Below are positions 1-64,000 of a stretch of 64,000 bases of DNA, in pieces. The position numbers were made by a program, and so were the translations under genes. The notes under the pieces are model-generated. The model worked only from the letters and a program-made list of their open reading frames with translations, was not told where the DNA came from and did no database searches. Origin of the DNA: Paeniglutamicibacter gangotriensis Lz1y (GTDB lineage: Bacteria; Actinomycetota; Actinomycetes; Actinomycetales; Micrococcaceae); assembly GCF_000348945.1 (NCBI RefSeq), contig NZ_AOCK01000001.1:186001-250000 (forward strand), read 5' to 3'. Each line of letters opens with the position of its first letter. The stretch's first letter is position 1.

Positions 1-211
1 ACCAAAGTCCAATCCCTTGAAGGCCGCTGACATCACTGTCATCGACTACAAGGACGTAGCATTGCTGCGCAAGTTCATTTCGGATCGCGGAAAGATCCGT
101 GCCCGTCGCGTCACCGGTGTTTCCGTCCAGGAACAGCGCAAGATTGCACAGGCCATCAAGAACGCGCGCGAAGTGGCATTGCTGCCTTACTCCGGCGCCG
201 GCCGCGGCTAA
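1..211 (+). CDS. rpsR: 30S ribosomal protein S18 (5' truncated by window edge)
   Basis: This is the C-terminal 69 residues of ribosomal protein S18, a small-subunit platform protein. The reading frame is open to the window edge, so the start codon lies outside. The visible part includes the conserved segments [20 protein letters not shown] and KIRARRVTG, and ends in the typical [11 protein letters not shown] tail of actinobacterial S18. It is followed after 15 bp by rplI, the usual rpsF-ssb-rpsR-rplI order. Identification is secure. Confidence 0.97.
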
Positions 212-226
212 GGAAGGTATACCAAC

Positions 227-682
227 ATGGCAAAGCTCATTCTGACCCACGAAGTTACCGGCCTTGGTGCCGCAGGCGACATCGTCGAGGTGAAGGATGG
301 TTACGCACGTAACTACCTTCTCCCGCGCGCCTTTGGCATCACCTGGAGCAAGGGCGGTGAGAAGCAGGTTGAGTCGATCAAGGCCGCCCGTGCTGCTCGC
401 GCCGTTGCTTCCTTGGAAGAGGCACAGGCACTTGCTGCTTCGATTGCTGCCAAGCCGGTCAAGCTGACCGTCAAGGCCGGCGCTACCGGTCGCCTCTTTG
501 GCACCGTGAAGACCGAGGACATTGCCAAGGCTGTTGCAGCCGCTGGCTTGGGCTCGATCGACAAGCGCAACATCGAGATCAACGATCACATCAAGTCGAC
601 GGGTAACTACTCGGCGACCGTGCGTCTGCACACTGATGTCTCCGCGACCGTCACGCTGCAGGTTGTAGCCGTCAAGAAGTAA
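227..682 (+). CDS. rplI: 50S ribosomal protein L9
   Basis: This encodes a 151-residue large-subunit protein L9, the normal length for the family. The N-terminal domain begins [20 protein letters not shown] and contains the signature [14 protein letters not shown] connecting helix rich in Ala and Lys leads to the C-terminal domain with the [16 protein letters not shown] segment. The ATG is preceded by AAGGAAGG. It shares a transcript with rpsR and is followed by a strong hairpin, so the ribosomal operon ends here. Confidence 0.97.
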
Positions 683-719
683 TTCTTGTCCGGTCGCCGT
701 CCTTCGTGGCGGCACATCG

Positions 720-751
720 CTAGGGACCCCGCCATTTGGCGGGGTCCCTAG
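720..751 (+). terminator. Terminator hairpin after rplI
   Basis: A perfect 14-bp inverted repeat (CTAGGGACCCCGCC and its complement) surrounds a 4-nt loop, 37 bp after the rplI stop. The downstream sequence is only weakly T-rich. It plausibly terminates the rpsR-rplI transcript. Confidence 0.85.
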
Positions 752-899
752 CTGTTTAAGCCTCGTACTTTGAGATCTCCTTGAGAATCGCCACTCAGAC
801 CCTGGCGCCGATGGAAGACCCCGGGGTAACTTTGGCCCCATGACGGCGCACCTGCCGAGGTAGATTCGCACCGGACAATTGAGGACGAAGGTAGGGACA

Positions 900-1526
900 A
901 TGAAACTGACGTTGACCGAATTCGTGAGCCTGGACGGTGTTTCGCAGGGTCCAGGGTCGCCGGAAGAAGACACCACCGGCGGATTCACCTTAGGTGGCTG
1001 GTTCGTTCCGCATATGGACCAAGACTTCATCGACCTGGCCGCCGAATGGCTGGGCCGTGCCGACGGTCTATTGCTGGGGCGCCGCACCTACGAGGCATTT
1101 GCGCGGGACTGGCCGCAGATCACCGACGCCGACGATCCGTTTACGGTGCGTATGAACGCGCTGCCGAAGTACGTCGCGACGAACTCGCTCGAGCAGGGGA
1201 GCTGGAACCCCACCACGGTGCTCTCCGGTGACATTGCTGCGCAAGTGCAGGAACTCAAGAAGCAACCCGGCAGGGAACTGCAGATCCATGGAAGCGCCAG
1301 GTTGGCCGGATCCCTCCTCGCTGCGGGGTTGATCGACGAACTGCGGCTCGTGGTGGCTCCTGTTGTTCTAGGCCGCGGGCGACGGCTCTTCCCGGACGGC
1401 GGCGCACCGGCGGGGTTGCGGTTGATGGAAACGAAGACCACGCCCGGCGGACTCACCATTCTTCTTTTTGCGTACACCGGAAATCCCGACTATTCGACGT
1501 ACACCGGCGCAGGGGACATCACCTAG
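900..1526 (+). CDS. Dihydrofolate-reductase-like (RibD C-terminal domain) protein
   Basis: This is a 208-residue protein of the RibD C-terminal/dihydrofolate reductase superfamily, stand-alone and cytosolic. Visible family features are the N-terminal strand KLTLTEFVSLDGV, the segment GRADGLLLGRRTYEAFARDW, and the C-terminal half with LQIHGSARLAGSLLAAGLIDE followed by LVVAPVVLGRGRRLF. These form the NADPH-binding fold. The start at 900 is chosen because GTAGGGA precedes it and the family pattern begins there; an in-frame start at 879 is less likely. The substrate cannot be inferred: many such actinobacterial paralogs are uncharacterised. It is monocistronic. Confidence 0.85.
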   Translation: MKLTLTEFVSLDGVSQGPGSPEEDTTGGFTLGGWFVPHMDQDFIDLAAEWLGRADGLLLGRRTYEAFARDWPQITDADDPFTVRMNALPKYVATNSLEQGSWNPTTVLSGDIAAQVQELKKQPGRELQIHGSARLAGSLLAAGLIDELRLVVAPVVLGRGRRLFPDGGAPAGLRLMETKTTPGGLTILLFAYTGNPDYSTYTGAGDIT

Positions 1527-1848
1527 CCCGGGGAGGGCCCCCAGTCGTGCCAAGACATTCGAATCCGGTACTTCGATCGCAGGATCTTCGATTCTTACGG
1601 ATCGTGACGGCCTTGGGCGAATAAACTTTGACGAGACCCGCGGCAACCTTCTATCGTGGGTAGTGAATCAAGAGTGCCAACATAAAAGCCCTGGCTTGTT
1701 GACCGGCAACCCTCTCACGGTAGTGGGGTGCTCCAGGTGATGATTCGGCCTTCCGGGACCTCGGAGGCAAATACCGCACACCTGCCCGGGTAGCGCGTGG
1801 ATCGCACGCACCTGGAACCGGTGGGCCGAAACCGAAGGAACGAGCGTT

Positions 1849-2358
1849 ATGACACTCACCTCTGACCTCTCACCCAATACCCTGCGAAACGTCTTTGCTC
1901 AGCACCCTTCCGGCATTGCCGCGCTCTGCGCCATCGTTGACGGTGCCCCGCAAGGGATTGTGGCCTCATCCTTTACGGTGGGGGTCTCCATGGACCCTCC
2001 GCTGGTGATGTTTGCAGTCCAGAACACCTCGAAGACCTGGCCCCTGGTGAAAACCAGTGGGCGGATCGGGATCTCGGTGCTCAGCGAAAAGAACGAAGGC
2101 GTGTGCCGCCAGATTGCGTCGAAATCGGGGGACCGGTTCGCCGGCCTCCGGTTGGACTCCACGGACCAAGGTGCACTGTTTCTCCATGATGCGACCCTGT
2201 GGCTCGACTGCTCCATTGAGCAGGAGATCCCTGCGGGCGACCATCACGTGGTGCTCATGCGCGTACACGGCCACCAAACGCACGATGAGTCCAACTCTCC
2301 ACTGGTGTTCCACGGCTCGGCATTCCGCCGCTTGGAGGCCGAGCAGCTGGTCTCCTAG
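1849..2358 (+). CDS. Flavin reductase-like FMN-binding protein
   Basis: A 169-residue protein with the split-barrel fold of the flavin reductase-like family (HpaC/HsaB type), which reduces free FMN or FAD with NAD(P)H for two-component monooxygenases. Recognisable elements are the N-terminal FAQHPSGIAALCAI strand, the GIVASSFTVGVSMDPPLVMF flavin-contact segment, IGISVLSE, and the HHVVLMRVHGH segment near the C-terminus. The ATG follows GAAGGAACGAGCGTT. No HsaB-type partner is seen beside hsaA (30,789 to 29,605), so this gene is one candidate reductase, but the 28-kb distance makes that only a guess. Confidence 0.88.
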   Translation: MTLTSDLSPNTLRNVFAQHPSGIAALCAIVDGAPQGIVASSFTVGVSMDPPLVMFAVQNTSKTWPLVKTSGRIGISVLSEKNEGVCRQIASKSGDRFAGLRLDSTDQGALFLHDATLWLDCSIEQEIPAGDHHVVLMRVHGHQTHDESNSPLVFHGSAFRRLEAEQLVS

Positions 2359-2373
2359 TCTGCTCCAGCCCTG

Positions 2374-2433
2374 AAGGCTCCCCGCTGCGTCGACCTGATC
2401 CACGATCCGATCGACGGAGCGGGGAGCCTTTTT
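2374..2433 (+). terminator. Rho-independent terminator
   Basis: Outer 12-bp arms (AAGGCTCCCCGC and complement) enclose a shorter CGTCGA/TCGACG inner stem, and the right arm runs into TTTTT. It lies 15 bp after the flavin reductase stop. Confidence 0.9.
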
Positions 2434-2470
2434 AATCGTTGGGGGGGTGGCACCACCATTCTCACGTCTG

Positions 2471-2896
2471 TTACGCGGGGTGGTGCACCTCGTCCATCAT
2501 GTGTCGGTAGCCGTCGAGGGCCAGTTGCCGAAGAGCCCCCAAATCGGTGTCCGCGAGCTTGTTCACGTAGAGGCAGGACGCTCCGAGCTTGTGCTTGCCT
2601 AGCCTGAGGAGCAAATCCTTGGCGCTGGGGGCGATCGTCAAGCCATAGAGGGCAAGATTGGCTGTGCGAGGGGAAAATCCGATGGCTGCGGCATCGCCCT
2701 CCCGGCCCGAATCATACTTGTAGTGGTACGTTCCGAAGCCAACGATCGTGGGCCCCCACATGGTGGCGGGCTGGCCGCTAACTTCTTCCATCATTCTCAG
2801 CAAGACCTCGGAGTCCGCACGCCTGGTCCGATGTGGCACCGCGGTGATGAATTCACGTGGATTGACGTTCGTGGGTGCGGTCTTGTTCTCGCTCAT
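2471..2896 (-). CDS. DUF1801 domain protein
   Basis: This 141-residue protein matches the DUF1801/YdhG-type fold. The core pattern MMEEVSGQPATMWGPTIVGF, then GTYHYKYDSGREGD, AAIGFSPRTANLALY and LRLGKHKLGASCLYVNKL is typical. The family has no firmly established biochemical role; some members are linked to iron-chaperone-like folds. It is convergent with the flavin reductase gene and divergent from dnaB, and appears to be monocistronic. Confidence 0.85.
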   Translation of the reverse strand: MSENKTAPTNVNPREFITAVPHRTRRADSEVLLRMMEEVSGQPATMWGPTIVGFGTYHYKYDSGREGDAAAIGFSPRTANLALYGLTIAPSAKDLLLRLGKHKLGASCLYVNKLADTDLGALRQLALDGYRHMMDEVHHPA

Positions 2897-2973
2897 GCGG
2901 CCCAGTATGTCAGGCGCATGTGATTCCCCTCAATGTCAACTATCCCCAGATTCTTCCGAACGGTCGGCGTGTC

Positions 2974-3228
2974 TGTGGATAGGTTGTGGGTAACTATGAA
3001 AACGCGAGTGGATTAACCCCGGAATCTCGGGCTTCTTGTATGTATAACTGATTTTTAAGCCTGTGGAGTATGTGGATAAATAGTTTGTGTCCACAGGGAT
3101 AGAATCCTATAAGACCAAGTCAGAGGAGTATTGTCGGTTCAGAATGGGCGTAATCCACAACGTTCTCCCCAGACTGTGCACACAACACGCCGCGAGGTTC
3201 ACAGGTTATCCACAAGCCCTGTGGATAA
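2974..3228. promoter_or_regulatory. DnaA-box cluster upstream of dnaB
   Basis: The 516-bp gap before dnaB contains three exact copies of the DnaA box TTATCCACA or its complement, at 3071-3079, 3206-3214 and 3220-3228. The last two face each other as an inverted pair. Near matches lie at 2974-2982 (TGTGGATAG), 3087-3095 (GTGTCCACA) and 3151-3159 (TAATCCACA). Their density and position suggest binding by the initiator DnaA, perhaps regulating dnaB or titrating DnaA. Small open frames across the region show no family features, so no gene is called here. Confidence 0.75.
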
Positions 3229-3412
3229 CCGTGTTGGGTTTGCCGGAAAACAGGTCTATGGTGACAGTGTTCCCCACCTATTTCCACAGGCTTGTGGTGC
3301 CGAATGGCACGTGTGAGCTTGGACCTAACGAATCGTCGGCGCTCCTTGAGACACTGGGTAGGTATTGAAGCGGAAAACTTGGGAACCCGCGAAGCTTGAA
3401 GGGAAAAAGCCC

Positions 3413-6019
3413 GTGTCGCTAGCCAACGCAGAAACCAGCTCGAACTCACGTGAGTCGGATTATGGACGCACCCCGCCGCAGGACCTCGTAGCTGAGCAAA
3501 GCGTTTTGGGCGGCATGATGCTTTCCAAGGACGCCATTGCAGACTGCGTGGAGGTGTTGCGCGGACTCGACTTCTATCGGCCGGCGCACGAAGCAATCTA
3601 CGAGGCGATCATCGACCTCTATGGCCGCGGCGAACCTGCCGATGCCGTTACGGTCTCCGATCTGCTGACCAAACGCCAGGAAATCACCCGCATCGGCGGC
3701 CCTGCCTACCTCCATACGTTGATCCAGTCCGTTCCCACGGCGGCAAATGCCGGGTTCTATGCCGAGATCGTGCGCGAACGCGCGGTGTTGCGCCGTCTGG
3801 TCGATGCCGGCACCAAAATCGTCCAACTGGGTTACTCGCAGGATGGCGAGGTTGACGCGATCGTCAACGAGGCGCAGGCGGAGGTTTACAAGGTAGCCGA
3901 ACGCCGTTCGGCCGAAGACTATGTACCGTTGCGCGACATCATCGAGGGGACCGTCGATGAAATTGAGTCGGCAGGGAGCCGCAGCGAAGGCATGATTGGT
4001 GTTCCCACCGGAATTTTTGAACTCGATGAGCTGACCCAGGGCCTGCAGGGCGGCCAGATGATTGTCATTGCCGCACGTCCGGCCGTTGGTAAGGCGCTGG
4101 CAATTGATACTCCCATTCCCACCCCTTCAGGTTGGAGCACCATGGGTGCCCTTGCCGTAGGCGATCAGGTTTTCGCGGCAGACGGGACTCCGACTGTCAT
4201 CACGGCGGCCACCGATATCATGGTCGATCGGCCCTGTTTTGAAATCGAGTTCAACGACGGGTCGGTAATTGTTGCAGATGCCGAGCACCAGTGGCTTACA
4301 ACATCGCGGGCAGAACGACGAGGGCACGTAGGCGCGCCGGATCAAGGAACCGTTCTCACCCGTCGAGGGACAATTCGGACCACACTCGAAATTCGCGACT
4401 CCCTGCGCTGCGTCACTGCCGATAGGCGGTTGAACCATGCCGTACCAACGTCCAAGGCTCTCGTCCTATCCGATTCGGAGCTGCCCATACTGCCGTACAC
4501 CTTAGGTGTGTGGCTCGGAGATGGGGCAAGCGCGGCATCGAGAATTACCTCTGCTGATGCGGAGGTCGTTAGCCATATTGAATCTGATGGGTATCGAGTC
4601 AAAAGCATTGCAAAAATAACGTACGCAGTCTCGCTGCCTCAGGAATCATTCTTATTTGAAAAGATCTGTGTTGTCTGTGGTCATTCATTTTCCACGAAGA
4701 TCCGGCACGTCCGAAGTTGTTCACAGTCATGCGGTGGAAAGGCCCGCTTCGTATCGGAGCCAGTTCCAGCTTCAACCTGCATTGATTGCGGGATCGTATG
4801 CAGCGGAGGATTGCGTTGCGAGCCGTGCAGACTGGACCATGGTTCGCTGCAGGCTCTCTTGAGAACGAACAGCCTGCTTAACAACAAACACATTCCAATC
4901 CAATACCTGCGATCGAGTGAATCCCAGCGACGGGAGCTGCTTGCAGGATTGCTCGATAGCGACGGTACTGTGACGTCGAGTGGTTGTGTTCAATTCGCCG
5001 TGACCAGCAAGCGGCTGGCAACAGATTTCTGCGAGTTGGTTCATACGCTTGGTTACCGCACGGGGTGGACTGAGAAAAAGGTCGCTGGCCACACGGAGGC
5101 TTCATCTACGTGCTTTATCGTGACTTTTGCGACTTCGGATGTCGTGTTCGGCTTGTCGCGCAAGCGCAAGATCCACGAAGAGCGAGACGCTAAGCCATCC
5201 AGCAAGCGGACTTCCCGCTTCATCACAGATGTCCGCCCCGTGCCTACGGTTCCTGTCCGCTGTATCCAAGTAGCCAACGAGGAGCACCTATTCCTCGCTG
5301 GTGAAAACTTCATCCCCACGCACAATTCGACGTTCGCACTGGACTTTGCGAGGTCAGCATCGATTAAGAACAATCTGACGTCCGTTTTCTTCTCCCTGGA
5401 AATGGGGCGTAACGAGATCGCCATGCGCCTGCTGTCGGCCGAGGCGAGCATCGCGCTGCAAAACCTGCGTAAGGGTGCGATCCAGGACGAAGAGTGGTCA
5501 AAGATCGCCACCACGATGGGACGGCTCAACGACGCGCCGCTGTTTATTGATGATTCGCCGAATATGTCGCTGATGGAAATTCGCGCCAAATGTCGACGCC
5601 TGAAGCAAAAGCACGATCTGAAACTCGTGGTCTTGGACTACCTGCAGTTGATGAGCTCGGGCAAAAAGGTGGAGTCGCGCCAGCAGGAAGTCTCCGAGTT
5701 CTCCCGTGCCCTTAAGCTGATGGCCAAGGAACTCGATGTGCCGGTCATCGCCTTGTCACAGCTGAACCGTGGTTCCGAACAACGTACCGACAAGAAACCG
5801 ATGATCTCCGACCTTCGTGAGTCCGGATCGATCGAGCAGGATGCCGACATGGTCATTCTCTTGCACCGTGAGGACATGTACGACAAGGAATCAGCTCGTG
5901 CGGGTGAGGCCGACGTGATTGTGGCCAAGCACCGTAACGGCCCGACCAAAACCATCACCGTCGCGTTCCAGGGCCACTACTCGCGCTTCAGCAATATGGC
6001 CCACGACAGCATGGGCTAA
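3413..6019 (+). CDS. dnaB: Replicative DNA helicase DnaB with in-frame intein
   Basis: This is the hexameric replicative helicase. The host exteins are 227 plus 230 residues, together 457, which is the normal size. The N-terminal extein carries RTPPQDLVAEQSVLGGMM. The C-terminal extein carries the RecA-like core: FFSLEMGRNEIAMRLL, Walker B LVVLDYLQLM, and RESGSIEQDADMV. The Walker A motif is interrupted after RPAVGK, and the C-extein resumes at STFALDF. GTG at 3413 is chosen over TTG at 3365 because it gives the usual DnaB N-terminus and follows GGGA. Protein splicing is needed to rebuild the ATP site. Confidence 0.95.
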   Translation: MSLANAETSSNSRESDYGRTPPQDLVAEQSVLGGMMLSKDAIADCVEVLRGLDFYRPAHEAIYEAIIDLYGRGEPADAVTVSDLLTKRQEITRIGGPAYLHTLIQSVPTAANAGFYAEIVRERAVLRRLVDAGTKIVQLGYSQDGEVDAIVNEAQAEVYKVAERRSAEDYVPLRDIIEGTVDEIESAGSRSEGMIGVPTGIFELDELTQGLQGGQMIVIAARPAVGKALAIDTPIPTPSGWSTMGALAVGDQVFAADGTPTVITAATDIMVDRPCFEIEFNDGSVIVADAEHQWLTTSRAERRGHVGAPDQGTVLTRRGTIRTTLEIRDSLRCVTADRRLNHAVPTSKALVLSDSELPILPYTLGVWLGDGASAASRITSADAEVVSHIESDGYRVKSIAKITYAVSLPQESFLFEKICVVCGHSFSTKIRHVRSCSQSCGGKARFVSEPVPASTCIDCGIVCSGGLRCEPCRLDHGSLQALLRTNSLLNNKHIPIQYLRSSESQRRELLAGLLDSDGTVTSSGCVQFAVTSKRLATDFCELVHTLGYRTGWTEKKVAGHTEASSTCFIVTFATSDVVFGLSRKRKIHEERDAKPSSKRTSRFITDVRPVPTVPVRCIQVANEEHLFLAGENFIPTHNSTFALDFARSASIKNNLTSVFFSLEMGRNEIAMRLLSAEASIALQNLRKGAIQDEEWSKIATTMGRLNDAPLFIDDSPNMSLMEIRAKCRRLKQKHDLKLVVLDYLQLMSSGKKVESRQQEVSEFSRALKLMAKELDVPVIALSQLNRGSEQRTDKKPMISDLRESGSIEQDADMVILLHREDMYDKESARAGEADVIVAKHRNGPTKTITVAFQGHYSRFSNMAHDSMG
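4094..5326 (+). mobile_element. DnaB intein, class 3 type, with LAGLIDADG homing endonuclease
   Basis: A 411-residue in-frame insertion between GK and S of the DnaB P-loop. Residue 1 is Ala, not Cys or Ser. Class 3 inteins instead use a non-contiguous Trp-Cys-Thr set, and all three are present: W67 in block B (ADAEHQW), C390 in block F (VPVRCIQV) and T409 in the terminal IPTHN, followed by Ser. Two dodecapeptide motifs, LGVWLGDGA (about 4505) and LLAGLLDSDGT (about 4937), mark a LAGLIDADG endonuclease. Between them lie cysteine clusters that look like zinc knuckles. Local base composition is more AT-rich than the exteins, which suggests transfer. Confidence 0.92.
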
Positions 6020-6158
6020 TTTCCGTCGAATTCTCATGATCGGGCGGCTGCCACCTCTACCTAGGGAGGGGGTAGCCGTCCGAAGCTGTTTGGGGCGTCG
6101 TGCACGGCAGCAGCCCGAGGGGTTCCTCCGGCGCATTATGCGTCGCTACGCTGGAACC

Positions 6159-6350
6159 ATGAGCAGCCACCCGCTTCCGAAAATATCCGCACCCGCGGCC
6201 CGCGCCCTAGCATCGGCGGGGATCACCACCCTCGAGGAAGCGGCGGCGCATGGCGAGACCGCGTTGCTGGGACTGCATGGATTCGGACCCAAGGGCATCA
6301 GGATCCTGCGTGAGGAGCTGGAAAAGATCGGACTCGAGCTCGCCGGTTGA
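6159..6350 (+). CDS. Small helix-hairpin-helix protein
   Basis: A 63-residue protein resembling the helix-hairpin-helix fold of the RNA polymerase alpha C-terminal domain. The pattern ISAPAARALASAGITTLEEA followed by LLGLHGFGPKGIRILREEL contains the GxGxxG-like hairpin of such DNA-binding domains. The start at 6159 is preferred; an in-frame ATG at 6138 would add seven residues. It is stand-alone downstream of dnaB. A DNA-binding role is inferred from the fold only. Confidence 0.75.
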   Translation: MSSHPLPKISAPAARALASAGITTLEEAAAHGETALLGLHGFGPKGIRILREELEKIGLELAG

Positions 6351-6377
6351 ACAGTGCACCCGTGTTCGGGCTCGGCA

Positions 6378-6710
6378 CTACGCCTTGGGCAGGATGCCCA
6401 GGTGCGCCGGGGTGGGCTTCACTAGGTCGGCATCGAAGTCGTGGTGTTTGGCCACGTAGGCCTTGATATAGGGACAGACCGCCACGATCTGGTGACCCTG
6501 GGCCACGGTGTCGGACAACGCCTCGGCGGCCAGCCTGGAAGCCAGACCCTGACCGGCGTAGGCCTCGTCGACCTCCGTGTGGAAGAAGATCCGTTGGACT
6601 GAGTCGCCGGTGTCCAACTCGCGGTAGTGGGCGGCGCCGATTTCCTTCGCGCCTTCCAGCAGGGCGTAGCGGCGGCTTTCGGGCAGGTGCTCGATGCGGA
6701 TTTCGCTCAT
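6378..6710 (-). CDS. GNAT-fold N-acetyltransferase (YidJ/COG2388 type)
   Basis: This 110-residue protein matches the short GCN5-related acetyltransferases of the COG2388 group. The acetyl-CoA binding loop is visible as AYAGQGLASRLAAEAL, preceded by the strand IFFHTEVDEAY and followed by IVAVCPYIKAYVAKH. Family members are small, cytosolic and of unknown substrate. It is transcribed away from dnaB and lies 23 bp downstream of the RraB-like gene, so the two may share a transcript. Confidence 0.88.
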   Translation of the reverse strand: MSEIRIEHLPESRRYALLEGAKEIGAAHYRELDTGDSVQRIFFHTEVDEAYAGQGLASRLAAEALSDTVAQGHQIVAVCPYIKAYVAKHHDFDADLVKPTPAHLGILPKA

Positions 6711-6733
6711 GGTGTACTTTCAGGTTGTCGTGG

Positions 6734-7117
6734 TCAGGGAGTGCCGAAGAATCTACCGAAGAAGCCTTGGGGTTCGCTGCCTTCGGCGTTGATGAACCTG
6801 GCACCGAAGGAGTCGTAGCTTCCGCCGTGTTTCAGGGTGATGGCATGCACGGCGCGCAGTGCCTGCTCGGCGCGTTCCACGTCGAGTGGCTGCTCTCGGT
6901 AGACGCGTAGCAGGAAACGCGAATTCTCGTCCTGCCCCTCGGTCCTATCGACCAGCCAACCGGAGCGCTCGAAATGGTCGGCGGCTTCGGTGACCTCGCG
7001 CAGCGAGCGGAAGGAAACAAAATGTTCCAGTTCGCGCGGGGTGTCGAGCTGGTCTCCCAGCGCCGCACGTTCGGCCAGGGCGCAGCGCAACTTGGCCAGT
7101 TCCTCGATCAGCGACAT
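6734..7117 (-). CDS. RraB-like regulator of RNase E family
   Basis: A 127-residue protein with the RraB/COG3076 pattern. It has the segment HFVSFRSLREVTEAADHFER and a second half with RVYREQPLDVERAEQALRAV followed by GGSYDSFGARFI. In enterobacteria RraB binds and inhibits RNase E. In actinobacteria a similar role on RNase E/G is plausible but unproven. The C-terminus QGFFGRFFG is unusually aromatic. Confidence 0.78.
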   Translation of the reverse strand: MSLIEELAKLRCALAERAALGDQLDTPRELEHFVSFRSLREVTEAADHFERSGWLVDRTEGQDENSRFLLRVYREQPLDVERAEQALRAVHAITLKHGGSYDSFGARFINAEGSEPQGFFGRFFGTP

Positions 7118-7174
7118 TGCCTCAACCTTCCTTAGCTTGTTCCGCCGGTGCCCTGCAGGCGCCTGCGGTGATGA

Positions 7175-8182
7175 TTAGTCCCTGGGGCGCAGCCGCACGG
7201 AGGGCAGCACGGGTGCCGGCAGCGGGGCCGGGGTGTCGGAGGGGAAGTCCCCGAACCGCTTGGATTCCGTGTCCCCGGGTTCCTCGCCGATCTCCGCCTG
7301 CCACTGCCTGCGGTATTCGACGACCTCATCGTGGGTGCGGCCGACGAAGTTCCACCACATCAGGATCTGCTCTCCCAACGGTTCGCCGCCGATGAGCAGT
7401 GCCAGGACCGGCTGGTCGCCGGAGGTGAGCGTGATTTCCTGGGTGCCGGTGGGCAGGTAGGCCAGATGGTCGACCGGCAGTTCGTCGACTCCGACGTGCA
7501 GGGTGCCGGAATCCAGCAGCACCCCGTGCTCGTGCTTTGCCTTCACAGCCACACGGATGCTGGTGTGCGGTTCCAGTCGGATCTCTGCGCCGAGCAGCTC
7601 GGTGTGTGTGGCCACAGGGGAGCTGGAGTGCAGGTCTGCGCCGTGGTCTTGGAGAACCGTCAGGGAACCGAGGAAGACGCTGACGGCGAAGCCCGTGCCG
7701 GTCAGGGGCTCGGGGCGGTGGTGGGCGAAGGTCGGAGAGACGTGTCGGGCCGAATCGGGCAGCGCCACCCACAACTGGGCGCCGTGCAGCACGGAAGTCT
7801 CAGGTGTGGAGAACTCGGAATGGCTGATGCCACGCCCGGCGGTCATCAGGTTGAGCTCGCCGGGGCGGACCATCGCGTGGAACCCTGCCGAGTCGCGGTG
7901 CTCGACTTCACCGGTGAACAACCAAGAGACGGTTTGCAGCCCTGTGTGCGGATGGCGTGGCACGGCCATACCGCCGGTCTCGCCCACCGGGTCCGGACCG
8001 AAGTGGTCAAGGAAGCACCATGCGCCAACGAGGCTGCGTTGTTTTTGTGGCAGGGTGCGACGCACATCCATGGCACGCGGCCCGCCCAAGGGGACGTTGC
8101 GCGGAACTAGCAGTTCGACCCCGGCATGACTCTGAGCGGATCCACAAACCATTTCGTCGGGCGCGACCTCGAGATTGCTCAT
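7175..8182 (-). CDS. Pirin family protein
   Basis: A 335-residue bicupin of the pirin family. The N-terminal cupin holds the metal-binding region HPHTGLQTVSWLFTGEVEHR, then PGELNLMTAGRGISHSEFS, with the family's histidines and glutamate present. The C-terminal part contains LIGGEPLGEQILMWWNFVGR, also typical. Pirins are iron-binding proteins; some oxidise quercetin, others act as redox-sensitive regulators. The start ATG at 8182 gives a normal-length protein. There is no obvious partner gene. Confidence 0.92.
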   Translation of the reverse strand: MSNLEVAPDEMVCGSAQSHAGVELLVPRNVPLGGPRAMDVRRTLPQKQRSLVGAWCFLDHFGPDPVGETGGMAVPRHPHTGLQTVSWLFTGEVEHRDSAGFHAMVRPGELNLMTAGRGISHSEFSTPETSVLHGAQLWVALPDSARHVSPTFAHHRPEPLTGTGFAVSVFLGSLTVLQDHGADLHSSSPVATHTELLGAEIRLEPHTSIRVAVKAKHEHGVLLDSGTLHVGVDELPVDHLAYLPTGTQEITLTSGDQPVLALLIGGEPLGEQILMWWNFVGRTHDEVVEYRRQWQAEIGEEPGDTESKRFGDFPSDTPAPLPAPVLPSVRLRPRD

Positions 8183-8238
8183 GCTCCCAAGCCTAGTCCC
8201 GGCGGGGTTTTAAGACACCCCCTAAAAGGAGGGCTGGC

Positions 8239-9333
8239 TCAAGCCGGTCGGTTGCCGCCGCGCAGCCAGTGCAGGCAGCTGATAAGCATCAGCACCACAG
8301 TGCCGGCCCAGGCGGCTGCGGCGATCCACACCCCGACCTCGCCGATGTGTTCCATCATCAGGATGGATTCGCCGCGGCCGAAGCTGATCGACGCGGCAGA
8401 CATCATGCCCAAGGGGAAAACGATGGCCCACATCCCGGTCTCGTAGCTTGCCGGGTATTTGCGAATCACGTGGCGCCAGAACCCGAAGACCAGCAGCAGC
8501 GGGATCCACCACAGGCCCAGTGCCCACAGAGCGTAGCTGGCCCCGGCAACAAACCCGGCGGTGCTGATCATCACCGGGAACTCCGTGGGCATCTGCAGCA
8601 ACTTCGCACCGGCCAACACCGTGATCGCGGTGGCTCCCATGAAGATCCAATAGGTCGGGCTCAGATCTTCGGGGCGGTTGGGCAGCGTCAGCAGGCGCAA
8701 GGTCACCAGGGTACCCACCAGCAGGTAAAGCACTAGGCCGATGCTCCACGCAGCGGTGGCCGCAGCACCAAGGTGCGCGTTTCCAGTCGCCCGGGCCACC
8801 ACTGCCAGCGCGTTGGCCATGGATTGGGTGGCGACCACCCAGAGGAACCAACTGCCATTGGCATCCTGCAGGATGGGGGTGGAACGTTCTCGCAGCAACA
8901 TCGAACAGGGGATTCCGTAGTTCAAAGCCGCCCAGAGAAGCCCCGCTGTGATGCCCAGCCAGAGGGTGGCCTCGGGGAAGCCTGCCAGGTCGAAGCGCAG
9001 TCCCAGCACATTGGCCCCGGCCACGATGGTGAAGAAGCCGAACGTCTTGGCCGGGTTGTTCAGGTCCGTCAGAAGTTTTCCCGGGTATGCGGCGGCGCGC
9101 CAGAGCAAGGCAGCGGTCAGCAGCACCGCCGAAGCGGCGGCAATCCAGAGCAGGACAACCGAAGCGGCCGAGTGACCGGTCAGGTGGAGCCCGGTGGACA
9201 GGATGCCGGTGGCCATCACGAAGGAGAAGGCCGAGGGCGGAAACTTCTGGATCACCGGAGAAAGCAGTCGATTCCCGCCGCTTCCGGGTACGACCCGGGA
9301 GTTGCCTGTTGGCGGTGGGTTCAGCTGGGACAC
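8239..9333 (-). CDS. TDT-family (TehA/SLAC1-like) membrane transporter
   Basis: A 364-residue integral membrane protein with about ten hydrophobic segments, of the tellurite-resistance/dicarboxylate (TDT) family that also includes plant SLAC1. Family features are FPPSAFSFVMATGILSTGLH near the N-terminus and MWAIVFPLGMMSAASISFG near the C-terminus. The start codon is GTG at 9333, preceded by AAAGGAGTCGTC. The transported anion cannot be named from sequence. It follows no partner gene closely. Confidence 0.87.
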   Translation of the reverse strand: MSQLNPPPTGNSRVVPGSGGNRLLSPVIQKFPPSAFSFVMATGILSTGLHLTGHSAASVVLLWIAAASAVLLTAALLWRAAAYPGKLLTDLNNPAKTFGFFTIVAGANVLGLRFDLAGFPEATLWLGITAGLLWAALNYGIPCSMLLRERSTPILQDANGSWFLWVVATQSMANALAVVARATGNAHLGAAATAAWSIGLVLYLLVGTLVTLRLLTLPNRPEDLSPTYWIFMGATAITVLAGAKLLQMPTEFPVMISTAGFVAGASYALWALGLWWIPLLLVFGFWRHVIRKYPASYETGMWAIVFPLGMMSAASISFGRGESILMMEHIGEVGVWIAAAAWAGTVVLMLISCLHWLRGGNRPA

Positions 9334-9390
9334 GACGACTCCTTTGGGGCAGATGCCCTTTCAGATTATCGCGAGTGCACGCCCCGATTG

Positions 9391-9678
9391 TCAGCCGCCG
9401 GCCACCGACTGCATGATCAGCACGGTCCGGCCAGGGTACAGCTGTGAGTCCAGCCCCGACAAGTCACGGATATTCTCCGGCCCCACGAAGATGTTCACGT
9501 AGCGCCGGATCTCACCGCGTTCGTCGCGCACGCGCCGGGCAAAGACCGGATACTGTGCGCCGAGAACTTCCAGCAGTGCTCGTACCGTGCCCTCGGCGGG
9601 CAGCGGAACCTGCAGCGAGCGTTGGCCCTCAAGCGCACTGGACAGCACCGAGGGGACCTCGACGGTGATCATGTCCAT
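9391..9678 (-). CDS. MoaD/ThiS-type ubiquitin-like sulfur carrier
   Basis: This 95-residue beta-grasp protein begins MDMITVEVPSVL and ends in SVAGG, the diglycine tail needed for adenylation and thiocarboxylation in MoaD/ThiS proteins. The central segment RYVNIFVGPENIRDLSGLD matches stand-alone MoaD-like proteins. The ATG lies 4 bp after the stop of the beta-propeller gene, so the two are co-transcribed and probably coupled. No MoaE, ThiG or E1-like partner is present in the window, so its sulfur acceptor is unknown. Confidence 0.88.
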   Translation of the reverse strand: MDMITVEVPSVLSSALEGQRSLQVPLPAEGTVRALLEVLGAQYPVFARRVRDERGEIRRYVNIFVGPENIRDLSGLDSQLYPGRTVLIMQSVAGG

Positions 9679-9682
9679 GTGA

Positions 9683-10783
9683 CTAACCAACCACTTGTGC
9701 GGCCCGGACGCTGAGCACATCGGGCAGCCGCGCTGCGACGGTGACGAAGTGATCGCCCTCGTCATTGCTGGCGAAGACCTCCCCGCCGCGGGTGCCGAAG
9801 TAGACGCCCACGGCTCCGGGGTGCTCATCGAGCGCGGCGGCGTCGCGCAGCACAACGTTGTAATCCACGTCGGGCAACCCGTGGTGCTGTTCACTCCAGC
9901 TGACCCCGGCATCGGTGGAACGGTAGAGGGACAGTCGTCCGTTCACGGGAATGCGGTGTTCATCGGAGGTGAGCGGGATGGTCCACACGGTGCCACCGGT
10001 GCGCGGGTGGGCGAGGAACACAAACCCGAAGTCTGCGGGCAGTCCGTCGGCGATGCTTATCCACTGGTCTCCGGCATCGTCGGTGCGGTACACCCCGCCG
10101 TGGTTTTGGGCGTATAGCCGGGTGGGATCCTGGGCATCTGCGGTGATGTGGTGGACGCATTGGCCGAACTCCGGGTAGGGGTCGGGGAAGAAGTTTGCGC
10201 TGATGCCTTTGTTCCGGGGTTCCCACGAGGTGCCGCCGTCGGAGCTGCGGTACACCCCGCCGGTGCTCATGGCGGCATGGATGATGTTGGGGTCCTGGAT
10301 GTTGGGCACGATGCTGTGCACGGCCGCACCGCCGAAGCCTGCACCCCATTCGCTGCGGTGTGGGTGGTTCCAGAGGCCTCTGTTGAGTTCGAAGTTCTCC
10401 CCGGAGTCGGTGGACCTGAACACGGAGATCGGTTCGCACCCCGCCCACACCACGCCCGGGCGTTCGGCGGTGTCGGGGCGCAGGTGCCAAATCCGGGCCA
10501 GCGCGGTGTCGGTGTCCGGCGGAAATTTGATCGCTCCGTGCTCGGTTTCGGACCAGGTGGCGCCCTCGTCGTCGCTGTGGACCACAGCGGGCCCCCAGTG
10601 CCAGTCGTTGATCCCGGCCAGGATGCGGGTCCTACCCTCCCGGGTGTCGATGGCGACGGAGGCGACCTCGATGTTCAAAAAATGTGGTCCATTCAAGGTC
10701 CAAGACTCGCGGTCGGCGCTTTCGGCGAGCCACAGGCCTTTCTTGGTGCCGATGGCCATGATGGTGCGTGGGTCGTTGTCCAT
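9683..10783 (-). CDS. BNR/sialidase-like beta-propeller protein
   Basis: A 366-residue protein made of repeated Asp-box (S-x-D-x-G-x-x-W) blades: HSDDEGATW, FRSTDSGENF, YRSSDGGTSW, YRTDDAGDQW, YRSTDAGVSW and ASNDEGDHF. That indicates a six- or seven-bladed propeller of the exo-sialidase/VPS10-like type. No signal peptide is seen, so it is probably cytosolic and unlikely to be a true sialidase. ATG at 10783 is chosen for the start. It is paired with the MoaD-like gene 4 bp downstream. Confidence 0.85.
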   Translation of the reverse strand: MDNDPRTIMAIGTKKGLWLAESADRESWTLNGPHFLNIEVASVAIDTREGRTRILAGINDWHWGPAVVHSDDEGATWSETEHGAIKFPPDTDTALARIWHLRPDTAERPGVVWAGCEPISVFRSTDSGENFELNRGLWNHPHRSEWGAGFGGAAVHSIVPNIQDPNIIHAAMSTGGVYRSSDGGTSWEPRNKGISANFFPDPYPEFGQCVHHITADAQDPTRLYAQNHGGVYRTDDAGDQWISIADGLPADFGFVFLAHPRTGGTVWTIPLTSDEHRIPVNGRLSLYRSTDAGVSWSEQHHGLPDVDYNVVLRDAAALDEHPGAVGVYFGTRGGEVFASNDEGDHFVTVAARLPDVLSVRAAQVVG

Positions 10784-11011
10784 GGCAAACAGTGCAACAC
10801 CGCGGCCTCCCGGATTCAAGAGGTAAGGCCGACCGAATTCTAGTGTGGGGATTGTGCGGTTGCCCCCGGGAAGGCCGTATGAGCATCGCTGTCAGGGGAG
10901 GCCACGGAGCCCGGGGCCAAGAACTCCTCGGTCGAAGAATTCCGTGAGATGAGTTCGGTCCCGGACGACCGAAGCATGTACATGCGGGGGAGGGAGAGCT
11001 AAGGTTCCTGC

Positions 11012-11448
11012 ATGGAAACTCCCTTGGTGGCCCCGGACCACACGCGAAAGTTGCTCGAGGCCTATGCCATGGCCGTGGGAGCCAAGAACGTTGCAGGTTT
11101 CGTGGACTTGTACGCGCCGGATGTCCACGTATATGACGCTTGGGCCCGCTTTGAGTACGACGGCGCCGAGCCTTGGAGGAACATGGTCCAGGACTGGTTC
11201 GACGAGCTGGGCGAGGAAACCGTGGAAGTTCAGTTTGATGCTGTCCGCGTACATGCGGGGGCCAGGTGACGGTGGTTTCCGCGGCAGCGACGTACACGGC
11301 TTTCTCTGCCAACCATGAAAAGCTTCGGTCGCTGGTCAACCGCATGACCATGGTGCTGGAGCTACATGGCTCCGAATGGCTCGTCGTCCACGAACATTCC
11401 TCGCTGCCCTTGGACATGAACACTGGTCAGGGGATCTTCGATTCCTAG
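11012..11448 (+). pseudogene. SnoaL/NTF2-like protein, split by a one-base frameshift
   Basis: Two overlapping frames, 11012-11269 and 11266-11448, together read as one NTF2-fold protein of about 145 residues. The first ends VQFDAVRVHAGA; the second continues VVSAAATYTAFSANHEKLRS and ends DMNTGQGIFDS. Adding one base near 11262 (after GGGGGCC) would restore a continuous GAEVTVVSAA reading. So this is a recent frameshift, a sequencing error, or less likely a coupled two-gene arrangement through the GTGA overlap. The function of the fold here is unknown. Confidence 0.7.
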
Positions 11449-11669
11449 GCGCTGTGGGGTCCGTCCATGACCAGTCTGAACCCGACGATGGCCACGATGC
11501 CGTAACTTCCCAGGGCGATCGCCCCGACGCCGCCGCACAGCCGCACCGAAGAGCAAGATTGATTTGTTCGTGGTCCTGCCAGCGGTCCGTTCAACTCCGT
11601 CAGAGGTGCGTCGGCCGAAGCCAGGAAGAGTGGTTGTTTTCGGTTCGGCGTTCGAAGCACGGTAATCTC

Positions 11670-12122
11670 ATGCGCATGGATATGGGAGAACTTGTCATTG
11701 AACGTGAATTTTCCGCACCCCGAGGCGCGGTGTGGGCCGCCTTCACCGAGCCGGAGATCCTGGCGGAGTGGTTTGGCCCGGAAGGCTGGGGAGTGCACAT
11801 CGATACTGTGACCATCGAACCGCGTGTGGGCGGTGTCCAAAAGTTTGTGATGCACCTGCTCGAAGATCCCACCCAGACTTCGCCGGTACATGCGAGGTTC
11901 ACGGAAGTTCGCGAGCACGAGCTGCTGGTCGGCGAGGACGGTCCACATGAAATGACCCTGAACCTAGTCATCGAGATGCGCGTCCAATTTGCCGATTGCC
12001 CGGCGGGTACGGCACTGCGGATCACCCAGGGACCGCTGCCGGCAGAGGTCTTGGAGCCGGCACGCGCCGGCTGGATCTCTTCATTCACCAAGCTGGATCG
12101 CTTATTTGCCGCCCATCTTTAG
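11670..12122 (+). CDS. SRPBCC (AHSA1-like) domain protein
   Basis: A 150-residue START/SRPBCC-fold protein. The N-terminal strand LVIEREFSAPRGAVWAAFTE and the helix PEILAEWFGPEGW are characteristic of AHSA1-like proteins. The middle has VTIEPRVGGVQKFVMHL, and the end is AGWISSFTKLDRLFAAHL. Three in-frame ATGs (11670, 11676, 11682) are possible and the ribosome site is weak, so the exact start is uncertain. The ligand is unknown; such genes are often paired with ArsR regulators, which is not the case here. Confidence 0.82.
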   Translation: MRMDMGELVIEREFSAPRGAVWAAFTEPEILAEWFGPEGWGVHIDTVTIEPRVGGVQKFVMHLLEDPTQTSPVHARFTEVREHELLVGEDGPHEMTLNLVIEMRVQFADCPAGTALRITQGPLPAEVLEPARAGWISSFTKLDRLFAAHL

Positions 12123-12132
12123 GGATTTTTCG

Positions 12133-12981
12133 CTATCCGCGGCCGATGTAAGGCATCCCGGCCGCGGTGATGGTTAGCTGATTGATCGATACCTCGGGCG
12201 GGGCGGTGGCCATGAATTCGATGGTGGCCGCCGCCTGGTCCAGAGAGAAAGTGGGCTCGACGAGCCGGCTTCCGTTGGCCTGCAGCGCACCCGAACCGGT
12301 GCCCATGCCCGTCATCATTTTTGATGCGGTATTGCCGATGTCAATCTGTGAGCAAGTGATGCCGTAGGGGCGGCCGTCCAGTTCGATGGACTTGGTCAGC
12401 CCCGTGATTGCGTGTTTGGTGACCGTGTAGGCGACTGACGCCGGGCGCGGCACCTGCGCACTGATCGACCCGTTGTTGATGATGCGCCCGCCACCGGCAG
12501 CTTGCATGTGTTTGAACGCAGCGCCGGCGCAATAAATGGCGCCATTGAGGTTGACTGCGCTGACTTCCTGCCATTGCGCCACACTCAGCTGGCCGACGTT
12601 TGCCGCGGGACCAAATATCCCGGCATTGTTGAAAAGCACGTCAATCCTATTAAACCGGCCGATTCCGGCGGCAAATAGCCGCTCCACGGCCTCGGGGTCG
12701 GTGACATCTGTGGGCACCACGAGTGCGTGGGGATGCTGGGCCGCTGATTGCTTGAGTTGTTCGTCCCGTCGTCCGGCCAGGACCACGTTCCAACCTGCAT
12801 CCAGCATTCTGATAGCGACGGCCCGCCCGATGCCGGAGCCGGCACCGGTGACCAACATGGTGCGCGGATTGGAAGTCGCGTGTTCCTGGTGAGTGGTCAA
12901 GGGGGCTGGCTCATCCTTCGGTATGGGGCCAATTTCCGGCGCTGTAGCGGCGTGCACGAACGGCACCCGGGTTTGTTTCAT
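12133..12981 (-). CDS. Short-chain dehydrogenase/reductase
   Basis: A 282-residue classical SDR. The Rossmann glycine motif TGAGSGIGRAVA begins near residue 45, after a 40-residue N-terminal extension. NNAGIFG follows, and the active site shows a Ser in NGSISAQVP and YTVTKHA (Tyr and Lys). The C-terminal segment EVSINQLTITAAGMPYI is SDR-like. The N-terminal extension before the fold may mean that a later start is used. The substrate is unknown, and it has no operon partner. Confidence 0.85.
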   Translation of the reverse strand: MKQTRVPFVHAATAPEIGPIPKDEPAPLTTHQEHATSNPRTMLVTGAGSGIGRAVAIRMLDAGWNVVLAGRRDEQLKQSAAQHPHALVVPTDVTDPEAVERLFAAGIGRFNRIDVLFNNAGIFGPAANVGQLSVAQWQEVSAVNLNGAIYCAGAAFKHMQAAGGGRIINNGSISAQVPRPASVAYTVTKHAITGLTKSIELDGRPYGITCSQIDIGNTASKMMTGMGTGSGALQANGSRLVEPTFSLDQAAATIEFMATAPPEVSINQLTITAAGMPYIGRG

Positions 12982-13170
12982 GCACCAGATTACTGAAGCC
13001 GAAGCCGAAGCGGACGAGGCCGAAAACGGCCCGACAGATCGTGCTGGAAAAAGCCTTCGGCGTGCGGTCGCTGGTTCCCACGTGCGGGATTCAGCGGTGT
13101 TCTCTGGAGACCGCCTCGCATCCAGATGGCCGAGGGCCGCAGTCGCCGGAGTCCTGGAGCTTTTTGGGCG

Positions 13171-13359
13171 CTAGCTCCGTGTGGCGCGTAAACGCGACCA
13201 GAAGCCGATGCGCGGGTTGGAGATCTGCGGGCTTCGGCTCATGTCTGGGTCGAGTCCGCCGATCGGGTGGAAGATTCCGGTACTGAGTGCCGCCGAGGGT
13301 TCGGGGACACGCGAAGCTTGCTTGTCTGGTTCCTCGACGGTGAGCTGGGTAATCTTCAT
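13171..13359 (-). CDS. Orphan small ORF, 62 residues
   Basis: A short frame beginning MKITQLTVEEPDKQ and ending WSRLRATRS. It is preceded by a near-perfect Shine-Dalgarno sequence, GAGGAACTC then ATG, at ideal spacing. The middle contains GIFHPIGGLDPDMSRSPQ. No family is recognised. It stands alone between the SDR gene and the uric-acid cluster, and no modification enzymes are adjacent. A peptide precursor or regulatory peptide is possible, but this is speculation. The ribosome site is the main support that it is real. Confidence 0.5.
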   Translation of the reverse strand: MKITQLTVEEPDKQASRVPEPSAALSTGIFHPIGGLDPDMSRSPQISNPRIGFWSRLRATRS

Positions 13360-13531
13360 GAGTTCCTCCTCTGAACGACAAAGATTCCAATATATGGAAT
13401 CTGAATATTGCTTCGTGAAATTCAAGTATGGCCCCATCTTCGATCAAAGACAAGGGTTTCGGTGGCTCATTTCCAGCGCCCTGCCCCTGCCGGTCAGACG
13501 ATGGAGCGATAAAAGTTTTTCGAAGGACCCC

Positions 13532-13562
13532 TTGACGGAAGGCCTGTGACCCGGGTTACATT
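13532..13562 (+). promoter_or_regulatory. Possible promoter of the uric-acid genes
   Basis: TTGACG at 13532-13537 and TACATT at 13557-13562, 19 bp apart, resemble a vegetative -35/-10 pair about 125 bp before uraD. The rest of the 13360-13686 gap holds no recognisable gene. Confidence 0.4.
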
Positions 13563-13686
13563 GTGTGGACACGAAGTTCCACCATCCAGAAACATCGAGT
13601 CGAATCCGGTTGAAAGATCGGTTGTAAGGGTGTTCAGCCCTGGATGGTGCAAGCAACTCAAGCAGGATGAAAGAGCTGACCACCCC

Positions 13687-14193
13687 ATGGACATTTCTCG
13701 TTTCAACGCACTCGATTCGGCTAGCGCAACAGCCATCCTTCGGCCATGTGCCGACATAGACCGCTGGGTTGAGACTCTTCTCGCTGCCCGCCCAATGGCA
13801 TCCGTTGATGAACTCCTGAAGGTTGCCGAAAAATCGGCCAACCCCTTCACGGAAGCGGAAATCGATGCCGCACTGGCCCACCATCCACGCATCGGGGAGC
13901 GTGCCGCGGGATCCTCGACCGAAGCATCTCTTAGCCGCGGCGAGCAGGCTAATCTGACGCTGGACGATCAGACCTCTGCGGATCTGCTAACCGAAAATCG
14001 TGCCTACGAAGACCGGTTCTCCCGAGTCTTCCTGATCCGCGCCGCCGGACGCAGCAGCGGAGAAATCCTCGCAGAACTGCGCCGCCGGCTGGCAAACGAC
14101 CCCGCCGACGAACTAACCGAAGTCGGCGAACAGCTTCGGGCCATAGCGCTTTTGCGGCTCGCCGCAGCATTCAACGCAGCCCCCGCGCGCTGA
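13687..14193 (+). CDS. uraD: OHCU decarboxylase
   Basis: A 168-residue cytosolic enzyme that decarboxylates 2-oxo-4-hydroxy-4-carboxy-5-ureidoimidazoline to S-allantoin, the third step of urate breakdown. Family features are ALAHHPRIGERAAG (catalytic His region), the glutamate-rich SLSRGEQANL, and ENRAYEDRFSRVFLIRAAGR. The length is normal. It is first in a co-directional set with HIU hydrolase (51 bp later), uricase and a nucleobase permease. The start follows GAAAGAG. Confidence 0.93.
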   Translation: MDISRFNALDSASATAILRPCADIDRWVETLLAARPMASVDELLKVAEKSANPFTEAEIDAALAHHPRIGERAAGSSTEASLSRGEQANLTLDDQTSADLLTENRAYEDRFSRVFLIRAAGRSSGEILAELRRRLANDPADELTEVGEQLRAIALLRLAAAFNAAPAR

Positions 14194-14244
14194 GGCGCGC
14201 CCAAAAACCTCTTTTCCACTCATCGAGCCCAAAGGAGCACTTTG

Positions 14245-14601
14245 ATGAGCGCCACCCAGACTGAACGCAGTCACATCACCACCCATGTACTCGACACCGG
14301 GACCGGGAGGCCTTCCTCCGGTGTCAAGGCCACGCTGGAAGCCAAGGCGGCATCCGGTTGGCAAGAAATCGGAAGCGGGGTGACCGACCGCGACGGGCGG
14401 ATCGCGAACCTCGGACCGGTACAGGTTGAAGCAGGGCACTACAGGGTCACCTTCGATACAGGTGCCTACTTCGGAAAGACGGGTACGGAAACCTTCTTTC
14501 CCGAGGTAGTGATCGGCTTTGTCATCAACGACACCGCCGATCACTACCACGTACCTCTTCTTCTCAGCCCGTTTGCATATTCCACGTACCGAGGGAGCTA
14601 A
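14245..14601 (+). CDS. hiuH: 5-hydroxyisourate hydrolase
   Basis: A 118-residue transthyretin-like enzyme that hydrolyses 5-hydroxyisourate to OHCU. The N-terminal signature ITTHVLDTGTGRPSSGV and the invariant C-terminal tetrapeptide YRGS are both present. AAAGGAGCAC precedes the ATG. The uricase gene starts 5 bp after its stop, so the two are translated from the same message and probably coupled. Confidence 0.96.
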   Translation: MSATQTERSHITTHVLDTGTGRPSSGVKATLEAKAASGWQEIGSGVTDRDGRIANLGPVQVEAGHYRVTFDTGAYFGKTGTETFFPEVVIGFVINDTADHYHVPLLLSPFAYSTYRGS

Positions 14602-14606
14602 CCAAC

Positions 14607-15533
14607 ATGACTACTTTTGCAACCAAAACCACCACCGACACCAAAATCGTGTTGGGTTCGAACCAATACGGCAAGGCCGAGGTCCGACTGGTCAAGATCA
14701 CCAGGGACACCGACCGCCACCAGATCGAAGATCTGAACGTCACCTCGCAGCTGCACGGTGACTTCCTGGCTGCCCACATCGACGGCGACAACGCCCACGT
14801 GGTCGCCACCGACACCCAGAAGAACACCGTCTACGGACTGGCCAAGGACGGAGTGGGCTCGCCCGAGGAATTCCTGGCCCGGCTGGGTCAGCACTTCACC
14901 GGCGAATTCGACTGGGTCAGCGGCGGTCGCTGGGCGGCCGAGCAGTATTTCTGGGACCGCATCCAGGACCATGACCACGCCTTCTCGCGCAACAAGTCCG
15001 AGGTCCGCACCGCGGTGCTGGAAATCAGAAACGGCGAGACCTCGGTGCTGGCCGGGATCCAGGACCTCACGGTGCTGAAGTCAACGGCCAGCGAATTCCG
15101 TGGATTCCCGCGTGACAAGTACACGACCCTGCAGGAAACCGACGACCGGATCCTGGCCACCGACGTGACGGCACGCTGGCGCTACAACAGCGAAACCATC
15201 GAAGCCAGCGGCCTTGATTTCAATGCCGTCTACGCCTCGGTGCGCGAGTTGCTGCTGGCCGGGTTCTCCGCGACGCACTCATACGCCCTGCAGCAGACGA
15301 TGTTTGAGATGGGCAAGGCGGTCCTCGAGGCGCATCCGGAAATCGAGGAGATCAAGTTCTCGTTGCCCAACAAGCACCACTTCCTGGTTGACCTGACGCC
15401 ATTCGGACAGGACAACCCCAACGAGGTCTTCTTTGCGGCGGATCGCCCGTACGGGCTGATCGAAGCGACGATCACCCGCGAAGGTGTTCCCGCCAACCAC
15501 CCGATCTGGGAAAACACCCCTGGATTCTGCTAG
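14607..15533 (+). CDS. uox: Urate oxidase (uricase)
   Basis: A 308-residue cofactor-free uricase that oxidises urate to 5-hydroxyisourate. Tandem T-fold features include VLGSNQYGKAEVRLVKI at the N-terminus, VLKSTASEFRGFPRDKYTTL in the middle, and IEEIKFSLPNKHHFLVDL near the C-terminus, where the urate-binding Asn and nearby residues lie. GAGGGAGC precedes the ATG. It sits between HIU hydrolase and the permease, as expected for a urate-utilisation operon. Confidence 0.97.
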   Translation: MTTFATKTTTDTKIVLGSNQYGKAEVRLVKITRDTDRHQIEDLNVTSQLHGDFLAAHIDGDNAHVVATDTQKNTVYGLAKDGVGSPEEFLARLGQHFTGEFDWVSGGRWAAEQYFWDRIQDHDHAFSRNKSEVRTAVLEIRNGETSVLAGIQDLTVLKSTASEFRGFPRDKYTTLQETDDRILATDVTARWRYNSETIEASGLDFNAVYASVRELLLAGFSATHSYALQQTMFEMGKAVLEAHPEIEEIKFSLPNKHHFLVDLTPFGQDNPNEVFFAADRPYGLIEATITREGVPANHPIWENTPGFC

Positions 15534-15606
15534 TCGATGAGGCCTCGGGGGTGCCTGCGCTGCCACGCAGCACCCCCGAATCATCGCAACCATCAAGGAG
15601 TCGGAC

Positions 15607-17211
15607 ATGAAGGCTGCGCAAGTCAAACGTACTATACGTCGTCCTGAGGACGAGCGGTTGCCGCTGGGTAAAACCATCGCTTACGGGCTTCAGCACGTAC
15701 TGACGATGTACGGCGGAATCATCGCCCCGCCGCTGATCATCGGCGGTGCGGCAGGGCTCACCCCCGAACAAATCGGTGTACTGGTTGCCAGCTGTCTCTT
15801 TGTCGGCGGGCTGGCCACGATCCTGCAAACCGTCGGCATCCCGTTCTTCGGGGCCCAGCTTCCGCTGGTCCAAGGAACCTCTTTCGCCTCGGTCTCCACC
15901 ATGGTGGCCATCGTCAACGGCGACGGCGGCCTGCAATCGGTCTTTGGCGCGGTGCTGGCCGCATCGCTGATCGGTTTCCTGATCGCGCCATTCTTCGCCA
16001 AGATCGTGCGGTTCTTCCCTCCGGTGGTCACCGGCGTGGTCATCACGATGATCGGTCTTTCACTGACACCGGTGGCGGCCAACTGGGCCATGGGCGGAAA
16101 CTCCACGGCCGATGACTACGGGTCGCTGGCGAATATTGGGCTCGCCGGAACGACGATGCTCATCGTGCTGCTGCTCTCCAAGGTCGGCAAGGCAGCGATC
16201 TCACGTCTGTCGATCCTGCTGGCCATGGTCATCGGCACCATCATCGCGGTTTTCATGGGCATGGCCGACTTCTCCGCGGTGGGCCATGGGGCAATCTTCG
16301 CCTTCCCTCAGCCTTTCGCCTTCGGTTGGCCGGTCTTCGAGGTCGGTGCCATCGTCTCGATGACGATCGTGGTCATTGTGATCCTCACCGAAACCACCGC
16401 AGACATCCTCGCGGTGGGCGAGATCGCCAAGACCCGAGTCGATTCCAAGCGCATCGCCGACGGCCTGCGCGCCGACATGGCCTCCAGCGTCCTGGCCCCG
16501 GTGTTCAACACCTTCACGCAGTCCGCGTTCGCGCAGAACGTCGGGTTGGTGGCCATCACCGGGGTGAAATCCCGCTTCGTGGTCACCGCCGGCGGCGGGA
16601 TCCTGGTCGTCCTTGGCCTGCTTCCGGTTCTCGGCCGCGTGGTCGCAGCTATCCCCACTCCGGTTCTGGGCGGGGCAGGCATCGTGCTCTTTGGCACCGT
16701 TGCCGCCTCGGGCATCCGTACCTTGGCCAGCGTGAAGTACGAAAATAACCTGAACATGATCATCGTGGCAACGTCCATCGCCTTCGGTGCACTGCCGATC
16801 GTGAAGACCGATTTCTACGACCAGTTCCCGACCTGGTTCGCCACCATCTTCCACTCGGGCATCAGCTCCGCGGCGGTCATGGCGGTGGCACTGAACCTGC
16901 TGTTCAACGAGTTGAAGATCGGCACCCCGAAGCGGGACGGTTCGGCCTATGCCGCAGCGCCCCCGCGGATGCTCATCGCGGAGCAGATTCCACGCATCGT
17001 GAAGGCATCGGAAGTCCGCGGCCTGTTGGAAGGGGACCTGTTCAAGTCCGGCAAGCTCATCGACGCGGATGGTGAAGAGATCACCGTCGTCGACGAGGAC
17101 GAATTCAAGAGCATCGTCGAGGAATACCGTAAGAAATGTCAGGAAGCAGGCGTCCGCTGTCCCGACGAGTCCGAGTTCATCCGTTCCGGTCCGCCGGCAG
17201 CGCAACACTGA
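15607..17211 (+). CDS. NCS2-family urate/xanthine permease
   Basis: A 534-residue integral membrane symporter of the nucleobase:cation symporter-2 family. Hallmarks are YGLQHVLTMYGGIIAPPLII near the N-terminus, the substrate-site region FAFPQPFAFGWPVF, and NTFTQSAFAQNVGLVAITGV in TM10. A roughly 80-residue soluble C-terminal tail follows the last membrane segment. Placement right after uricase favours urate as substrate. AAGGAGTCGG precedes the ATG. Confidence 0.93.
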   Translation: MKAAQVKRTIRRPEDERLPLGKTIAYGLQHVLTMYGGIIAPPLIIGGAAGLTPEQIGVLVASCLFVGGLATILQTVGIPFFGAQLPLVQGTSFASVSTMVAIVNGDGGLQSVFGAVLAASLIGFLIAPFFAKIVRFFPPVVTGVVITMIGLSLTPVAANWAMGGNSTADDYGSLANIGLAGTTMLIVLLLSKVGKAAISRLSILLAMVIGTIIAVFMGMADFSAVGHGAIFAFPQPFAFGWPVFEVGAIVSMTIVVIVILTETTADILAVGEIAKTRVDSKRIADGLRADMASSVLAPVFNTFTQSAFAQNVGLVAITGVKSRFVVTAGGGILVVLGLLPVLGRVVAAIPTPVLGGAGIVLFGTVAASGIRTLASVKYENNLNMIIVATSIAFGALPIVKTDFYDQFPTWFATIFHSGISSAAVMAVALNLLFNELKIGTPKRDGSAYAAAPPRMLIAEQIPRIVKASEVRGLLEGDLFKSGKLIDADGEEITVVDEDEFKSIVEEYRKKCQEAGVRCPDESEFIRSGPPAAQH

Positions 17212-17236
17212 GCCGCCGGAAGGATGAGCTTAATCA

Positions 17237-17298
17237 GCAAGGCGGTCCGGCCGGAGCAGGGGAACCAGGTTCCTCATCTCCGGTGAGGACCGCCTTGC
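17237..17298. terminator. Hairpin between permease and IclR genes
   Basis: 12-bp arms (GCAAGGCGGTCC and complement) surround a loop that itself contains GGAACC/GGTTCC. It lies between two convergent genes and could terminate both transcripts. Confidence 0.75.
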
Positions 17299-17314
17299 GG
17301 TGGTGGTGCGGGGC

Positions 17315-18079
17315 TTAGCCGGTGGTGACTGCCAGCGCCGCGGACAACTGGGTCGTGGCGGCGCGGAGGTATGGCTCGGCACGCGAGGCGAACTCGTCGG
17401 TGACCCGGGTGACCGGCCCGGAGACGGAGACGGCCATCGGCGTCGGCGCGCCCGGGACCGACATGCCCAGGCAGCGCACGCCCAGTTCCTGCTCTTCCTC
17501 GTCGATGGCGTAGCCGCGGGCGCGGACCGCCTCGAGCTCGTCGAAGAGCTGGTGCATGGTTGTGATGGTCTTGGGCGTATGGGCGGGCATGCCGGCCTGG
17601 TTGACCAGCCGCTGGACCCGGTCGTTGTCCAGCACCGCCAGGATGGCCTTGCCCACGCTCGTGCCGTGCAGCGAGGAGCGGCGCCCGACCTCGGTGATCA
17701 TGCGCATCGCGTGCGGGGACTGGGCCTGGGAAATGTAGGTGACCATGTCGCCGTCGAGCACCGCGATACTGGCCGATTCGCCCAGTTCATTCACCAGGTT
17801 CTGGAGGATGGGTGTGGACAGGGCGCCCAACTGGCGGTTTGCTACCTCGCCGAGGCGGATCAGCCGCGGGCCCAGGGCGTAGCGGCGGTTGTTCAGCTGG
17901 CGGACGTAGCCGATGCCGACCAGGGTGCGCAGCAGCCGGTGGATGGTCGGAAGCGGGAGGGGAGTGTCCAGGGCGAGCTCGCTCAGCGCGGCCTCGCCGC
18001 CGGCGCGGCCGATCAGTTCGAGCAGCTCGAAGGCACGCTCGACGGACTGGACGCCCGGTGTCGTCTTGGTTTCGGCCAT
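17315..18079 (-). CDS. IclR-family transcriptional regulator (AllR-like)
   Basis: A 254-residue regulator with an N-terminal winged helix (SVERAFELLELIGRAGGEAA through LPTIHRLLRTLVGIGYV). The C-terminal effector domain contains LHGTSVGKAILAVLDND and ARGYAIDEEEQELGVRCLG, both typical of IclR proteins. It is divergent from the malic enzyme gene and convergent with the urate permease. That position, plus paired boxes in the shared promoter, suggests it controls the ureide/glyoxylate genes. The effector is not visible; glyoxylate or allantoin are reasonable guesses. Confidence 0.92.
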   Translation of the reverse strand: MAETKTTPGVQSVERAFELLELIGRAGGEAALSELALDTPLPLPTIHRLLRTLVGIGYVRQLNNRRYALGPRLIRLGEVANRQLGALSTPILQNLVNELGESASIAVLDGDMVTYISQAQSPHAMRMITEVGRRSSLHGTSVGKAILAVLDNDRVQRLVNQAGMPAHTPKTITTMHQLFDELEAVRARGYAIDEEEQELGVRCLGMSVPGAPTPMAVSVSGPVTRVTDEFASRAEPYLRAATTQLSAALAVTTG

Positions 18080-18183
18080 GGAGGGGCTCCTGGGGTAGGT
18101 GGCGCGAGGGGTGCGGATCCGGTCCGTTTATCCCGCAAACGGTCTGTTTACTTGATCCTAGGTTACCGGACTGAAAGCCAATT

Positions 18184-18200
18184 TTTCCACAATCCGGAAA
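18184..18200 (+). promoter_or_regulatory. Candidate IclR/AllR operator, box 1
   Basis: TTTCC, seven bases, GGAAA: an inverted repeat of the kind bound by AllR/IclR proteins. It is in the divergent promoter between the regulator and malic enzyme genes. Confidence 0.55.
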
Positions 18201-18265
18201 CTTTGACACGAATTATCGTGACCTACTCCACAACTACGCTTGTAATTTCGCTGGGCAGATAATAG

Positions 18266-18282
18266 TATCCACTATACGGAAA
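18266..18282 (+). promoter_or_regulatory. Candidate IclR/AllR operator, box 2
   Basis: TATCC, seven bases, GGAAA, 82 bp from box 1 and with the same spacing. It ends 18 bp before the malic enzyme start, so occupancy would block transcription or initiation. Confidence 0.55.
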
Positions 18283-18300
18283 CATTTTCAGGAGGATGAA

Positions 18301-19689
18301 ATGGCTGTACCAAGCCCAGGCTATTCACTGACGTTGCGTGTCCAAACGCCCGTCTCCATCACCGCGACCAGCGAACTGGCTGCCGCAGTCGGCCGCGCGG
18401 GAGGCTCCATCACCGCCTTGGACGTCGCCGAGTCGGGACACGAGTCCATGGTCGTCGATGTCAGCTGCAACACGACCGATGCCGAGCACGGCCAGATCGT
18501 CCGCGACGCCCTGAACGCCCTGGAAGGTGTCACGGTCCGGAACATCTCGGACCGCACCTTCCTGATGCACCTTGGCGGCAAGCTCGAGGTCGTCCCGAAG
18601 GTCGCCCTGCGCAACCGTGACGATCTCTCCCGCGCCTACACCCCCGGGGTCGCGCGGGTATGCATGGCCATCGCCGAGAACCCCGAAGATGCCCGAAACC
18701 TCACCATCAAGCGCAACACCATTGCCGTGGTCACCGACGGTTCCGCGGTCCTCGGGCTGGGCAACATCGGGCCTGCCGCCGCACTGCCGGTCATGGAGGG
18801 CAAGGCGGCACTGTTCAAGCAGTTCGCCAACGTCGATGCCTGGCCGGTCTGCCTGGACACCCAGGACACCGAGGAAATCATCATGATCGTCAAGGCCCTC
18901 GCCCCGGTCTACGGCGGGGTGAACCTCGAGGACATCGCCGCCCCGCGCTGCTTCGAGATCGAGGCCAGACTGCGCGAGGAACTGGACATCCCGGTCTTCC
19001 ACGATGACCAGCACGGCACAGCCATCGTCACCCTCGCCGCGTTGAACAATGCGCTGCGGGTGGTCGGCAAGCAGATCGATAAGGTCCGCATCGTCGTCTC
19101 CGGTGTGGGAGCCGCCGGCAACGCCATCATCCAGCTGCTGGTCGCCCGCGGCGCCAGCAACGTCATCGCCGCCGGCCGCAACGGAGCAATCAGCCGCGCC
19201 GATGTCTCCTCCGATCCGCACCGCCAGTGGCTTGCCGAGCACACCAACCCGGAGCAGTTCACCGGAACGCTTAAGGAAGCGATGGTCGGCGCCGACGTCT
19301 TCATCGGCGTCTCCGCCCCCAACATCCTGGACGAAGCCGACATCGAGGCCATGAATCAGGACGCCATCGTCTTCGCCATGGCCAACCCTGACCCGGAAGT
19401 CGATCCAATCGCCGCCAGCCGCCACGCAGCAGTGGTCGCCACCGGACGCTCCGACTACCCGAACCAGATCAACAACGTGCTGGCCTTCCCGGGTTTCTTC
19501 CGCGGACTGCTCGATGCCGGGGTCTCCGAGATCACCGACGAGATGCTGTTGGCTGCCGCCGATGCCATTTCCGCCCGGGTCAGCCAGGCTGAACTTAATC
19601 CCGGTTTCATCATTCCCTCAGTCTTCGACCCGCATGTGGCCGCAGACGTTGCCGAGGCCGTTTCCACCGCGGCCGCGAAGAACAAGTAA
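18301..19689 (+). CDS. NAD(P)-dependent malic enzyme with N-terminal ACT-like domain
   Basis: A 462-residue enzyme converting malate to pyruvate and CO2. An ACT-like regulatory domain ([18 protein letters not shown]) precedes the catalytic core. The core has [57 protein letters not shown], and the nucleotide-binding loop [16 protein letters not shown]. It is followed 22 bp later by malate synthase. Together they carry glyoxylate carbon to pyruvate. AGGAGGATGAA lies directly before the ATG. Confidence 0.94.
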
Positions 19690-19711
19690 CAAGAAAGACT
19701 GGTCCACCACC

Positions 19712-21340
19712 ATGAGCATCACCCTTACCCACACCCCGTCCGTCGACAAGGCCGAGGAAATCCTTTCCCCCGAGGCCCTGGCCTTTGTTGAAAAGCTGCA
19801 CAAAAAGTTCACCGGAACCCGCGATGAGCTCCTTGCCGCACGCACCGCCGCGCGCGCCGAGGTAGCCAAGACCGGCACCATGGACTTCAACCCGGCCACC
19901 GCGGAAATCCGCAATGGCGACTGGAAGGTCGCACCGGCCCCCGCAGCCCTGGCCGACCGCCGGGTGGAAATCACCGGTCCCGCAACCCCGGCCAAGATGG
20001 CCATCAATGCGTTGAACTCCGGCGCCAAGGTGTGGCTCGCGGACCTCGAGGACGCCTCCACTCCGACCTGGCACAACATCATCGATGCATTGGTGAACCT
20101 CACCGATGCCGCGGCCGGCACCCTCGCCTTCGAGGACGCGAACAACTCCAAGACCTACGCGCTGCGCACCGATGCGCCGCTGGCCACCGTCGTGGTCCGG
20201 CCACGTGGCTGGCACCTACCCGAGGCCAACGTGCTCATCGACGAGGCTCCGGGGGTTGGTGCGCTGGTCGACTTCGGCCTGCACTTCTTCCACAATGCCA
20301 AGGTGCTGGCCGATGCGGGCCAGGGCCCGTTCTACTACCTGCCCAAGATGGAGTCGGCCCTCGAGTCCCGCCTGTGGAACGAGGTGTTCTCCTTCGCCGA
20401 GGCCGAGCTGGGCATCGAACACGGCACCGTGCGCGCCACCATGCTCATCGAGACCATCCCCGCAGCCTTCCAGATGGACGAGATGCTCTACGAGCTGCGC
20501 GACTACGCCTCGGGCCTGAACGCCGGTCGCTGGGACTACCTCTTCTCCATCATCAAGTACTTCCGCGAGGCCGGGGACAAGTTCATCATGCCCGACCGCG
20601 CCGACGTGGCGATGACCGCCCCGATGATGCGCGCCTACACCGAGCTGCTGGTGGCCACCTGCCACAAACGCGGCGCCTTCGCGATGGGCGGCATGGCAGC
20701 AGTCATCCCGAACCGCCGCGAACCCGAGGTCACCGCCGCAGCATTCGAGAAGGTTCGGGCCGACAAGACCCGCGAGGCCAACGACGGTTTCGACGGCTCC
20801 TGGGTCGCGCACCCGGACCTGGTGTCGATCTGTGCCGAGGTTTTCGATGCCGTGCTGGGCGAGAAGCCCAACCAGATCGACCGCCAACGCCCCGAGGTCA
20901 AGGTGAGCGCCGCCGATCTGCTCGACGTCTCCTCGGCTCCGGGCTCGGTCACCGAGGCCGGCGTCAACACCAACCTCTACGTGGCAGTCGCTTACACCGC
21001 GGTGTGGCTCTCGGGCACCGGCGCGGTGGCCATCCACAACCTCATGGAAGACGCGGCAACCGCCGAAATATCCCGTTCGCAGGTCTGGCAGCAGATCAAC
21101 AACCAGGTGGTGGCCGCCGACACCGGCAACACCATCACCGCGGAGCTGGTCGCCAAGGCCCTTGAGGTCCAGGTGGCCAAGCTGCGTGCCGAGGTCAACG
21201 ACGAGGAAGCCTTCAAGGCCTACTACGCACCGGCAGCCGATCTCATCGGCCGTCTGGTCTCCGGGCGCGAGGAAGACTTCGAAGATTTCCTCACGCTGCC
21301 TGCCTACCGCCTGCTGAGCACCGAACTGGTGACCAAATGA
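19712..21340 (+). CDS. aceB: Malate synthase A
   Basis: A 542-residue enzyme condensing glyoxylate with acetyl-CoA to malate. Motifs typical of the A form are VWLADLEDASTPTWHNII, PYDYASGLN-like YELRDYASGLNAGRWDYLFS, and GAFAMGGMAAVIPNRREPE. There is no isocitrate lyase nearby; instead the gene sits with ureide catabolism, so the glyoxylate is likely derived from ureidoglycolate. Its stop overlaps the next gene by ATGA. Confidence 0.95.
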   Translation: MSITLTHTPSVDKAEEILSPEALAFVEKLHKKFTGTRDELLAARTAARAEVAKTGTMDFNPATAEIRNGDWKVAPAPAALADRRVEITGPATPAKMAINALNSGAKVWLADLEDASTPTWHNIIDALVNLTDAAAGTLAFEDANNSKTYALRTDAPLATVVVRPRGWHLPEANVLIDEAPGVGALVDFGLHFFHNAKVLADAGQGPFYYLPKMESALESRLWNEVFSFAEAELGIEHGTVRATMLIETIPAAFQMDEMLYELRDYASGLNAGRWDYLFSIIKYFREAGDKFIMPDRADVAMTAPMMRAYTELLVATCHKRGAFAMGGMAAVIPNRREPEVTAAAFEKVRADKTREANDGFDGSWVAHPDLVSICAEVFDAVLGEKPNQIDRQRPEVKVSAADLLDVSSAPGSVTEAGVNTNLYVAVAYTAVWLSGTGAVAIHNLMEDAATAEISRSQVWQQINNQVVAADTGNTITAELVAKALEVQVAKLRAEVNDEEAFKAYYAPAADLIGRLVSGREEDFEDFLTLPAYRLLSTELVTK

Positions 21341-22611
21341 GTGCCGGCGTACTGGGCGCCGCCGATCTGGCACGCATCGAGGCCGACCTGGCGGCCACCG
21401 ACGACCTGCTGGAGAAGAACTACCCGGGAGATTCAGGAGTTCGCCAGCCGATCCACACCGCCTACGTCCCGGCCGACCGCTTCACCCCGTCGCTGCCCGC
21501 AGCCTGGGGCGCGGCGGCGCTCGCCCAGGCCGGCGGCGTCTCCGGGCTGGAGGCCCTGGCCGGCCGGCTGGGACTGGCGCAGCCGGAGGAACTCGCGGGA
21601 CTGGTCGCAGCCAAACTGGAGCGCGAACCCCTCGAGGACCTGCGCCTGGACTTCGAGGACGGGTACGGGGATCGCGGGGATGAAGCCGAGGACGCGGCGG
21701 CCATCACCGCCGCCGAGCAGGTAGCGCAGGCCGTTGCCGCCGGGGCAGCCCCGCCGTTCATCGGCATTCGCTTCAAGTGCTTCGAGGCACCCACCCGGGG
21801 CCGCGGATTGCGCACCTTGGACCTGTTCGTGTCCACGCTGGCCCGTGCCGGAGAACTGCCAGAAGGCCTGGTGCTGACCCTTCCGAAGGTCACCACCATC
21901 GCGCAGGTCCGTGCCATGGTCTTTACCTGTGAGCGGTTGGAGGCTGCGCTGTCGCTGCCGGCCGGCCGGTTGCGCTTCGAGGTCCAGATGGAAACCCCGC
22001 AGCTGATTCTTGCGGCCGACGGCACCGTGCCCTCGGCGGCGCTGATCCACGCGGGTGACGGTCGGGTGTCCTCGCTGCACTACGGGACCTACGACTACTC
22101 GGCCTCGCTGGGCATCGCGGCGGCCTATCAGTCCATGGAGCACCCGGCGGCGGACTACGCCAAGAACGTCATGCAGGTGGCCATCGCCGGCACCGGGGTG
22201 CACCTCTCCGACGGCTCCACCAACATCTTGCCGCTGGGCGATGCCGAGCAGGTCGAGACCGCCTGGGCGCTGCACGCCCGACTGGTGCGCCGCCATCTGG
22301 AACGGGGAATCTACCAGGGCTGGGACCTACACGAAAACCAGCTGGTCACCCGCTACCTGGCGACCTATGCGTTCTACCGCGAGGGCTTTGCCGCCGCCGC
22401 GGTACGCCTGCGCAACTACGTGCACCACCTCGAATCGGCCATCATGGACGAGCCGGCAACCGCCAAGGCGTTGGCCAACTTCATCCGCCGTGGGCTCGTC
22501 TGCGGCGCCTTGACCGCCGCGGAAGTCACCTCGGCGACAGGGATTTCACTGACCACCCTTGAATCCATCGCGCTCGCGCGAGCAACCCAGACGGAGGACG
22601 TCAATGTCTAA
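21337..22611 (+). CDS. HpcH/HpaI aldolase-like (DUF6986 type) protein
   Basis: A 424-residue TIM-barrel protein related to the HpcH/HpaI aldolase and citrate lyase beta superfamily. Visible are EDLRLDFEDGYGDRGDEAED (acidic metal-binding strand), LVLTLPKVTTIAQV, and FEVQMETPQLIL, whose Glu matches the metal-ligand strand of the fold. It overlaps aceB by 4 bp and allE by 8 bp, so it is firmly part of the ureide/glyoxylate operon. The exact reaction is unknown. Confidence 0.82.
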   Translation: MSAGVLGAADLARIEADLAATDDLLEKNYPGDSGVRQPIHTAYVPADRFTPSLPAAWGAAALAQAGGVSGLEALAGRLGLAQPEELAGLVAAKLEREPLEDLRLDFEDGYGDRGDEAEDAAAITAAEQVAQAVAAGAAPPFIGIRFKCFEAPTRGRGLRTLDLFVSTLARAGELPEGLVLTLPKVTTIAQVRAMVFTCERLEAALSLPAGRLRFEVQMETPQLILAADGTVPSAALIHAGDGRVSSLHYGTYDYSASLGIAAAYQSMEHPAADYAKNVMQVAIAGTGVHLSDGSTNILPLGDAEQVETAWALHARLVRRHLERGIYQGWDLHENQLVTRYLATYAFYREGFAAAAVRLRNYVHHLESAIMDEPATAKALANFIRRGLVCGALTAAEVTSATGISLTTLESIALARATQTEDVNV

Positions 22612-23440
22612 GACCCAGATCCGCGCCGATGCCAGTTACTACGCCAATTACGGTGGGCACCCGCCGCAGACCGATCTGCTGACCGACCGCGCCATCGTCA
22701 CCGAGGCCTACACCGTCATCCCGCGCGGGGTGCTGCGCGACATTGTCACCTCGGTCTTCCCGGAGTGGACCGGAACCCGCTCCTGGGTCTTGAATCGACC
22801 GGTCGCCGGCGGGGCAACGACCTTCGCCCAGTCCATCGTCGAGGTAGCCCCGGGCGGCGGCTCGGAGAACCCGGAGCCGCAGGCCGAGGTCCAGTCCTTC
22901 ATCTTCGTGGTCTCGGGACAGCTCAGCGTGAGCGTCGACGGTGAGGTTCAGACCCTGGACGAGGGCGGCTTCGCCTATCTTCCGGCCGGTGCCGCCTGGT
23001 CGGCGCACAACAACGGCGTCGAACTTGCCACCTTCCACTGGATCCGCAAGCGCTACGAGCCGCTGGCCGGTGTGGCAGCTCCGGGACCGGTCTTTGGCAA
23101 CGAGCGGGATATGGAGCCCGGCGTCATGCCGAAAACCGAGGGCAAGTGGCGCACCACCCGCATGCTGGATCCCGAGGATGTGGCGTTCGACTTCGGCGTC
23201 AACATCGTCACCTTCGAGCCCGGTGCCTCGATCCCGTTCGCCGAGACCCACGTCATGGAGCACGGCCTGTACGTGCTTGAAGGCAAGGCCGTCTACCGGT
23301 TGAACGCGGACTGGGTTGAGGTCGAGGCCGGGGACTACATGTCGCTGCGCGCCTTCTGCCCGCAGGCTTGCTACGCCGGTGGGCCCTCGAACTTCCGTTA
23401 CCTGCTCTACAAGGACCAGAACCGCCAGATCGCCTTGTAA
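22604..23440 (+). CDS. allE: (S)-ureidoglycine aminohydrolase
   Basis: A 278-residue bicupin that deaminates (S)-ureidoglycine to (S)-ureidoglycolate, releasing ammonia. The first cupin has QSFIFVVSGQLSVSVDGE. The second has the metal-binding ETHVMEHGLYVLEGKAVYRL (Glu, His, His positions), and a YMSLRAFCPQACYAGG segment that is typical of UGlyAH. It is last in the operon and followed by a strong terminator. Allantoinase and allantoate amidohydrolase, needed upstream of this step, are not in the window. Confidence 0.92.
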   Translation: MSKTQIRADASYYANYGGHPPQTDLLTDRAIVTEAYTVIPRGVLRDIVTSVFPEWTGTRSWVLNRPVAGGATTFAQSIVEVAPGGGSENPEPQAEVQSFIFVVSGQLSVSVDGEVQTLDEGGFAYLPAGAAWSAHNNGVELATFHWIRKRYEPLAGVAAPGPVFGNERDMEPGVMPKTEGKWRTTRMLDPEDVAFDFGVNIVTFEPGASIPFAETHVMEHGLYVLEGKAVYRLNADWVEVEAGDYMSLRAFCPQACYAGGPSNFRYLLYKDQNRQIAL

Positions 23441-23460
23441 GAACGCTGAGGCACCAGCAA

Positions 23461-23508
23461 GCAGCCGGCTTCCCGAACGCACCACGTTCGAGAAGCCGGC
23501 TGCTTTTT
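23461..23508 (+). terminator. Rho-independent terminator of the glyoxylate/ureide operon
   Basis: 12-bp outer arms (GCAGCCGGCTTC) and 6-bp inner arms (CGAACG) are separated by one mismatch, followed directly by TTTTT. Confidence 0.93.
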
Positions 23509-23531
23509 GCTGCGGAGAACGTGCGGCTGGT

Positions 23532-24230
23532 CTACCAGGTCGGCAGCACCGGCAGCCGGCCGTCGGCCTCGATGTACCGGACCTGGCCGCGCGCCAGCCA
23601 TTCAATCAGGCCTTCGCGGTCGGAGCGCACGCGCAGGTCGCCGTTGCCGATCACCCACTCGTCGCCTTCCTCGGTCAGCAGGGTCATGCCCGGGGCGTCC
23701 TTGGCACGCATGGTGCGCACCGCAGCCTCGACCGCGTTGAGCTGGGAGTCCGGGTCGGCCTCCTCGATGGTCCACGCGGTGTCCAGATCGTGGTGGTGCA
23801 CCACGATCTCTGCGATGCGCAGCGCGATGATGGAGGTGGCGGGGATGATTTTGCCGTGCAGGTTGACCTCGTCGACGGCGAGGTCCCCGGACAGCCGCTC
23901 GGTCTGCTCGGCGAAGTATTCCGCGGCCTGGCGGAAGTTCTCGACAAGCTCAACCCGGGGCAGCGCCGCGAGTGCTGCGATTTCCTCGTTGCGGGCCTCC
24001 GGGGAGGCGTAGAGCTGCTGTTCGGTACCGGTGGTGGCCCAGTCGATGAGCTTGACCAAGGTGCGGCCGTTGGAGGCGAGGTGGGCGATGACATCGGCCC
24101 GGCTCCAGTTTTCGCACAGGGAAGGAGCGGTCATTTCGTCGTCGGACAGGGTCTCGATCGTGGCCAGCATCATGCTGGTTTCTCGACGGAGGCGGGAGAG
24201 GTCCGAGTGCAGACGGGTGGAAGTGATCAT
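23532..24230 (-). CDS. Mycothiol-dependent maleylpyruvate isomerase-fold protein
   Basis: A 232-residue protein with the DinB-like four-helix fold of the MDMPI N-terminal family. The pattern TPSLCENWSRADVIAHLASN near residue 35 and the RIAEIVVHHHDLDTAW segment supply the histidines that bind the metal in this family. Many actinobacterial paralogs use mycothiol as cofactor. There is no gentisate pathway gene nearby, so true maleylpyruvate isomerase activity is not implied. Monocistronic. Confidence 0.85.
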   Translation of the reverse strand: MITSTRLHSDLSRLRRETSMMLATIETLSDDEMTAPSLCENWSRADVIAHLASNGRTLVKLIDWATTGTEQQLYASPEARNEEIAALAALPRVELVENFRQAAEYFAEQTERLSGDLAVDEVNLHGKIIPATSIIALRIAEIVVHHHDLDTAWTIEEADPDSQLNAVEAAVRTMRAKDAPGMTLLTEEGDEWVIGNGDLRVRSDREGLIEWLARGQVRYIEADGRLPVLPTW

Positions 24231-24402
24231 GCTGCCACCATACCCATGGACGGGCCTCGGATGGTTCCGAAATTCGATACTTATCGAACAGGTATCGACT
24301 CATATGCGATTTCCGTCAGGGGTGGTCTCCATTGGCCAGACGAGAAAACCGGCGGCCACCCGTACGCGTGGAGCCAGCGACGCCCCGCCTCACCAGGGGG
24401 CT

Positions 24403-25056
24403 CTAGGATTTCCGATGCTTCCAAAGTTCGGATTGCAGGACTCCACTGGCCTCGATCGGAGGCAAACCGGTATCGAGCTGGCGCAACCGTGCATAGATGT
24501 CACGCATTTCCCCTCGGTCCCGAATTTTCCCGCTTTGCGCCGCCAACTTCAAAACGGAGATGCTGCCAATGAGCATGATCAGGCCGACCTGTTGGTTACC
24601 GGCGAGGCGCAATCGTGCCAGACGACTACGTTGGATGCTTGCCAGCTGCCGGCCCTCCGCGTCGTCTATGAGGACCGTGACGTGTTTCCCGGACATCGCG
24701 GCCACGAGTGCATGAGAAATCACCATGATTTCGCCGAGGTCTTTGGACGTCTTCATACGATCGGTCATGGGAGTCCCGGCGACGTCCATGACGGCCTGTG
24801 CCAGTTCGACGCTCAGATCATCGGAGAGGACCTGTAAGTATGTTCCCAATTTGTTCCAGACCTGCACGGCGTGGCCGAACCGATCGTGTTCTTTTTGCGC
24901 CTTCCGAAAGACTTCTTCTTGCACCGTCTCGGGAGTGCTGAGCGGTCCGAGAACCCCTATGAGGAGACGCTGCTTGTTGATGGAAAAGAAGTTGAGTGCA
25001 GGGCCTGCATCGATAACCGGTCTGACCGCAATCAAGCGTTCTCCGTTTCGGTGCAT
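24403..25056 (-). CDS. PIN-like domain protein, third gene of XRE-ImmA module
   Basis: A 217-residue protein whose order of acidic motifs fits a PIN-fold nuclease. There is an N-terminal RPVIDAGPALNFF (Asp), a middle SKDLGEIMVISHALV (Asp, Glu) and then VLIDDAEGRQLA (Asp pair). PIN domains are metal-dependent ribonucleases, often toxins. It starts 8 bp after the stop of the ImmA/IrrE protease gene. Toxin function is inferred from the fold and the operon only, and the C-terminal 70 residues are not recognised. Confidence 0.65.
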   Translation of the reverse strand: MHRNGERLIAVRPVIDAGPALNFFSINKQRLLIGVLGPLSTPETVQEEVFRKAQKEHDRFGHAVQVWNKLGTYLQVLSDDLSVELAQAVMDVAGTPMTDRMKTSKDLGEIMVISHALVAAMSGKHVTVLIDDAEGRQLASIQRSRLARLRLAGNQQVGLIMLIGSISVLKLAAQSGKIRDRGEMRDIYARLRQLDTGLPPIEASGVLQSELWKHRKS

Positions 25057-25064
25057 GCCCGCCC

Positions 25065-25892
25065 CTACTCGGAACCGTCATCGAGATCGGTGAGATCAAA
25101 ATCGAAGGGGGGCACCGTAATCGCATCATCCAGAGTGCCATCAGGTTCCTTCTGGACGATCCCCGCCTCGCGAAGATCGTGTTCAGCTTTCACTACATCT
25201 GTACCCCGCAGAGTGGCGATGGCCTGGGCCGAGAGCACTCCTTCCCGATAACCGGAAATTGCCCGGGCCAAAAGCCGCTGCGGCGCCCGATGCTGGTGGG
25301 ACTGCGACTGAAGAGCCTGATATTGGTCGATCCACCCGTATTGAACGGCCAGCTGCGGGGTTGAATAGTGCCACAAGCCCTTTTTGTCGGCTGCATCGAG
25401 GTAGCCAGCCTCTTCCATAGCAATAAGTGCCATTTGAGGGGACACCAAAAACCACTGCACGACATCGGACAAATCGACGGGAAGTTCCACCGAGCGGTTC
25501 CCCAAGAATTCGCGGATCCCTTGGCGGGGAACCAATAAGTGGCCGGCAAAGCTGTCGGCTCGCATCTCCCCATAGCTGCGGCGATCCCAGTTTCCCGCGT
25601 CGTATTCGGCCCAGTCGTCGAAGAGGATGTGCGCAAGTTCGTGCGCCAGGGTACTGCGTTGGCGCATAGGATGCGGGGTCTTGGCGACGCCAAGGAACAT
25701 CACGTCGCGTTCGGGATCACGCATTGTCAGACCGTGTTCATGATGATCGTCAACATCCATTACCGCGACGTCGATGCCGGTTGCTTGTTCGATCAAAGCG
25801 ACCATGTCTCCCAGTGGTTGGAGTCCCAGGCGGTGCTGGACACGAAAGAGCTCGGCGGCTTCGCGCGCTTCTTGGTTTGAGGTGATCTTCAT
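25065..25892 (-). CDS. ImmA/IrrE family metallopeptidase
   Basis: A 275-residue protein with the COG2856 zinc protease domain. The HExxH motif is in STLAHELAHILFDDW, and the third-ligand region is EMRADSFAGHLLVP. ImmA-type proteases cleave a partner XRE repressor to induce mobile elements or stress genes. Here the XRE gene ends 8 bp upstream and a PIN gene begins 8 bp downstream. The C-terminal half beyond about residue 150 is not identified; it ends in a very acidic tail (DFDLTDLDDGSE). Confidence 0.88.
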   Translation of the reverse strand: MKITSNQEAREAAELFRVQHRLGLQPLGDMVALIEQATGIDVAVMDVDDHHEHGLTMRDPERDVMFLGVAKTPHPMRQRSTLAHELAHILFDDWAEYDAGNWDRRSYGEMRADSFAGHLLVPRQGIREFLGNRSVELPVDLSDVVQWFLVSPQMALIAMEEAGYLDAADKKGLWHYSTPQLAVQYGWIDQYQALQSQSHQHRAPQRLLARAISGYREGVLSAQAIATLRGTDVVKAEHDLREAGIVQKEPDGTLDDAITVPPFDFDLTDLDDGSE

Positions 25893-25900
25893 GAGAGAGC

Positions 25901-26239
25901 TCAGGATCTGCCGATGCCTTGGCGTTCTAGGTATTCATCCAATTCTAGGAAGTTCATGAGTGTTCCGCGCATGCTGTCCATGGTCGTCCCCTGGGTGCCC
26001 CGCGCGGCGCACTGGACCCGGTCTGGCACGGTGCGTAGGCCACTGAGCTGGGCGACTGTCCGTCCTGTGGCCCAAGCGATCTGCATAATCTCGGGCATCT
26101 TTGCCGTGCGTTCCCCGGAAAGGATTCTGGAGATAGTGGATTGAGAAATGCTTGTTTGATCTGCGAGTGATCGTTGGCTGATGCGGGCTTCCCCCATGGC
26201 ATCGGCAATCAGTTGTCCAACTTCTTTTGCGTTTTTCAT
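25901..26239 (-). CDS. XRE-family transcriptional regulator
   Basis: A 112-residue DNA-binding protein with a standard HTH: ISQRSLADQTSISQSTISRI followed by LSGERTAKMPEIMQIAWATG. The C-terminal extension may be the cleavage or interaction region for the adjacent ImmA-type protease. ATG at 26239 is chosen as start. A palindrome just upstream (26287-26315) overlaps its promoter, which fits autoregulation. Confidence 0.87.
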   Translation of the reverse strand: MKNAKEVGQLIADAMGEARISQRSLADQTSISQSTISRILSGERTAKMPEIMQIAWATGRTVAQLSGLRTVPDRVQCAARGTQGTTMDSMRGTLMNFLELDEYLERQGIGRS

Positions 26240-26286
26240 GGCGTTACACCCCACCTTCCGGCTATCGACTCGTTCCGCAAGGTTTG

Positions 26287-26315
26287 CTGAATCACAAAGT
26301 CCACAACTGATTCAG
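26287..26315 (-). promoter_or_regulatory. Palindromic operator of the XRE module
   Basis: CTGAATCA and its complement TGATTCAG are 13 bp apart. On the minus strand TATACT (26319-26314) overlaps one arm and looks like a -10 box, so the operator covers the start of transcription. Confidence 0.6.
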
Positions 26316-26492
26316 TATAGCGCGTATCGACCAGGAATGAGCTGCAGAGGTGTGAGGTATTTGCCGGAACGCACCCTTCAGCAATGGTCTGATGGCGCAC
26401 ACTTCCGCGAGCTTCCCGTGGCGGCCTTCCAGCGACGCGCCATGGGAGAAATGCCAGCACATTCCGTGCAGCCCTGGTGGTGGTCCGGCCTT

Positions 26493-26514
26493 TACACTGC
26501 GAATACACTGCGAA
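26493..26514 (+). repeat. Tandem 11-bp direct repeat
   Basis: TACACTGCGAA occurs twice head to tail, ending 4 bp before the ATG of the truncated rhamnulokinase. It may mark a short duplication at a recombination junction. Confidence 0.6.
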
Positions 26515-26518
26515 AATC

Positions 26519-27970
26519 ATGGATTCTAAAAATTCGCACAGCACTCAACAGGCTGGTCCGCTGGTCTTCGATGTTCCTCAGCCGGACGATCTTGACGAAA
26601 TCTTCGGCATCGCCAGCGGGGCACACCCGCTGAGCGACTTCGAAGAAGATGCGGCACCCGAGGCGTTGGCGTGGGACCTGGACGAGCTTTGGGCTAAGAT
26701 CCGCCACGGACTGGGGTTGGCCTTCGCCCGGCGCCCGGACATCGCCTCCATCGGGGTGGACTCCTGGGCCGTTGACTACGCGCTGCTGCGTGAGGGCCAC
26801 CGCCTGGGACAGGTGCGCCACTACCGGGACCCGCGCAATGAGCGCGCCGTGGAGCACCTCGAACTCACCTTCGCACGCTCCGAGTTGTTTAGCCGCAACG
26901 GCCTGCAGTTCCTGCCCTTCAACACCATCTACCAGCTGGAGGCCGAACGCGCCGACGGCCGGCTGGCTCGGGCCGATACGCTGCTTTTGGTTCCCGACTA
27001 CATCAACTGGCTCTTGACCGGGGTGCTCGGTGCCGAGCGCACCAACGCCTCGACCACCGGCCTGCTAGATGCGCGCACCGGTGCGTGGGATCCGGAGTTG
27101 GCGAATCATCTGGGTGTTGCAGGAACCCTGCCGCAGCTGGTGGAACCCGGGAGCACTGTGGGCACGCTGCGCCCGGAGCTGGCGGCCGAGTTCGGAGCCC
27201 CGGGGAGCGTGGACGTCATTGCTGTCGCCTCCCACGACACCGCCAGCGCGGTGGCTGCCGCGCCGCTAACCACCGGGCATTCTGCCTACGTTTCTTGCGG
27301 GACTTGGGGCCTGGTCGGGGTCGAGTTGCCCGCTCCGGTGCTCACCGAGGACGCGCGCCTGGGCGGATTCACCAATGAGATCGGCCTGGACTCCACGGTG
27401 CGGTTGCTGAAAAACGTGACGGGCACCTGGCTGCTCAGCGAGTCGATCCGCTATTGGAACCAGAACGCCGCCCCCGATGGGCAGATCACCCTGGAGTCAC
27501 TGCTTCCGGCCGCCGCCGCCCTGGAATCCCCGGGAATCTTGATCGATCCGGCGGCCGAACGCTTCCTGGCCCCCGGAGATGTGCCAGGTCGAATCTGCGC
27601 CGCGGTCCTGGAAGCCGGGGGCACGGAGCCGGAATCGCGGGAGCAGGTGCTGCGCATCATCCTGGAGAGTCTGGCCGCGAGTTTTGCCGCTCAGGCCTTC
27701 TCTGCAGCGGGCCTGGGCGGGTTCACGCCGGATGCCATCCACCTGGTCGGCGGGGGATCGCAAAGCGAATTGCTCTGCCAGCTCACCGCCGACAAGTCGG
27801 GGGTTGAGGTGGTTGCAGGTCCCGTCGAATGCACGGCTCTGGGCAACGTGCTGGTGCAGCTACGTGCGCACGGCGGTGAAGACTGGGATATGGGCCGGAT
27901 GCGCCAGCTGGTGCGCAACTCCGTTCAGCTCCAATACTTTGCCCCGCGGGGAGCCGGGCCCATCGCCTAG
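26519..27970 (+). pseudogene. rhaB: Rhamnulokinase lacking its ATP-loop N-terminus
   Basis: From about residue 50 the protein aligns with L-rhamnulokinase: IASIGVDSWAVDYALL, FSRNGLQFLPFNTIYQLEAE, AERTNASTTGLLDARTG, VIAVASHDTASAVA, and GFTPDAIHLVGGGSQSELL are all family motifs. The family normally begins with a phosphate-binding strand of the type VDLGATSGR, which is absent. In its place is an unrelated acidic sequence beginning MDSKNSHSTQQAG. It is therefore probably inactive: the 5' end was lost and a new start was acquired. No other rhamnose gene is nearby. Confidence 0.75.
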
Positions 27971-28011
27971 CAGAGGTCCGCGCTCCTCGGCCGGGTGACG
28001 GCGTTGGCAGC

Positions 28012-28200
28012 CTATTCGCCCAAGCGCCGGAGCACCTCGGCATCTCGGTCGAAGCCGAGGTGTTTCGGCAGGGACTTCGTGGCGCGGACATTTGCCGGGC
28101 ATTCGAACGTCGCGCACACCAGCATGCCGATGGTGTCGCCGTCGTGGCCGGCCTGTCCAACGGCCCTGGCGTTGAAGAGCACGAGCAGCAGAACGAATAA
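28012..28200 (-). pseudogene. Remnant of FBP-type treble-clef zinc-finger protein
   Basis: The minus strand reads NARAVGQAGHDGDTIGMLVC followed by ATFECPANVRATKSL and KHLGFDRDAEVLRRLGE before a stop. The glycine-rich turn and the TIGMLVCATFEC pattern resemble the C-terminal zinc-binding domain of FBP-family proteins. The N-terminal two-thirds, including the first cysteine pair, is missing, and there is no start signal. It is probably a decayed fragment next to the broken rhaB. Confidence 0.5.
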
Positions 28201-28211
28201 TCCAGGGACGC

Positions 28212-28259
28212 AAAACTCCCCGGAAAGTTGGGTCCTTGCCCAAATTTCCGGGGAGTTTT
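28212..28259. terminator. Bidirectional terminator downstream of hsaC
   Basis: 15-bp perfect arms (AAAACTCCCCGGAAA and complement) with an inner TTGGG/CCCAA stem. It ends in T runs on both strands, 37 bp past the hsaC stop. Confidence 0.88.
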
Positions 28260-28296
28260 ATACGAAACGGACTTTTCCTCCGTTCGATTCGGGGGA

Positions 28297-29226
28297 CTAT
28301 ACGCCCGCAGTTACCTCTACCGGTGGTACGAATGCGGCCAACGGTTCGGCGCCCTCATGGGAATGGCCCCAGTAGCTTTCGGCGGTGATTTCTTCCGAAG
28401 TGTAGTAGGCCTCGTCAACGAGCAAGCCGTCCGTGCCGTACTCGATGTCCCAACCGCCCGGAGCCCGGACGTAAAAGGAAACCATGTGGTCGTTGGTGTG
28501 GCGGCCCAGGGACGCAGTGATGTTGAAGTCCATCTGACGAACCTTGTCGTAGGCACGGCCCACGGTGTCCAGATCCTCTACCTCGACCATCAGGTGCACC
28601 AGACCCGGTGCCTCGCCGTGCGGGGCCGGTCCCATAGCCAGCGAGTGGTGACGTTCGTTGCAGCCGTAGAAACGGAAGCGGGTTGCCGGGCGCTGTGGGC
28701 CCAGGCGGACGGCGCCGCGCGGCAGGAAGCCCAAGACCTCGGTGTAGAAGGAAGTGGTCTGCTCCATCTCGGTGGTCGGCAACACCACGTGTCCCATGCC
28801 CTGCGCGCCGGTGATGAACTTCTGGGCGTAACCGGTTTTCAGCGGGGTGTGGTCCAGACGCGGGCCGAAGAAGATTTCAACCGGGTGGCCGGCGGGGTCG
28901 GTGAAGGTGATGACCTGCTCCAGGCCGCGCTCGTCGTTTTCCTCTTCGGTCAACCAGGTGACGGCGATGCCTGCGGCCTCGACGTCCTTGGCCACGGCGG
29001 CCAGTGCGAACTGGTCACGGACCTCCCAACCAACTGCAACGACCTGGTCGACGTCGCCCGGAAGCACGATCAGGCGGGCTTCGCGCTCATCCATGCGCAG
29101 GTACAGTCCGTCAGGGTTTGGGCCAACGGTTTCGGCGAAACCCAGGGCCTCGACGGTCAGTTCGCGCCAACGGGCAATGTGCTGGGTCTGAACCTTGAGA
29201 TATCCAAGTCCACGGATATGAGTCAT
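28297..29226 (-). CDS. hsaC: Extradiol ring-cleavage dioxygenase, HsaC-like
   Basis: A 309-residue two-domain vicinal-oxygen-chelate dioxygenase. In steroid breakdown HsaC cleaves ring A of the catechol 3,4-DHSA. The Fe(II) ligands can be placed in the C-terminal domain: His in QGMGHVVLPT, His in GLVHLMVEVEDL, Glu in GGWDIEYGTDG. The length is typical of type I enzymes. It is last in the operon hsaA, small protein, hsaC. A biphenyl-type BphC identity is possible on sequence alone, but the steroid context favours HsaC. Confidence 0.88.
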   Translation of the reverse strand: MTHIRGLGYLKVQTQHIARWRELTVEALGFAETVGPNPDGLYLRMDEREARLIVLPGDVDQVVAVGWEVRDQFALAAVAKDVEAAGIAVTWLTEEENDERGLEQVITFTDPAGHPVEIFFGPRLDHTPLKTGYAQKFITGAQGMGHVVLPTTEMEQTTSFYTEVLGFLPRGAVRLGPQRPATRFRFYGCNERHHSLAMGPAPHGEAPGLVHLMVEVEDLDTVGRAYDKVRQMDFNITASLGRHTNDHMVSFYVRAPGGWDIEYGTDGLLVDEAYYTSEEITAESYWGHSHEGAEPLAAFVPPVEVTAGV

Positions 29227-29363
29227 TGTCTTCCTCGCTTGTAGCTAGTGTCGGTGAATAAAGGTGCGGGCCAGGCCCGTTGGTGCAGGAAATCGAAACC
29301 GGTGGAAGTGACCGAAAGTGCGGCCGGTGCCCGCCGGTTCCGGACAGGACGGCCATGGGGCCG

Positions 29364-29573
29364 TCAGTTCAACGAATGATCCTGCACCGGACGAATGGTG
29401 AATCCCATGCTCTTGTCGATCATGGTGCGCTGCCTAAAACCTTCGGCTTCCAGCCAGAGGACATCGGAGGAGTCAAGTACCTCCTGGACGAAGCCGGTGC
29501 GGACCAACTGCCCGCCCTTGCACAACTCCACCCGCCTGCCCGCGAGCTTCTTCCAATCGCTTTGACGTGCCAT
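29364..29573 (-). CDS. Small protein of unknown function inside the hsa operon
   Basis: A 69-residue protein starting MARQSDWKKLAGRRVELCKG, with GGAAAATCCC before the ATG. The pattern GQLVRTGFVQEVLDSSDVLW then LEAEGFRQRTMIDKSMGF suggests a small SH3-like beta barrel. It lies 31 bp downstream of hsaA and 137 bp upstream of hsaC, so it is made with them. No function is known; it could be an accessory subunit or flavin/reductase adaptor, but that is conjecture. Confidence 0.72.
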   Translation of the reverse strand: MARQSDWKKLAGRRVELCKGGQLVRTGFVQEVLDSSDVLWLEAEGFRQRTMIDKSMGFTIRPVQDHSLN

Positions 29574-29604
29574 GGGATTTTCCTTTCGGTTTCGTGTCGG
29601 GCGG

Positions 29605-30789
29605 CTAGACGCCGGCGGCGAGATTCGCTGGTGGTTCGACGCCGACCTCGGTCATGATCGCGGCGTGGTAACTCGGGCCAGGGACGTGGATCGCGTGGGC
29701 CAGACCCATGTGGGCGTCGCGCCAGAAACGCTGGACCGGGTTGTTCAGGCGCAGCCCGTTGCCGCCCGAGCGCGAAAGGATCGCATCGATGGCGTTGGTT
29801 GCACGCCATGCGGCCTGAATCTGGGTGCGGCGGGCAACTGCGCGCTGCTGAAGGCTGATTTCTCCGCCGGCGGCCACGATGTCGTAGAGACGGCTGATGC
29901 TGGCCAGCAGCGTGTCGCGCGAGGCGCTGATTTCACCGGCGGCCTCGCTGACCGCGTACATCGTGTACGGGTCTTCAACTGACTTGAATCCGTTGATCTG
30001 TACGCGCTCGCGCTGGTAGTCGAGGTGGGCCTGCAGTGCGCCCTCGGCGATGCCGATGACGGCCGCGGTCAATCCAACCGGGAAGATGCTGTAGAACGGC
30101 AGGCGGTGGATCGGCTCGGTCTTGCCGGCTTTGCGGGCAACGTCGCCGGCGAACAGCTCGGCCTGGTCGATGGCGCGGTATTCCGGAACGAAAACGTCAT
30201 CGATGATGACGTCCTTGCTGCCGGTTCCCTTCAGGCCCACGACCTCCCAGGAGTCCTCCACGATGGTGTAGTCCTTGCGCGGAACAACCACGTGAAGGAA
30301 GCGCGGAGGCTGAACAGGATTGCCCTCGGAATCGCCCAGGAAGGCGCCGAGGATGACCCACTCCGAGTGGTCGGTGCCGGTGGAGAACTGCCAGTGACCG
30401 GTGAAGCGGTAGCCGCCCTCGACGGGAGTTGCGGTGCCCATCGGCGCGTAGGGCGAGGAAACCCAGGTGTCTTCGTCGACGCCCCAGATTTCCTCCTGCA
30501 GCTTCGGCGACATGAGCTCGAGCTCCCACGGGTGCACTCCGACCACACCGGCAACCCAGCCGGCAGAGCCGTCCAGGCTTGCGATCTTCATGACGGTTTC
30601 GGCGAATTCAACAGGGTGAGCGCGGGTACCGCCGTACTCGACCGGTGCCAGCAGCTTCATGACGCCGCTCTCACGCAGGATCTGCACGGTTTCATCGCTG
30701 AGCTTGCCCAGTTCTTCATTGACGGAAGCCAACGAACGCAGCTCGTCGGCACGGGTGGTGAGGACATCGCTCACGGTGGTTGTCGTCAT
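29605..30789 (-). CDS. hsaA: Flavin-dependent monooxygenase oxygenase subunit, HsaA-like
   Basis: A 394-residue group D flavoprotein with an acyl-CoA-dehydrogenase fold. HsaA hydroxylates 3-HSA to the catechol 3,4-DHSA using reduced flavin. Typical stretches are ESGVMKLLAPVEYGGTRAHP, GSAGWVAGVVGVHPWELELM, GYRFTGHWQFSTGTDHSEWV and the C-terminal NGLRLNNPVQRFWRDAHMGL. A partner flavin reductase (HsaB) is expected but is not adjacent. It is divergent from hsaD with 230 bp between. Confidence 0.9.
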   Translation of the reverse strand: MTTTTVSDVLTTRADELRSLASVNEELGKLSDETVQILRESGVMKLLAPVEYGGTRAHPVEFAETVMKIASLDGSAGWVAGVVGVHPWELELMSPKLQEEIWGVDEDTWVSSPYAPMGTATPVEGGYRFTGHWQFSTGTDHSEWVILGAFLGDSEGNPVQPPRFLHVVVPRKDYTIVEDSWEVVGLKGTGSKDVIIDDVFVPEYRAIDQAELFAGDVARKAGKTEPIHRLPFYSIFPVGLTAAVIGIAEGALQAHLDYQRERVQINGFKSVEDPYTMYAVSEAAGEISASRDTLLASISRLYDIVAAGGEISLQQRAVARRTQIQAAWRATNAIDAILSRSGGNGLRLNNPVQRFWRDAHMGLAHAIHVPGPSYHAAIMTEVGVEPPANLAAGV

Positions 30790-31019
30790 GGACTTCTCGC
30801 TTCCTAATCACGCTCAAAAAATTTGCGGCTGGCTAAAACCTAGACAATGAATAGAGCCAACGTGACCTATGTCTCAGCCATCGGGATTGCTGTTTTCACG
30901 CGGACTGAATCGGTTGAACACGGGCATCCCGGTCATCGGGATCCGCACCAATCTGGCTGCTGTGCGGCAATAAGGTACAGCAAAGACCATTTGTATCCGC
31001 AGAACGAGGAGCCAATCAG

Positions 31020-31922
31020 ATGACTACGGAACTTCGGAGTTTGCCGGGCGGAACGCCTCTAGCCAGCACCGACGCAATCCTGCGTGAATTTCCCACCGAG
31101 CGGGGAACGCTGCGCTACTGGGAAGCCGGCGAGGGCAGTCCCTTGGTATTCCTGCACGGCTCGGGGCCGGGCGTCAGTGGATGGCAGAACTTCGGTGATG
31201 TATTGCCGGCCTTTGCCAAGCATTTTCGCTGCTATGTGGTGGAATTTCCGGGCTTTGGAGTCAGCGACCCCACCGACCTGCATCCCATGCCTGCCGCGAC
31301 CCAGGCCGTGATCGACCTGCTCGACGGGTTGGGCCTCGAGAAGGTCGACATCATCGGCAACTCCATGGGCGGCATGGTCGGAACCCTGTTCTCCATGAGC
31401 CACCCCGAGCGTGTGCGCCGTCTGGTGACCGTGGGCGGACTGGGCCTGAACACCTTCGCCCCGTTCCCCGCCGAGGGAATCAACCTGTTGGTTGCCTTCA
31501 CCGAGGACCCCACCCGCGAACGTCTCATCCAGTGGCTTCGCTCAATGGTGTACAACGAAGAAGCCGTGACCGAAGAGCTGATTGAAAAGCGCTGGGCACT
31601 GGCCACCGAACCGGGAACCCTTGCGAGCGCCCGCAAGATGTACAGCGCCGCAGCGATGAAGGCCATGATTGCCGCACAGACAGAATCCGATGATCCCCCG
31701 CCCTGGGCAATGCTGCACAAGGTCAAGGCCAAGACGCTGATCCTGTGGGGCCGCGATGACCGGGTCACGCCAATGGACGCCGCGCTGATCCCGATGCGCA
31801 CCATTCCCGACGTGGAACTGCATGTGTTTCCCCAGTGCGGGCACTGGGCAATGATCGAGCAGAAGCAGGCCTTCGAAAGCGTCGTCGTTGAATTCCTGAA
31901 CCGTGAGGAGAGCGTGTCATGA
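31020..31922 (+). CDS. hsaD: Alpha/beta hydrolase, HsaD-like C-C bond hydrolase
   Basis: A 300-residue meta-cleavage-product hydrolase. HsaD hydrolyses 4,9-DSHA after ring cleavage. The oxyanion segment FLHGSGPGVSGWQNF, nucleophile Ser in IIGNSMGGMVGTLF, acid in LILWGRDDRVTPMDA, and His in FPQCGHWAMIEQ are all in place. GAGGAG precedes the ATG. Its stop overlaps the kshB start by ATGA, so both are co-translated. Confidence 0.9.
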   Translation: MTTELRSLPGGTPLASTDAILREFPTERGTLRYWEAGEGSPLVFLHGSGPGVSGWQNFGDVLPAFAKHFRCYVVEFPGFGVSDPTDLHPMPAATQAVIDLLDGLGLEKVDIIGNSMGGMVGTLFSMSHPERVRRLVTVGGLGLNTFAPFPAEGINLLVAFTEDPTRERLIQWLRSMVYNEEAVTEELIEKRWALATEPGTLASARKMYSAAAMKAMIAAQTESDDPPPWAMLHKVKAKTLILWGRDDRVTPMDAALIPMRTIPDVELHVFPQCGHWAMIEQKQAFESVVVEFLNREESVS

Positions 31923-32974
31923 CCAGCACCGTCAGCAGCCCACGGATCACCGCGCTGCAAACCCGAGTCGTTGAAGTAATCCGGGAAACCGCAGATGCGC
32001 ATACCCTGGTGCTTGAGCCGGCCGCTGAGCAGTCGGAAAGCTTCCGTTACCGCCCGGGCCAGTTCCTGACCCTGCGCATCCCCAGCGACCGGGACCAGGA
32101 CGCGGCCCGCTGCTACTCGCTGTGCAGCTCACCGGAACAGGACGAGCGGCTCAAGATCACCATCAAGCGCACGCGCGACGGGTATGCCTCGAACTGGATC
32201 TGCGACAACGTGGAAGCCGGGCACGTGCTGGAGGTGCTCAAGCCGGCCGGAACCTTCGTGCCGTCCACGTTGGACACCGACTTCCTACTGTTCGCAGCGG
32301 GCAGCGGAGTGACCCCGGTGATGTCAATCCTGAAATCCGCGCTGATCGCAGGCAGCGGCACCGTGACACTGATCTACGCCAACCGCGATGAGCAGTCGGT
32401 GATCTTCAAAGATGAATTGGTGGCGCTGACCAAGGCCTACCCCGGGCGCCTGCATGTGATCCACTGGCTGGAGACCGTCCAGGGCATCCCGGATCTGGCA
32501 TCGATGACCGCCCTGGCGCAGCCCTACGCGCAGCGCGAGGCCTTCATCTGCGGCCCCGGACCGTTCATGGACTGCATCGAGAAGGCGCTGGAGATTGTGG
32601 GGACCGCTCCCGAGCGCATCCACATTGAACGGTTTGTCTCGTTGGATGCGGATCCTTTCGCACCGGTAGAACCGCTGAATCACGAAGCGGACGGTGAAAC
32701 GGCCACGATCGAAGTGGAGCTCGACGGAAATACCAGCAACTTAGCCTGGCCTCCCGGAAACAAGCTGCTCGACGTGCTGCTCAACGCAGGCATCGACGCA
32801 CCCTTCTCCTGCCGCGAGGGAGCGTGCAGCGCCTGCACCTGCATCCTGCTGGAGGGCAAGGTCGAGATGGAACGCAACGAGGTGCTCGAAGAACAGGACC
32901 TTGAAGAAGGCCTGATCCTGGCCTGCCAGGCCAAGGCAGTGAGCCCGCACGTGAGAATCTCCTACGAGGGATAG
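31919..32974 (+). CDS. kshB: Ferredoxin-NAD(P)H reductase, KshB-like
   Basis: A 351-residue electron-transfer protein in the order FAD domain, NAD domain, plant-type [2Fe-2S] domain. FAD contact RCYSLCSSPEQ, nucleotide site FAAGSGVTPVMSIL, FICGPGPFMDCI, and the cluster ligands CREGACSACTC plus the Cys in LACQAKAV are visible. KshB passes electrons from NADH to the Rieske oxygenase KshA. It overlaps hsaD by 4 bp, and a terminator follows. The same reductase could serve both the intact KshA and other oxygenases. Confidence 0.92.
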   Translation: MTSTVSSPRITALQTRVVEVIRETADAHTLVLEPAAEQSESFRYRPGQFLTLRIPSDRDQDAARCYSLCSSPEQDERLKITIKRTRDGYASNWICDNVEAGHVLEVLKPAGTFVPSTLDTDFLLFAAGSGVTPVMSILKSALIAGSGTVTLIYANRDEQSVIFKDELVALTKAYPGRLHVIHWLETVQGIPDLASMTALAQPYAQREAFICGPGPFMDCIEKALEIVGTAPERIHIERFVSLDADPFAPVEPLNHEADGETATIEVELDGNTSNLAWPPGNKLLDVLLNAGIDAPFSCREGACSACTCILLEGKVEMERNEVLEEQDLEEGLILACQAKAVSPHVRISYEG

Positions 32975-32977
32975 GCC

Positions 32978-33015
32978 AATGGCAAATGCCCGCCGCACGG
33001 CGGGCATTTGCCATT
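32978..33015. terminator. Long hairpin after kshB
   Basis: 18-bp perfect arms (AATGGCAAATGCCCGCCG and complement) with only CA between. It sits between convergent genes and can stop both. Confidence 0.88.
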
Positions 33016-33113
33016 AAACGGCGTCTGGCGTTCGGTACAGGAGGCAAAAACTTCGGGGCCGCACCCTGCATGTACGGCCCCGAAAGCTGTGGAAGACAGT
33101 GGGTGGGACGCCT

Positions 33114-33404
33114 CTAGGGTGCGTCCTGATCCGCAAGCTCCAGGCTGCCCTGAACGGTTGCATCACGGATCGCCGCGCGCAGGGTTTCGCACCCCACAAA
33201 CTGGTCGCGCGGCAGGTTGCCTTCGGCGCTCGCAGGTCGCTCGCGGCACAGGTCCAGTGCCTCCTCGGTCCACTTGACACTGGTTTGGGCCCACACGGAC
33301 TTGCGCACCAGCACCCTTGTCAGGCATTCGGTGCAGCGCACCGGCTGCATTCCGGTTTGGGTGCCCGGGGTTTCGGTGCGCTGGTCTTGATCAATATTCG
33401 ACAT
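33114..33404 (-). CDS. Small cysteine-rich protein coupled to the metal-less KshA paralog
   Basis: A 96-residue protein with VRCTECLTRVLVRKSVWAQ, TSVKWTEEALDLCRERP and FVGCETLRAAIRDATVQG. Four cysteines (CxxC, then two single) could bind zinc or an iron-sulfur cluster. It is clearly paralogous to the protein at 43,278-43,000 downstream of the intact kshA: both share CxxC-x-T-x-VLV-x-K, TSVxW, a later Cys-x2-L and the end GxLEL. Its ATG overlaps the TAA of the upstream gene (TAATG). No named family is recognised. Confidence 0.78.
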   Translation of the reverse strand: MSNIDQDQRTETPGTQTGMQPVRCTECLTRVLVRKSVWAQTSVKWTEEALDLCRERPASAEGNLPRDQFVGCETLRAAIRDATVQGSLELADQDAP

Positions 33405-34450
33405 TACGCCAGCTGCTTTCCATTGACTCTGCGGAGAATGAGGTTTCGTGCCGAGGACCGGGTCCACAGGTCCATGGGCATGGTGGTATCCACCTCGTAC
33501 TCGAACCGGTCGGTCATCCCGGAATCGACGTCGTACGCATCGACAAAGAACTGGCCGTACCAGCGGCGCAGCGCCGCGACCGGGCTGTCGGCTCCGGGGA
33601 TTTTCCCGGAATCCTCGTCCTGGCTGCGTTGCAGCCGTGAGTGCACTGCGTTGGTGATGGACCGCAGGATCTGCGTGGAGTGCCCCGCGGCGACCGCCTT
33701 GAGCTCCGGGTCCGGCGGCTGTTCGGTGCGCACCATCACTCCGGTCATCAGCACCAGGTGCTGCTCGTCGATCGGGTAGTGCGCGGTGAGGACCACTGCG
33801 TCAAGACTGCGGTCTTCCAGGACGTAGTCGAGCTGGGAAATCATGACCGCCGGACCGAAGTAGCTGGCAACGGAGTTTGCCAGGAGGATCTTCGCCCCCT
33901 GGGGCGCTGGCTCCTGCAGCTGGTAGCTGTGATGCAGCGGCCCCTCGAAATACTGGGTGGCCCGATGCCCCTCGAAGACGTTCTTGAAGTACAGCGGATC
34001 GCCGGCTGTGACATGGGTGGAGTTGGCCAGACGCACCAGGTGTTCCACGACCTGCCCGGTTTGGGCCGTGAGGATCGTTTCCTTCCACGACCAGTTTGAC
34101 CAGCCCGGGCCCTCGGCGCAGTTGGCTGCGTCGTGTCCGGTGATGCGGGGGATGGACAGGTGCGCCGGTGGGGGATTTTCCTGCGGATCATGCCAGGCGA
34201 ACAGCAGCCCGTCCTGTTCAAATGCGGGCAGCTCCCGCTGGTGGCCAGGCTCATCCAGCAGCACCCGCGGTGAAACGTCGGGGTACGACTGCACCTGCAC
34301 CCGCCGACCGAATGCCTGCAGGCTGTGGGCGCCGGCGGTGTTGAATCTGCGGGACATGCCCAGGCAATGCCACCCGCGCGCGAAGCGCGCCGGGGAAGCC
34401 TGAGGCGTATACCGGTCCGTTTGCTCCGGATTGACCCGAACCATGTGCAT
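33404..34450 (-). CDS. KshA paralog lacking both metal sites
   Basis: A 348-residue protein aligning with the KshA at 44,551-43,364 from FARGWHCLGMSRRF to LRRWYGQFFVDAYDVDSGM and FEYEVDTTMPMDLW. About 43 residues that hold both Rieske ligand pairs (C-x-H, C-x2-H) are missing. The mononuclear iron motif DMAHFFYVH of KshA is replaced by RLANSTHVT, so Asp and both His are lost. The downstream FKNVFEGHRATQ and the FFVD segment are kept. The frame is open, so a non-catalytic subunit or binding protein is more likely than a dead gene. Divergent from kstD. Confidence 0.82.
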   Translation of the reverse strand: MHMVRVNPEQTDRYTPQASPARFARGWHCLGMSRRFNTAGAHSLQAFGRRVQVQSYPDVSPRVLLDEPGHQRELPAFEQDGLLFAWHDPQENPPPAHLSIPRITGHDAANCAEGPGWSNWSWKETILTAQTGQVVEHLVRLANSTHVTAGDPLYFKNVFEGHRATQYFEGPLHHSYQLQEPAPQGAKILLANSVASYFGPAVMISQLDYVLEDRSLDAVVLTAHYPIDEQHLVLMTGVMVRTEQPPDPELKAVAAGHSTQILRSITNAVHSRLQRSQDEDSGKIPGADSPVAALRRWYGQFFVDAYDVDSGMTDRFEYEVDTTMPMDLWTRSSARNLILRRVNGKQLA

Positions 34451-34587
34451 CCCATTCCTTCGTCAAGCCCGTCCTGAAGCCGCTCCCCAAAGACCGGGTT
34501 CCGGTGAAGTCATAAATCTATATCTAGCCATAAAGTTCAGCATTTGAGCTGGCAGATCCCGGTGTGTGGGATATCACAAAAGTTCTG

Positions 34588-34605
34588 CGCGGACGGTTGT
34601 CCGCG
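34588..34605. promoter_or_regulatory. Inverted repeat in the kstD divergent promoter
   Basis: CGCGGAC, GGTT, GTCCGCG: 7-bp perfect arms, 91 bp before the kstD start. It could be an operator or a leader hairpin. Confidence 0.45.
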
Positions 34606-34696
34606 GTTGTCCTACTGGGTGGGATGACGCGTTCGCCCACCTGCCCGGGTCTGATTGTCTAGCGCACACACCCATGTGGACGACAAAGGAGAAACT

Positions 34697-36253
34697 ATGT
34701 CCAACAATCAGGTTTGGGACGACGAGTACGACGTTGTGGTCGTCGGTTCCGGCGCTGCGGCCATGGCGGGCGCCTATAGCGCGGCTTCGCGGGGCCTGAA
34801 GGCCCTGCTCGTTGAGAAGACCGACCTTCTGGGCGGTGCTTCGGCCTATGCCGGTGCCTCCTGCTGGCTGCCGGGAACCCAGGTGCAGCAGCGCGCCGAG
34901 GTCGAGGATTCAACCGAGTCGGCCAAGGCCTACCTTGCCTCCGTCATGGGTGATCATGAGATCGAACGCCGAGAGGCATTCGTCGATACCGCCCCGGAAC
35001 TGGTTGCCTTCTTCGAACGGGATCCGGCCATCGAGTTCTATTGGACCGCATTCCCCGACTACTTCACCGGCCCCGAGAGCAAGCCGCTGGGCCGCTCGAT
35101 GATGCCGGTGGATCTGCCGCGCGAGGAAATCGGCGACCTGGCCGAGATGGTGCGTCCGGTGGTTGAATACGACCGCTACAACCAGCCTCACCCTGACGGC
35201 CCGCTGACCGCCGGCCAGGCGCTTATCGGGCGGCTGCTGCTGGCGCTGACCAACACCGGCAACGGCACCATTCGTCTGGAAACCGAACTGACCGAGCTGA
35301 TCACCGAAGACGGCCGGGTGACCGGAGTGATCGTGAAGGACGCCGAGGGCACCCGACGCATCCGCGCCGCCGAGGGCGTGATCCTTGGAGCCGGTGGTTT
35401 CGAGGCGAACCAGGACTGGCGCACCGAGAACCAGTCACCGGGGTCCGCCGAGTGGACCATGGCTCCGGCCGGTGCAAACGTTGGCACCGGCATCCTGGCC
35501 GGCCAGAAAGCCGGCGGCGCCGTGGAGATGCTCAACGAAGCCTGGTGGTGCCCGGGCGCCGTGCAGCCACGGGGAAACACCGCCTTTGCGCTGGGGTTCC
35601 GCGGAGGCGTGTGGCTTGACTCCAACGGCCAGCGCTTTGCCAACGAGTGCCTGCCTTACGACCAGATGGGCCGCGTGCTGGCCGCAGCGCCGGAGCGCAT
35701 CCCGTCCTGGTTCATTTTTGATTCGCGCTTCGGCGGCGAGCTGCCGGGCATCATGCGTCCGTACAACACCTCCCCGCAAGAGCATCTGGAGGCTGGCACC
35801 TGGGTCAAGGCGGATACGCTCGAAGAGCTGGCCCAGGCCACCGAGCTGCCGGTCGACGCCCTGAAGGCAAGCATCGAGCGGTTCAATGGCTTCACCGTCA
35901 CCGGCGTGGATGAGGACTTCCACCGCGGCGAGAACCCGTATGACCAGTTCTTCGCCGACCCGGCCTACGGTCCTGGCCCGACCCTGATTGCGGTCGACCA
36001 GCCGCCGTACTACGCAGCGCGCATGGTGCTCAGCGACCTGGGCACCAAGGGCGGCCTGCGCACCGACGTGGACGCGCGTGTGCTGCGCGAGGACGGCACC
36101 CCGGTTCCGGGCCTGTACGCGGTGGGCAACACCAGCGCCTCGTTCTCCGGCGGCTTCTACCCGGGCCCCGGCACCCCGCTGGGTTCGGGCATGGTCTTCG
36201 CCTACCGTGCGGCGCAGACCCTGAAGGCACCGCTGAAAGCCCAGATCGGCTAG
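34697..36253 (+). CDS. kstD: 3-ketosteroid-delta1-dehydrogenase-like flavoprotein
   Basis: A 518-residue FAD enzyme of the KstD/fumarate-reductase superfamily, which introduces a double bond into ring A of 3-ketosteroids. The FAD loop is VVVVGSGAAAMAGAYSAAS. Active-site tyrosines expected in KstD can be placed in FPDYFTGPESKPLGRS, RFANECLPYDQ and FYPGPGTPLGSGM (Tyr and Gly four residues on). ATG at 34697 follows AAAGGAGAAACT and is preferred to 34655. A delta4-dehydrogenase is an alternative within this family. Confidence 0.85.
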   Translation: MSNNQVWDDEYDVVVVGSGAAAMAGAYSAASRGLKALLVEKTDLLGGASAYAGASCWLPGTQVQQRAEVEDSTESAKAYLASVMGDHEIERREAFVDTAPELVAFFERDPAIEFYWTAFPDYFTGPESKPLGRSMMPVDLPREEIGDLAEMVRPVVEYDRYNQPHPDGPLTAGQALIGRLLLALTNTGNGTIRLETELTELITEDGRVTGVIVKDAEGTRRIRAAEGVILGAGGFEANQDWRTENQSPGSAEWTMAPAGANVGTGILAGQKAGGAVEMLNEAWWCPGAVQPRGNTAFALGFRGGVWLDSNGQRFANECLPYDQMGRVLAAAPERIPSWFIFDSRFGGELPGIMRPYNTSPQEHLEAGTWVKADTLEELAQATELPVDALKASIERFNGFTVTGVDEDFHRGENPYDQFFADPAYGPGPTLIAVDQPPYYAARMVLSDLGTKGGLRTDVDARVLREDGTPVPGLYAVGNTSASFSGGFYPGPGTPLGSGMVFAYRAAQTLKAPLKAQIG

Positions 36254-36281
36254 GACCAACTGGCAGCAGGCCTTCGTGAAT

Positions 36282-36327
36282 GGCCGGGGCCGGTAGGCAC
36301 ACCGCGGTGTGCCTACCGGCCCCGGCC
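36282..36327 (+). terminator. Terminator after kstD
   Basis: A perfect 46-bp palindrome (two 23-base halves centred on CCGCGG). It begins 28 bp after the kstD stop. Confidence 0.85.
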
Positions 36328-36363
36328 TGAGGTGGTTAAGGCAGGTTTTTCCCGGCGCAAGAC

Positions 36364-36401
36364 AAAGGGGGGAGCAGTTCATATGAACTGCTCCCCCCTT
36401 T
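36364..36401. terminator. Terminator between kstD and echA genes
   Basis: A perfect 38-bp palindrome with halves starting AAAGGGGGGAGCAG. It serves the converging echA transcript and gives kstD a second stop. Confidence 0.85.
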
Positions 36402-36418
36402 CTGTGTGCTGCGGAGGA

Positions 36419-37111
36419 CTAAGCTCGGTGCTCTGCGCGTTCCTTGCCCAGCACGCCGCCCGGGCGGTGCGGCAGCGCCAAGGCGGTGACCGCGTTGGCG
36501 TACATGATTTCCTTGACCGTGCCTAGGGTGCGCGGATGCTGCGGCAGGTTGGCAGATGCCAGCTCGACCGCGCGTTCAAGCAGCTGCTCGGAGGGGACCG
36601 CGTCATCCACCAGTCCGGCCTCGACCGCCTGCTCCCCGCCGAAGCGTTGCGCGGTGAGCATCGCGTCGCGGGCCTGGGCTGCGGTGAGTTTTGCCTGCAC
36701 CAGGGCAGCCATTCCCGGGGTGAAGGCAATGCCGATGTTCACCTCGGGAAAGCAGAAGAATCCGCGCTCGGCGCGCATCACCCGGTAGTCGTGTGCCATG
36801 GCCAGCAGCGCCCCGCCGCCGAACGCGTGGCCGTTGACGGCCGCCACGGTGGGCATGGGCAGCACCAGTAGGCGCCGGTACAGCTCCTGGAGGAGCCTGA
36901 CGTATTCGGGCCCCAGTTCGACCGGACCGTCGGCCTCTAAGACATCGAGCCCGTTGGAGTAGAACTTTCCCGAACCCGTGGTGACCAGGGCGCTGGCGGG
37001 TCCGGCCAGCACCTGGTCCAGCAGCTCGTTGACCTGCTGCATCCAGGTGATGCTCTGGCGGTTTTCACTCTGGCCCAGGTCCAGGATGGCGGTATTTCCA
37101 ACAAGTCGCAT
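36419..37111 (-). CDS. Enoyl-CoA hydratase/isomerase family protein
   Basis: A 230-residue crotonase-fold protein. The oxyanion-hole strands are LVTTGSGKFYSNGLDV and VNGHAFGGGALLAMAHDYRV, followed by FFCFPEVNIGIAFTPGM. It resembles delta3,delta2-enoyl-CoA isomerases more than true hydratases because the usual catalytic Glu pair is not obvious. It follows fadD directly: the ATG at 37111 lies just beyond the fadD stop at 37113, with an alternative ATG at 37120 overlapping it. It probably works on CoA esters made by that ligase. Confidence 0.85.
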   Translation of the reverse strand: MRLVGNTAILDLGQSENRQSITWMQQVNELLDQVLAGPASALVTTGSGKFYSNGLDVLEADGPVELGPEYVRLLQELYRRLLVLPMPTVAAVNGHAFGGGALLAMAHDYRVMRAERGFFCFPEVNIGIAFTPGMAALVQAKLTAAQARDAMLTAQRFGGEQAVEAGLVDDAVPSEQLLERAVELASANLPQHPRTLGTVKEIMYANAVTALALPHRPGGVLGKERAEHRA

Positions 37112-37112
37112 G

Positions 37113-38771
37113 CTAGGCATGTGCACCTGCAGTGGTTGCTGCCAGCGGGCGCAGGTTGCGCTTCAAGATTTTGCCGGCGGCGTTGCGCGGCAGTTGGTGG
37201 GTGATGTCCACTGAACGCGGCACCTTGTAGTTGGCCAGCCACTTCCGGCAGTGGGCGATGACATCCTGCTCCGAAAGCTGCGAGCCAGCCAGCACCTCCA
37301 CCACCGCGTGCGCAACTTCGCCCATGCGATCATCCGGCGCGGCGAGCACCGCGCAGGCCGTAACCCCGTCCAGGGAACCGATGGTGTTTTCAACCTCGGC
37401 CGGGTACACGTTGAACCCGCCCACGGTGAACATGTCCTTGATGCGGTCGACGATGCTCAGGTAGCCGGCCTCGTTCAGCTTTCCCATGTCCCCGGTGTGC
37501 AGCCAGCCGGTGGCGTCGATGGCGTTGTCGGTTGCCTGCTGGTCATCGAGGTAGCCGAGCATGAGGTTCTCGCCACGGACCAGGATTTCTCCGGGAGTGC
37601 CGGCGGGGACATCAACGCCGCTGGTGTCAACGATGCGTACCTCGAAGCCTGCGGTGGGACGCCCCGAGGTGCTGGTGACGGTGTGGGCGCTGTCGCCGGG
37701 GCTGCACATGGTGACAACCACGGCTTCGCTCAGCCCGTAGGCGGTGGTCAGCTGCTGAACCTGGGCTTCGGTGCGCAGGCGTTCAAGCAGGCGGTCCGGA
37801 ACCATGGCGGAGCCAAGCACTGCCAGGCGCCAGTTCATTTCCTCGGCCGCCGGGAACTTCGGGTGGTCAAGGATCGACTGGTGGATGGTTGGCGCTCCGG
37901 GAAGCACGCTGATCTTTTCTTCGCGCAGCAGGCGCACTGTTTCATCCAGGTCGAAGGTCGGCATGGGGTAGATCGCCGCGCCGGTGGCCAGGCACACCAG
38001 GATGCCGACCTTGTAGCCGAAGGTGTGGGAGAACGGGCTGACCACAAGGTAGCGGTCCTCCGGTCCCATCTGGGCGTGTCCGGCCCACGCGTAGCTGACC
38101 CCCAGGGACTGGCGGTGCGCCGAGAGGACCCCCTTGCTGCGTCCGGTGGTGCCCGAGGTGAAGATCACGTCCGCGATGTCATCCGCGCCTACCTGCTCGG
38201 CGCGTTCGGTGACAGTCGCCGGGTCAACGCCCAGGCCCGAGGAGATGAAGTCGTCCCATCCGGTCACCGGGAGCACCGCACCGCGTACCTGGCCGCCGTC
38301 GGAGGCCCCGACCGGCAGGCTGATGATGGATTTGAGCTTGGGCAGGCCCGGAACCACATGGGCTTCATCGGCATAACCAAGCTGCGCGGCCCCGTCGACG
38401 AGCAGTCGGGTGTAGGAGGTGTTCAGGAAGCCTTCGGCAACGAACAATACCCGGGCCTCGGCCCGGGAAAGGATCTGGTGTGCTTCGATGCCGCGGTAGC
38501 GCGAATTCAACGGAACCATGGCGGCTCCAACGCTGGTGGTGGCCAGCGCGGCAATGATCCAGCGGGCGGTGTTCGGCGCCCAGATGGCGACCCGGTCCCC
38601 ATGCTTCACGCCGCTGGCGATCAGGCCGGCAGCGCACTGGTGCACCTGCTCGGCGAGCTGGGCATAACTCAGGCGCACCGGTCCATCGACCAGTGCTTCC
38701 CGATCGGTGAAATGCTCGGCGGCGTAGGCCACCAGAGCGGGGATGGTTTGCGGATGCTCATGGCTATGCAT
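37113..38771 (-). CDS. fadD3: Acyl-CoA synthetase, FadD3-like
   Basis: A 552-residue AMP-forming ligase. Motifs are DVIFTSGTTGRSKGVLSAHR (AMP loop), AYGLSEAVVVTMCSPG, and the C-terminal GWLHTGDMGKLNEAGYLSIV with RIKDMFTVGGFNVYPAEVE. FadD3 activates HIP, the C/D-ring remnant of steroids. That assignment rests on the neighbourhood (KstR2-like regulator, IpdAB, FadE31-33) and on the SAHRQ-type motif. ATG at 38771 follows AAGGGAG. Confidence 0.8.
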   Translation of the reverse strand: MHSHEHPQTIPALVAYAAEHFTDREALVDGPVRLSYAQLAEQVHQCAAGLIASGVKHGDRVAIWAPNTARWIIAALATTSVGAAMVPLNSRYRGIEAHQILSRAEARVLFVAEGFLNTSYTRLLVDGAAQLGYADEAHVVPGLPKLKSIISLPVGASDGGQVRGAVLPVTGWDDFISSGLGVDPATVTERAEQVGADDIADVIFTSGTTGRSKGVLSAHRQSLGVSYAWAGHAQMGPEDRYLVVSPFSHTFGYKVGILVCLATGAAIYPMPTFDLDETVRLLREEKISVLPGAPTIHQSILDHPKFPAAEEMNWRLAVLGSAMVPDRLLERLRTEAQVQQLTTAYGLSEAVVVTMCSPGDSAHTVTSTSGRPTAGFEVRIVDTSGVDVPAGTPGEILVRGENLMLGYLDDQQATDNAIDATGWLHTGDMGKLNEAGYLSIVDRIKDMFTVGGFNVYPAEVENTIGSLDGVTACAVLAAPDDRMGEVAHAVVEVLAGSQLSEQDVIAHCRKWLANYKVPRSVDITHQLPRNAAGKILKRNLRPLAATTAGAHA

Positions 38772-39007
38772 GCACGTGGCTCCCTTGTCTTCTCGCAGCA
38801 CCGTCCTCAACTGTTGGGACGCTCTGTTCTGGCGTGTTCCAGCTCAAACTTCGCCCCGGCCAGGCTGCGTAAAGCATGCACGGGGGAAATGTTTCGAGGC
38901 TACTGAGGATGGGAACGTAATTTTTGTGTGGTCCCGGTGGGCGGGAATGACAAGGTGGCGTGAATGGATCGAATCGGTGAGGCGGCCGGATGATCGGAGG
39001 GAAAACC

Positions 39008-39595
39008 CTAGGCCATGATCCCGTCGAGGAACAGTGCGCTGCAGTCGGCCGTCAACTGATCCAGCGTGTACTTCTTGGACGGGGTGAACCAGCGGGCGGT
39101 CAGCCATAGCGAGTCGCGTACCAGGCGGTGGACGACGTTCGCATCGAGGTCCTTCTTGAATACCCCGTTCTCGATGCCCAACTCAATAACTTCAACCCAC
39201 AACTTGGCGATGTCGCTACTGATCGCGCGGGTGCCGGTCGACTTGGGCAGCTTCTGAATGTACGCGATCTCGTTCTGGTAGATCTGCGTGGCGTGCGGGT
39301 AGTCGCGGATGATCTCCAAGGTGATGCGGATCAGCTGGTTCAACGCTTCGCGCGGTTTGGTGCTGGATTCGGTGACGCCGCGGTAACGTCCCTGCAGTTC
39401 CTCGAGGAACTCGGTGAGGACTTCCTGAACCATCTCATCCTTGGACGCGAAGTGGTGGTACAGGCTGCCCGAGAGCATGCCCACGGAGGCCGAGATCTCG
39501 CGCACCGAGGTGCCGCCGATGCCCTGCTGGGCAAAGAGCCGGGCAGCGTTGTCGAGAATGACAGTCCGGCGGGTGGGTGCGGTCTTGTCAGCCAT
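39008..39595 (-). CDS. kstR2: TetR-family repressor, KstR2-like
   Basis: A 195-residue regulator with an N-terminal TetR HTH (LDNAARLFAQQGIGGTSVRE, then SASVGMLSGSLYHHFASKDE). The C-terminal effector domain has IRDYPHATQIYQNEIAYI and a tryptophan-rich LWLTARWF. In actinobacteria KstR2 represses HIP-degradation genes and is released by HIP-CoA. Here it is followed by fadD3 on the same strand, and four related sites lie near HIP genes. ATG at 39595 follows AAAGAGCG. Confidence 0.82.
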   Translation of the reverse strand: MADKTAPTRRTVILDNAARLFAQQGIGGTSVREISASVGMLSGSLYHHFASKDEMVQEVLTEFLEELQGRYRGVTESSTKPREALNQLIRITLEIIRDYPHATQIYQNEIAYIQKLPKSTGTRAISSDIAKLWVEVIELGIENGVFKKDLDANVVHRLVRDSLWLTARWFTPSKKYTLDQLTADCSALFLDGIMA

Positions 39596-39688
39596 TAATC
39601 GCTCTTTCGCAGAAGGTGGTGTTGCAGAATTTGCTGGTCTTGCGCCGTGCGGCGGGCGCGGCAATGTCGAATTCCATTCTAGCAACAA

Positions 39689-39702
39689 ACCAAGCGCTCG
39701 TT
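39689..39702 (+). promoter_or_regulatory. KstR2-type operator 1
   Basis: ACCAAGCGCTCGTT matches the KstR2 motif A-n-CAAG-nn-CTTG-n-T with one mismatch. It lies between the divergent regulator and alpha/beta-hydrolase genes. Confidence 0.65.
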
Positions 39703-39825
39703 TTTGGGGGGTGGCTCGTTCCGTCCCGTCCACTGGGATATGACGCCCGAGGGGCAGCGGGGCCGGGATGTAATTGTGGGCGGTTTGAGAATGCCGCCGC
39801 CGTTAACTTTTCCGAAGGAGCCGCC

Positions 39826-40806
39826 ATGAGGAACTGGACCCACCATTACGCCCGAATCAACGATCTTCAGATGCACTACGTGGAAGAAGGCCGGGGCCCG
39901 CTGGTGGTCCTGCTGCATGGCTTCCCGCATACCTGGTACAGCTGGCGGCATCAGATCACCGCGCTGGCCGAGGCCGGCTACCGGGTGGTCGCGCCTGACC
40001 TGCGGGGCATGGGCCAGACCGAGGCCCCCGAGGAGCCGTCGGCCTACCGGGCAGATGTGATCACCGCTGATCTGTGTGCCCTGCTCGATCACCTGGGCGA
40101 AGAGCAGGCGGTGTTTTCCGGAATCGACTACGGCATGTTTGCCGCCTATGACCTTGCCGCCGAACATCCTGAGCGGGTGCGTGGGCTGATCGGCCTGCAA
40201 TACGCTTCGCTACCGCACTATGACCAGCTGCCCTCCCAGACCGAGCTTGAGCGCGGCAAGGAAAGCTTCAACCACATGGCCTACTACCATGCGGATCCGC
40301 ACGGGGCCCGGGCCGACTATGAGGCCCACCCGCGCGAAATCATCGCCAAGATCTTCCATGCCCTGTCCACCGACGGGGACATCGGTGCGGTGTACGCCAA
40401 CCCCGCGGGCACCGCCTACCGCGACGCGCTGCCCGAGCCACCTGCCCTTCCCTGGTCCTGGCTGACCGAGTGGGAACTTGAAGCGTACGTCAGCGACTTT
40501 GCGCGCAGCGGTTTCGGCGGCGGCATCAACTGGTATCGGGTCGCGGACCTGAACTGGGCATACCGCAACGCACGCGGCGCAAAGAGCACCAACGTTCCCT
40601 ACTACTTCCTGGGCTCGGAAACCGACCTTCTGCTGGCGGAACAATACGGTGCCGGAATCCAGGCGCAGCTGGATGCGAACCACAAGGACGTGCGTGCGGT
40701 GCAGAGCGTTCCCGGCGGCGGGTACCTGATTGCCATGGAGCGCTCCGCCGAAGTTTCGGCGAAGTTCCTTGAATTCCTGCATGACATGCACCGCGTCCGG
40801 GTTTAG
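39826..40806 (+). CDS. Epoxide-hydrolase-like alpha/beta protein with missing catalytic His
   Basis: A 326-residue alpha/beta hydrolase. The oxyanion motif VLLHGFPHTWYSWRHQI and the nucleophile elbow FSGIDYGMFAAYDLA (Asp nucleophile) fit the epoxide hydrolase group. The C-terminal motif that normally reads G-H-(F/W) before E-(R/K)-P is SVPGGGYLIAMERS here, so the catalytic His appears replaced by Gly. Either another residue serves, or the protein does not hydrolyse. GAAGGAG precedes the ATG. It is under the KstR2-type operator. Confidence 0.8.
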   Translation: MRNWTHHYARINDLQMHYVEEGRGPLVVLLHGFPHTWYSWRHQITALAEAGYRVVAPDLRGMGQTEAPEEPSAYRADVITADLCALLDHLGEEQAVFSGIDYGMFAAYDLAAEHPERVRGLIGLQYASLPHYDQLPSQTELERGKESFNHMAYYHADPHGARADYEAHPREIIAKIFHALSTDGDIGAVYANPAGTAYRDALPEPPALPWSWLTEWELEAYVSDFARSGFGGGINWYRVADLNWAYRNARGAKSTNVPYYFLGSETDLLLAEQYGAGIQAQLDANHKDVRAVQSVPGGGYLIAMERSAEVSAKFLEFLHDMHRVRV

Positions 40807-40989
40807 CGGCGCGCCGGACCCAAGATTGCCGCAGGGCCCAGCCGTGGCCCGTGGTTCAGACCTAAACGGTCTGTGGGCGCTGCGCAGGGGGTTGTGGCGC
40901 CATGAGTCCGCCACGGATCGAGCAAGGGGCGGTTCTTCACCGAGGACGCGCTTTCCGGTGCGGCAACAAGCCCGGGACCGAATCTTCGT

Positions 40990-41500
40990 CGCGGCCCTGG
41001 GCTCACCGGCCCGCATGCGGTTACGCCTTCGGACAGGTCTCGGGGGATGACAGGGTGACGGACTATGCACGAAACCGTGGAAACCTGTCCTCCGGAGTGG
41101 TTCCCTTTGCGCTGGAAGCCGTGTTGCTGCCCCGGGGTGCACGGCACCGCCGCCCCGATCGAGCTGAGCTACCCGGACCCGGCAGGCAGCCGTATCGCCG
41201 GAGGGCTCCCACCGGCAACCCGGTGGACGTACTGGAAGTCGGAGGCCGGCGCTACCCGGTGGGCCTGGCGGATGCGGCGCCTCCAACAGTGCTGCTTGAG
41301 GCCGCGATGGTGGGCCTCATCGGCACCGAAAGCCCGGTTGAGATTGATGCAAATGTCGGTGCTGGGGCCGTCGGACCATCCCCTGGGGACCGGGGTGGTC
41401 GCCATGGGATGGTCCGGGCGGCCCGAGCAGGCGGCGCCGGTGACGCCAAAGAGCCTGATGGCCTCGCCCCTCCGGCGCCCACCAGGGGCTATCGGTCGCG
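40990..41500 (+). pseudogene. prpF: Decayed prpF-like (PrpF/GalD family) gene
   Basis: Three stretches in two frames resemble PrpF-family isomerases. Frame one has YAFGQVSGDDRVTDYARNRG and NLSSGVVPFALEAVLL (to about 41127). Frame two has GTAAPIELSYPDPAGSRIAG (41140-41200). Frame one resumes with PTGNPVDVLEVGGRRYPVGL and GLIGTESPVEIDAN (to about 41356). Frame two appears again as VVAMGWSGRPEQAAPVTPKS. A middle portion and the N-terminus are deleted. PrpF homologs isomerise aconitate-type acids; none could be made here. The flanks 40807-40989 and 41501-41620 show nothing recognisable. Confidence 0.75.
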
Positions 41501-41620
41501 GCGCACTTTGACGCGCCGGGCGCACCGGTGCACAGCTCGTTGCTGCGCTCCGCCAGAATTCTGATGAAGGATTTCCTTCGGCTGCCGCGGTCATGACGAT
41601 CGGCAGCCGAATCAGATGTC

Positions 41621-42877
41621 CTAGACCTTGGCCAGTGGCAGCAGCCTCGTGCGGTCCACCGCGTAAGGCGAGGACTCTGGCGCCAAGACGCCGTGGTGGC
41701 TGTCCGGATCCATCACGCAGTGCGTGCGTCCGTATACGGTGTACATGCACTTGTTGCAGTGGATGCAGCGGCCTGTCACCGTCGCATCCTCGCGGATCCG
41801 GTTGGGCAGATCCGGCTCGCGCAGCAGGCCTCGACCCATGGCAACAAAGTCGAAGCCCTCGCGCATGCCGGTGTCGATATGCTCGCGGCTGTTGATGCCG
41901 CCGAGCAGGATCAGCTTGGTGTGCTTCATGACCGGCACGAACTGGCGGGCCGCCTCAAGCATGTACAGGTCCCGGTAGGGGAAGCTGCCCAGGGCAAGTT
42001 TTCCGAACAGGCGCACGCCGGTCTTCATCGGCTCCTTGACCACCGCCGCGAAATCCGCGACAGGTACGTCGCCGCGGAACAGGTACATCTGGCGGATGAT
42101 CGAGGAGCCCTGGGTCAGTTCCAGCGCGTCAAGGTTTCGATCCTCATCCAGCAGCTGTGCGGTGCGGATGGAATCGTTGAGCCAAATGCTGCCCGGCAGG
42201 CCGTCATCCATGCTGATCTTGGCGATGACCGCGATCTTGTCCCCGACCTCCTCGCGCACGCGCTGGGCAATCTCCCGGACGAAGCGTGAGCGGTTTTCAA
42301 TGTTTCCGCCGTATTCATCCTTGCGGCGGTTCAGCAGCGGGGAAAGGAACGAGCTTGGCAAGTAGTTATGCCCGAAGTGCAGTTCAACTGCGTCGAACCC
42401 TGCATCAACCGCAATCCTGGCTGCCTGGCCGAACTGCTCGATCACCAGCGGAATTTCCTCCCGGCGGATGGCCCGGCAGTATTCCATGGAGGAGGGATTG
42501 ATGAACTTGCTCGGGCCCATGGAGGTGACACCGGTGATCTTCTTGGAGGCAACCATCCCGGCATGGCCCAGCTGGGCGGAGATCGCACCGCCCTCTGCAT
42601 GGATCGCATCGGTCAGCTGCCGCAGCCCTGGCAGCGCCTGCTGACTCATCAGGATTTGTCCCGGGGCCGAGGCGCCCTCGGGGGAGACGCAGCAGTAGGC
42701 AACGGTGGTCATGCCCGCGCCGCCGCGGATGTAGCTGCGGTGGAAGTCGATCAGATCGTCGGTGACCAGGCCCTCGGGGGAGCGCCCCTCGGAGGTCGCC
42801 GCCTTGATGATGCGGTTGCGCAGCTGCACCGGGCCCAGGGTGGTCGGGGCGAACGGGTCGGGAATCGTGGTGGTCAT
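41621..42877 (-). CDS. Old-yellow-enzyme-type FMN oxidoreductase with Cys cluster
   Basis: A 418-residue FMN TIM barrel. PFAPTTLGPVQLRNRIIKAA, AQLGHAGM, HFGHNYLPSSFLSPLLNRR and VAMGRGLLREPDLPNRIRE are family motifs. Near the C-terminus CIHCNKCMYTVYGRTHC resembles the iron-sulfur ligands of 2,4-dienoyl-CoA reductases, but the FAD/NADPH domains of those enzymes are absent. A role in reducing an enone of a steroid intermediate is plausible. ATG at 42877 is preferred because AAAAGG precedes it; ATG 42883 overlaps that site. Confidence 0.83.
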   Translation of the reverse strand: MTTTIPDPFAPTTLGPVQLRNRIIKAATSEGRSPEGLVTDDLIDFHRSYIRGGAGMTTVAYCCVSPEGASAPGQILMSQQALPGLRQLTDAIHAEGGAISAQLGHAGMVASKKITGVTSMGPSKFINPSSMEYCRAIRREEIPLVIEQFGQAARIAVDAGFDAVELHFGHNYLPSSFLSPLLNRRKDEYGGNIENRSRFVREIAQRVREEVGDKIAVIAKISMDDGLPGSIWLNDSIRTAQLLDEDRNLDALELTQGSSIIRQMYLFRGDVPVADFAAVVKEPMKTGVRLFGKLALGSFPYRDLYMLEAARQFVPVMKHTKLILLGGINSREHIDTGMREGFDFVAMGRGLLREPDLPNRIREDATVTGRCIHCNKCMYTVYGRTHCVMDPDSHHGVLAPESSPYAVDRTRLLPLAKV

Positions 42878-42931
42878 GTTCATCCTTTTCGCGGCGGATG
42901 CCGAGTGGTGGGATAGGGACTAGCAGGCGAT

Positions 42932-42979
42932 GGCAAGGGGCTCCGACCATGGTGTGGACCATGGTAGGAGCCCCTTGCC
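42932..42979. terminator. Long hairpin between the kshA unit and the OYE gene
   Basis: 13-bp arms (GGCAAGGGGCTCC), one mismatch, then 8-bp arms (ACCATGGT) around GTGG. There is no T run, so it may stop transcription partly or protect RNA ends. Confidence 0.7.
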
Positions 42980-42999
42980 GGGTGCGCCGCCGAATACGC

Positions 43000-43278
43000 C
43001 TAGACGGCGTCGGCAACGAGCGCGTCGCCGATGACCGGCTCAACGCGGGACTTGAGCTCCAGCCTTCCGTCGTGCACTGCATCGTCGATGCTCTGGCTCA
43101 ATGACGTGCAGCTCAGTGCGGTGGTGCCGCACACGCTGTCCCTGGCATCGGCGCTGGCCTCGGCGAACCGGGGGCACGAGGTTGCCGCATCACTGACCCA
43201 CTGCACACTGGTGTGCGGGATGCTGAATTTCTCCACCAGGACGGTGGTCCCGCACTGCTGGCAATCGATTGGTTTCAT
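43000..43278 (-). CDS. Small cysteine-rich protein downstream of kshA
   Basis: A 92-residue protein beginning MKPIDCQQCGTTVLVEKFSI, with TSVQWVSDAATSCPRFAEAS, then VCGTTALSCTSLSQSIDDAV and GRLELKSRVEP. CxxC plus three later cysteines suggest a zinc or iron-sulfur site. It is 85 bp after kshA on the same strand, with GAGGAACACC before the ATG, and paralogous to the protein at 33,404-33,114 that follows the degenerate KshA. No family name is known to me. A KshA-associated metal or electron-transfer factor is an inference. Confidence 0.78.
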   Translation of the reverse strand: MKPIDCQQCGTTVLVEKFSIPHTSVQWVSDAATSCPRFAEASADARDSVCGTTALSCTSLSQSIDDAVHDGRLELKSRVEPVIGDALVADAV

Positions 43279-43363
43279 GAGGTGTTCCTCGCTGGCCCGC
43301 ATGCGGGCCGATAGTGCTTTTCCCCTGCGGCGATGCGCCGGGTGCGTGGTCAATCGGTGAAGG

Positions 43364-44551
43364 CTAGGCCTTCGCCTTGGTCGGATCCTGCTCGGGAACG
43401 ACGCCCCTGGCCACGTTCTCGGCGACCTCGACCTTCCAGGTTTCCAGGGCCTTGGTGGTGTCCACCTCGAACTCGAAGCGGGCAACCATGTCCTCGGTGA
43501 TGTCCGCGACATCCACGAAGAACTGCTCGTACCAGCGGCGCAGCTGGTAGACCGGGCCGTCCTCTGCGGTCAACAGCGGGTTATCAATGCGGGTCTTGTG
43601 CTTCCAGATCTCAACGTCCTGCTTGAACTGGGTCTCCACGCCTTCGGTGAACATTTCCGCCATGGCGTCGGCCTGCTCCTGGGTGACCCCGTCGATGGTG
43701 TGCACGGAGGTGCCGAACATCAGCACGAACGAGTCCTGCGAGATCGGGTAGTGGCAGTTGACCAGCATGGTCTCGACGGTGGTGTCCCCGGCGAGCGTGT
43801 ACACGGTGTCCAACATGAACGACGGGCCGTAGTAGGCGGCGTCGGAGACGGTTTCCGAGTCCGGCATATCCAGCTGTACGCCGGTGTGGATGTCGTCGCG
43901 GCCGGTCGAGCGCATGTGCTGGGCTGCGACGTGGCCCTCGAAGATGTTCTTGAAGTACTGCGGCATCTGGTAATGCACGTAGAAGAAGTGCGCCATGTCA
44001 ACGACGTTGTCCACGATCTCGCGGCAGTTCGAGCCCTCGACCAGGAAGGTGTTCCAGGACCAGTCGCTCCACTCGTCGGTGCCGAAGCCGGGGATCTCCG
44101 GGATGATGACGTCAGCCGGAGGAGGGTTGCCTTCTGGGTCGTTCCAGACGAAGAGCAGGCCGTTCGTCTCCATGGTCTCCCAAGCTGCGGTGCGGGCGCG
44201 CAGCGGCACGCGCTGGGCGTACGGCACGTCCTTGCACTTGCCGTCGCCGCCCCAGCGCCAGTCGTGGAACGGGCACGAGATCTCGTCGCCCTTGATTTCG
44301 CCCTTGGACAGATCGCCGCCCATGTGGCGGCAGAAGGCATCCAGCACATTGAGCTTGCCCTTGGTGTCTGCCCAGATGACGACCTTGGTGCCGAAGACCT
44401 TAACGGTGTGCGGCTTGCCGTTGCGGAAGTCCTTGGCCAGGCCCAGGCAGTGCCAGCCGCGGGCGAAGCGGGTCGGGTTGCTGCCCGCGTCGATGAGGCG
44501 AACCTCGTCGAACTGCTCGGCGTCAGTGACTTCTGTCATTTCAGTAGTCAT
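43364..44551 (-). CDS. kshA: 3-ketosteroid 9-alpha-hydroxylase oxygenase, KshA
   Basis: A 395-residue Rieske non-heme oxygenase that hydroxylates C9 of ring B and, with KstD, opens the ring. Rieske ligands are FCRHMGGDLSKGE and ISCPFHDWRWGG. The mononuclear iron site is NVVDMAHFFYVHYQ (Asp, His, His), and the third ligand is probably the Asp in RRWYEQFFVD. The FKNIFEGHVAAQ segment is typical of KshA. It needs KshB (31,919-32,974) for electrons. A small cysteine-rich protein follows on the same transcript. Confidence 0.94.
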   Translation of the reverse strand: MTTEMTEVTDAEQFDEVRLIDAGSNPTRFARGWHCLGLAKDFRNGKPHTVKVFGTKVVIWADTKGKLNVLDAFCRHMGGDLSKGEIKGDEISCPFHDWRWGGDGKCKDVPYAQRVPLRARTAAWETMETNGLLFVWNDPEGNPPPADVIIPEIPGFGTDEWSDWSWNTFLVEGSNCREIVDNVVDMAHFFYVHYQMPQYFKNIFEGHVAAQHMRSTGRDDIHTGVQLDMPDSETVSDAAYYGPSFMLDTVYTLAGDTTVETMLVNCHYPISQDSFVLMFGTSVHTIDGVTQEQADAMAEMFTEGVETQFKQDVEIWKHKTRIDNPLLTAEDGPVYQLRRWYEQFFVDVADITEDMVARFEFEVDTTKALETWKVEVAENVARGVVPEQDPTKAKA

Positions 44552-44680
44552 GGCTTCTCCTATTTCTTTGGTGTGGTGCCGGTGAACTGTCTAGCTCTGC
44601 CGGTGGGGTAGCCGCGCATCAATGGCTGGGCCATCATCGATGAAGGCCTTGCTGATGCGAGCTGAGGGTCTGTGGGATGC

Positions 44681-45436
44681 TCAGCGCATGAGCACTTGTC
44701 CGCCGTCCACCGGCAGGGAATGGCCGGTGATGTAGCGGGAGTTCTCCGAGCAGAGGAACACGACAGCCGGGCCGATGTCCTTCTCGGTGTCGCCCATGCG
44801 TCCCAAGGGAATGGTCGTCATGTATTCCCGTGCTTCCTCGGGGTTGATGCGCTCCCAGTGTTGCAGCGACGGGGAGCTTGCCAGCGGAAGAATCGCATTG
44901 ACCCGGATGCCGTCGGCCGCCCATTCACAGGCCGCCGTGCGAGTCAGCACACGGATCGCTTCCTTGGCGGCCGCGTATCCGCCGTAGCCGGTCGGGTTCC
45001 AGCGCACGCCGGCGGCGGAACCCAGATTCACGATGGAGCCATGCCCCTGCATATGCGGGTGGCAGGCGCGCATCAGGCGCCAGGTGGCCAGCGGACCTGA
45101 TTCCATACCGCGCAGGTAGTCCTGCTCCGGAAGGTCCAACAGCTGCCCGTGCACCGTGGTCTGGGCATTGTTGACCAGGATCGAGATTCCGCCGAAGTGC
45201 TCCACAACGTCGTCAACGAGCTGTTTGATCTGCTCTGCGCTGGTGACGTCGCAGGTGAACGCCTGGGCGTCCGCGCCCTCGCTGCGGATTTGTGCGGCGG
45301 TGTCCTCCACCTTCTGTGCGGTGCGTCCGGCGATCGCTACGCGGGCACCTTCAAATGCCAGTGCGCGTGCGATGCCGCGGCCAACGCCCTGGCCCGCCCC
45401 GGTGATCAAGGCCACGCGGCCATCGAGTACACCCAT
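44681..45436 (-). CDS. Short-chain dehydrogenase/reductase in the kshA neighbourhood
   Basis: A 251-residue classical SDR: GVLDGRVALITGAGQGVGRG (cofactor loop), ILVNNAQTTVHG, an active-site Ser in IVNLGSAAGVRW, YGGYAAAKEA (Tyr, Lys), and the end ENSRYITGHSLPVDGGQVLM. AAAGGAGCAGGC precedes the ATG at 45436. It is co-directional with kshA, 129 bp upstream. A hydroxysteroid or hydroxyacyl-CoA substrate is likely from context but is not shown by sequence. Confidence 0.86.
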   Translation of the reverse strand: MGVLDGRVALITGAGQGVGRGIARALAFEGARVAIAGRTAQKVEDTAAQIRSEGADAQAFTCDVTSAEQIKQLVDDVVEHFGGISILVNNAQTTVHGQLLDLPEQDYLRGMESGPLATWRLMRACHPHMQGHGSIVNLGSAAGVRWNPTGYGGYAAAKEAIRVLTRTAACEWAADGIRVNAILPLASSPSLQHWERINPEEAREYMTTIPLGRMGDTEKDIGPAVVFLCSENSRYITGHSLPVDGGQVLMR

Positions 45437-45777
45437 GCCTGCTCCTTTGTGTTGCCAACGTTTCAGCACACAGTTTGCCCCGTGGTTGTGACCGGGGTCT
45501 CGTCCTGTCCCGCTGTTTGGGACTTCGCGCCGAGGAGGGTGTGATCGGCAACATACTGATTCTCACGTTCGGGGAGGCAGGCAAGGGGCCGTTGGCGATG
45601 CGCCGCGGTCCCGCCCATGGGGGCAACGCCTCCCGACTTGCGATAGCAGCTGCGCGAAGGACACCGGTTTGTCCGCGCCGCCGGGGGAAATCCCCGGTGC
45701 ACCGCACGCGTTAGCGGGTGCAGCCGCTTGCAAGGTCCTCGGGCGTACACACTCACACCAAAAGAATAGGAAATGCC
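45437..45777. promoter_or_regulatory. Divergent promoter region of SDR and MFS genes
   Basis: 341 bp without a credible gene. Two small hairpins near the MFS side (CCGGGG/CCCCGG around 45680 and CACCGC/GCGGGTG around 45700) could form in the leader RNA. No KstR2-type box was found. Confidence 0.4.
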
Positions 45778-47247
45778 ATGACGAGGTCCGGGCAGCAAGC
45801 CACCCAGAGAGCGACCAGATTCCCTGGTTACGCCAAAATCGTCAGCGTACTGCTGGTCGCAGAATTCGTCGGAACCTTTGAATCGGCGATGATCTTCATC
45901 GCCCTTCCCAACTTGATGCATGATTTCAACGTCGATGCGGCCGCCGCGGGATGGGCGGTCACCGCCTTCCTGTTGGTTGCAGCTGCCTCGGCAGCGATCT
46001 GCGGACGCTTGGGCGATATATATGGACGCAAGAAGCTGCTGGTGATCGTGCTGTCCATCTCCGTGCTCGGCTCCATCATCAGCTTCTCCTTCGGCACGCT
46101 GGGCGGCGTCATCCTAGGCCGCGCGCTGCAAGGTGCTGCCGGTGCGACCCTGCCGCTGTGCCTGGGTCTTGCCCGCCAGGAGTTGCCCAAGGCGAAGGTG
46201 CCCCACGTGATCGCGCTGATCGCCGGGTCCTCGTTCCTGGCCGGCGCCGGCGGCAACCTGATTGCCGGCGTGCTGCTCCAGATGGGCAACTGGAGGTCGC
46301 TGTTCATCGTTTCCGGCATCATGGGAATCATCGCCGCGCTGCTGGTCGCGTTCCTGCTCAAGCCCTCACCCACCACCCGCACGGGAGCCCGCGGCATCGA
46401 CTACATCGGCGGACTGCTCTTCGCCCCGGCCGTGGGTCTGGTCCTCTACGGCCTGACCAATGCCGGCGTCTGGGGATTGCTGGATGGAAAGACCCTTGCC
46501 TTCGTGCTGGGCGGCTTGGCCGTCGCGGCCATCTGGTGCTGGTGGGAGCTGCGGGTGGAGAACCCGATGATCAACCTGCGCCTTTTGCAGACGAACAAGA
46601 TGGCGCTGACCCAGCTGTGCACCGCCGTGCTGGGCATCGGCCCGCTGGTGGCCGTGGGCATCCTGACCCCGATCATCCTGTTGTCTCCCGCAACCGATCC
46701 CGCAGGTCTGGGCGTTTCGCCGGCCATGGGCGGCGTCATCATCTTCAGCGCCGCGACGCTCAGCTTCATCGGCTCTCCGTTCAGCGGCAAGGTTGCCGCT
46801 GCCGTGGGCGCACGGCGGGTTCTGCTGATCGGCATCGTGATCAGCTTCGCCGGCTACTCGGCCATGTTCTGGGCGGACAACAACCTGCTCACCTTCATCA
46901 TCAACACCTACGTCATCTCCATCGGCGTGATGTTCTCCTACACCGCGTTCCCGAACCTGGTGGCCGAATCGGTTCCCCTGGAGAACACCAGCGAAGGCAT
47001 GGGCATCAACACGGTGACCCGCACCATCTTCATGGCCGTTGGCGCCACGGTGCTCACCATGGCCCTGGCATCCTCGACGGTTGAGGGGACCATGGTGTCC
47101 ACCGAATCCGCGTTCAACACCGCCTACATCATCATCGCCGCGACCTGCGTGGTGGCCTTCATCCTGGCACTGCGCATCAAAGACTCGCCGCGCACCGATG
47201 CGGCACATCCGCAGGACTCCGCACAGCTCAGCATTCCGGGCAACTAG
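45778..47247 (+). CDS. MFS transporter, DHA2-like, copy 1
   Basis: A 489-residue membrane protein with about 12-14 hydrophobic segments. It carries the motif-A-like loop CGRLGDIYGRKKLLVIVL, GRALQGAAGATLPLCLGLAR (motif C region), and IWCWWELRVENPMINLRLL. It is a tandem paralog of the gene at 47461. The position between kshA and other steroid genes suggests uptake or efflux of a steroid or its degradation products. An antiporter function is typical of the family but not proven. The start follows ATAGGAAATGCC. Confidence 0.88.
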   Translation: MTRSGQQATQRATRFPGYAKIVSVLLVAEFVGTFESAMIFIALPNLMHDFNVDAAAAGWAVTAFLLVAAASAAICGRLGDIYGRKKLLVIVLSISVLGSIISFSFGTLGGVILGRALQGAAGATLPLCLGLARQELPKAKVPHVIALIAGSSFLAGAGGNLIAGVLLQMGNWRSLFIVSGIMGIIAALLVAFLLKPSPTTRTGARGIDYIGGLLFAPAVGLVLYGLTNAGVWGLLDGKTLAFVLGGLAVAAIWCWWELRVENPMINLRLLQTNKMALTQLCTAVLGIGPLVAVGILTPIILLSPATDPAGLGVSPAMGGVIIFSAATLSFIGSPFSGKVAAAVGARRVLLIGIVISFAGYSAMFWADNNLLTFIINTYVISIGVMFSYTAFPNLVAESVPLENTSEGMGINTVTRTIFMAVGATVLTMALASSTVEGTMVSTESAFNTAYIIIAATCVVAFILALRIKDSPRTDAAHPQDSAQLSIPGN

Positions 47248-47264
47248 GCGCCCGACTCAGACCT

Positions 47265-47337
47265 GGGGCCCGAAACCCGGGCCCCGCCACACCCCCGCCC
47301 CGAGTCCGTGGGAGAACCGCAAGGACCAGGGGCGGGG
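47265..47337 (+). terminator. Two hairpins between the tandem MFS genes
   Basis: GGGGCCCG/CGGGCCCC at 47265-47285, and CCCCGCCCC/GGGGCGGGG arms at 47293-47337. They end or attenuate the first MFS transcript before the second gene. Confidence 0.6.
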
Positions 47338-47460
47338 ACCCGTCCGCCGCGCACGTGCCAAGACTTGCACGCCGCCTGGACACGATTTAAGTCAGCATCA
47401 CCCAGCGCCCGGGTCCCGGGGCTGTCACATCCATGCACTGATAAAAGCAAAGGAAACACG

Positions 47461-48927
47461 ATGGCGTCGTTTCTGAAGAAGCAAAACCCGGGGACTTCTC
47501 GGTCCTCAAGCTATGCCACGATCATCACCGTGCTCATCGCCACGGAGCTAGTGGGTACCTTTGAATCCGCGATGATTTTTATCGCAATGCCGAGTTTGAT
47601 GGCGGAGTTCAACACCGACGCGGCCAGCGTCGGATGGGCAGCGACCTCGTTCCTGCTGGTCGCCGCGGCCTCGGCCGCGATCTGTGGCCGACTGGGCGAC
47701 ATGTACGGGCGCAAGAAGATGTTGGTGATCGTCCTGTTCATCTCGGTTCTCGGTTCGATCATTAGTTTCTCGGCCGGCTCCATTGAAGGGGTTATCCTCG
47801 GCCGTGCCTTCCAGGGAGCGGCCGGCGCGACGCTGCCGCTGGGTCTGGGCATCGTCCGTGCGGGCATCAAAAAGGACAAGGTTCCCGGAGCGATTGCACT
47901 GGTCGCCGCGGTCTCCTTCATCGCGGGTGCCGGCGGTAGCCTGGTTGCCGGTGTCCTGCTGGATCTGGGCAACTGGCAGGGCCTGTTTGTCGTCTCCGGC
48001 ATCCTGGGCCTCATCGCCGCCGTGATGGCGATGACCATGCTCGCTCCGTCCACCGAACTGAGCACCGAACGCAAGAAGATTGACTTCATGGGCGGCCTGC
48101 TCTTCGCTCCTGCCATCGCCCTGGTGCTCTACGGCGTCTCCAACTCCACCGTTTGGGGCGTCACCGATGCCCGCACCCTGCAGTTCGTATTCGGCGGCCT
48201 GGCCGTCGCGGCCATCTGGTGCTGGTGGGAGCTGCGGGTGGACGACCCGATGATCAACCTGCGTCTTTTGAAGACCAACAAGATGGCGCTGACCCAGCTG
48301 GCAACCGCGATCCTGAGCGTCGGTCCGTTGGTGGCGGCGCAGATCATCGGGCCGATGATCATGCTTTCGCCAAGCGGTCCCGGGGTTGGTCTTGGCCTTT
48401 CGCCGACCATTGGAGGCCTGATCATTTTCGGCGCCGCAACCGTCGCGTTCCTGTGCGCACCGATCAGCGGCAAAATCGCCGCGCGGATGGGTGCCCGTCG
48501 AGCCCTGCAGATCGGCATCCTCATCTGCGTGATCGGCTACACGGCGTTGTTCTGGGCACAGCACGGGGTGCTGAGCTACATCATCGCCATCAGCGTGGTC
48601 TTCGTCGGCACCATGTTCGCCTACACCGCCTTCCCGAACCTGGTAGCCGAGTCGGTGCCGGTGGAGAACACCAGCGAGGGCATGGGCATCAACACGGTGA
48701 CCCGCACCATCTTCATGGGTGTCGGTACGACCGTGACGACCATGGCACTGGCTTCATCGACCGTGGAGGGAAGCAGTGTTCCGGCAGAGGGCGCCTACTC
48801 CCTGGCCTACGTGATCGTCCTGATCGCCAGCGTCATTGGGTTCGTCCTGGCCTCGCTGATCCGTGAACGAGTAGCCACGCAGGATCCGGCCGGTGAGACA
48901 GACCTGGTGTCGGCCGTTGAGGGCTAG
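47461..48927 (+). CDS. MFS transporter, DHA2-like, copy 2
   Basis: A 488-residue paralog of the preceding transporter with the same topology. Shared stretches include FESAMIFIAMPSLMAEF, GRLGDMYGRKKMLVIVL, IWCWWELRVDDPMINLRLL, and a C-terminal AYTAFPNLVAESVPVENTSE. Some of these are nearly identical at DNA level to copy 1, pointing to tandem duplication with possible gene conversion. AAAGGAAACACG precedes the ATG. Substrate unknown; a steroid-related one is likely from position. Confidence 0.88.
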   Translation: MASFLKKQNPGTSRSSSYATIITVLIATELVGTFESAMIFIAMPSLMAEFNTDAASVGWAATSFLLVAAASAAICGRLGDMYGRKKMLVIVLFISVLGSIISFSAGSIEGVILGRAFQGAAGATLPLGLGIVRAGIKKDKVPGAIALVAAVSFIAGAGGSLVAGVLLDLGNWQGLFVVSGILGLIAAVMAMTMLAPSTELSTERKKIDFMGGLLFAPAIALVLYGVSNSTVWGVTDARTLQFVFGGLAVAAIWCWWELRVDDPMINLRLLKTNKMALTQLATAILSVGPLVAAQIIGPMIMLSPSGPGVGLGLSPTIGGLIIFGAATVAFLCAPISGKIAARMGARRALQIGILICVIGYTALFWAQHGVLSYIIAISVVFVGTMFAYTAFPNLVAESVPVENTSEGMGINTVTRTIFMGVGTTVTTMALASSTVEGSSVPAEGAYSLAYVIVLIASVIGFVLASLIRERVATQDPAGETDLVSAVEG

Positions 48928-48949
48928 TATGCCGGGTGATTGACCTCAG

Positions 48950-48992
48950 AGAGCGGGGAAGGAATCCGTAGTTCGGATTTCTTCCCCGCTCT
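48950..48992. terminator. Terminator between MFS copy 2 and thiolase
   Basis: 12-bp arms (AGAGCGGGGAAG) and 5-bp arms (AATCC) are separated by one mismatch, with a 7-nt loop. It lies between convergent genes. Confidence 0.85.
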
Positions 48993-48996
48993 TTGA

Positions 48997-50181
48997 CTAT
49001 GCCCCGGAGCGCTTAATGAGTGCGGCCAGCGACTGCCCGCCGCCGATGCACATGGTGACCACCGCATAATTCAGGTCCCGCCGGACAAGGTCCTTGGCCG
49101 CACGCAGCAGCAGGATGGCACCGGTGGCGCCGATGGGATGGCCCAGCGCAATGGCGCCGCCATGGGGGTTCACCCGTGCGGGATCCAGCCCTGCATCGCG
49201 AATGACTGCCACTGCTTGGGCGGCGAAGGCCTCGTTGACCTCAAAGATGTCGATGTCCTGCGGGGTGAGGCCGGTTTCGGCGAAGAGCTTGCGCAGGGCA
49301 AGCGTCGGTGCGTAGCCCATCAGCGCCGGATCCAGCGCCGCGGTCGTGACGTGCTCCAGCGTTGCAAGCCCGCCCAGCCCGAGCTCCCGGGCCGTTGCCT
49401 GCGTGGTCAGCAACACCGCGGCGGCACCGTCGTTGACTCCGGAGGCGTTGCCGGCCGTCACGCTTCCCCCTTGCCTGAAGGCGGGTTTCAGCAGTGAGAG
49501 GCTTTGGACTGTGGTGTCGGGGCGCGGATGCTCATCAACCGAAACCGTTGTCGGCTTGCGCCCGCCGGTGGTCACCGCGGTGATCTCCGCGGCGAAGGCG
49601 GCGAGAGCCTGCTGGGTGCTTGCCCGGCGCTGGCTCTCGGCGGCGAACTCATCCTGCTCCCCCCGGCTGATGCCGTATTTCTCCGCCACGTTCTCAGCCG
49701 TCACGCCCATGTGCTGGCCGGAGAACGGATCGGTGAGCATCGCAAGCGTGCCATCCATGACGGCACGGTGCCCCAGGCGCGAGTTGCCCCGTGCCTCGAA
49801 ATCCAGGAAGGGCATGCGGGACATGGATTCCGCACCGCCGGCGAGGATGATCCGCGAGCCGCCCCAGGCCAGCTGCTGGGCCGCGGACCAGATGGCCTGC
49901 AGTCCGCTTCCGCACAGCCGGTTGACGGTGAAGGCCGGCGTCGCCTCGGGAAGTCCGGCGCCGAGGGCAACCCGGCGCGCCAGATAGGCGTCGGGACCCA
50001 CCTGGCCCACGCACCCCATGATGACCTCATCAACCTGATCGGGCAGGATTCCGCTGCGCGTCAGCGCCTCGCGGGCGGCGATCTGGCCAAGTTCATGGGC
50101 AGGAACCCCGTTTAGGCTCCCACCGTAGCGGCCTACGGACGTGCGCGCGCCGTCGAGAATGACGATCTTTTCTGTAGACAA
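48997..50181 (-). CDS. Acetyl-CoA acetyltransferase (thiolase)
   Basis: A 394-residue thiolase with the nucleophilic Cys in VNRLCGSGLQAIWSAAQQL, the catalytic His in HGGAIALGHPIGATGA, and the second Cys in VTMCIGGGQ. The TTG start at 50181 is chosen since AAGGAAG precedes it and the protein then begins STEKIVILDGARTSVGRYGG, matching the family. It could be biosynthetic or degradative; near steroid genes a beta-oxidation role is likely. Distinct from the FadA6-like thiolase at 56,033. Confidence 0.9.
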   Translation of the reverse strand: MSTEKIVILDGARTSVGRYGGSLNGVPAHELGQIAAREALTRSGILPDQVDEVIMGCVGQVGPDAYLARRVALGAGLPEATPAFTVNRLCGSGLQAIWSAAQQLAWGGSRIILAGGAESMSRMPFLDFEARGNSRLGHRAVMDGTLAMLTDPFSGQHMGVTAENVAEKYGISRGEQDEFAAESQRRASTQQALAAFAAEITAVTTGGRKPTTVSVDEHPRPDTTVQSLSLLKPAFRQGGSVTAGNASGVNDGAAAVLLTTQATARELGLGGLATLEHVTTAALDPALMGYAPTLALRKLFAETGLTPQDIDIFEVNEAFAAQAVAVIRDAGLDPARVNPHGGAIALGHPIGATGAILLLRAAKDLVRRDLNYAVVTMCIGGGQSLAALIKRSGA

Positions 50182-50389
50182 GTCAGCTTCCTTAGATGCA
50201 GGTGTTTTTGCGGGGCCAGGGCCAGGCCACATGCCAGACACGTTACGAAGAGTCCCAGTGGTGCAGGTGAGATGGTCCCGGTCTCCGGGATCCTCGGCGC
50301 GCCGATCCCCCAGGGCGGGCGAGCATGGGAGGCGAAGATCCCGCAGGGGTCTGCGTAGCGATCCGGCCCGCTCCGGAGTAAGGATTTTG

Positions 50390-51160
50390 ATGTTCTCCGA
50401 TCTGGCGTTCTTCTCCTTTGTGGAGCTTGCCGATGCCTCGCTGCACGGCGCCTATAACCGCTGGCATCAGCTGGACCACCGTCCCGAGAATCTTGCCCTG
50501 CCCGGCGTGGCCTGGGGCGACCGCTGGGCGCGCGTTCGTGAACAGGAACCGGCGCATATGGCGGATTCGGCGTTCGCGGAGACAGACTTCGTGGCCATGT
50601 ACTGGTTCCGCTCCCCGATCGAGCAAAGCGTTGATGCCTGGGACCGCCTGGGCGAAGCTTCATTCCAGTGGGGCCGCGGACCAATCATTCCGGGCGTTGA
50701 ACGACGACTGCTTGCATTCTTCCGCCCGGTCAAGGGCTATGCGGCAGCGCATGCGCTGGTCAGCCCGGAGGTGCTGCCCTACCGGCCGAACCAGGGGATG
50801 CACATTACGCTGACCCGATACCCGGAGCCCCATGGGTTGGACTCGCATAGCTGCTTCGGGTGGGAAGACACCGTCTTGATGCCTGAACTGCTGAAGGTTC
50901 CGGGGGTCGCCGGCGGCTGGACCTTCTCCTTCAGCCACGCCCAGCAGCACACCACGTTGCCCTTTGCCGATACCGTCGGCCATCAGCCGGGCGAGCTGCG
51001 GATCCGTCTGCTGTACCTGGATGGAGAACCCGAAGGAGCCGGTGCGGCAATCCGCAGCACCGTGCAGCACCTTGCCGCCGCTGCCTCGGCGCCGGCGCAG
51101 GCCGGCGAAATCCTGTTCTCCTCAACCCTCAGCACGATTGTTCCTTGGAGGGACTGGTGA
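50390..51160 (+). CDS. Uncharacterised protein, possibly dimeric alpha/beta-barrel (EthD-like)
   Basis: A 256-residue protein beginning MFSDLAFFSFVELADASLHG. The segment YNRWHQLDHRPENLALPGVA resembles the N-terminal motif of EthD-like and stress-responsive dimeric barrels, where a WH-x-x-DH stretch is common. It contains no membrane segment or signal peptide. Its stop overlaps the GTG start of the SnoaL-like gene (GTGA), so the pair is translated together. Steroid-island position suggests a role on degradation intermediates, but function is unknown. Confidence 0.65.
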   Translation: MFSDLAFFSFVELADASLHGAYNRWHQLDHRPENLALPGVAWGDRWARVREQEPAHMADSAFAETDFVAMYWFRSPIEQSVDAWDRLGEASFQWGRGPIIPGVERRLLAFFRPVKGYAAAHALVSPEVLPYRPNQGMHITLTRYPEPHGLDSHSCFGWEDTVLMPELLKVPGVAGGWTFSFSHAQQHTTLPFADTVGHQPGELRIRLLYLDGEPEGAGAAIRSTVQHLAAAASAPAQAGEILFSSTLSTIVPWRDW

Positions 51161-51603
51161 AAAGCATTGAAGAGCGCCTGCAGGCCCTGGAAGACCGGGC
51201 CGAGATTCTGGACCTGATTGCAAGTTATGGCCCGTTTGCCGATTCCGGCAATGGCCAGGCCCTTGCGCGGCTGTGGGCGGAGGGAGGCACCTATACCTTC
51301 GATACCACCACGCTGCAGCATCAGGAGCTTGCCGGGCTGGTCGAGTTCGATACACACAAGGATTTCATGGCTGCCGGGTGCGCCCATGTGGGGACCGCGC
51401 CCTCGGTGGCCATCGAGGGGGACGCGGCGGTTGCCACGAACCATTCGCTGGTCTTCGCCCGCCGCGGCGAGCCATGGACCGCGGAGCGCGTCAGCGCCAA
51501 CCGCTGGGAACTGGTCCGCACACAGCAGGGTTGGCGCATATCCAGCCGCGAAAACAGGCTGCTGACCGGCAGCCAGTGGGCACGCGAGCTGTTCGGCAGC
51601 TAG
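51157..51603 (+). CDS. SnoaL-like (NTF2-fold) protein
   Basis: A 148-residue cone-shaped NTF2-fold protein: EERLQALEDRAEILDLIASY, LARLWAEGGTYTFDTTT, and NRWELVRTQQGWRISSRENR. Related folds include ketosteroid isomerase and scytalone dehydratase, so an isomerase or dehydratase on a steroid intermediate is conceivable. The Tyr/Asp of classical ketosteroid isomerase cannot be confirmed here. The GTG start at 51157 is preferred, with GGAGGG upstream and a 4-bp overlap with the previous gene. Confidence 0.82.
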   Translation: MKSIEERLQALEDRAEILDLIASYGPFADSGNGQALARLWAEGGTYTFDTTTLQHQELAGLVEFDTHKDFMAAGCAHVGTAPSVAIEGDAAVATNHSLVFARRGEPWTAERVSANRWELVRTQQGWRISSRENRLLTGSQWARELFGS

Positions 51604-51633
51604 CTGCAGCACAGCCGCAAAGGCTCCCACAGG

Positions 51634-51683
51634 CTTAAAGCACTTAGGCTCCCGGCAGAAGCCGGGAGCCTAAGTGCCTTAAG
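51634..51683. terminator. Hairpin between SnoaL-like and OYE genes
   Basis: 23-base arms (starting CTTAAAGCACTTAGG) with one mismatch and a 4-nt AGAA loop. The right arm includes the stop of the converging OYE gene. Confidence 0.88.
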
Positions 51684-52890
51684 CGCCGCTGTACGCTTCG
51701 AAGCGAGTGAGCGGGGTTTCCCCGGACTCCGCAAGGCGCTGCAGGCTGGACAGGCGCGGGCCCAGGGCGCTGCCGAATCGCTGATCCCAGTGGTCGAATT
51801 CGTCGCTCGCAAGGCTGCGCCTTGCATGGTGCACCCAGTTGGGGTTATCCAGCATTTCGCGACCCAGCAGGACGATGTCCGCCTCTTCGTCTTCGATCAT
51901 CCGGCTTGCCTGTTCCGGGTCGACGATGAAGCCGACGCAGGCAACGATTGCGTCGGTGTTCGCCTTGATTTCACGGGCGAAGTCGGCGTGGAAGGCGAAG
52001 CCTCGGCGCACGCGCGTATCGCTTGAACGGTCGGTGCTGATGCCCCCGGAAGAGGTGTCTATGACGTCCACGCCGGCGGCGGCCGCGTGCCGGGAGAACT
52101 CGACGATATCCTCGATGCCCAGTCCACCCTCCAGTACCCCGTCCACCGATGACACGCGGTAGGAAAGGATGACGTTTTCCGGAACGGCCTCGCGGATCGC
52201 GCGGATCACCTCCAGCGGGTAGCGCATGCGCCGCTGGGCATCCCCGCCATAGGAGTCGGTGCGGGTATTGGAAATAGGGGAGAGGAATGAATGCAGCAGG
52301 TAACCATGGGCGCCGTGCAGTTCGATGAAACGGAATCCCGCCGTGGCGGCGCGTTGTGCGGCGGCGGCCCACTGGTCGATGGATTCGGCGATTTCCGACT
52401 CGCTGAGTTCGTGCGGTACGGGCCAGTCGGGGCCCGCCGGAAGCGCCGAAGGGCCGACGGTCTGCCACGGCGGGGTGCCGGCCTGTGCATCGGTTGCATC
52501 CAGCGGAGCTCCCGCGTGCCACGGTTCGCGCACCGAGGCGCGTCGGCCGGCGTGGCCCAGCTGGATGCCGGGGACCGAGCCATGGGTTTCGAGGAATCCG
52601 GCGATCCGCATCATGCCCTCCACGTGGGAGTCATCCCAGAGTCCCAGATCGTGATGGGAGATTCGTCCGCGCGGCTCGATGGCCGTTGCCTCGACGATGA
52701 CCAGTCCAGCCCCGCCCAGGGCGAAGCGCCCCAGGTGGGCCAGGTGGAAGTCGCTGACATAGCCGTCGGTTGCGGCGTACATGCACATTGGCGAGACGCC
52801 TGCCCGCAGCGGCAGCGTGGTGCCTCGGATGGTCAGGGGCGAAAAGAGCGCCCGGGCCGGGGGATTTGCTGTGCACGCGTCAATAGTCAT
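51679..52890 (-). CDS. Old-yellow-enzyme NADPH dehydrogenase (NamA/YqjM class)
   Basis: A 403-residue FMN ene-reductase. VSPMCMYAATDGYVSDFHL, GIQLGHAGRRASV, ELHGAHGYLLHSFLSPISN, and NTRTDSYGGD are diagnostic of the YqjM class. Such enzymes reduce alpha,beta-unsaturated ketones. ATG at 52890 is chosen; the KstR2-type site at 52902-52915 lies just upstream, so it probably belongs to the HIP regulon. It is separate from the cysteine-cluster OYE at 41,621. Confidence 0.9.
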   Translation of the reverse strand: MTIDACTANPPARALFSPLTIRGTTLPLRAGVSPMCMYAATDGYVSDFHLAHLGRFALGGAGLVIVEATAIEPRGRISHHDLGLWDDSHVEGMMRIAGFLETHGSVPGIQLGHAGRRASVREPWHAGAPLDATDAQAGTPPWQTVGPSALPAGPDWPVPHELSESEIAESIDQWAAAAQRAATAGFRFIELHGAHGYLLHSFLSPISNTRTDSYGGDAQRRMRYPLEVIRAIREAVPENVILSYRVSSVDGVLEGGLGIEDIVEFSRHAAAAGVDVIDTSSGGISTDRSSDTRVRRGFAFHADFAREIKANTDAIVACVGFIVDPEQASRMIEDEEADIVLLGREMLDNPNWVHHARRSLASDEFDHWDQRFGSALGPRLSSLQRLAESGETPLTRFEAYSGA

Positions 52891-52901
52891 GCCAGAACTG
52901 T

Positions 52902-52915
52902 ACCAAGCATTTGCT
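52902..52915 (+). promoter_or_regulatory. KstR2-type operator 2
   Basis: ACCAAGCATTTGCT fits A-n-CAAG-nn-CTTG-n-T with one mismatch, and continues into a longer palindrome ending AGGT. It is 12 bp before the start of the minus-strand OYE gene. Confidence 0.65.
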
Positions 52916-52954
52916 AGGTTCATCGAGCGAGTCCCGTTTCCGCAGCACGGGAAT

Positions 52955-54388
52955 TCAGCGCTCTCCACGATCGCGTGCGGCGGGCAGCAGCATGCCAAGC
53001 ATCGCGGCCAGCGCGCAGCTGGCCGCGATGGAGCCGAAGGCAATGGACAGTCCGGTCTGCGTCAGGAACTGCGAGCTTCCGGCGGAGAGCGCGAAACCGG
53101 AGAGCAGGAAGGCGAAGGCCGCGCTGGTTGCCGCGCCGGAGAAGGTGCGGATCAACGAGTTGATGCCGTTTGCCGCGGCTGCATCCTGCGTCGGGGTGTA
53201 GGCCATGATCAGCGCCGGCATGGCCGCAAAGCTCAGCGCGGTTCCTACGCCCACCAGCGCGGCACCAATCACGATGGTCACCAGCGTGCCATGGGTGAAC
53301 AGGCGAAACATAAAGGCCAGCGACATGACCAACGCCCCCAGGGCCAGAACCCTGCGCCCGTCGATGCGGTTGAGTAGTCCGCCGGCCACCGGAGAAAAGA
53401 CCGCCATGGCCAGTGATGCAGGGATCATGACCAGCCCCGCTTCCACCGGCCCCAAGGCCAACCCTGCGCCGACGCCCGCCGGCGCCTGTACCTCGTGGGC
53501 AGTCAGCAGGTGGTTGCCAAACATGCCCGCGGTTGCGAAAAACGTGGCGATGTTCGTCAAGAGCACCGGGCCGCGGAATGCGGTGCGCAGATCAATCACG
53601 GCGCGCCTGCTGCGTAGCTGCAGGGGAACCCACAGGCAGGCGGTCACGACCCCGACGGCGGAAATAATCCCCAGCGGCACCGGGTGCGTGCTCCACCAGC
53701 CGGACTTTGAAATGACGAATAGTGCGCTGGTCAAAATCACCGAAAGCCCCAGTGCGCCAAGCACATCGAATCTGCCACCGGGATACGGGGCGGATTCCCG
53801 CACCAAAGCCAGGATTCCACACATGGCCAGCGCCCCACCGATGGCCGAGAAGGCGAAGATTCCTGCGGTGCCGAAGCTCTGGCTCAGCAGACCAGAGAGC
53901 AGTAGTCCTGTTGCGGATCCCAGCCCAACCGTCGCGCTCATGACCGCAATCGCGGTGCCCGAACGCTCCGCGGGCATCATGTCCCGCAGCAGGCTGATGC
54001 CGATGGGAACGATGGACGAGGCGAAGCCCTGCAGGGCTCGGCCGGCCAGAACCCAGTTGAATCCGGGGCCCAGCGCGGCTACCAGGGACCCGGCCACGAG
54101 CAGCCCCAGGGCTACCAGCAGCATGCGCCTCCTGCCATACATGTCTGCCATGCGGGAAAGCACCGGCGTTCCCACGGCTCCGGCCAGCAGCGTGATCGTC
54201 ACCAGCCATGATGCATCCTCGGCCACTACGCCGAGGGTCGCGGAAAAGCTTGGAAGTGAGGGTACGACAAGCGTGAACTGCATGGAAGACAACATGCCGC
54301 TGACTACCAGCAGGATGATGGCTGACCACTGGGACCTTGTCGATCGGGTTTGGGCGGCTGCCGTGTCCAAGCTGCGTGTTGCGCTCAT
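52955..54388 (-). CDS. MFS transporter (multidrug-type)
   Basis: A 477-residue membrane protein with about 14 hydrophobic segments. Features are FTLVVPSLPSFSATLGV, the loop LSRMADMYGRRRMLLVALGL, GRALQGFASSIVPIGISLL and a C-terminal ANGINSLIRTFSGAATSAAF. It lies 52 bp after a thioesterase gene on the same strand, so likely one transcript. It is less related to the tandem MFS pair than those are to each other. A substrate in the steroid pathway is guesswork. Confidence 0.87.
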   Translation of the reverse strand: MSATRSLDTAAAQTRSTRSQWSAIILLVVSGMLSSMQFTLVVPSLPSFSATLGVVAEDASWLVTITLLAGAVGTPVLSRMADMYGRRRMLLVALGLLVAGSLVAALGPGFNWVLAGRALQGFASSIVPIGISLLRDMMPAERSGTAIAVMSATVGLGSATGLLLSGLLSQSFGTAGIFAFSAIGGALAMCGILALVRESAPYPGGRFDVLGALGLSVILTSALFVISKSGWWSTHPVPLGIISAVGVVTACLWVPLQLRSRRAVIDLRTAFRGPVLLTNIATFFATAGMFGNHLLTAHEVQAPAGVGAGLALGPVEAGLVMIPASLAMAVFSPVAGGLLNRIDGRRVLALGALVMSLAFMFRLFTHGTLVTIVIGAALVGVGTALSFAAMPALIMAYTPTQDAAAANGINSLIRTFSGAATSAAFAFLLSGFALSAGSSQFLTQTGLSIAFGSIAASCALAAMLGMLLPAARDRGER

Positions 54389-54440
54389 GCCTGCTTGCTG
54401 CGCTCGCCGAGGGATCTACAGGTTCGATTCTCTACAGTCA

Positions 54441-54887
54441 TCAGGCGGTGCTGGATTCCAAGAAGGCGCGGAAGTTCTCCGGCAGGCGAATCGCCTTTTG
54501 CTCAGGACTGACCGTGACCAGCCAGTTGGAGGCGGTGGCCGTCAGTGTCCGGTCGCTGCGTCGCCACATTTCGAAATCGAAGCGAACCGAGCAATTGCCG
54601 ATTTCGCCGACGCGTAATTCAATGGTGATTTCATCAAAGAGCCGGGCCGCCTGCAGGTAATCGCAGTGAGTTGCCCGTGAAGCCGTCCACCAACCGAACC
54701 GCTCAAGCAGGGTGTCCTGGCGGAATCCACTCAACAACAGCCACTCGGTCTGCAGGGCCTCCATACGCGGAAACCATGTGGCGTAGTAGAGGATTCCCGC
54801 GGGGTCGGTGTCCGCGTAGCTCAGTCGCTGGGTGTGCTCGTGCACCGGGCCGAGGGTTGTGGGTGATTGGGCTGAATTGATCTGCAT
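54441..54887 (-). CDS. Acyl-CoA thioesterase (4HBT hot-dog fold)
   Basis: A 148-residue hot-dog thioesterase. The core LSYADTDPAGILYYATWFPR contains the catalytic Asp of 4-hydroxybenzoyl-CoA-type enzymes, followed by EALQTEWLLLSGF. It hydrolyses an acyl- or aroyl-CoA; in this operon that may relieve trapped CoA esters during ring degradation. It is divergent from ipdF across a 330-bp gap carrying a KstR2-type box. Confidence 0.87.
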   Translation of the reverse strand: MQINSAQSPTTLGPVHEHTQRLSYADTDPAGILYYATWFPRMEALQTEWLLLSGFRQDTLLERFGWWTASRATHCDYLQAARLFDEITIELRVGEIGNCSVRFDFEMWRRSDRTLTATASNWLVTVSPEQKAIRLPENFRAFLESSTA

Positions 54888-54958
54888 TTTCCTGTGGATC
54901 CTCTTGAGCTCCCTGCCGTGGGAGGTGCTTGTGTCTGAGAAATATCATGCACCAAACA

Positions 54959-54972
54959 AACGCATGCTTGGT
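54959..54972 (-). promoter_or_regulatory. KstR2-type operator 3
   Basis: On the minus strand ACCAAGCATGCGTT, sharing ACCAAGCAT with site 2. It sits in the 330-bp gap between the divergent thioesterase and ipdF genes, which otherwise shows no gene. Confidence 0.55.
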
Positions 54973-55217
54973 ATTGCGAGATTAAGCCATTATGATCAAT
55001 GTAGCAAGCGTTAGGTTGTTTACTGACGGTGGGGAATGCAAACCACGGTCAGATCCGGATCGCCGGTGAACTAGGCGCAACTGGCTGGCGCCGCGTTCCG
55101 AACCGCAGCAAGAGCGGTCCAGTGCGCTGGACAAACCTCACACGCAATCAACTATCAGCGCACGTTGGGTTGGTGATTTCAGCCAAGCCCGCCGTCGATA
55201 AGAAGGGCAGGGAAACG

Positions 55218-56036
55218 ATGTCAGTCGTTATTGACCTTAAGGATCGGGTGGTGCTCGTCACGGGCGGCGCCCGTGGCGTGGGCGCCGGAATCACCCAGGC
55301 ATTTCTCGATGCCGGAGCCGTCGTGGAGATCTGTGGACGCAGCGTCCCCGAGGCCGGAGGAATCAGCCAGCATCCATTGGTGCATTTCGCCCAGGTGGAT
55401 GTACGCAACGCCGAGCAGGTCCAGGAATGGGTAGCGGACGTCCTCAGCCGTCGTGGCCGCATCGACGTCGCGGTCAACAACGCCGGGGGCTCGCCTTTTG
55501 GCCGCTTCGAGAAGGGCTCGGCGCGCTACCTGCAGGCAATCACGGAGCTGAATTTCCTTTCGGCCGCCCACGTTGCAAGCGCAGTGCTGCCGGTGATGAT
55601 GCGCCAGCCTGACAAGGGCTCCATCGTGAACATCACCTCCATCAGCGCCCGCCGCCCCAGTCCGGGCACCGCGGTTTACGGCGCGGCCAAGGCCGCCTTG
55701 GAAAGCCTGACCGGAAGCCTAGCCGTTGAGTGGGCCCCGCACATCCGCGTCAACGCGGTCAGCTGCGGATTGGTCGCCACCGACGGCGCGGTTGACCACT
55801 ACGGCGACGAGGATAGCTTCAACCGAGTCGCGGCAACCATCCCGCGCGGACAGCTTGCTGCCCCGGGCGAGATCGGCGCTGCCTGCGTCATGCTCGCCTC
55901 CGATATGTCATCCCACATCACCGGCGCGGTGCTGGATGTGGACGGCGGCGGGGAATGGCCGGCATTCCTGGCCCACACCCCCAACGCCGATGAACTGAAA
56001 CCACTTGAACTTGAAGTAGAAGGAGCACACTCATGA
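55218..56036 (+). CDS. ipdF: SDR dehydrogenase, IpdF-like
   Basis: A 272-residue SDR with the cofactor loop VVLVTGGARGVGAGITQAFL, VNNAGGSPFG, an active-site Ser in IVNITSISARRP, and YGAAKAALESL (Tyr, Lys). IpdF oxidises the hydroxyl of 5-OH-HIP-CoA. The assignment rests on GARGVGAG similarity and on the following fadA6-like thiolase, the same pairing seen in Mycobacterium. ATG at 55218 follows CAGGGAAACG; the 55029 GTG would add an unlikely extension. Confidence 0.78.
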   Translation: MSVVIDLKDRVVLVTGGARGVGAGITQAFLDAGAVVEICGRSVPEAGGISQHPLVHFAQVDVRNAEQVQEWVADVLSRRGRIDVAVNNAGGSPFGRFEKGSARYLQAITELNFLSAAHVASAVLPVMMRQPDKGSIVNITSISARRPSPGTAVYGAAKAALESLTGSLAVEWAPHIRVNAVSCGLVATDGAVDHYGDEDSFNRVAATIPRGQLAAPGEIGAACVMLASDMSSHITGAVLDVDGGGEWPAFLAHTPNADELKPLELEVEGAHS

Positions 56037-57253
56037 GCGAGGCAGTCATTGTTTCCGCGGCGCGTTCGCCGATTGGCCGGGCCTACAAGGGGTCGCTGCG
56101 CGAGATGCGCGGCGATGACCTGGCGGCACAAATGGTGCAGGCGGCACTCAATGCGGTTCCCGAGCTTGACCCGCACACCATCAACGACCTGATGATGGGC
56201 TGCGCCCAGCCGGCAGGTGAACAGGGCTACAACATCGCCCGCATGGTGGCCATGCAGCTGGGGCTGGACTCGGTGCCCGGCACCACGGTTCACCGCTATT
56301 GCTCCTCCTCGCTGCAGACCACCCGCATGGCCTTCCATGCGATCAAGGCCGGGGAGGGCGGTGTATTCATTTCCGCCGGTGTTGAAACAGTCTCGCGTTT
56401 CGGCCAGGGCAAGTCCGACGGCATGCCGGATACCAAGAACCCTGCGTTCTTCGCTGCCATGGACCGCACCAGGTCGCTTAACGAGGACACCAGCTCCCGC
56501 TGGAGCGACCCGCGCGCCAATGGCGAGTTGCCGGATATCTACATTTCCATGGGCGACACCGCCGAGAACGTTGCGCAGCTGCGCGGGGTCTCCCGTGAAG
56601 CTCAGGACGAGTGGGCAGTGCGCAGCCAGAATCTTGCCGAGGCAGCTGGCCTCCGCGGTTTCTGGGAAAAGGACATCTCCCCGGTCACCCTGAACGACGG
56701 AACCGTCGTGTCCACCGACGACGGCCCGCGGGCCGGGGTGAAGCTGGAAAAGCTTGCAACCCTGGCACCGGTGTTCCGCGAGCACGGCACCGTGACCGCC
56801 GCAAACTGCTGCTCGTTGAACGATGGTGCGGCCGCGCTGGTGATCATGAGCGACACCAAGGCCAAGGAGCTCGGCCTGAAGCCGCTGGCACGCATCGTGT
56901 CCACCGGAGTGGCCGCCATGACCCCTGAGCTCATGGGACTCGGCCCCGTGGATGCGGTCAAGCGTGCCCTGGCCAACGCCAAGATGTCGATCAAGGACAT
57001 GGACATCATGGAACTCAACGAGGCCTTCGCCGCCCAGGTGCTGCCCTCGATCGATGACATCGGCATCGACCCGGACAAGGTCAACGTCAATGGCGGCGCG
57101 ATTGCCTTGGGCCATCCGTTCGGCATGACCGGCGCCCGCATGACCACCACCGCGATCCATGCCCTGCAGGAACGAGACGAGCAGTTCGCCGTGGAGACCA
57201 TGTGCGTGGCCGGTGGCCAGGGCATGGCCCTGGTGCTGGAGCGCTTGAACTAG
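56033..57253 (+). CDS. fadA6: Acyl-CoA thiolase, FadA6-like
   Basis: A 406-residue thiolase. The Cys nucleophile is in VHRYCSSSLQTTRMAFHAI, the His in NGGAIALGHPFGMTGARM, the second Cys in ETMCVAGGQGMAL. It overlaps ipdF by ATGA. In the HIP pathway FadA6 cleaves the beta-keto CoA ester after IpdF. The YCSSS motif differs from the CGSG motif of the thiolase at 48,997, which suits a bulky substrate class. A perfect hairpin follows. Confidence 0.84.
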   Translation: MSEAVIVSAARSPIGRAYKGSLREMRGDDLAAQMVQAALNAVPELDPHTINDLMMGCAQPAGEQGYNIARMVAMQLGLDSVPGTTVHRYCSSSLQTTRMAFHAIKAGEGGVFISAGVETVSRFGQGKSDGMPDTKNPAFFAAMDRTRSLNEDTSSRWSDPRANGELPDIYISMGDTAENVAQLRGVSREAQDEWAVRSQNLAEAAGLRGFWEKDISPVTLNDGTVVSTDDGPRAGVKLEKLATLAPVFREHGTVTAANCCSLNDGAAALVIMSDTKAKELGLKPLARIVSTGVAAMTPELMGLGPVDAVKRALANAKMSIKDMDIMELNEAFAAQVLPSIDDIGIDPDKVNVNGGAIALGHPFGMTGARMTTTAIHALQERDEQFAVETMCVAGGQGMALVLERLN

Positions 57254-57281
57254 GCATCTGGCAACGACGAGCGACAGACGA

Positions 57282-57319
57282 AACGCGCACCGCAGGAAAC
57301 TATTCCTGCGGTGCGCGTT
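57282..57319 (+). terminator. Terminator after fadA6
   Basis: 17-bp perfect arms (AACGCGCACCGCAGGAA) and a 4-nt loop, 28 bp after the stop. Confidence 0.88.
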
Positions 57320-57613
57320 GTATTGGGAGGTGAATCGGTGGCAACGCATGGATACTTGTCCGATGCGCGGTTCCCACTGTGCTCGACCATGAATTGAGCA
57401 GACGGTGGCCAGCGCGTCGCAGATGTGGGCCGGAGAACCTCTGCTGATGGCCAATACGGCATACTTCAGGTTCGCAACATTCCAGCTTCTGCGGGCTTTT
57501 CGCGGTATTGCTTGGCCGACTTAACGTTCCGCTGGCCGGGGACGCAGTGGATGGGAGTCCGGAGATCGCCGGACAGCAGTGTTGTTGACTCATCGTGGTC
57601 GCAAATATGGCAA
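57320..57613. other. Intergenic segment with no recognisable gene
   Basis: About 290 bp between two convergent terminators. Frames are open in places on both strands, but none has a ribosome site and family features. It might be decayed coding sequence, but I cannot assign it. Confidence 0.4.
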
Positions 57614-57655
57614 AGCCGGGTCGAGAAACTACGTTGGCAGTTTCTCGACCCGGCT
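57614..57655 (-). terminator. Terminator after ipdB
   Basis: 17-bp perfect arms (AGCCGGGTCGAGAAACT) around an 8-nt loop, 15 bp past the ipdB stop on the minus strand. Confidence 0.88.
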
Positions 57656-57670
57656 CCGTGACTTGGGGTG

Positions 57671-58438
57671 TTAAGCGACCGGCTGTGGCACTGGCACCTC
57701 TCGGTTGCGGGCTCCGCGTGGGTCGATAACGTCGCGGATCAGTAACAGCTCCTCATCCGTGGGCAGGCGGGTCTCCGGCGCGTTGGAAGCATCAAGCGGG
57801 AACCCGGTATTGTCCGTGACTTCCTGCGGGTCCACACCCGGGTGCACCGAAAGAACCTTGACCCGACCGTTTTCGGCGTAATCGAGCACGGCCAGATTGG
57901 TGATGATCACGCCCAGATGGTGGTGTTTCAGCCCCGCGGCCTTCGCCCGGTCGTTACCCACGCCCGAAACCATGTCCACCGACTCAACGAACAGGCGTGC
58001 GCTGTGGCGGGCAATCCAGTAGTCCACACGGTGGTTGGCGGTGTTGCCCGGTGCGCCGCGCACGCCGATGAGTTGGCGCTTGGGCTTCGTCCAGTCACCG
58101 ATCAAGGAGATGTTTTGGTTGCCGTATTGGTCGATCTGGCTTGCGCCCATGATGCTCTGGCGGCGACCCGTGGCCACGATGTCGAAGATGCGACTAAACG
58201 GTGCCCAGCCCTCGATGGTTCCACCGTGGGCCGCGGATTTGCCAAGCTCCGGCGGCTCACTCATCATGAATGCCTCACCATCGCTGAGGATGATGTCGGG
58301 TGAGTGGGTGAGCTTGGCCAGACGTGCACCAATGGTGGGGACGATGCCCACCGCGTGGGCCAGTAGTTCGCCGGAGTGGCGGTAGATATCCGAGCAGGCT
58401 GCAACGCAGATCTCGGCAATGGTGATGTCATTAGACAT
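57671..58438 (-). CDS. ipdB: CoA-transferase-like beta subunit, IpdB-like
   Basis: A 255-residue protein of the CoA transferase family I beta fold. It begins MSNDITIAEICVAACSDIYR and contains ILSDGEAFMMSEPPELG, RQSIMGASQIDQYGNQNISL and GAPGNTANHRVDYWI. IpdAB hydrolyses the last steroid ring (a COCHEA-CoA-type substrate) rather than transferring CoA. Its ATG overlaps the ipdA stop by 8 bp, consistent with an obligate heterodimer. Confidence 0.87.
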   Translation of the reverse strand: MSNDITIAEICVAACSDIYRHSGELLAHAVGIVPTIGARLAKLTHSPDIILSDGEAFMMSEPPELGKSAAHGGTIEGWAPFSRIFDIVATGRRQSIMGASQIDQYGNQNISLIGDWTKPKRQLIGVRGAPGNTANHRVDYWIARHSARLFVESVDMVSGVGNDRAKAAGLKHHHLGVIITNLAVLDYAENGRVKVLSVHPGVDPQEVTDNTGFPLDASNAPETRLPTDEELLLIRDVIDPRGARNREVPVPQPVA

Positions 58439-59303
58439 GGGACTTCTCCCTTTCTGCATGGAAACGCTCAACTGCTGCCTGGAATGCGTCCTCGTCGCCG
58501 GAGAGGAATTCCGCGTTGAAGGCATCCCAAGCGGCCGGATCCTTGGCCGAGGCCACATAGTGTTTTTGGAAGAGCTCGTCGCGTCCGTAGTCGGGCTCGC
58601 AGGTGGTGAAGTGCGCACCCTTGGGGGTTTCAATGACTCCGGTGACGTACATGCGACTGAGCATCAGGGTATGGAAGGAACCCTCATCAAGCAGGTTCTC
58701 GGTGGGAACGATTTTTTCGGTGCTGACAAAGGTACGAGTTGCAGCCATTGCGTACAGGTCATCGAAGTAGGGATCCGGGCCCAGGAACTGGATGTTGCCG
58801 GCCGTATCGGAACGGTTCGCGTGGATCAGCGCGACATCCATGGTGATGGCGGGCACCGCTACGTATTCGTCGTCCGAGTAGGGGGACTTGATGGTTTTGA
58901 GGTGTGGGTTTGCGGCCAGCACATCCGAGCCCATGCCCGCCAGGGTGGGCAGGAAGGAGAGGCGGTTTGCTGCAGCGCGAAGCCCGGTAACAAACATGCC
59001 TTCGTCGTATTCCTGCAGTTCCAGCCCACCACGTTCGCGGGCCGCGGTGAACAGCGGATCCAGCGGGATGCTGTCCAGAGTGACAAAGCCGTAGATCAGC
59101 TTGCGCACCTTGCCCGCGGCCACCAGTAGTCCGACGTCCGGGCCGCCGAGCGAAACCACCGTGAGGTCCTTGATGTCACTACGTAGCAGTTCACGAACAA
59201 TCGCCATGGGCTTGCGCCGCGAACCCCACCCACCGATGCCGATGGTCATTCCAGACTCAATTGACGCGACCGCGTCACTGAGTTTCATTCGCTTGTCTGG
59301 CAT
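58431..59303 (-). CDS. ipdA: CoA-transferase-like alpha subunit, IpdA-like
   Basis: A 290-residue family I CoA transferase alpha fold. It has the N-terminal segment MTIGIGGWGSRRKPMAIVRE, VVSLGGPDVGLLVAAGKVRK, and VALIHANRSDTAGNIQFLGP. Together with IpdB it opens the final ring of steroid HIP intermediates. The promoter region shared with the SDR at 59477 carries a KstR2-type site. Length agrees with known IpdA proteins. Confidence 0.87.
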   Translation of the reverse strand: MPDKRMKLSDAVASIESGMTIGIGGWGSRRKPMAIVRELLRSDIKDLTVVSLGGPDVGLLVAAGKVRKLIYGFVTLDSIPLDPLFTAARERGGLELQEYDEGMFVTGLRAAANRLSFLPTLAGMGSDVLAANPHLKTIKSPYSDDEYVAVPAITMDVALIHANRSDTAGNIQFLGPDPYFDDLYAMAATRTFVSTEKIVPTENLLDEGSFHTLMLSRMYVTGVIETPKGAHFTTCEPDYGRDELFQKHYVASAKDPAAWDAFNAEFLSGDEDAFQAAVERFHAEREKSHV

Positions 59304-59338
59304 GTGATTTCCCTCGTCTTTCAGAAATTTATAAACCT

Positions 59339-59352
59339 AGCGCTCGCTTGGC
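59339..59352 (-). promoter_or_regulatory. KstR2-type operator 4
   Basis: Minus strand GCCAAGCGAGCGCT; in the plus direction it extends to CCTAGCG-CT-CGCTTGG, a near-perfect palindrome. It lies in the divergent ipdA/SDR gap. Confidence 0.62.
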
Positions 59353-59476
59353 TGTAAGGCTAACATGATCCGAAGAAGTCCGGCAGACCCGTACCAACCA
59401 TCAGGATTGACCCAACAACGCAGTTGCCGGCGCCAACACCCCGTCCGTATCCACGAAATAAACCGAAGGAAATCAT

Positions 59477-60220
59477 ATGGAAACTGACCCGATCATCGAT
59501 CTGAAGGACAAGGTCATCGTGCTCACCGGTGCTGCCGGCGGGCAGGGAATTTCCCATGATCGAATGCTGCACCAGCTCGGTGCCAAGCTAGTGCTCACAG
59601 ACCTTGAAGCTGCCAATGTGGAAGTGCTTGCCGGGACGCTGGGAGGCAACGGCATCGCGCTGGGCCAAGATGTCAGATCGCTTGCCGACTGGATCAAGGT
59701 CGTGGACGCGGCCGTGGAAAACTTTGGCGGCGTCGATGTGTTGGTTAACAATGCGGGTATCGCCCCGGTGGGCGAGCTTGCCGAAACTAGCGAAGCACAA
59801 TTACGCAACACCCTGGATATCAATCTGGTGGGTCCGATCCTTGGCATGCAAACAGTGCTGCCGGCCATGCAAGAGCATGGCGGATCGATCATCAACATCG
59901 CCTCAACCGCCGCACTGGTTGGTTACTCGGGCAGGGCGCCCTATGTGGCGTCGAAGTGGGGGTTGCGCGGGGTTGGCAAATCGGTGGCGCGCGAATACGC
60001 AGGATTTGGAATTCGAGTCAACACCATCTGCCTAGGCGCAGTTGACACCGTCATGAGTGAACCAGATACTCGCGCGGGGGTTGGCCTGATCACCCAAAAT
60101 CCGATTCCCAGGGTGGCTCAACCGCGAGAAATCTCGACGATGGTCGCGTTCTTGGCAAGCGATGCAAGCAGTTACTGCACCGGCCAGGACTTCGTGATCG
60201 ATGGTGGCTCGACAGCCTAG
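59477..60220 (+). CDS. SDR, 3-alpha-hydroxysteroid-dehydrogenase-like
   Basis: A 247-residue SDR. The glycine loop is VIVLTGAAGGQGISHDRML, with GGQG where most have GxGxG. DVLVNNAGIAPVG, an active-site Ser in IINIASTAALVGY, APYVASKWGLRG (Tyr, Lys) and YCTGQDFVIDGGS complete the fold. The pattern resembles 3-alpha/20-beta-hydroxysteroid dehydrogenases. It is divergent from ipdA and monocistronic. Exact hydroxyl position is not predictable. Confidence 0.85.
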   Translation: METDPIIDLKDKVIVLTGAAGGQGISHDRMLHQLGAKLVLTDLEAANVEVLAGTLGGNGIALGQDVRSLADWIKVVDAAVENFGGVDVLVNNAGIAPVGELAETSEAQLRNTLDINLVGPILGMQTVLPAMQEHGGSIINIASTAALVGYSGRAPYVASKWGLRGVGKSVAREYAGFGIRVNTICLGAVDTVMSEPDTRAGVGLITQNPIPRVAQPREISTMVAFLASDASSYCTGQDFVIDGGSTA

Positions 60221-60294
60221 CCAGAGCACGCCGGTGCGGTGTCCGCGGCAATCAAGGGACCTAGGCGAACACCGCGCACCGGAGCTTCTGCCAG

Positions 60295-61407
60295 CTAAGC
60301 CGCGCCAATCCCCAATAAGGTACCCAAACGCTGCCGGTGGGAGCGTGCCTGTCCAAAGAGCTGCGCCGTTGCGTGCGCCCGCTTGAACAATAGCTGGGCA
60401 TCGTGCTCCCAAGTGATGGCAATGCCGCCATGCAACTGGACGCATTCGGAGGCGATGTGCTCAAGTGCATCGGAGCACCACGCTGCGGCAGATGCCGCAC
60501 GCTCGGGCAAGTCCGAGGCCCCGGTGCCGGCGGACCAGGCAGCCGCCCAGGCCGCGGTGCGCGCGGTTTCGACCTGTACCAACATGTCTGCCATGCGGTG
60601 CTTCAGTGCCTGGAAGGAACCAATCTGTCGGCCGAACTGGACCCGTTGAGTCGAATACTCAACCGTCATGTCCAGACCTCGTCGGGCGGTACCAGCCTGC
60701 AGGCAAGCGCGCGCAACCAGGGCAATGTCCCGGATTCTTTCCAGCGTCTCAGTGGCATCCAACAGGAGCGGCCGGGCAGCGACATTTTCGAAATTCAGGG
60801 TTGCGAAACTCAGTGTGGTGTCCATGGCCGGGGTGTTGACCCGACCAATGCTCTGGGTATCGAGCACGTCAAATAGCCCGATGCCCGCCGGCGTGGAAGC
60901 AACAGCCAAGACGGTGTCCGCGTATTGCCCATCGAGCACCAAGGTAGCGGTTCCATTAAGCATCCACTGCTCGTGGTACGTGGCGGTGATGTCGCTGCGC
61001 GTGGTCTCCCACTGGCCCTGTTGGGTGGCCCACGCCAGCGTCGCGATGCTACTTCCCTCGGCAATTCCTGGCAGTAACCGTTCTTTGGCATCCGCATCCC
61101 CGGCCTCCAACAGCGCGGCTGTTGCCAGAACCCCGGAGGCCAATAGTGGGCTGGGTGCCAGATGGTATCCAAGCACCTCTAAGGTAAGCCCGGTTTCTAT
61201 CCAGCTGCAGCCCGCTCCGCCGTACTCCTCGGGGATAGCCAGTGACGCAACCCCGATTTCCTCGGCAAGTCGGCGCCAGAGTTCCTTGTCGTAGCCCAGC
61301 TCCGATTCAGCTCCCAGGCGTACAGCAGCAGAGCCGGCATGACGCTCCAGCACCGCGTGAAGCGTCTTAACCAGCTCGTTTTGTTCGTCGGTTAATGAAA
61401 AATCCAT
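60295..61407 (-). CDS. fadE33: Acyl-CoA dehydrogenase subunit, FadE33-like
   Basis: A 370-residue acyl-CoA dehydrogenase-fold protein: MDFSLTDEQNELVKTLHAV, ASLAIPEEYGGAGCSWIETG, QFGRQIGSFQALKHRMADML and CVQLHGGIAITWEHDAQLLF. It is third in the run of three such genes and starts 7 bp after the previous stop. HIP degradation uses heteromeric FadE31/32/33 pairs, which fits three unequal subunits in a row. Assignment to a particular number is by order and size only. Confidence 0.75.
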   Translation of the reverse strand: MDFSLTDEQNELVKTLHAVLERHAGSAAVRLGAESELGYDKELWRRLAEEIGVASLAIPEEYGGAGCSWIETGLTLEVLGYHLAPSPLLASGVLATAALLEAGDADAKERLLPGIAEGSSIATLAWATQQGQWETTRSDITATYHEQWMLNGTATLVLDGQYADTVLAVASTPAGIGLFDVLDTQSIGRVNTPAMDTTLSFATLNFENVAARPLLLDATETLERIRDIALVARACLQAGTARRGLDMTVEYSTQRVQFGRQIGSFQALKHRMADMLVQVETARTAAWAAAWSAGTGASDLPERAASAAAWCSDALEHIASECVQLHGGIAITWEHDAQLLFKRAHATAQLFGQARSHRQRLGTLLGIGAA

Positions 61408-61414
61408 GATCTTC

Positions 61415-62401
61415 TCACGCAACCGGGACTAGTTGGGACACGGGCGACAGGATGAAGGAGGCCACGCGGTTGCGATGATACCGAGCAGTCCCCCAAGCTC
61501 CCAAGAGTGCATGCACGCGGGTAATCCACAGGCTTAGATCGTGTTCCTGGGTGTAGCCGATGGCCCCGTGAACCTGCAGCGCGGTACGGGCGGCAAGTAG
61601 TGCGGCATCGCCCACTGCAACCTTGGCTGCCGAGACACTGCGCGGCCCCGCCGGTTTTCCAAGATCAAGCGCCGCACCATTGATCAATGGACGGGCAAAG
61701 GTCAGCGCCACCCGCACGTCTGCCAGCTGGTGCTTGAGCGCCTGATACTCACCAATCGCGCGGCCGAATTGCCGGCGGATCTTTGCGTACTCGATAGCCT
61801 CGTGGAGTAGTCGTTCGCCGGCGCCCAGCAATACCGCGGCGCAGCAGAGCGTTGCCCTGTCGATGGCGGTAGCCACTAGTTGCGGATCGAGTGTGGCTGC
61901 GGCATCTGCCGCATACAACTCACTGAGCGTGCGGGTCTCATCGATGGAATCCATCGGTTCACCGGCCTTGGCAGGTGAGATGGAATCCGGGTTCACTATG
62001 TAGCTGTGGGTGCTGGCCGCGGAATCGAGCGCATAGGTGAGCAGCCCGGGAACTGCGGCGGTGCCGATGACCGAACCATCCACGAGCCCCGCGCGAATGG
62101 CGGGGCCCACCAAATCGGGGAGCAGTGCCGCAGATTCCAGGTATGGTCCGGGAATCGCGTGGTAGCCCAAACGTTCGAAGGCCACCACGAGATCCACCGG
62201 GGTGCCTCCCATGCCGCCCTCGGCTTCATCCACGCATAAACCGAAGAGACCCAGCTCGGAGAGCTGTGACCAGAGTTCTTGACCGAGAGTCAGGTCGCCG
62301 GCGGCCCAGGCGCGTGCAATTCCGGTGCCGCCGGTGCCCTCGATGACCTGATCAATGGCCTCAGCTAGGGCGCGTTGTTCGTCGCTAATCACGAATTTCA
62401 T
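61415..62401 (-). CDS. fadE32: Acyl-CoA dehydrogenase subunit, FadE32-like
   Basis: A 328-residue, shorter acyl-CoA dehydrogenase subunit: MKFVISDEQRALAEAIDQVI, GLCVDEAEGGMGGTPVDLV, RRQFGRAIGEYQALKHQLAD and ALQVHGAIGYTQEHDLSLWI. About 50 residues shorter than ordinary members; the middle beta-domain is reduced, as in beta-type partner subunits of alpha2beta2 steroid enzymes. It overlaps the upstream fadE by 4 bp (ATGA), which favours complex formation. Confidence 0.77.
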   Translation of the reverse strand: MKFVISDEQRALAEAIDQVIEGTGGTGIARAWAAGDLTLGQELWSQLSELGLFGLCVDEAEGGMGGTPVDLVVAFERLGYHAIPGPYLESAALLPDLVGPAIRAGLVDGSVIGTAAVPGLLTYALDSAASTHSYIVNPDSISPAKAGEPMDSIDETRTLSELYAADAAATLDPQLVATAIDRATLCCAAVLLGAGERLLHEAIEYAKIRRQFGRAIGEYQALKHQLADVRVALTFARPLINGAALDLGKPAGPRSVSAAKVAVGDAALLAARTALQVHGAIGYTQEHDLSLWITRVHALLGAWGTARYHRNRVASFILSPVSQLVPVA

Positions 62402-63591
62402 GACGCTTTCCTTCCGTCGCCGCCACGGGGCAGGCCAAGTAGACGTTCTGCGATGATGTTGCGTTGGATTTCGTTGGTTCCCGCATAGATGGGACCGCCC
62501 AAGGAGAAGATGTAGTCTTCGACCCAGCGGCCGCCGGACACGGCATCGGGGCCGCGGAGTTCTGCCTCGGGACCCAACAGGGACAATGCGGTTCCGTGCA
62601 GGGCGATGTCTAGCTCGGACCAGAACACTTTGTTCACACTGCCCTCGGCACCCACGTCACCACCGTCTTGCAGCGTACTGACGGTGCCCCAGGTGTAGAG
62701 GCGGTAGGCCTCAGATTTGATCCAGGCATCCACCACCGCATCCTGGGCAAATGGTTCCTGCTCCTGATGGGTGTGCCAGAGCTCGATCAAACGATCGGTG
62801 GCGGCGCAGAAGCGACCCGGGGAACGCAACGAAAGACCCCGCTCGTTGCCGGCGGTGCTCATGGCCACCCGCCAACCGTCACCCGGTTCTCCGAGCACGT
62901 CTTCATCGGCAACGAATACGTCGTCAAAGAAGACTTCGGCAAAACCGGTGGTGCCGTCAAGCTGTGCAATGGGGCGGATGGTGATGCCCTCGGCATCCAT
63001 TGGGAAGAGGAAGTAGGTTAGGCCGCGGTGACGTTGGGCCTCGGGGTCCGAGCGGAAGAGCCCGAATCCGCGATCTGCCCAGGGAGCACGCGAACTCCAT
63101 GTTTTTTGTCCGTTAAGAATCCAGCCCCCACGTTCCTCATCGCGGCGCGCGGTGCTCCGGATAGAGGCCAGGTCGCTACCCGAGCCGGGTTCTGACCAGG
63201 CCTGGGCCCAGATGAGTGAACCATCGGTCATGGGGCGCAGGAAGCGCTCACGTTGGGCATCGCTGCCATGCCCAAAGAGGATGGGCGCCAGCAGTGAAAT
63301 CCCGTTCTGCGCAACACGGGTTGGTGCACCAGCGCGGTAGTACTCTTCCTCGAAGAGCACCCACTCGATGAGTCCCGCTCCGCGGCCGCCAAACTCCTCG
63401 GGCCACGAGACCACGGACCAGCCGCCCCGGGCAAGTTCTGCCTCCCACTCGCGGTGGGCGGCAAAGCCTGCTTCGGTATCCATTGAAGGCAGCGGTGTCA
63501 CGGGGACGTGCTCGGCGAGCCAGTCGCGTGCCTCTGCGGCAAATGCGTGCTGTTCCTCGCTCAAATCAAGGTTCATTGTTTCGGTGTTCAT
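62398..63591 (-). CDS. fadE31: Acyl-CoA dehydrogenase, FadE31-like
   Basis: A 397-residue full-length acyl-CoA dehydrogenase: SWPEEFGGRGAGLIEWVLFE, AQAWSEPGSGSDLASIRSTA (FAD and substrate loop), GWILNGQKTWSSRAPWADRG and PIYAGTNEIQRNIIAERLLG. It likely carries the FAD-binding and catalytic role in a heteromer with FadE32 or FadE33. Overlap of 4 bp with the upstream echA and with fadE32 downstream makes one tight operon. Confidence 0.8.
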   Translation of the reverse strand: MNTETMNLDLSEEQHAFAAEARDWLAEHVPVTPLPSMDTEAGFAAHREWEAELARGGWSVVSWPEEFGGRGAGLIEWVLFEEEYYRAGAPTRVAQNGISLLAPILFGHGSDAQRERFLRPMTDGSLIWAQAWSEPGSGSDLASIRSTARRDEERGGWILNGQKTWSSRAPWADRGFGLFRSDPEAQRHRGLTYFLFPMDAEGITIRPIAQLDGTTGFAEVFFDDVFVADEDVLGEPGDGWRVAMSTAGNERGLSLRSPGRFCAATDRLIELWHTHQEQEPFAQDAVVDAWIKSEAYRLYTWGTVSTLQDGGDVGAEGSVNKVFWSELDIALHGTALSLLGPEAELRGPDAVSGGRWVEDYIFSLGGPIYAGTNEIQRNIIAERLLGLPRGGDGRKAS

Positions 63592-64000
63592 GATTGTGCA
63601 GCCGCCTCACGCATGCTTTTGGCTCCCAGTCCGGCCAGGGAATCCTTGCCGACCTCCGCGTTGTGCGCATGGGCCGCGTGATGCAGCCCGAAAACCGAGT
63701 CCATGCCGGCACGCATGCCCTGAAGGTCCTCGGATTGATTTACCGCCTTCTTGGCTAACGCAAGTCCCAGCCGTGGCATCGCTGAGATGCGTTCGGCCAT
63801 TTCGAAGGCGGTTTTTTCGAGTTCGACTGCCGGAACCACGTGATTGACCATGCCCAGATCATGGGCTCGCTGCGCGCTGAAGCGGTCCCCCGTGAAGAGG
63901 AATTCCTTGGCGGCTCGCGGATTCATGACCCAGGGGTGGGCAAAGTATTCGACGCCCGGAATCCCCATGCGTACCACCGGGTCGGAGAAGAATGCGTCTT
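63588..64000 (-). CDS. Enoyl-CoA hydratase family protein (5' end beyond window)
   Basis: The C-terminal 137 residues of a crotonase-fold protein. Visible are DPVVRMGIPGVEYFAHPWVM, KEFLFTGDRFSAQRAHDLGM, and VNHVVPAVELEKTAFEMAER. The frame is open to the window edge, so the start is outside. In the HIP pathway the ring-cleaving EchA20 is a hydratase-family member, and the adjacency to FadE31-33 is compatible with that, but the visible part does not settle it. Confidence 0.85.
   Translation of the reverse strand, partial: DAFFSDPVVRMGIPGVEYFAHPWVMNPRAAKEFLFTGDRFSAQRAHDLGMVNHVVPAVELEKTAFEMAERISAMPRLGLALAKKAVNQSEDLQGMRAGMDSVFGLHHAAHAHNAEVGKDSLAGLGAKSMREAAAQS

Follow-up and report, generated by a model that had tools for sequence, protein, structure and literature searches.

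Among the genes of a steroid cluster of Paeniglutamicibacter gangotriensis Lz1y, one resembles the Rieske oxygenase KshA along nearly its whole length and holds neither of the two iron centres of that enzyme; what this gene is, where it came from and what it may still do are the questions addressed here. The cluster lies in the stretch of 64,000 nucleotides that was analysed as a whole (contig NZ_AOCK01000001.1, positions 186,001 to 250,000; hereafter the window), and its features are collected in Table 1. The gene, which we call psKshA, is a frame of 348 codons with an ATG start and no internal stop, open and divergent from kstD as the first-pass annotation had stated. Its product shares 112 of 375 alignment columns (30%) with the ligand-complete KshA of the same window (E 8e-56 in BLASTP), and homology to KshA covers almost all of it, with E 3e-62 in phmmer and E 3.3e-103 in the profile comparison with 4qdf. 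The segments FARGWHCLG, YFKNVFEGH and LRRWYGQFFVD, described earlier as retained, were all three found in it. In the Pfam scans, psKshA matched the KshA_C domain alone (E 2.8e-39), whereas the resident KshA of the window carries KshA_C together with a Rieske domain. This KshA_C-terminal domain (PF19298) is present in all six members of the ligand-poor clade described below (the dead form), and Rieske matches were found in two of the six, weak ones with a best E of 0.011.

Table 1. Features of the psKshA locus and its surroundings, in window coordinates
Feature	Position	Strand	Basis
psKshA, iron-less KshA descendant, 348 aa	33404..34450	-	open frame; Pfam match to KshA_C and none to Rieske; omega 0.09-0.22 (three sister pairs)
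Last 30 residues (319-348), the same in the window and both Glutamicibacter	33407..33496	-	codon comparison
Former mononuclear-iron helix EHLVRLANSTHVT, residues 136-148	34007..34045	-	alignment
Rieske-domain base remnant (residues 22-75), both cluster-binding loops missing	34226..34387	-	alignments
kstD, 3-ketosteroid delta1-dehydrogenase-like, divergent neighbour, likely ATG 34697	34655..36253	+	
kshB-like reductase, FAD, NAD and plant-type 2Fe-2S domains	31919..32974	+	Pfam
hsaD-like hydrolase	31020..31922	+	
hsaA-like flavin monooxygenase	29605..30789	-	
Resident ligand-complete KshA, different clade	43364..44551	-	
TetR gene	39008-39733		
Operator-like site TCCCGGTGTGTGGGA, between psKshA and kstD	34557..34571	+	
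Operator-like site, second copy TCCTACTGGGTGGGA	34610..34624	+	
Third exact operator-like site, upstream of fadD-like gene	38932..38946	+	
One-mismatch operator-like site at TetR start	39724	-	
One-mismatch operator-like site upstream of SDR-kshA operon	45508	+	

The stretch missing from psKshA amounts to 44-47 residues by alignment, and both Rieske ligand pairs are gone with it. The loss of both pairs had been claimed before and stands; the length given with that claim, 43 residues, is not exact and depends on the alignment. At the mononuclear iron site, psKshA reads EHLVRLANSTHVT against DNVVDMAHFFYVH in KshA. According to the available excerpt of the review PMC4064121, the facial triad of KshA consists of His181, His186 and Asp304, and Asp178 is the bridge to the cluster of the neighbouring subunit. 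The three triad positions, read by hand from the alignment, are N143, T148 and A268 in psKshA, so that all three iron ligands are replaced. The first-pass annotation had taken the D of D-x2-H-x4-H for one of these ligands; it is the bridging Asp178, and the conclusion of iron-site loss stands because the true third ligand, Asp304, is also replaced. Since neither cluster nor iron is left, the KshA reaction of known mechanism is excluded for psKshA.

The dead form was found in six species of two genera and one family, namely in the window's genome, G010, Glutamicibacter protophormiae and G. soli (G036 and G063 in the family sample), G008 and G009; Glutamicibacter belongs to the Micrococcaceae, the family that also holds the window's own genus. 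Identity to the psKshA of the window is 86% in G010, 66% in G. protophormiae, 65% in G. soli and 41-42% in G008 and G009. The five orthologs in other species are open and devoid of both histidine ligands, which answers the earlier concern that homologs might be absent or full of stops, and a sequencing error or assembly artefact is ruled out by the open dead form in six genomes. Both iron histidines are lost in all six copies, the Asp304 equivalent in four of the six, and the bridging Asp likewise in four, the psKshA of the window included. The Rieske 2Cys-2His site is absent in the window, G010, G. protophormiae and G. soli. G008 and G009 have lost one Rieske histidine, part of the loop and both iron histidines, but they keep three of four Rieske ligand letters as well as the bridging Asp and the equivalents of Asp304, Phe301 and Trp308 (positions compared by hand). 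This half-stripped form (L005 and L006), which retains CNVH and a single Cys from the Rieske site beside the bridging Asp and the Asp304 equivalent, is a natural intermediate, an earlier stage of the loss. To the earlier question whether homologs always lack the ligands, the answer is yes for the iron histidines, whereas these two species keep some of the others.

In the window's own genus, any match at E <= 0.001 was obtained in 4 of 15 genomes, and in Glutamicibacter in 2 of 18. A third genus gave matches in 5 of 29 species, once each, with all ligands present and no second match. In the family sample, 11 of 395 genomes matched at E <= 1e-20, six with the dead form and five with an intact KshA; the order sample, with matches in 2 of 396 genomes, both known already, added no further one. 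A second, ligand-complete KshA is present in all six dead-form genomes. Its distance from psKshA is about 9 kb in the window and likewise in G010 and G008, and about 13 kb in both Glutamicibacter; in G009 it lies on a different contig. The suggested co-occurrence with kshA or kstD was borne out, as a complete kshA and an adjacent kstD were found in six of six genomes. The gene order hsaC-like, hsaA, hsaD, kshB, X, kstD is common to the window, G010, G. protophormiae, G. soli and G008, and the short contig of G009 covers X-kstD onward alone. In the third genus, slot X holds an intact KshA in three mapped species (of five). The HsaA of G327 (L068:13358-14538) matched as two overlapping pieces and may be frameshifted, in an assembly that is 94% complete.

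Wider searches were also made for other KshA without the Rieske part. In a class sample of 394 genomes, 99 matches were examined after the two rows of the own genome had been dropped, and 95 of them carry 30-49 extra residues in the Rieske loop region; the other four are two contig-end pieces and two overlapping pieces of one broken gene. In one family of 301 genomes, 239 matched, and among the matches listed all show the extra stretch, as judged by eye and not computed. These searches scored five to six candidates per genome, so that they could have overlooked a dead copy that is divergent and arose independently. Among plasmids, 27 records matched, the best identity being 34.8% among the best 20 of the 27, and one Sphingobium plasmid match that aligns from residue 72 only carries the Rieske and iron motifs. 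No relative of psKshA or of the window's KshA was found in the viral contigs searched. Three actinobacterial KshA copies with an internal stop or in pieces (G876:C1:2783468-2784586, G1215:C43:128316-129431 and G1067:C1:4569283-4569821) look like ordinary decaying copies, unlike psKshA.

The origin of psKshA was examined in a tree of 45 proteins, in which the six dead copies form a clade (99/96) adjoining the KshA of the third genus. The tree program warned that this clade joins two subclades on long branches and that the composition of two dead rows is unusual. The dead copies and the five KshA of the third genus form one group with 100/100 in the full tree, and re-rooted quick trees gave 70 and 69 at the fork joining them. 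When either dead subclade was left out, the other stayed beside the same third-genus KshA (L021). One clade of the resident KshA with the dead copies was rejected (p-AU 0.001), and with it a recent duplication of the resident KshA. The first-pass annotation had called the gene a KshA paralog; it did not split off recently from the window's KshA but is the degenerate offspring of another KshA lineage, which is still ligand-complete in the same slot of the third genus. Because that slot holds an intact KshA there, and because of the tree placement, psKshA is the ancestral kshA in its original place, disarmed in genomes that have a KshA of the other clade. It is plausible that this second, other-clade KshA is the hydroxylase of the dead-form genomes. 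GC3 of the resident KshA is 0.91 against 0.81-0.83 in psKshA, KstD, KshB, HsaA and the enoyl-CoA hydratase, and this may hint at its separate origin.

If psKshA were decaying freely, dN/dS near one would be expected. Codon likelihood gave omega 0.215 for window/G010, 0.090 for the two Glutamicibacter and 0.171 for G008/G009, and each value rejects 1 with p <= 1e-12; neutrality was thus rejected in three sister pairs, in a sample that is effectively small because the six sequences fall into two deep lineages. Omega was taken from codon likelihood, as YN00 and some NG86 estimates were unusable or saturated, and three coding sequences (KshB of G. soli, KshA of G008 and the enoyl-CoA hydratase of G. 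protophormiae) were cut at a stop near the 3' end before alignment. For the neighbours, omega was 0.02-0.11 (KshA, KstD, KshB and HsaA) and 0.07-0.15 (enoyl-CoA hydratase beyond kstD), and psKshA evolves faster than most of them. In simulations of neutral substitution with 1000 runs per pair, both sides stayed open 2, 2 and 0 times. Constraint is uneven along the protein, being looser in the N-terminal part and Rieske remnant (0.21-0.56) and tight in the C-terminal half (0.02-0.15). For residues 1-75, omega was 0.56 in window/G010 (p 0.2 vs 1) and 0.22 in the two Glutamicibacter (p 0.001); in G008/G009 it was 0.21 in the first 57 residues (p 8e-5) and 0.46 in the Rieske remnant (p 0.05). The middle third gave 0.09-0.19, and the C-terminal half 0.15, 0.02 and 0.08 in window/G010, Glutamicibacter and G008/G009. 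The N-terminal remnant is not simply free to decay, since neutrality was rejected there in two of three pairs.

These values, the neutral simulations and the segment omegas rule out a neutral pseudogene. A slowly decaying relic without a function of its own would fit the stepwise loss, in which two species keep parts of both sites and four keep none, as well as the first 75 residues of window/G010, which are not distinguishable from neutral, and the borderline Rieske remnant of G008/G009. We consider it highly improbable in view of omega far below 1 in three pairs and of 0.02-0.15 in the C-terminal half, of frames that are open in all six copies, and of the 15 bases upstream of the start codon, which are identical in four species. 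With its catalytic residues gone and its gene under purifying selection, psKshA has the two marks of a pseudoenzyme, and its catalytic inactivity is predicted. Therefore a new, non-oxygenase job is probably what psKshA has been kept for.

One candidate for the working part is the C-terminus. Between the window and G. protophormiae, residues 319-348 show 10 silent and no amino-acid differences, and against G. soli 9 and none, although overall identity of the proteins is about 66%. Over the last 18 residues, the net charge is +5 in four dead copies, the window's included, and +4 in the other two, compared with -3 to +2 in ten intact KshA, among which the basic tail was not seen. An antisense frame of 226 aa (33099-33779, + strand) covers the 3' part of psKshA and has no Pfam match. 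An internal stop interrupts it in G010, but the other three of the four species have it open, and it cannot be dismissed on account of stops. Over the 124 shared codons of window and G. protophormiae, 95 are identical in sense and 84 in antisense, and over the last 30 codons 30 and 24; the antisense frame was set aside as a selected one, being less conserved than sense and without a Pfam match, and the sense frame, which is better kept, was taken as the selected one.

The C-terminal region also contributes to the trimer of KshA, as far as the excerpt of PMC4064121 describes it, and it is the most constrained part of psKshA. Together with the complete KshA in all six genomes, this would suit a non-catalytic subunit of the resident KshA in mixed trimers, tuning or stabilising the hydroxylase. 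We regard such a subunit as unlikely, as the resident KshA belongs to the other clade (p-AU 0.001) and is about 30% identical, the basic tail is not seen in ten intact KshA, and the head-to-tail contact has been lost with the Rieske loops and, in four of six copies, with the bridging Asp. It also weakens the idea that the psKshA of the window has neither of the two faces that meet in head-to-tail electron transfer, namely the cluster loops and the bridging Asp.

In the dead clade, 107 of 348 positions are invariant in the six copies; 56 of these residues occur in 90% or more of 34 intact KshA, and 15 in no more than 10%. E136-H137, which precede the first lost iron histidine (N143) by six to seven residues, occur in all six dead copies and in none of the 34 intact rows, where D-N stands in 100% of the rows with a letter. 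T222, another of the 15 fixed residues, sits at the Asn257 position. The excerpt of PMC4064121 proposes eight steroid contacts in KshA (V176, Q204, Y232, M238, N240, N257, F301 and W308); at these proposed positions Q204, Y232 and M238 are kept in the window's psKshA and V176, N240, N257, F301 and W308 have given way to other residues. With five of the eight contact positions changed, the pocket has been remodelled and not preserved, and the old ligand may be bound no longer, with three of eight contacts kept. If psKshA had turned into a metal-independent enzyme with a steroid intermediate as its substrate (e.g. an isomerase or hydratase) and with E136-H137 in its active site, this would explain why these residues are fixed beside the lost iron site, and why T222 replaces the Asn257 equivalent. 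We think this improbable, since the pocket positions other than these differ between the two dead subclades and the fixed residues may merely repack a metal-free pocket.

The gap between psKshA and kstD holds two operator-like sites. The pattern TCCYRSTGNGNGGGA has three exact matches in the 4.32-Mb genome, all in the steroid cluster, against one for the reversed control; the matches at 34557 and 34610 are not independent evidence, because the pattern was drawn from them. A further one-mismatch site at 32807 falls inside the kshB-like gene and is probably due to chance. With the related pattern TCCYRSTGKGTGGGA and two mismatches allowed, six matches were found in the window, where 2.06 would be expected; six were also reached in 3 of 100 shuffles. 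Related sites fill the corresponding X-kstD gap in the other mapped genomes, those with an intact KshA included. The site TCCYRSTGNGNGGGA differs from the KstR motif of mycobacteria, and the TetR protein encoded in the window may be what binds it. In the region from the SDR gene to the thiolase gene (45718-48927), there are probably two tandem MFS transporters, by comparison with L063, L070, L071 and L072, where two MFS genes lie beside SDR-kshA.

The one-mismatch site upstream of the SDR-kshA operon also speaks for the mixed trimer discussed above. Adjoining the operator-like sites and having a conserved basic tail, psKshA might also act as a steroid-responsive regulator or co-regulator of the cluster, its tail touching nucleic acid or the TetR protein. 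This is very unlikely in our opinion, since Pfam scans found no DNA-binding domain in psKshA, a TetR gene is already at hand, and a basic tail is weak evidence.

Tentatively, and at close to an even chance, we favour a pseudo-oxygenase, that is, an in-place kshA stripped of both centres and kept as an accessory of the steroid-ring pathway that would dock on a pathway protein and hold a steroid intermediate; the ligand, docking, partner and effect are what we infer. The computed part of this reading comprises the descent, the loss of both centres, the purifying selection and its spread along the protein, and the operator-like sites shared with other cluster genes. The in-place kshA would have lost the Rieske cluster loops and the mononuclear iron site in a lineage also carrying a second KshA. 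The working part would then be a metal-free helix-grip (StAR-like) domain plus the newly conserved basic C-terminal tail. Docking would use the tail, as its conservation suggests, and the old trimer-forming C-terminal region, and KstD, the divergent neighbour, or the resident KshA would be the first partners to consider. The remodelled, iron-free pocket might take up a steroid intermediate, either to deliver it or to act as a brake.

In the available excerpt of PMC4064121, KshA is said to have a StAR-related helix-grip fold and to form its trimer with the help of C-terminal features, and a helix-grip fold in psKshA is predicted by homology to the solved KshA structures. AlphaFold2 on four sequences gave a mean pLDDT of 44.5 and a pTM of 0.44, too low for the model to be used. 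Compared with KshA (PDB 4qdf, 4qdc, 2zyl), psKshA is homologous over nearly the full length, occupies the gene slot of the third genus's ligand-complete kshA and keeps the C-terminal segment, but it differs in lacking the Rieske ligands, the equivalents of His181, His186 and Asp304 and the bridging Asp, and in having the basic tail. With the StAR/START/Bet v1-like lipid carriers it would share a metal-free helix-grip fold, expected by homology, although Pfam scans gave no sequence match to these families. NdmC of the caffeine N-demethylase NdmCDE is, in the excerpt of PMC10380055, an alpha-type chain without the N-terminal Rieske cluster and soluble only in complex; it is the substrate-binding monooxygenase chain, and NdmD supplies the Rieske domain. 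As described in that excerpt, NdmC is like psKshA a Rieske-oxygenase alpha-type chain without the cluster, but in psKshA the iron site is gone too, and the kshB-like reductase of the window shows no Rieske domain. It is possible, at rather less than an even chance, that a Rieske oxygenase which had lost both metal centres was put to new use without leaving its operon slot, as a metal-free accessory subunit that holds a steroid and docks by a new tail. The oxygenase fold would thereby have gone back to binding in the manner of StAR.

Kinases and proteases include well-studied pseudoenzymes. Among Rieske oxygenases, we found no described case of an inactive protein or pseudoenzyme in listings of the open-licence literature, and the words inactive, truncated and non-functional are absent from PMC8228715, which deals with the KshA copies of a Rhodococcus. 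On sequence grounds, psKshA would be a pseudoenzyme of the KshA family for which no counterpart was found in that literature. Its history is visible in living species, ligand-complete in the same slot, half-stripped and fully stripped, and for this reason retention after the loss of catalysis is directly testable in cultured environmental bacteria. In steroid drug manufacture, the balance of KshA and KstD decides the product. If psKshA modulates KstD or KshA, it would have a bearing on such manufacture.
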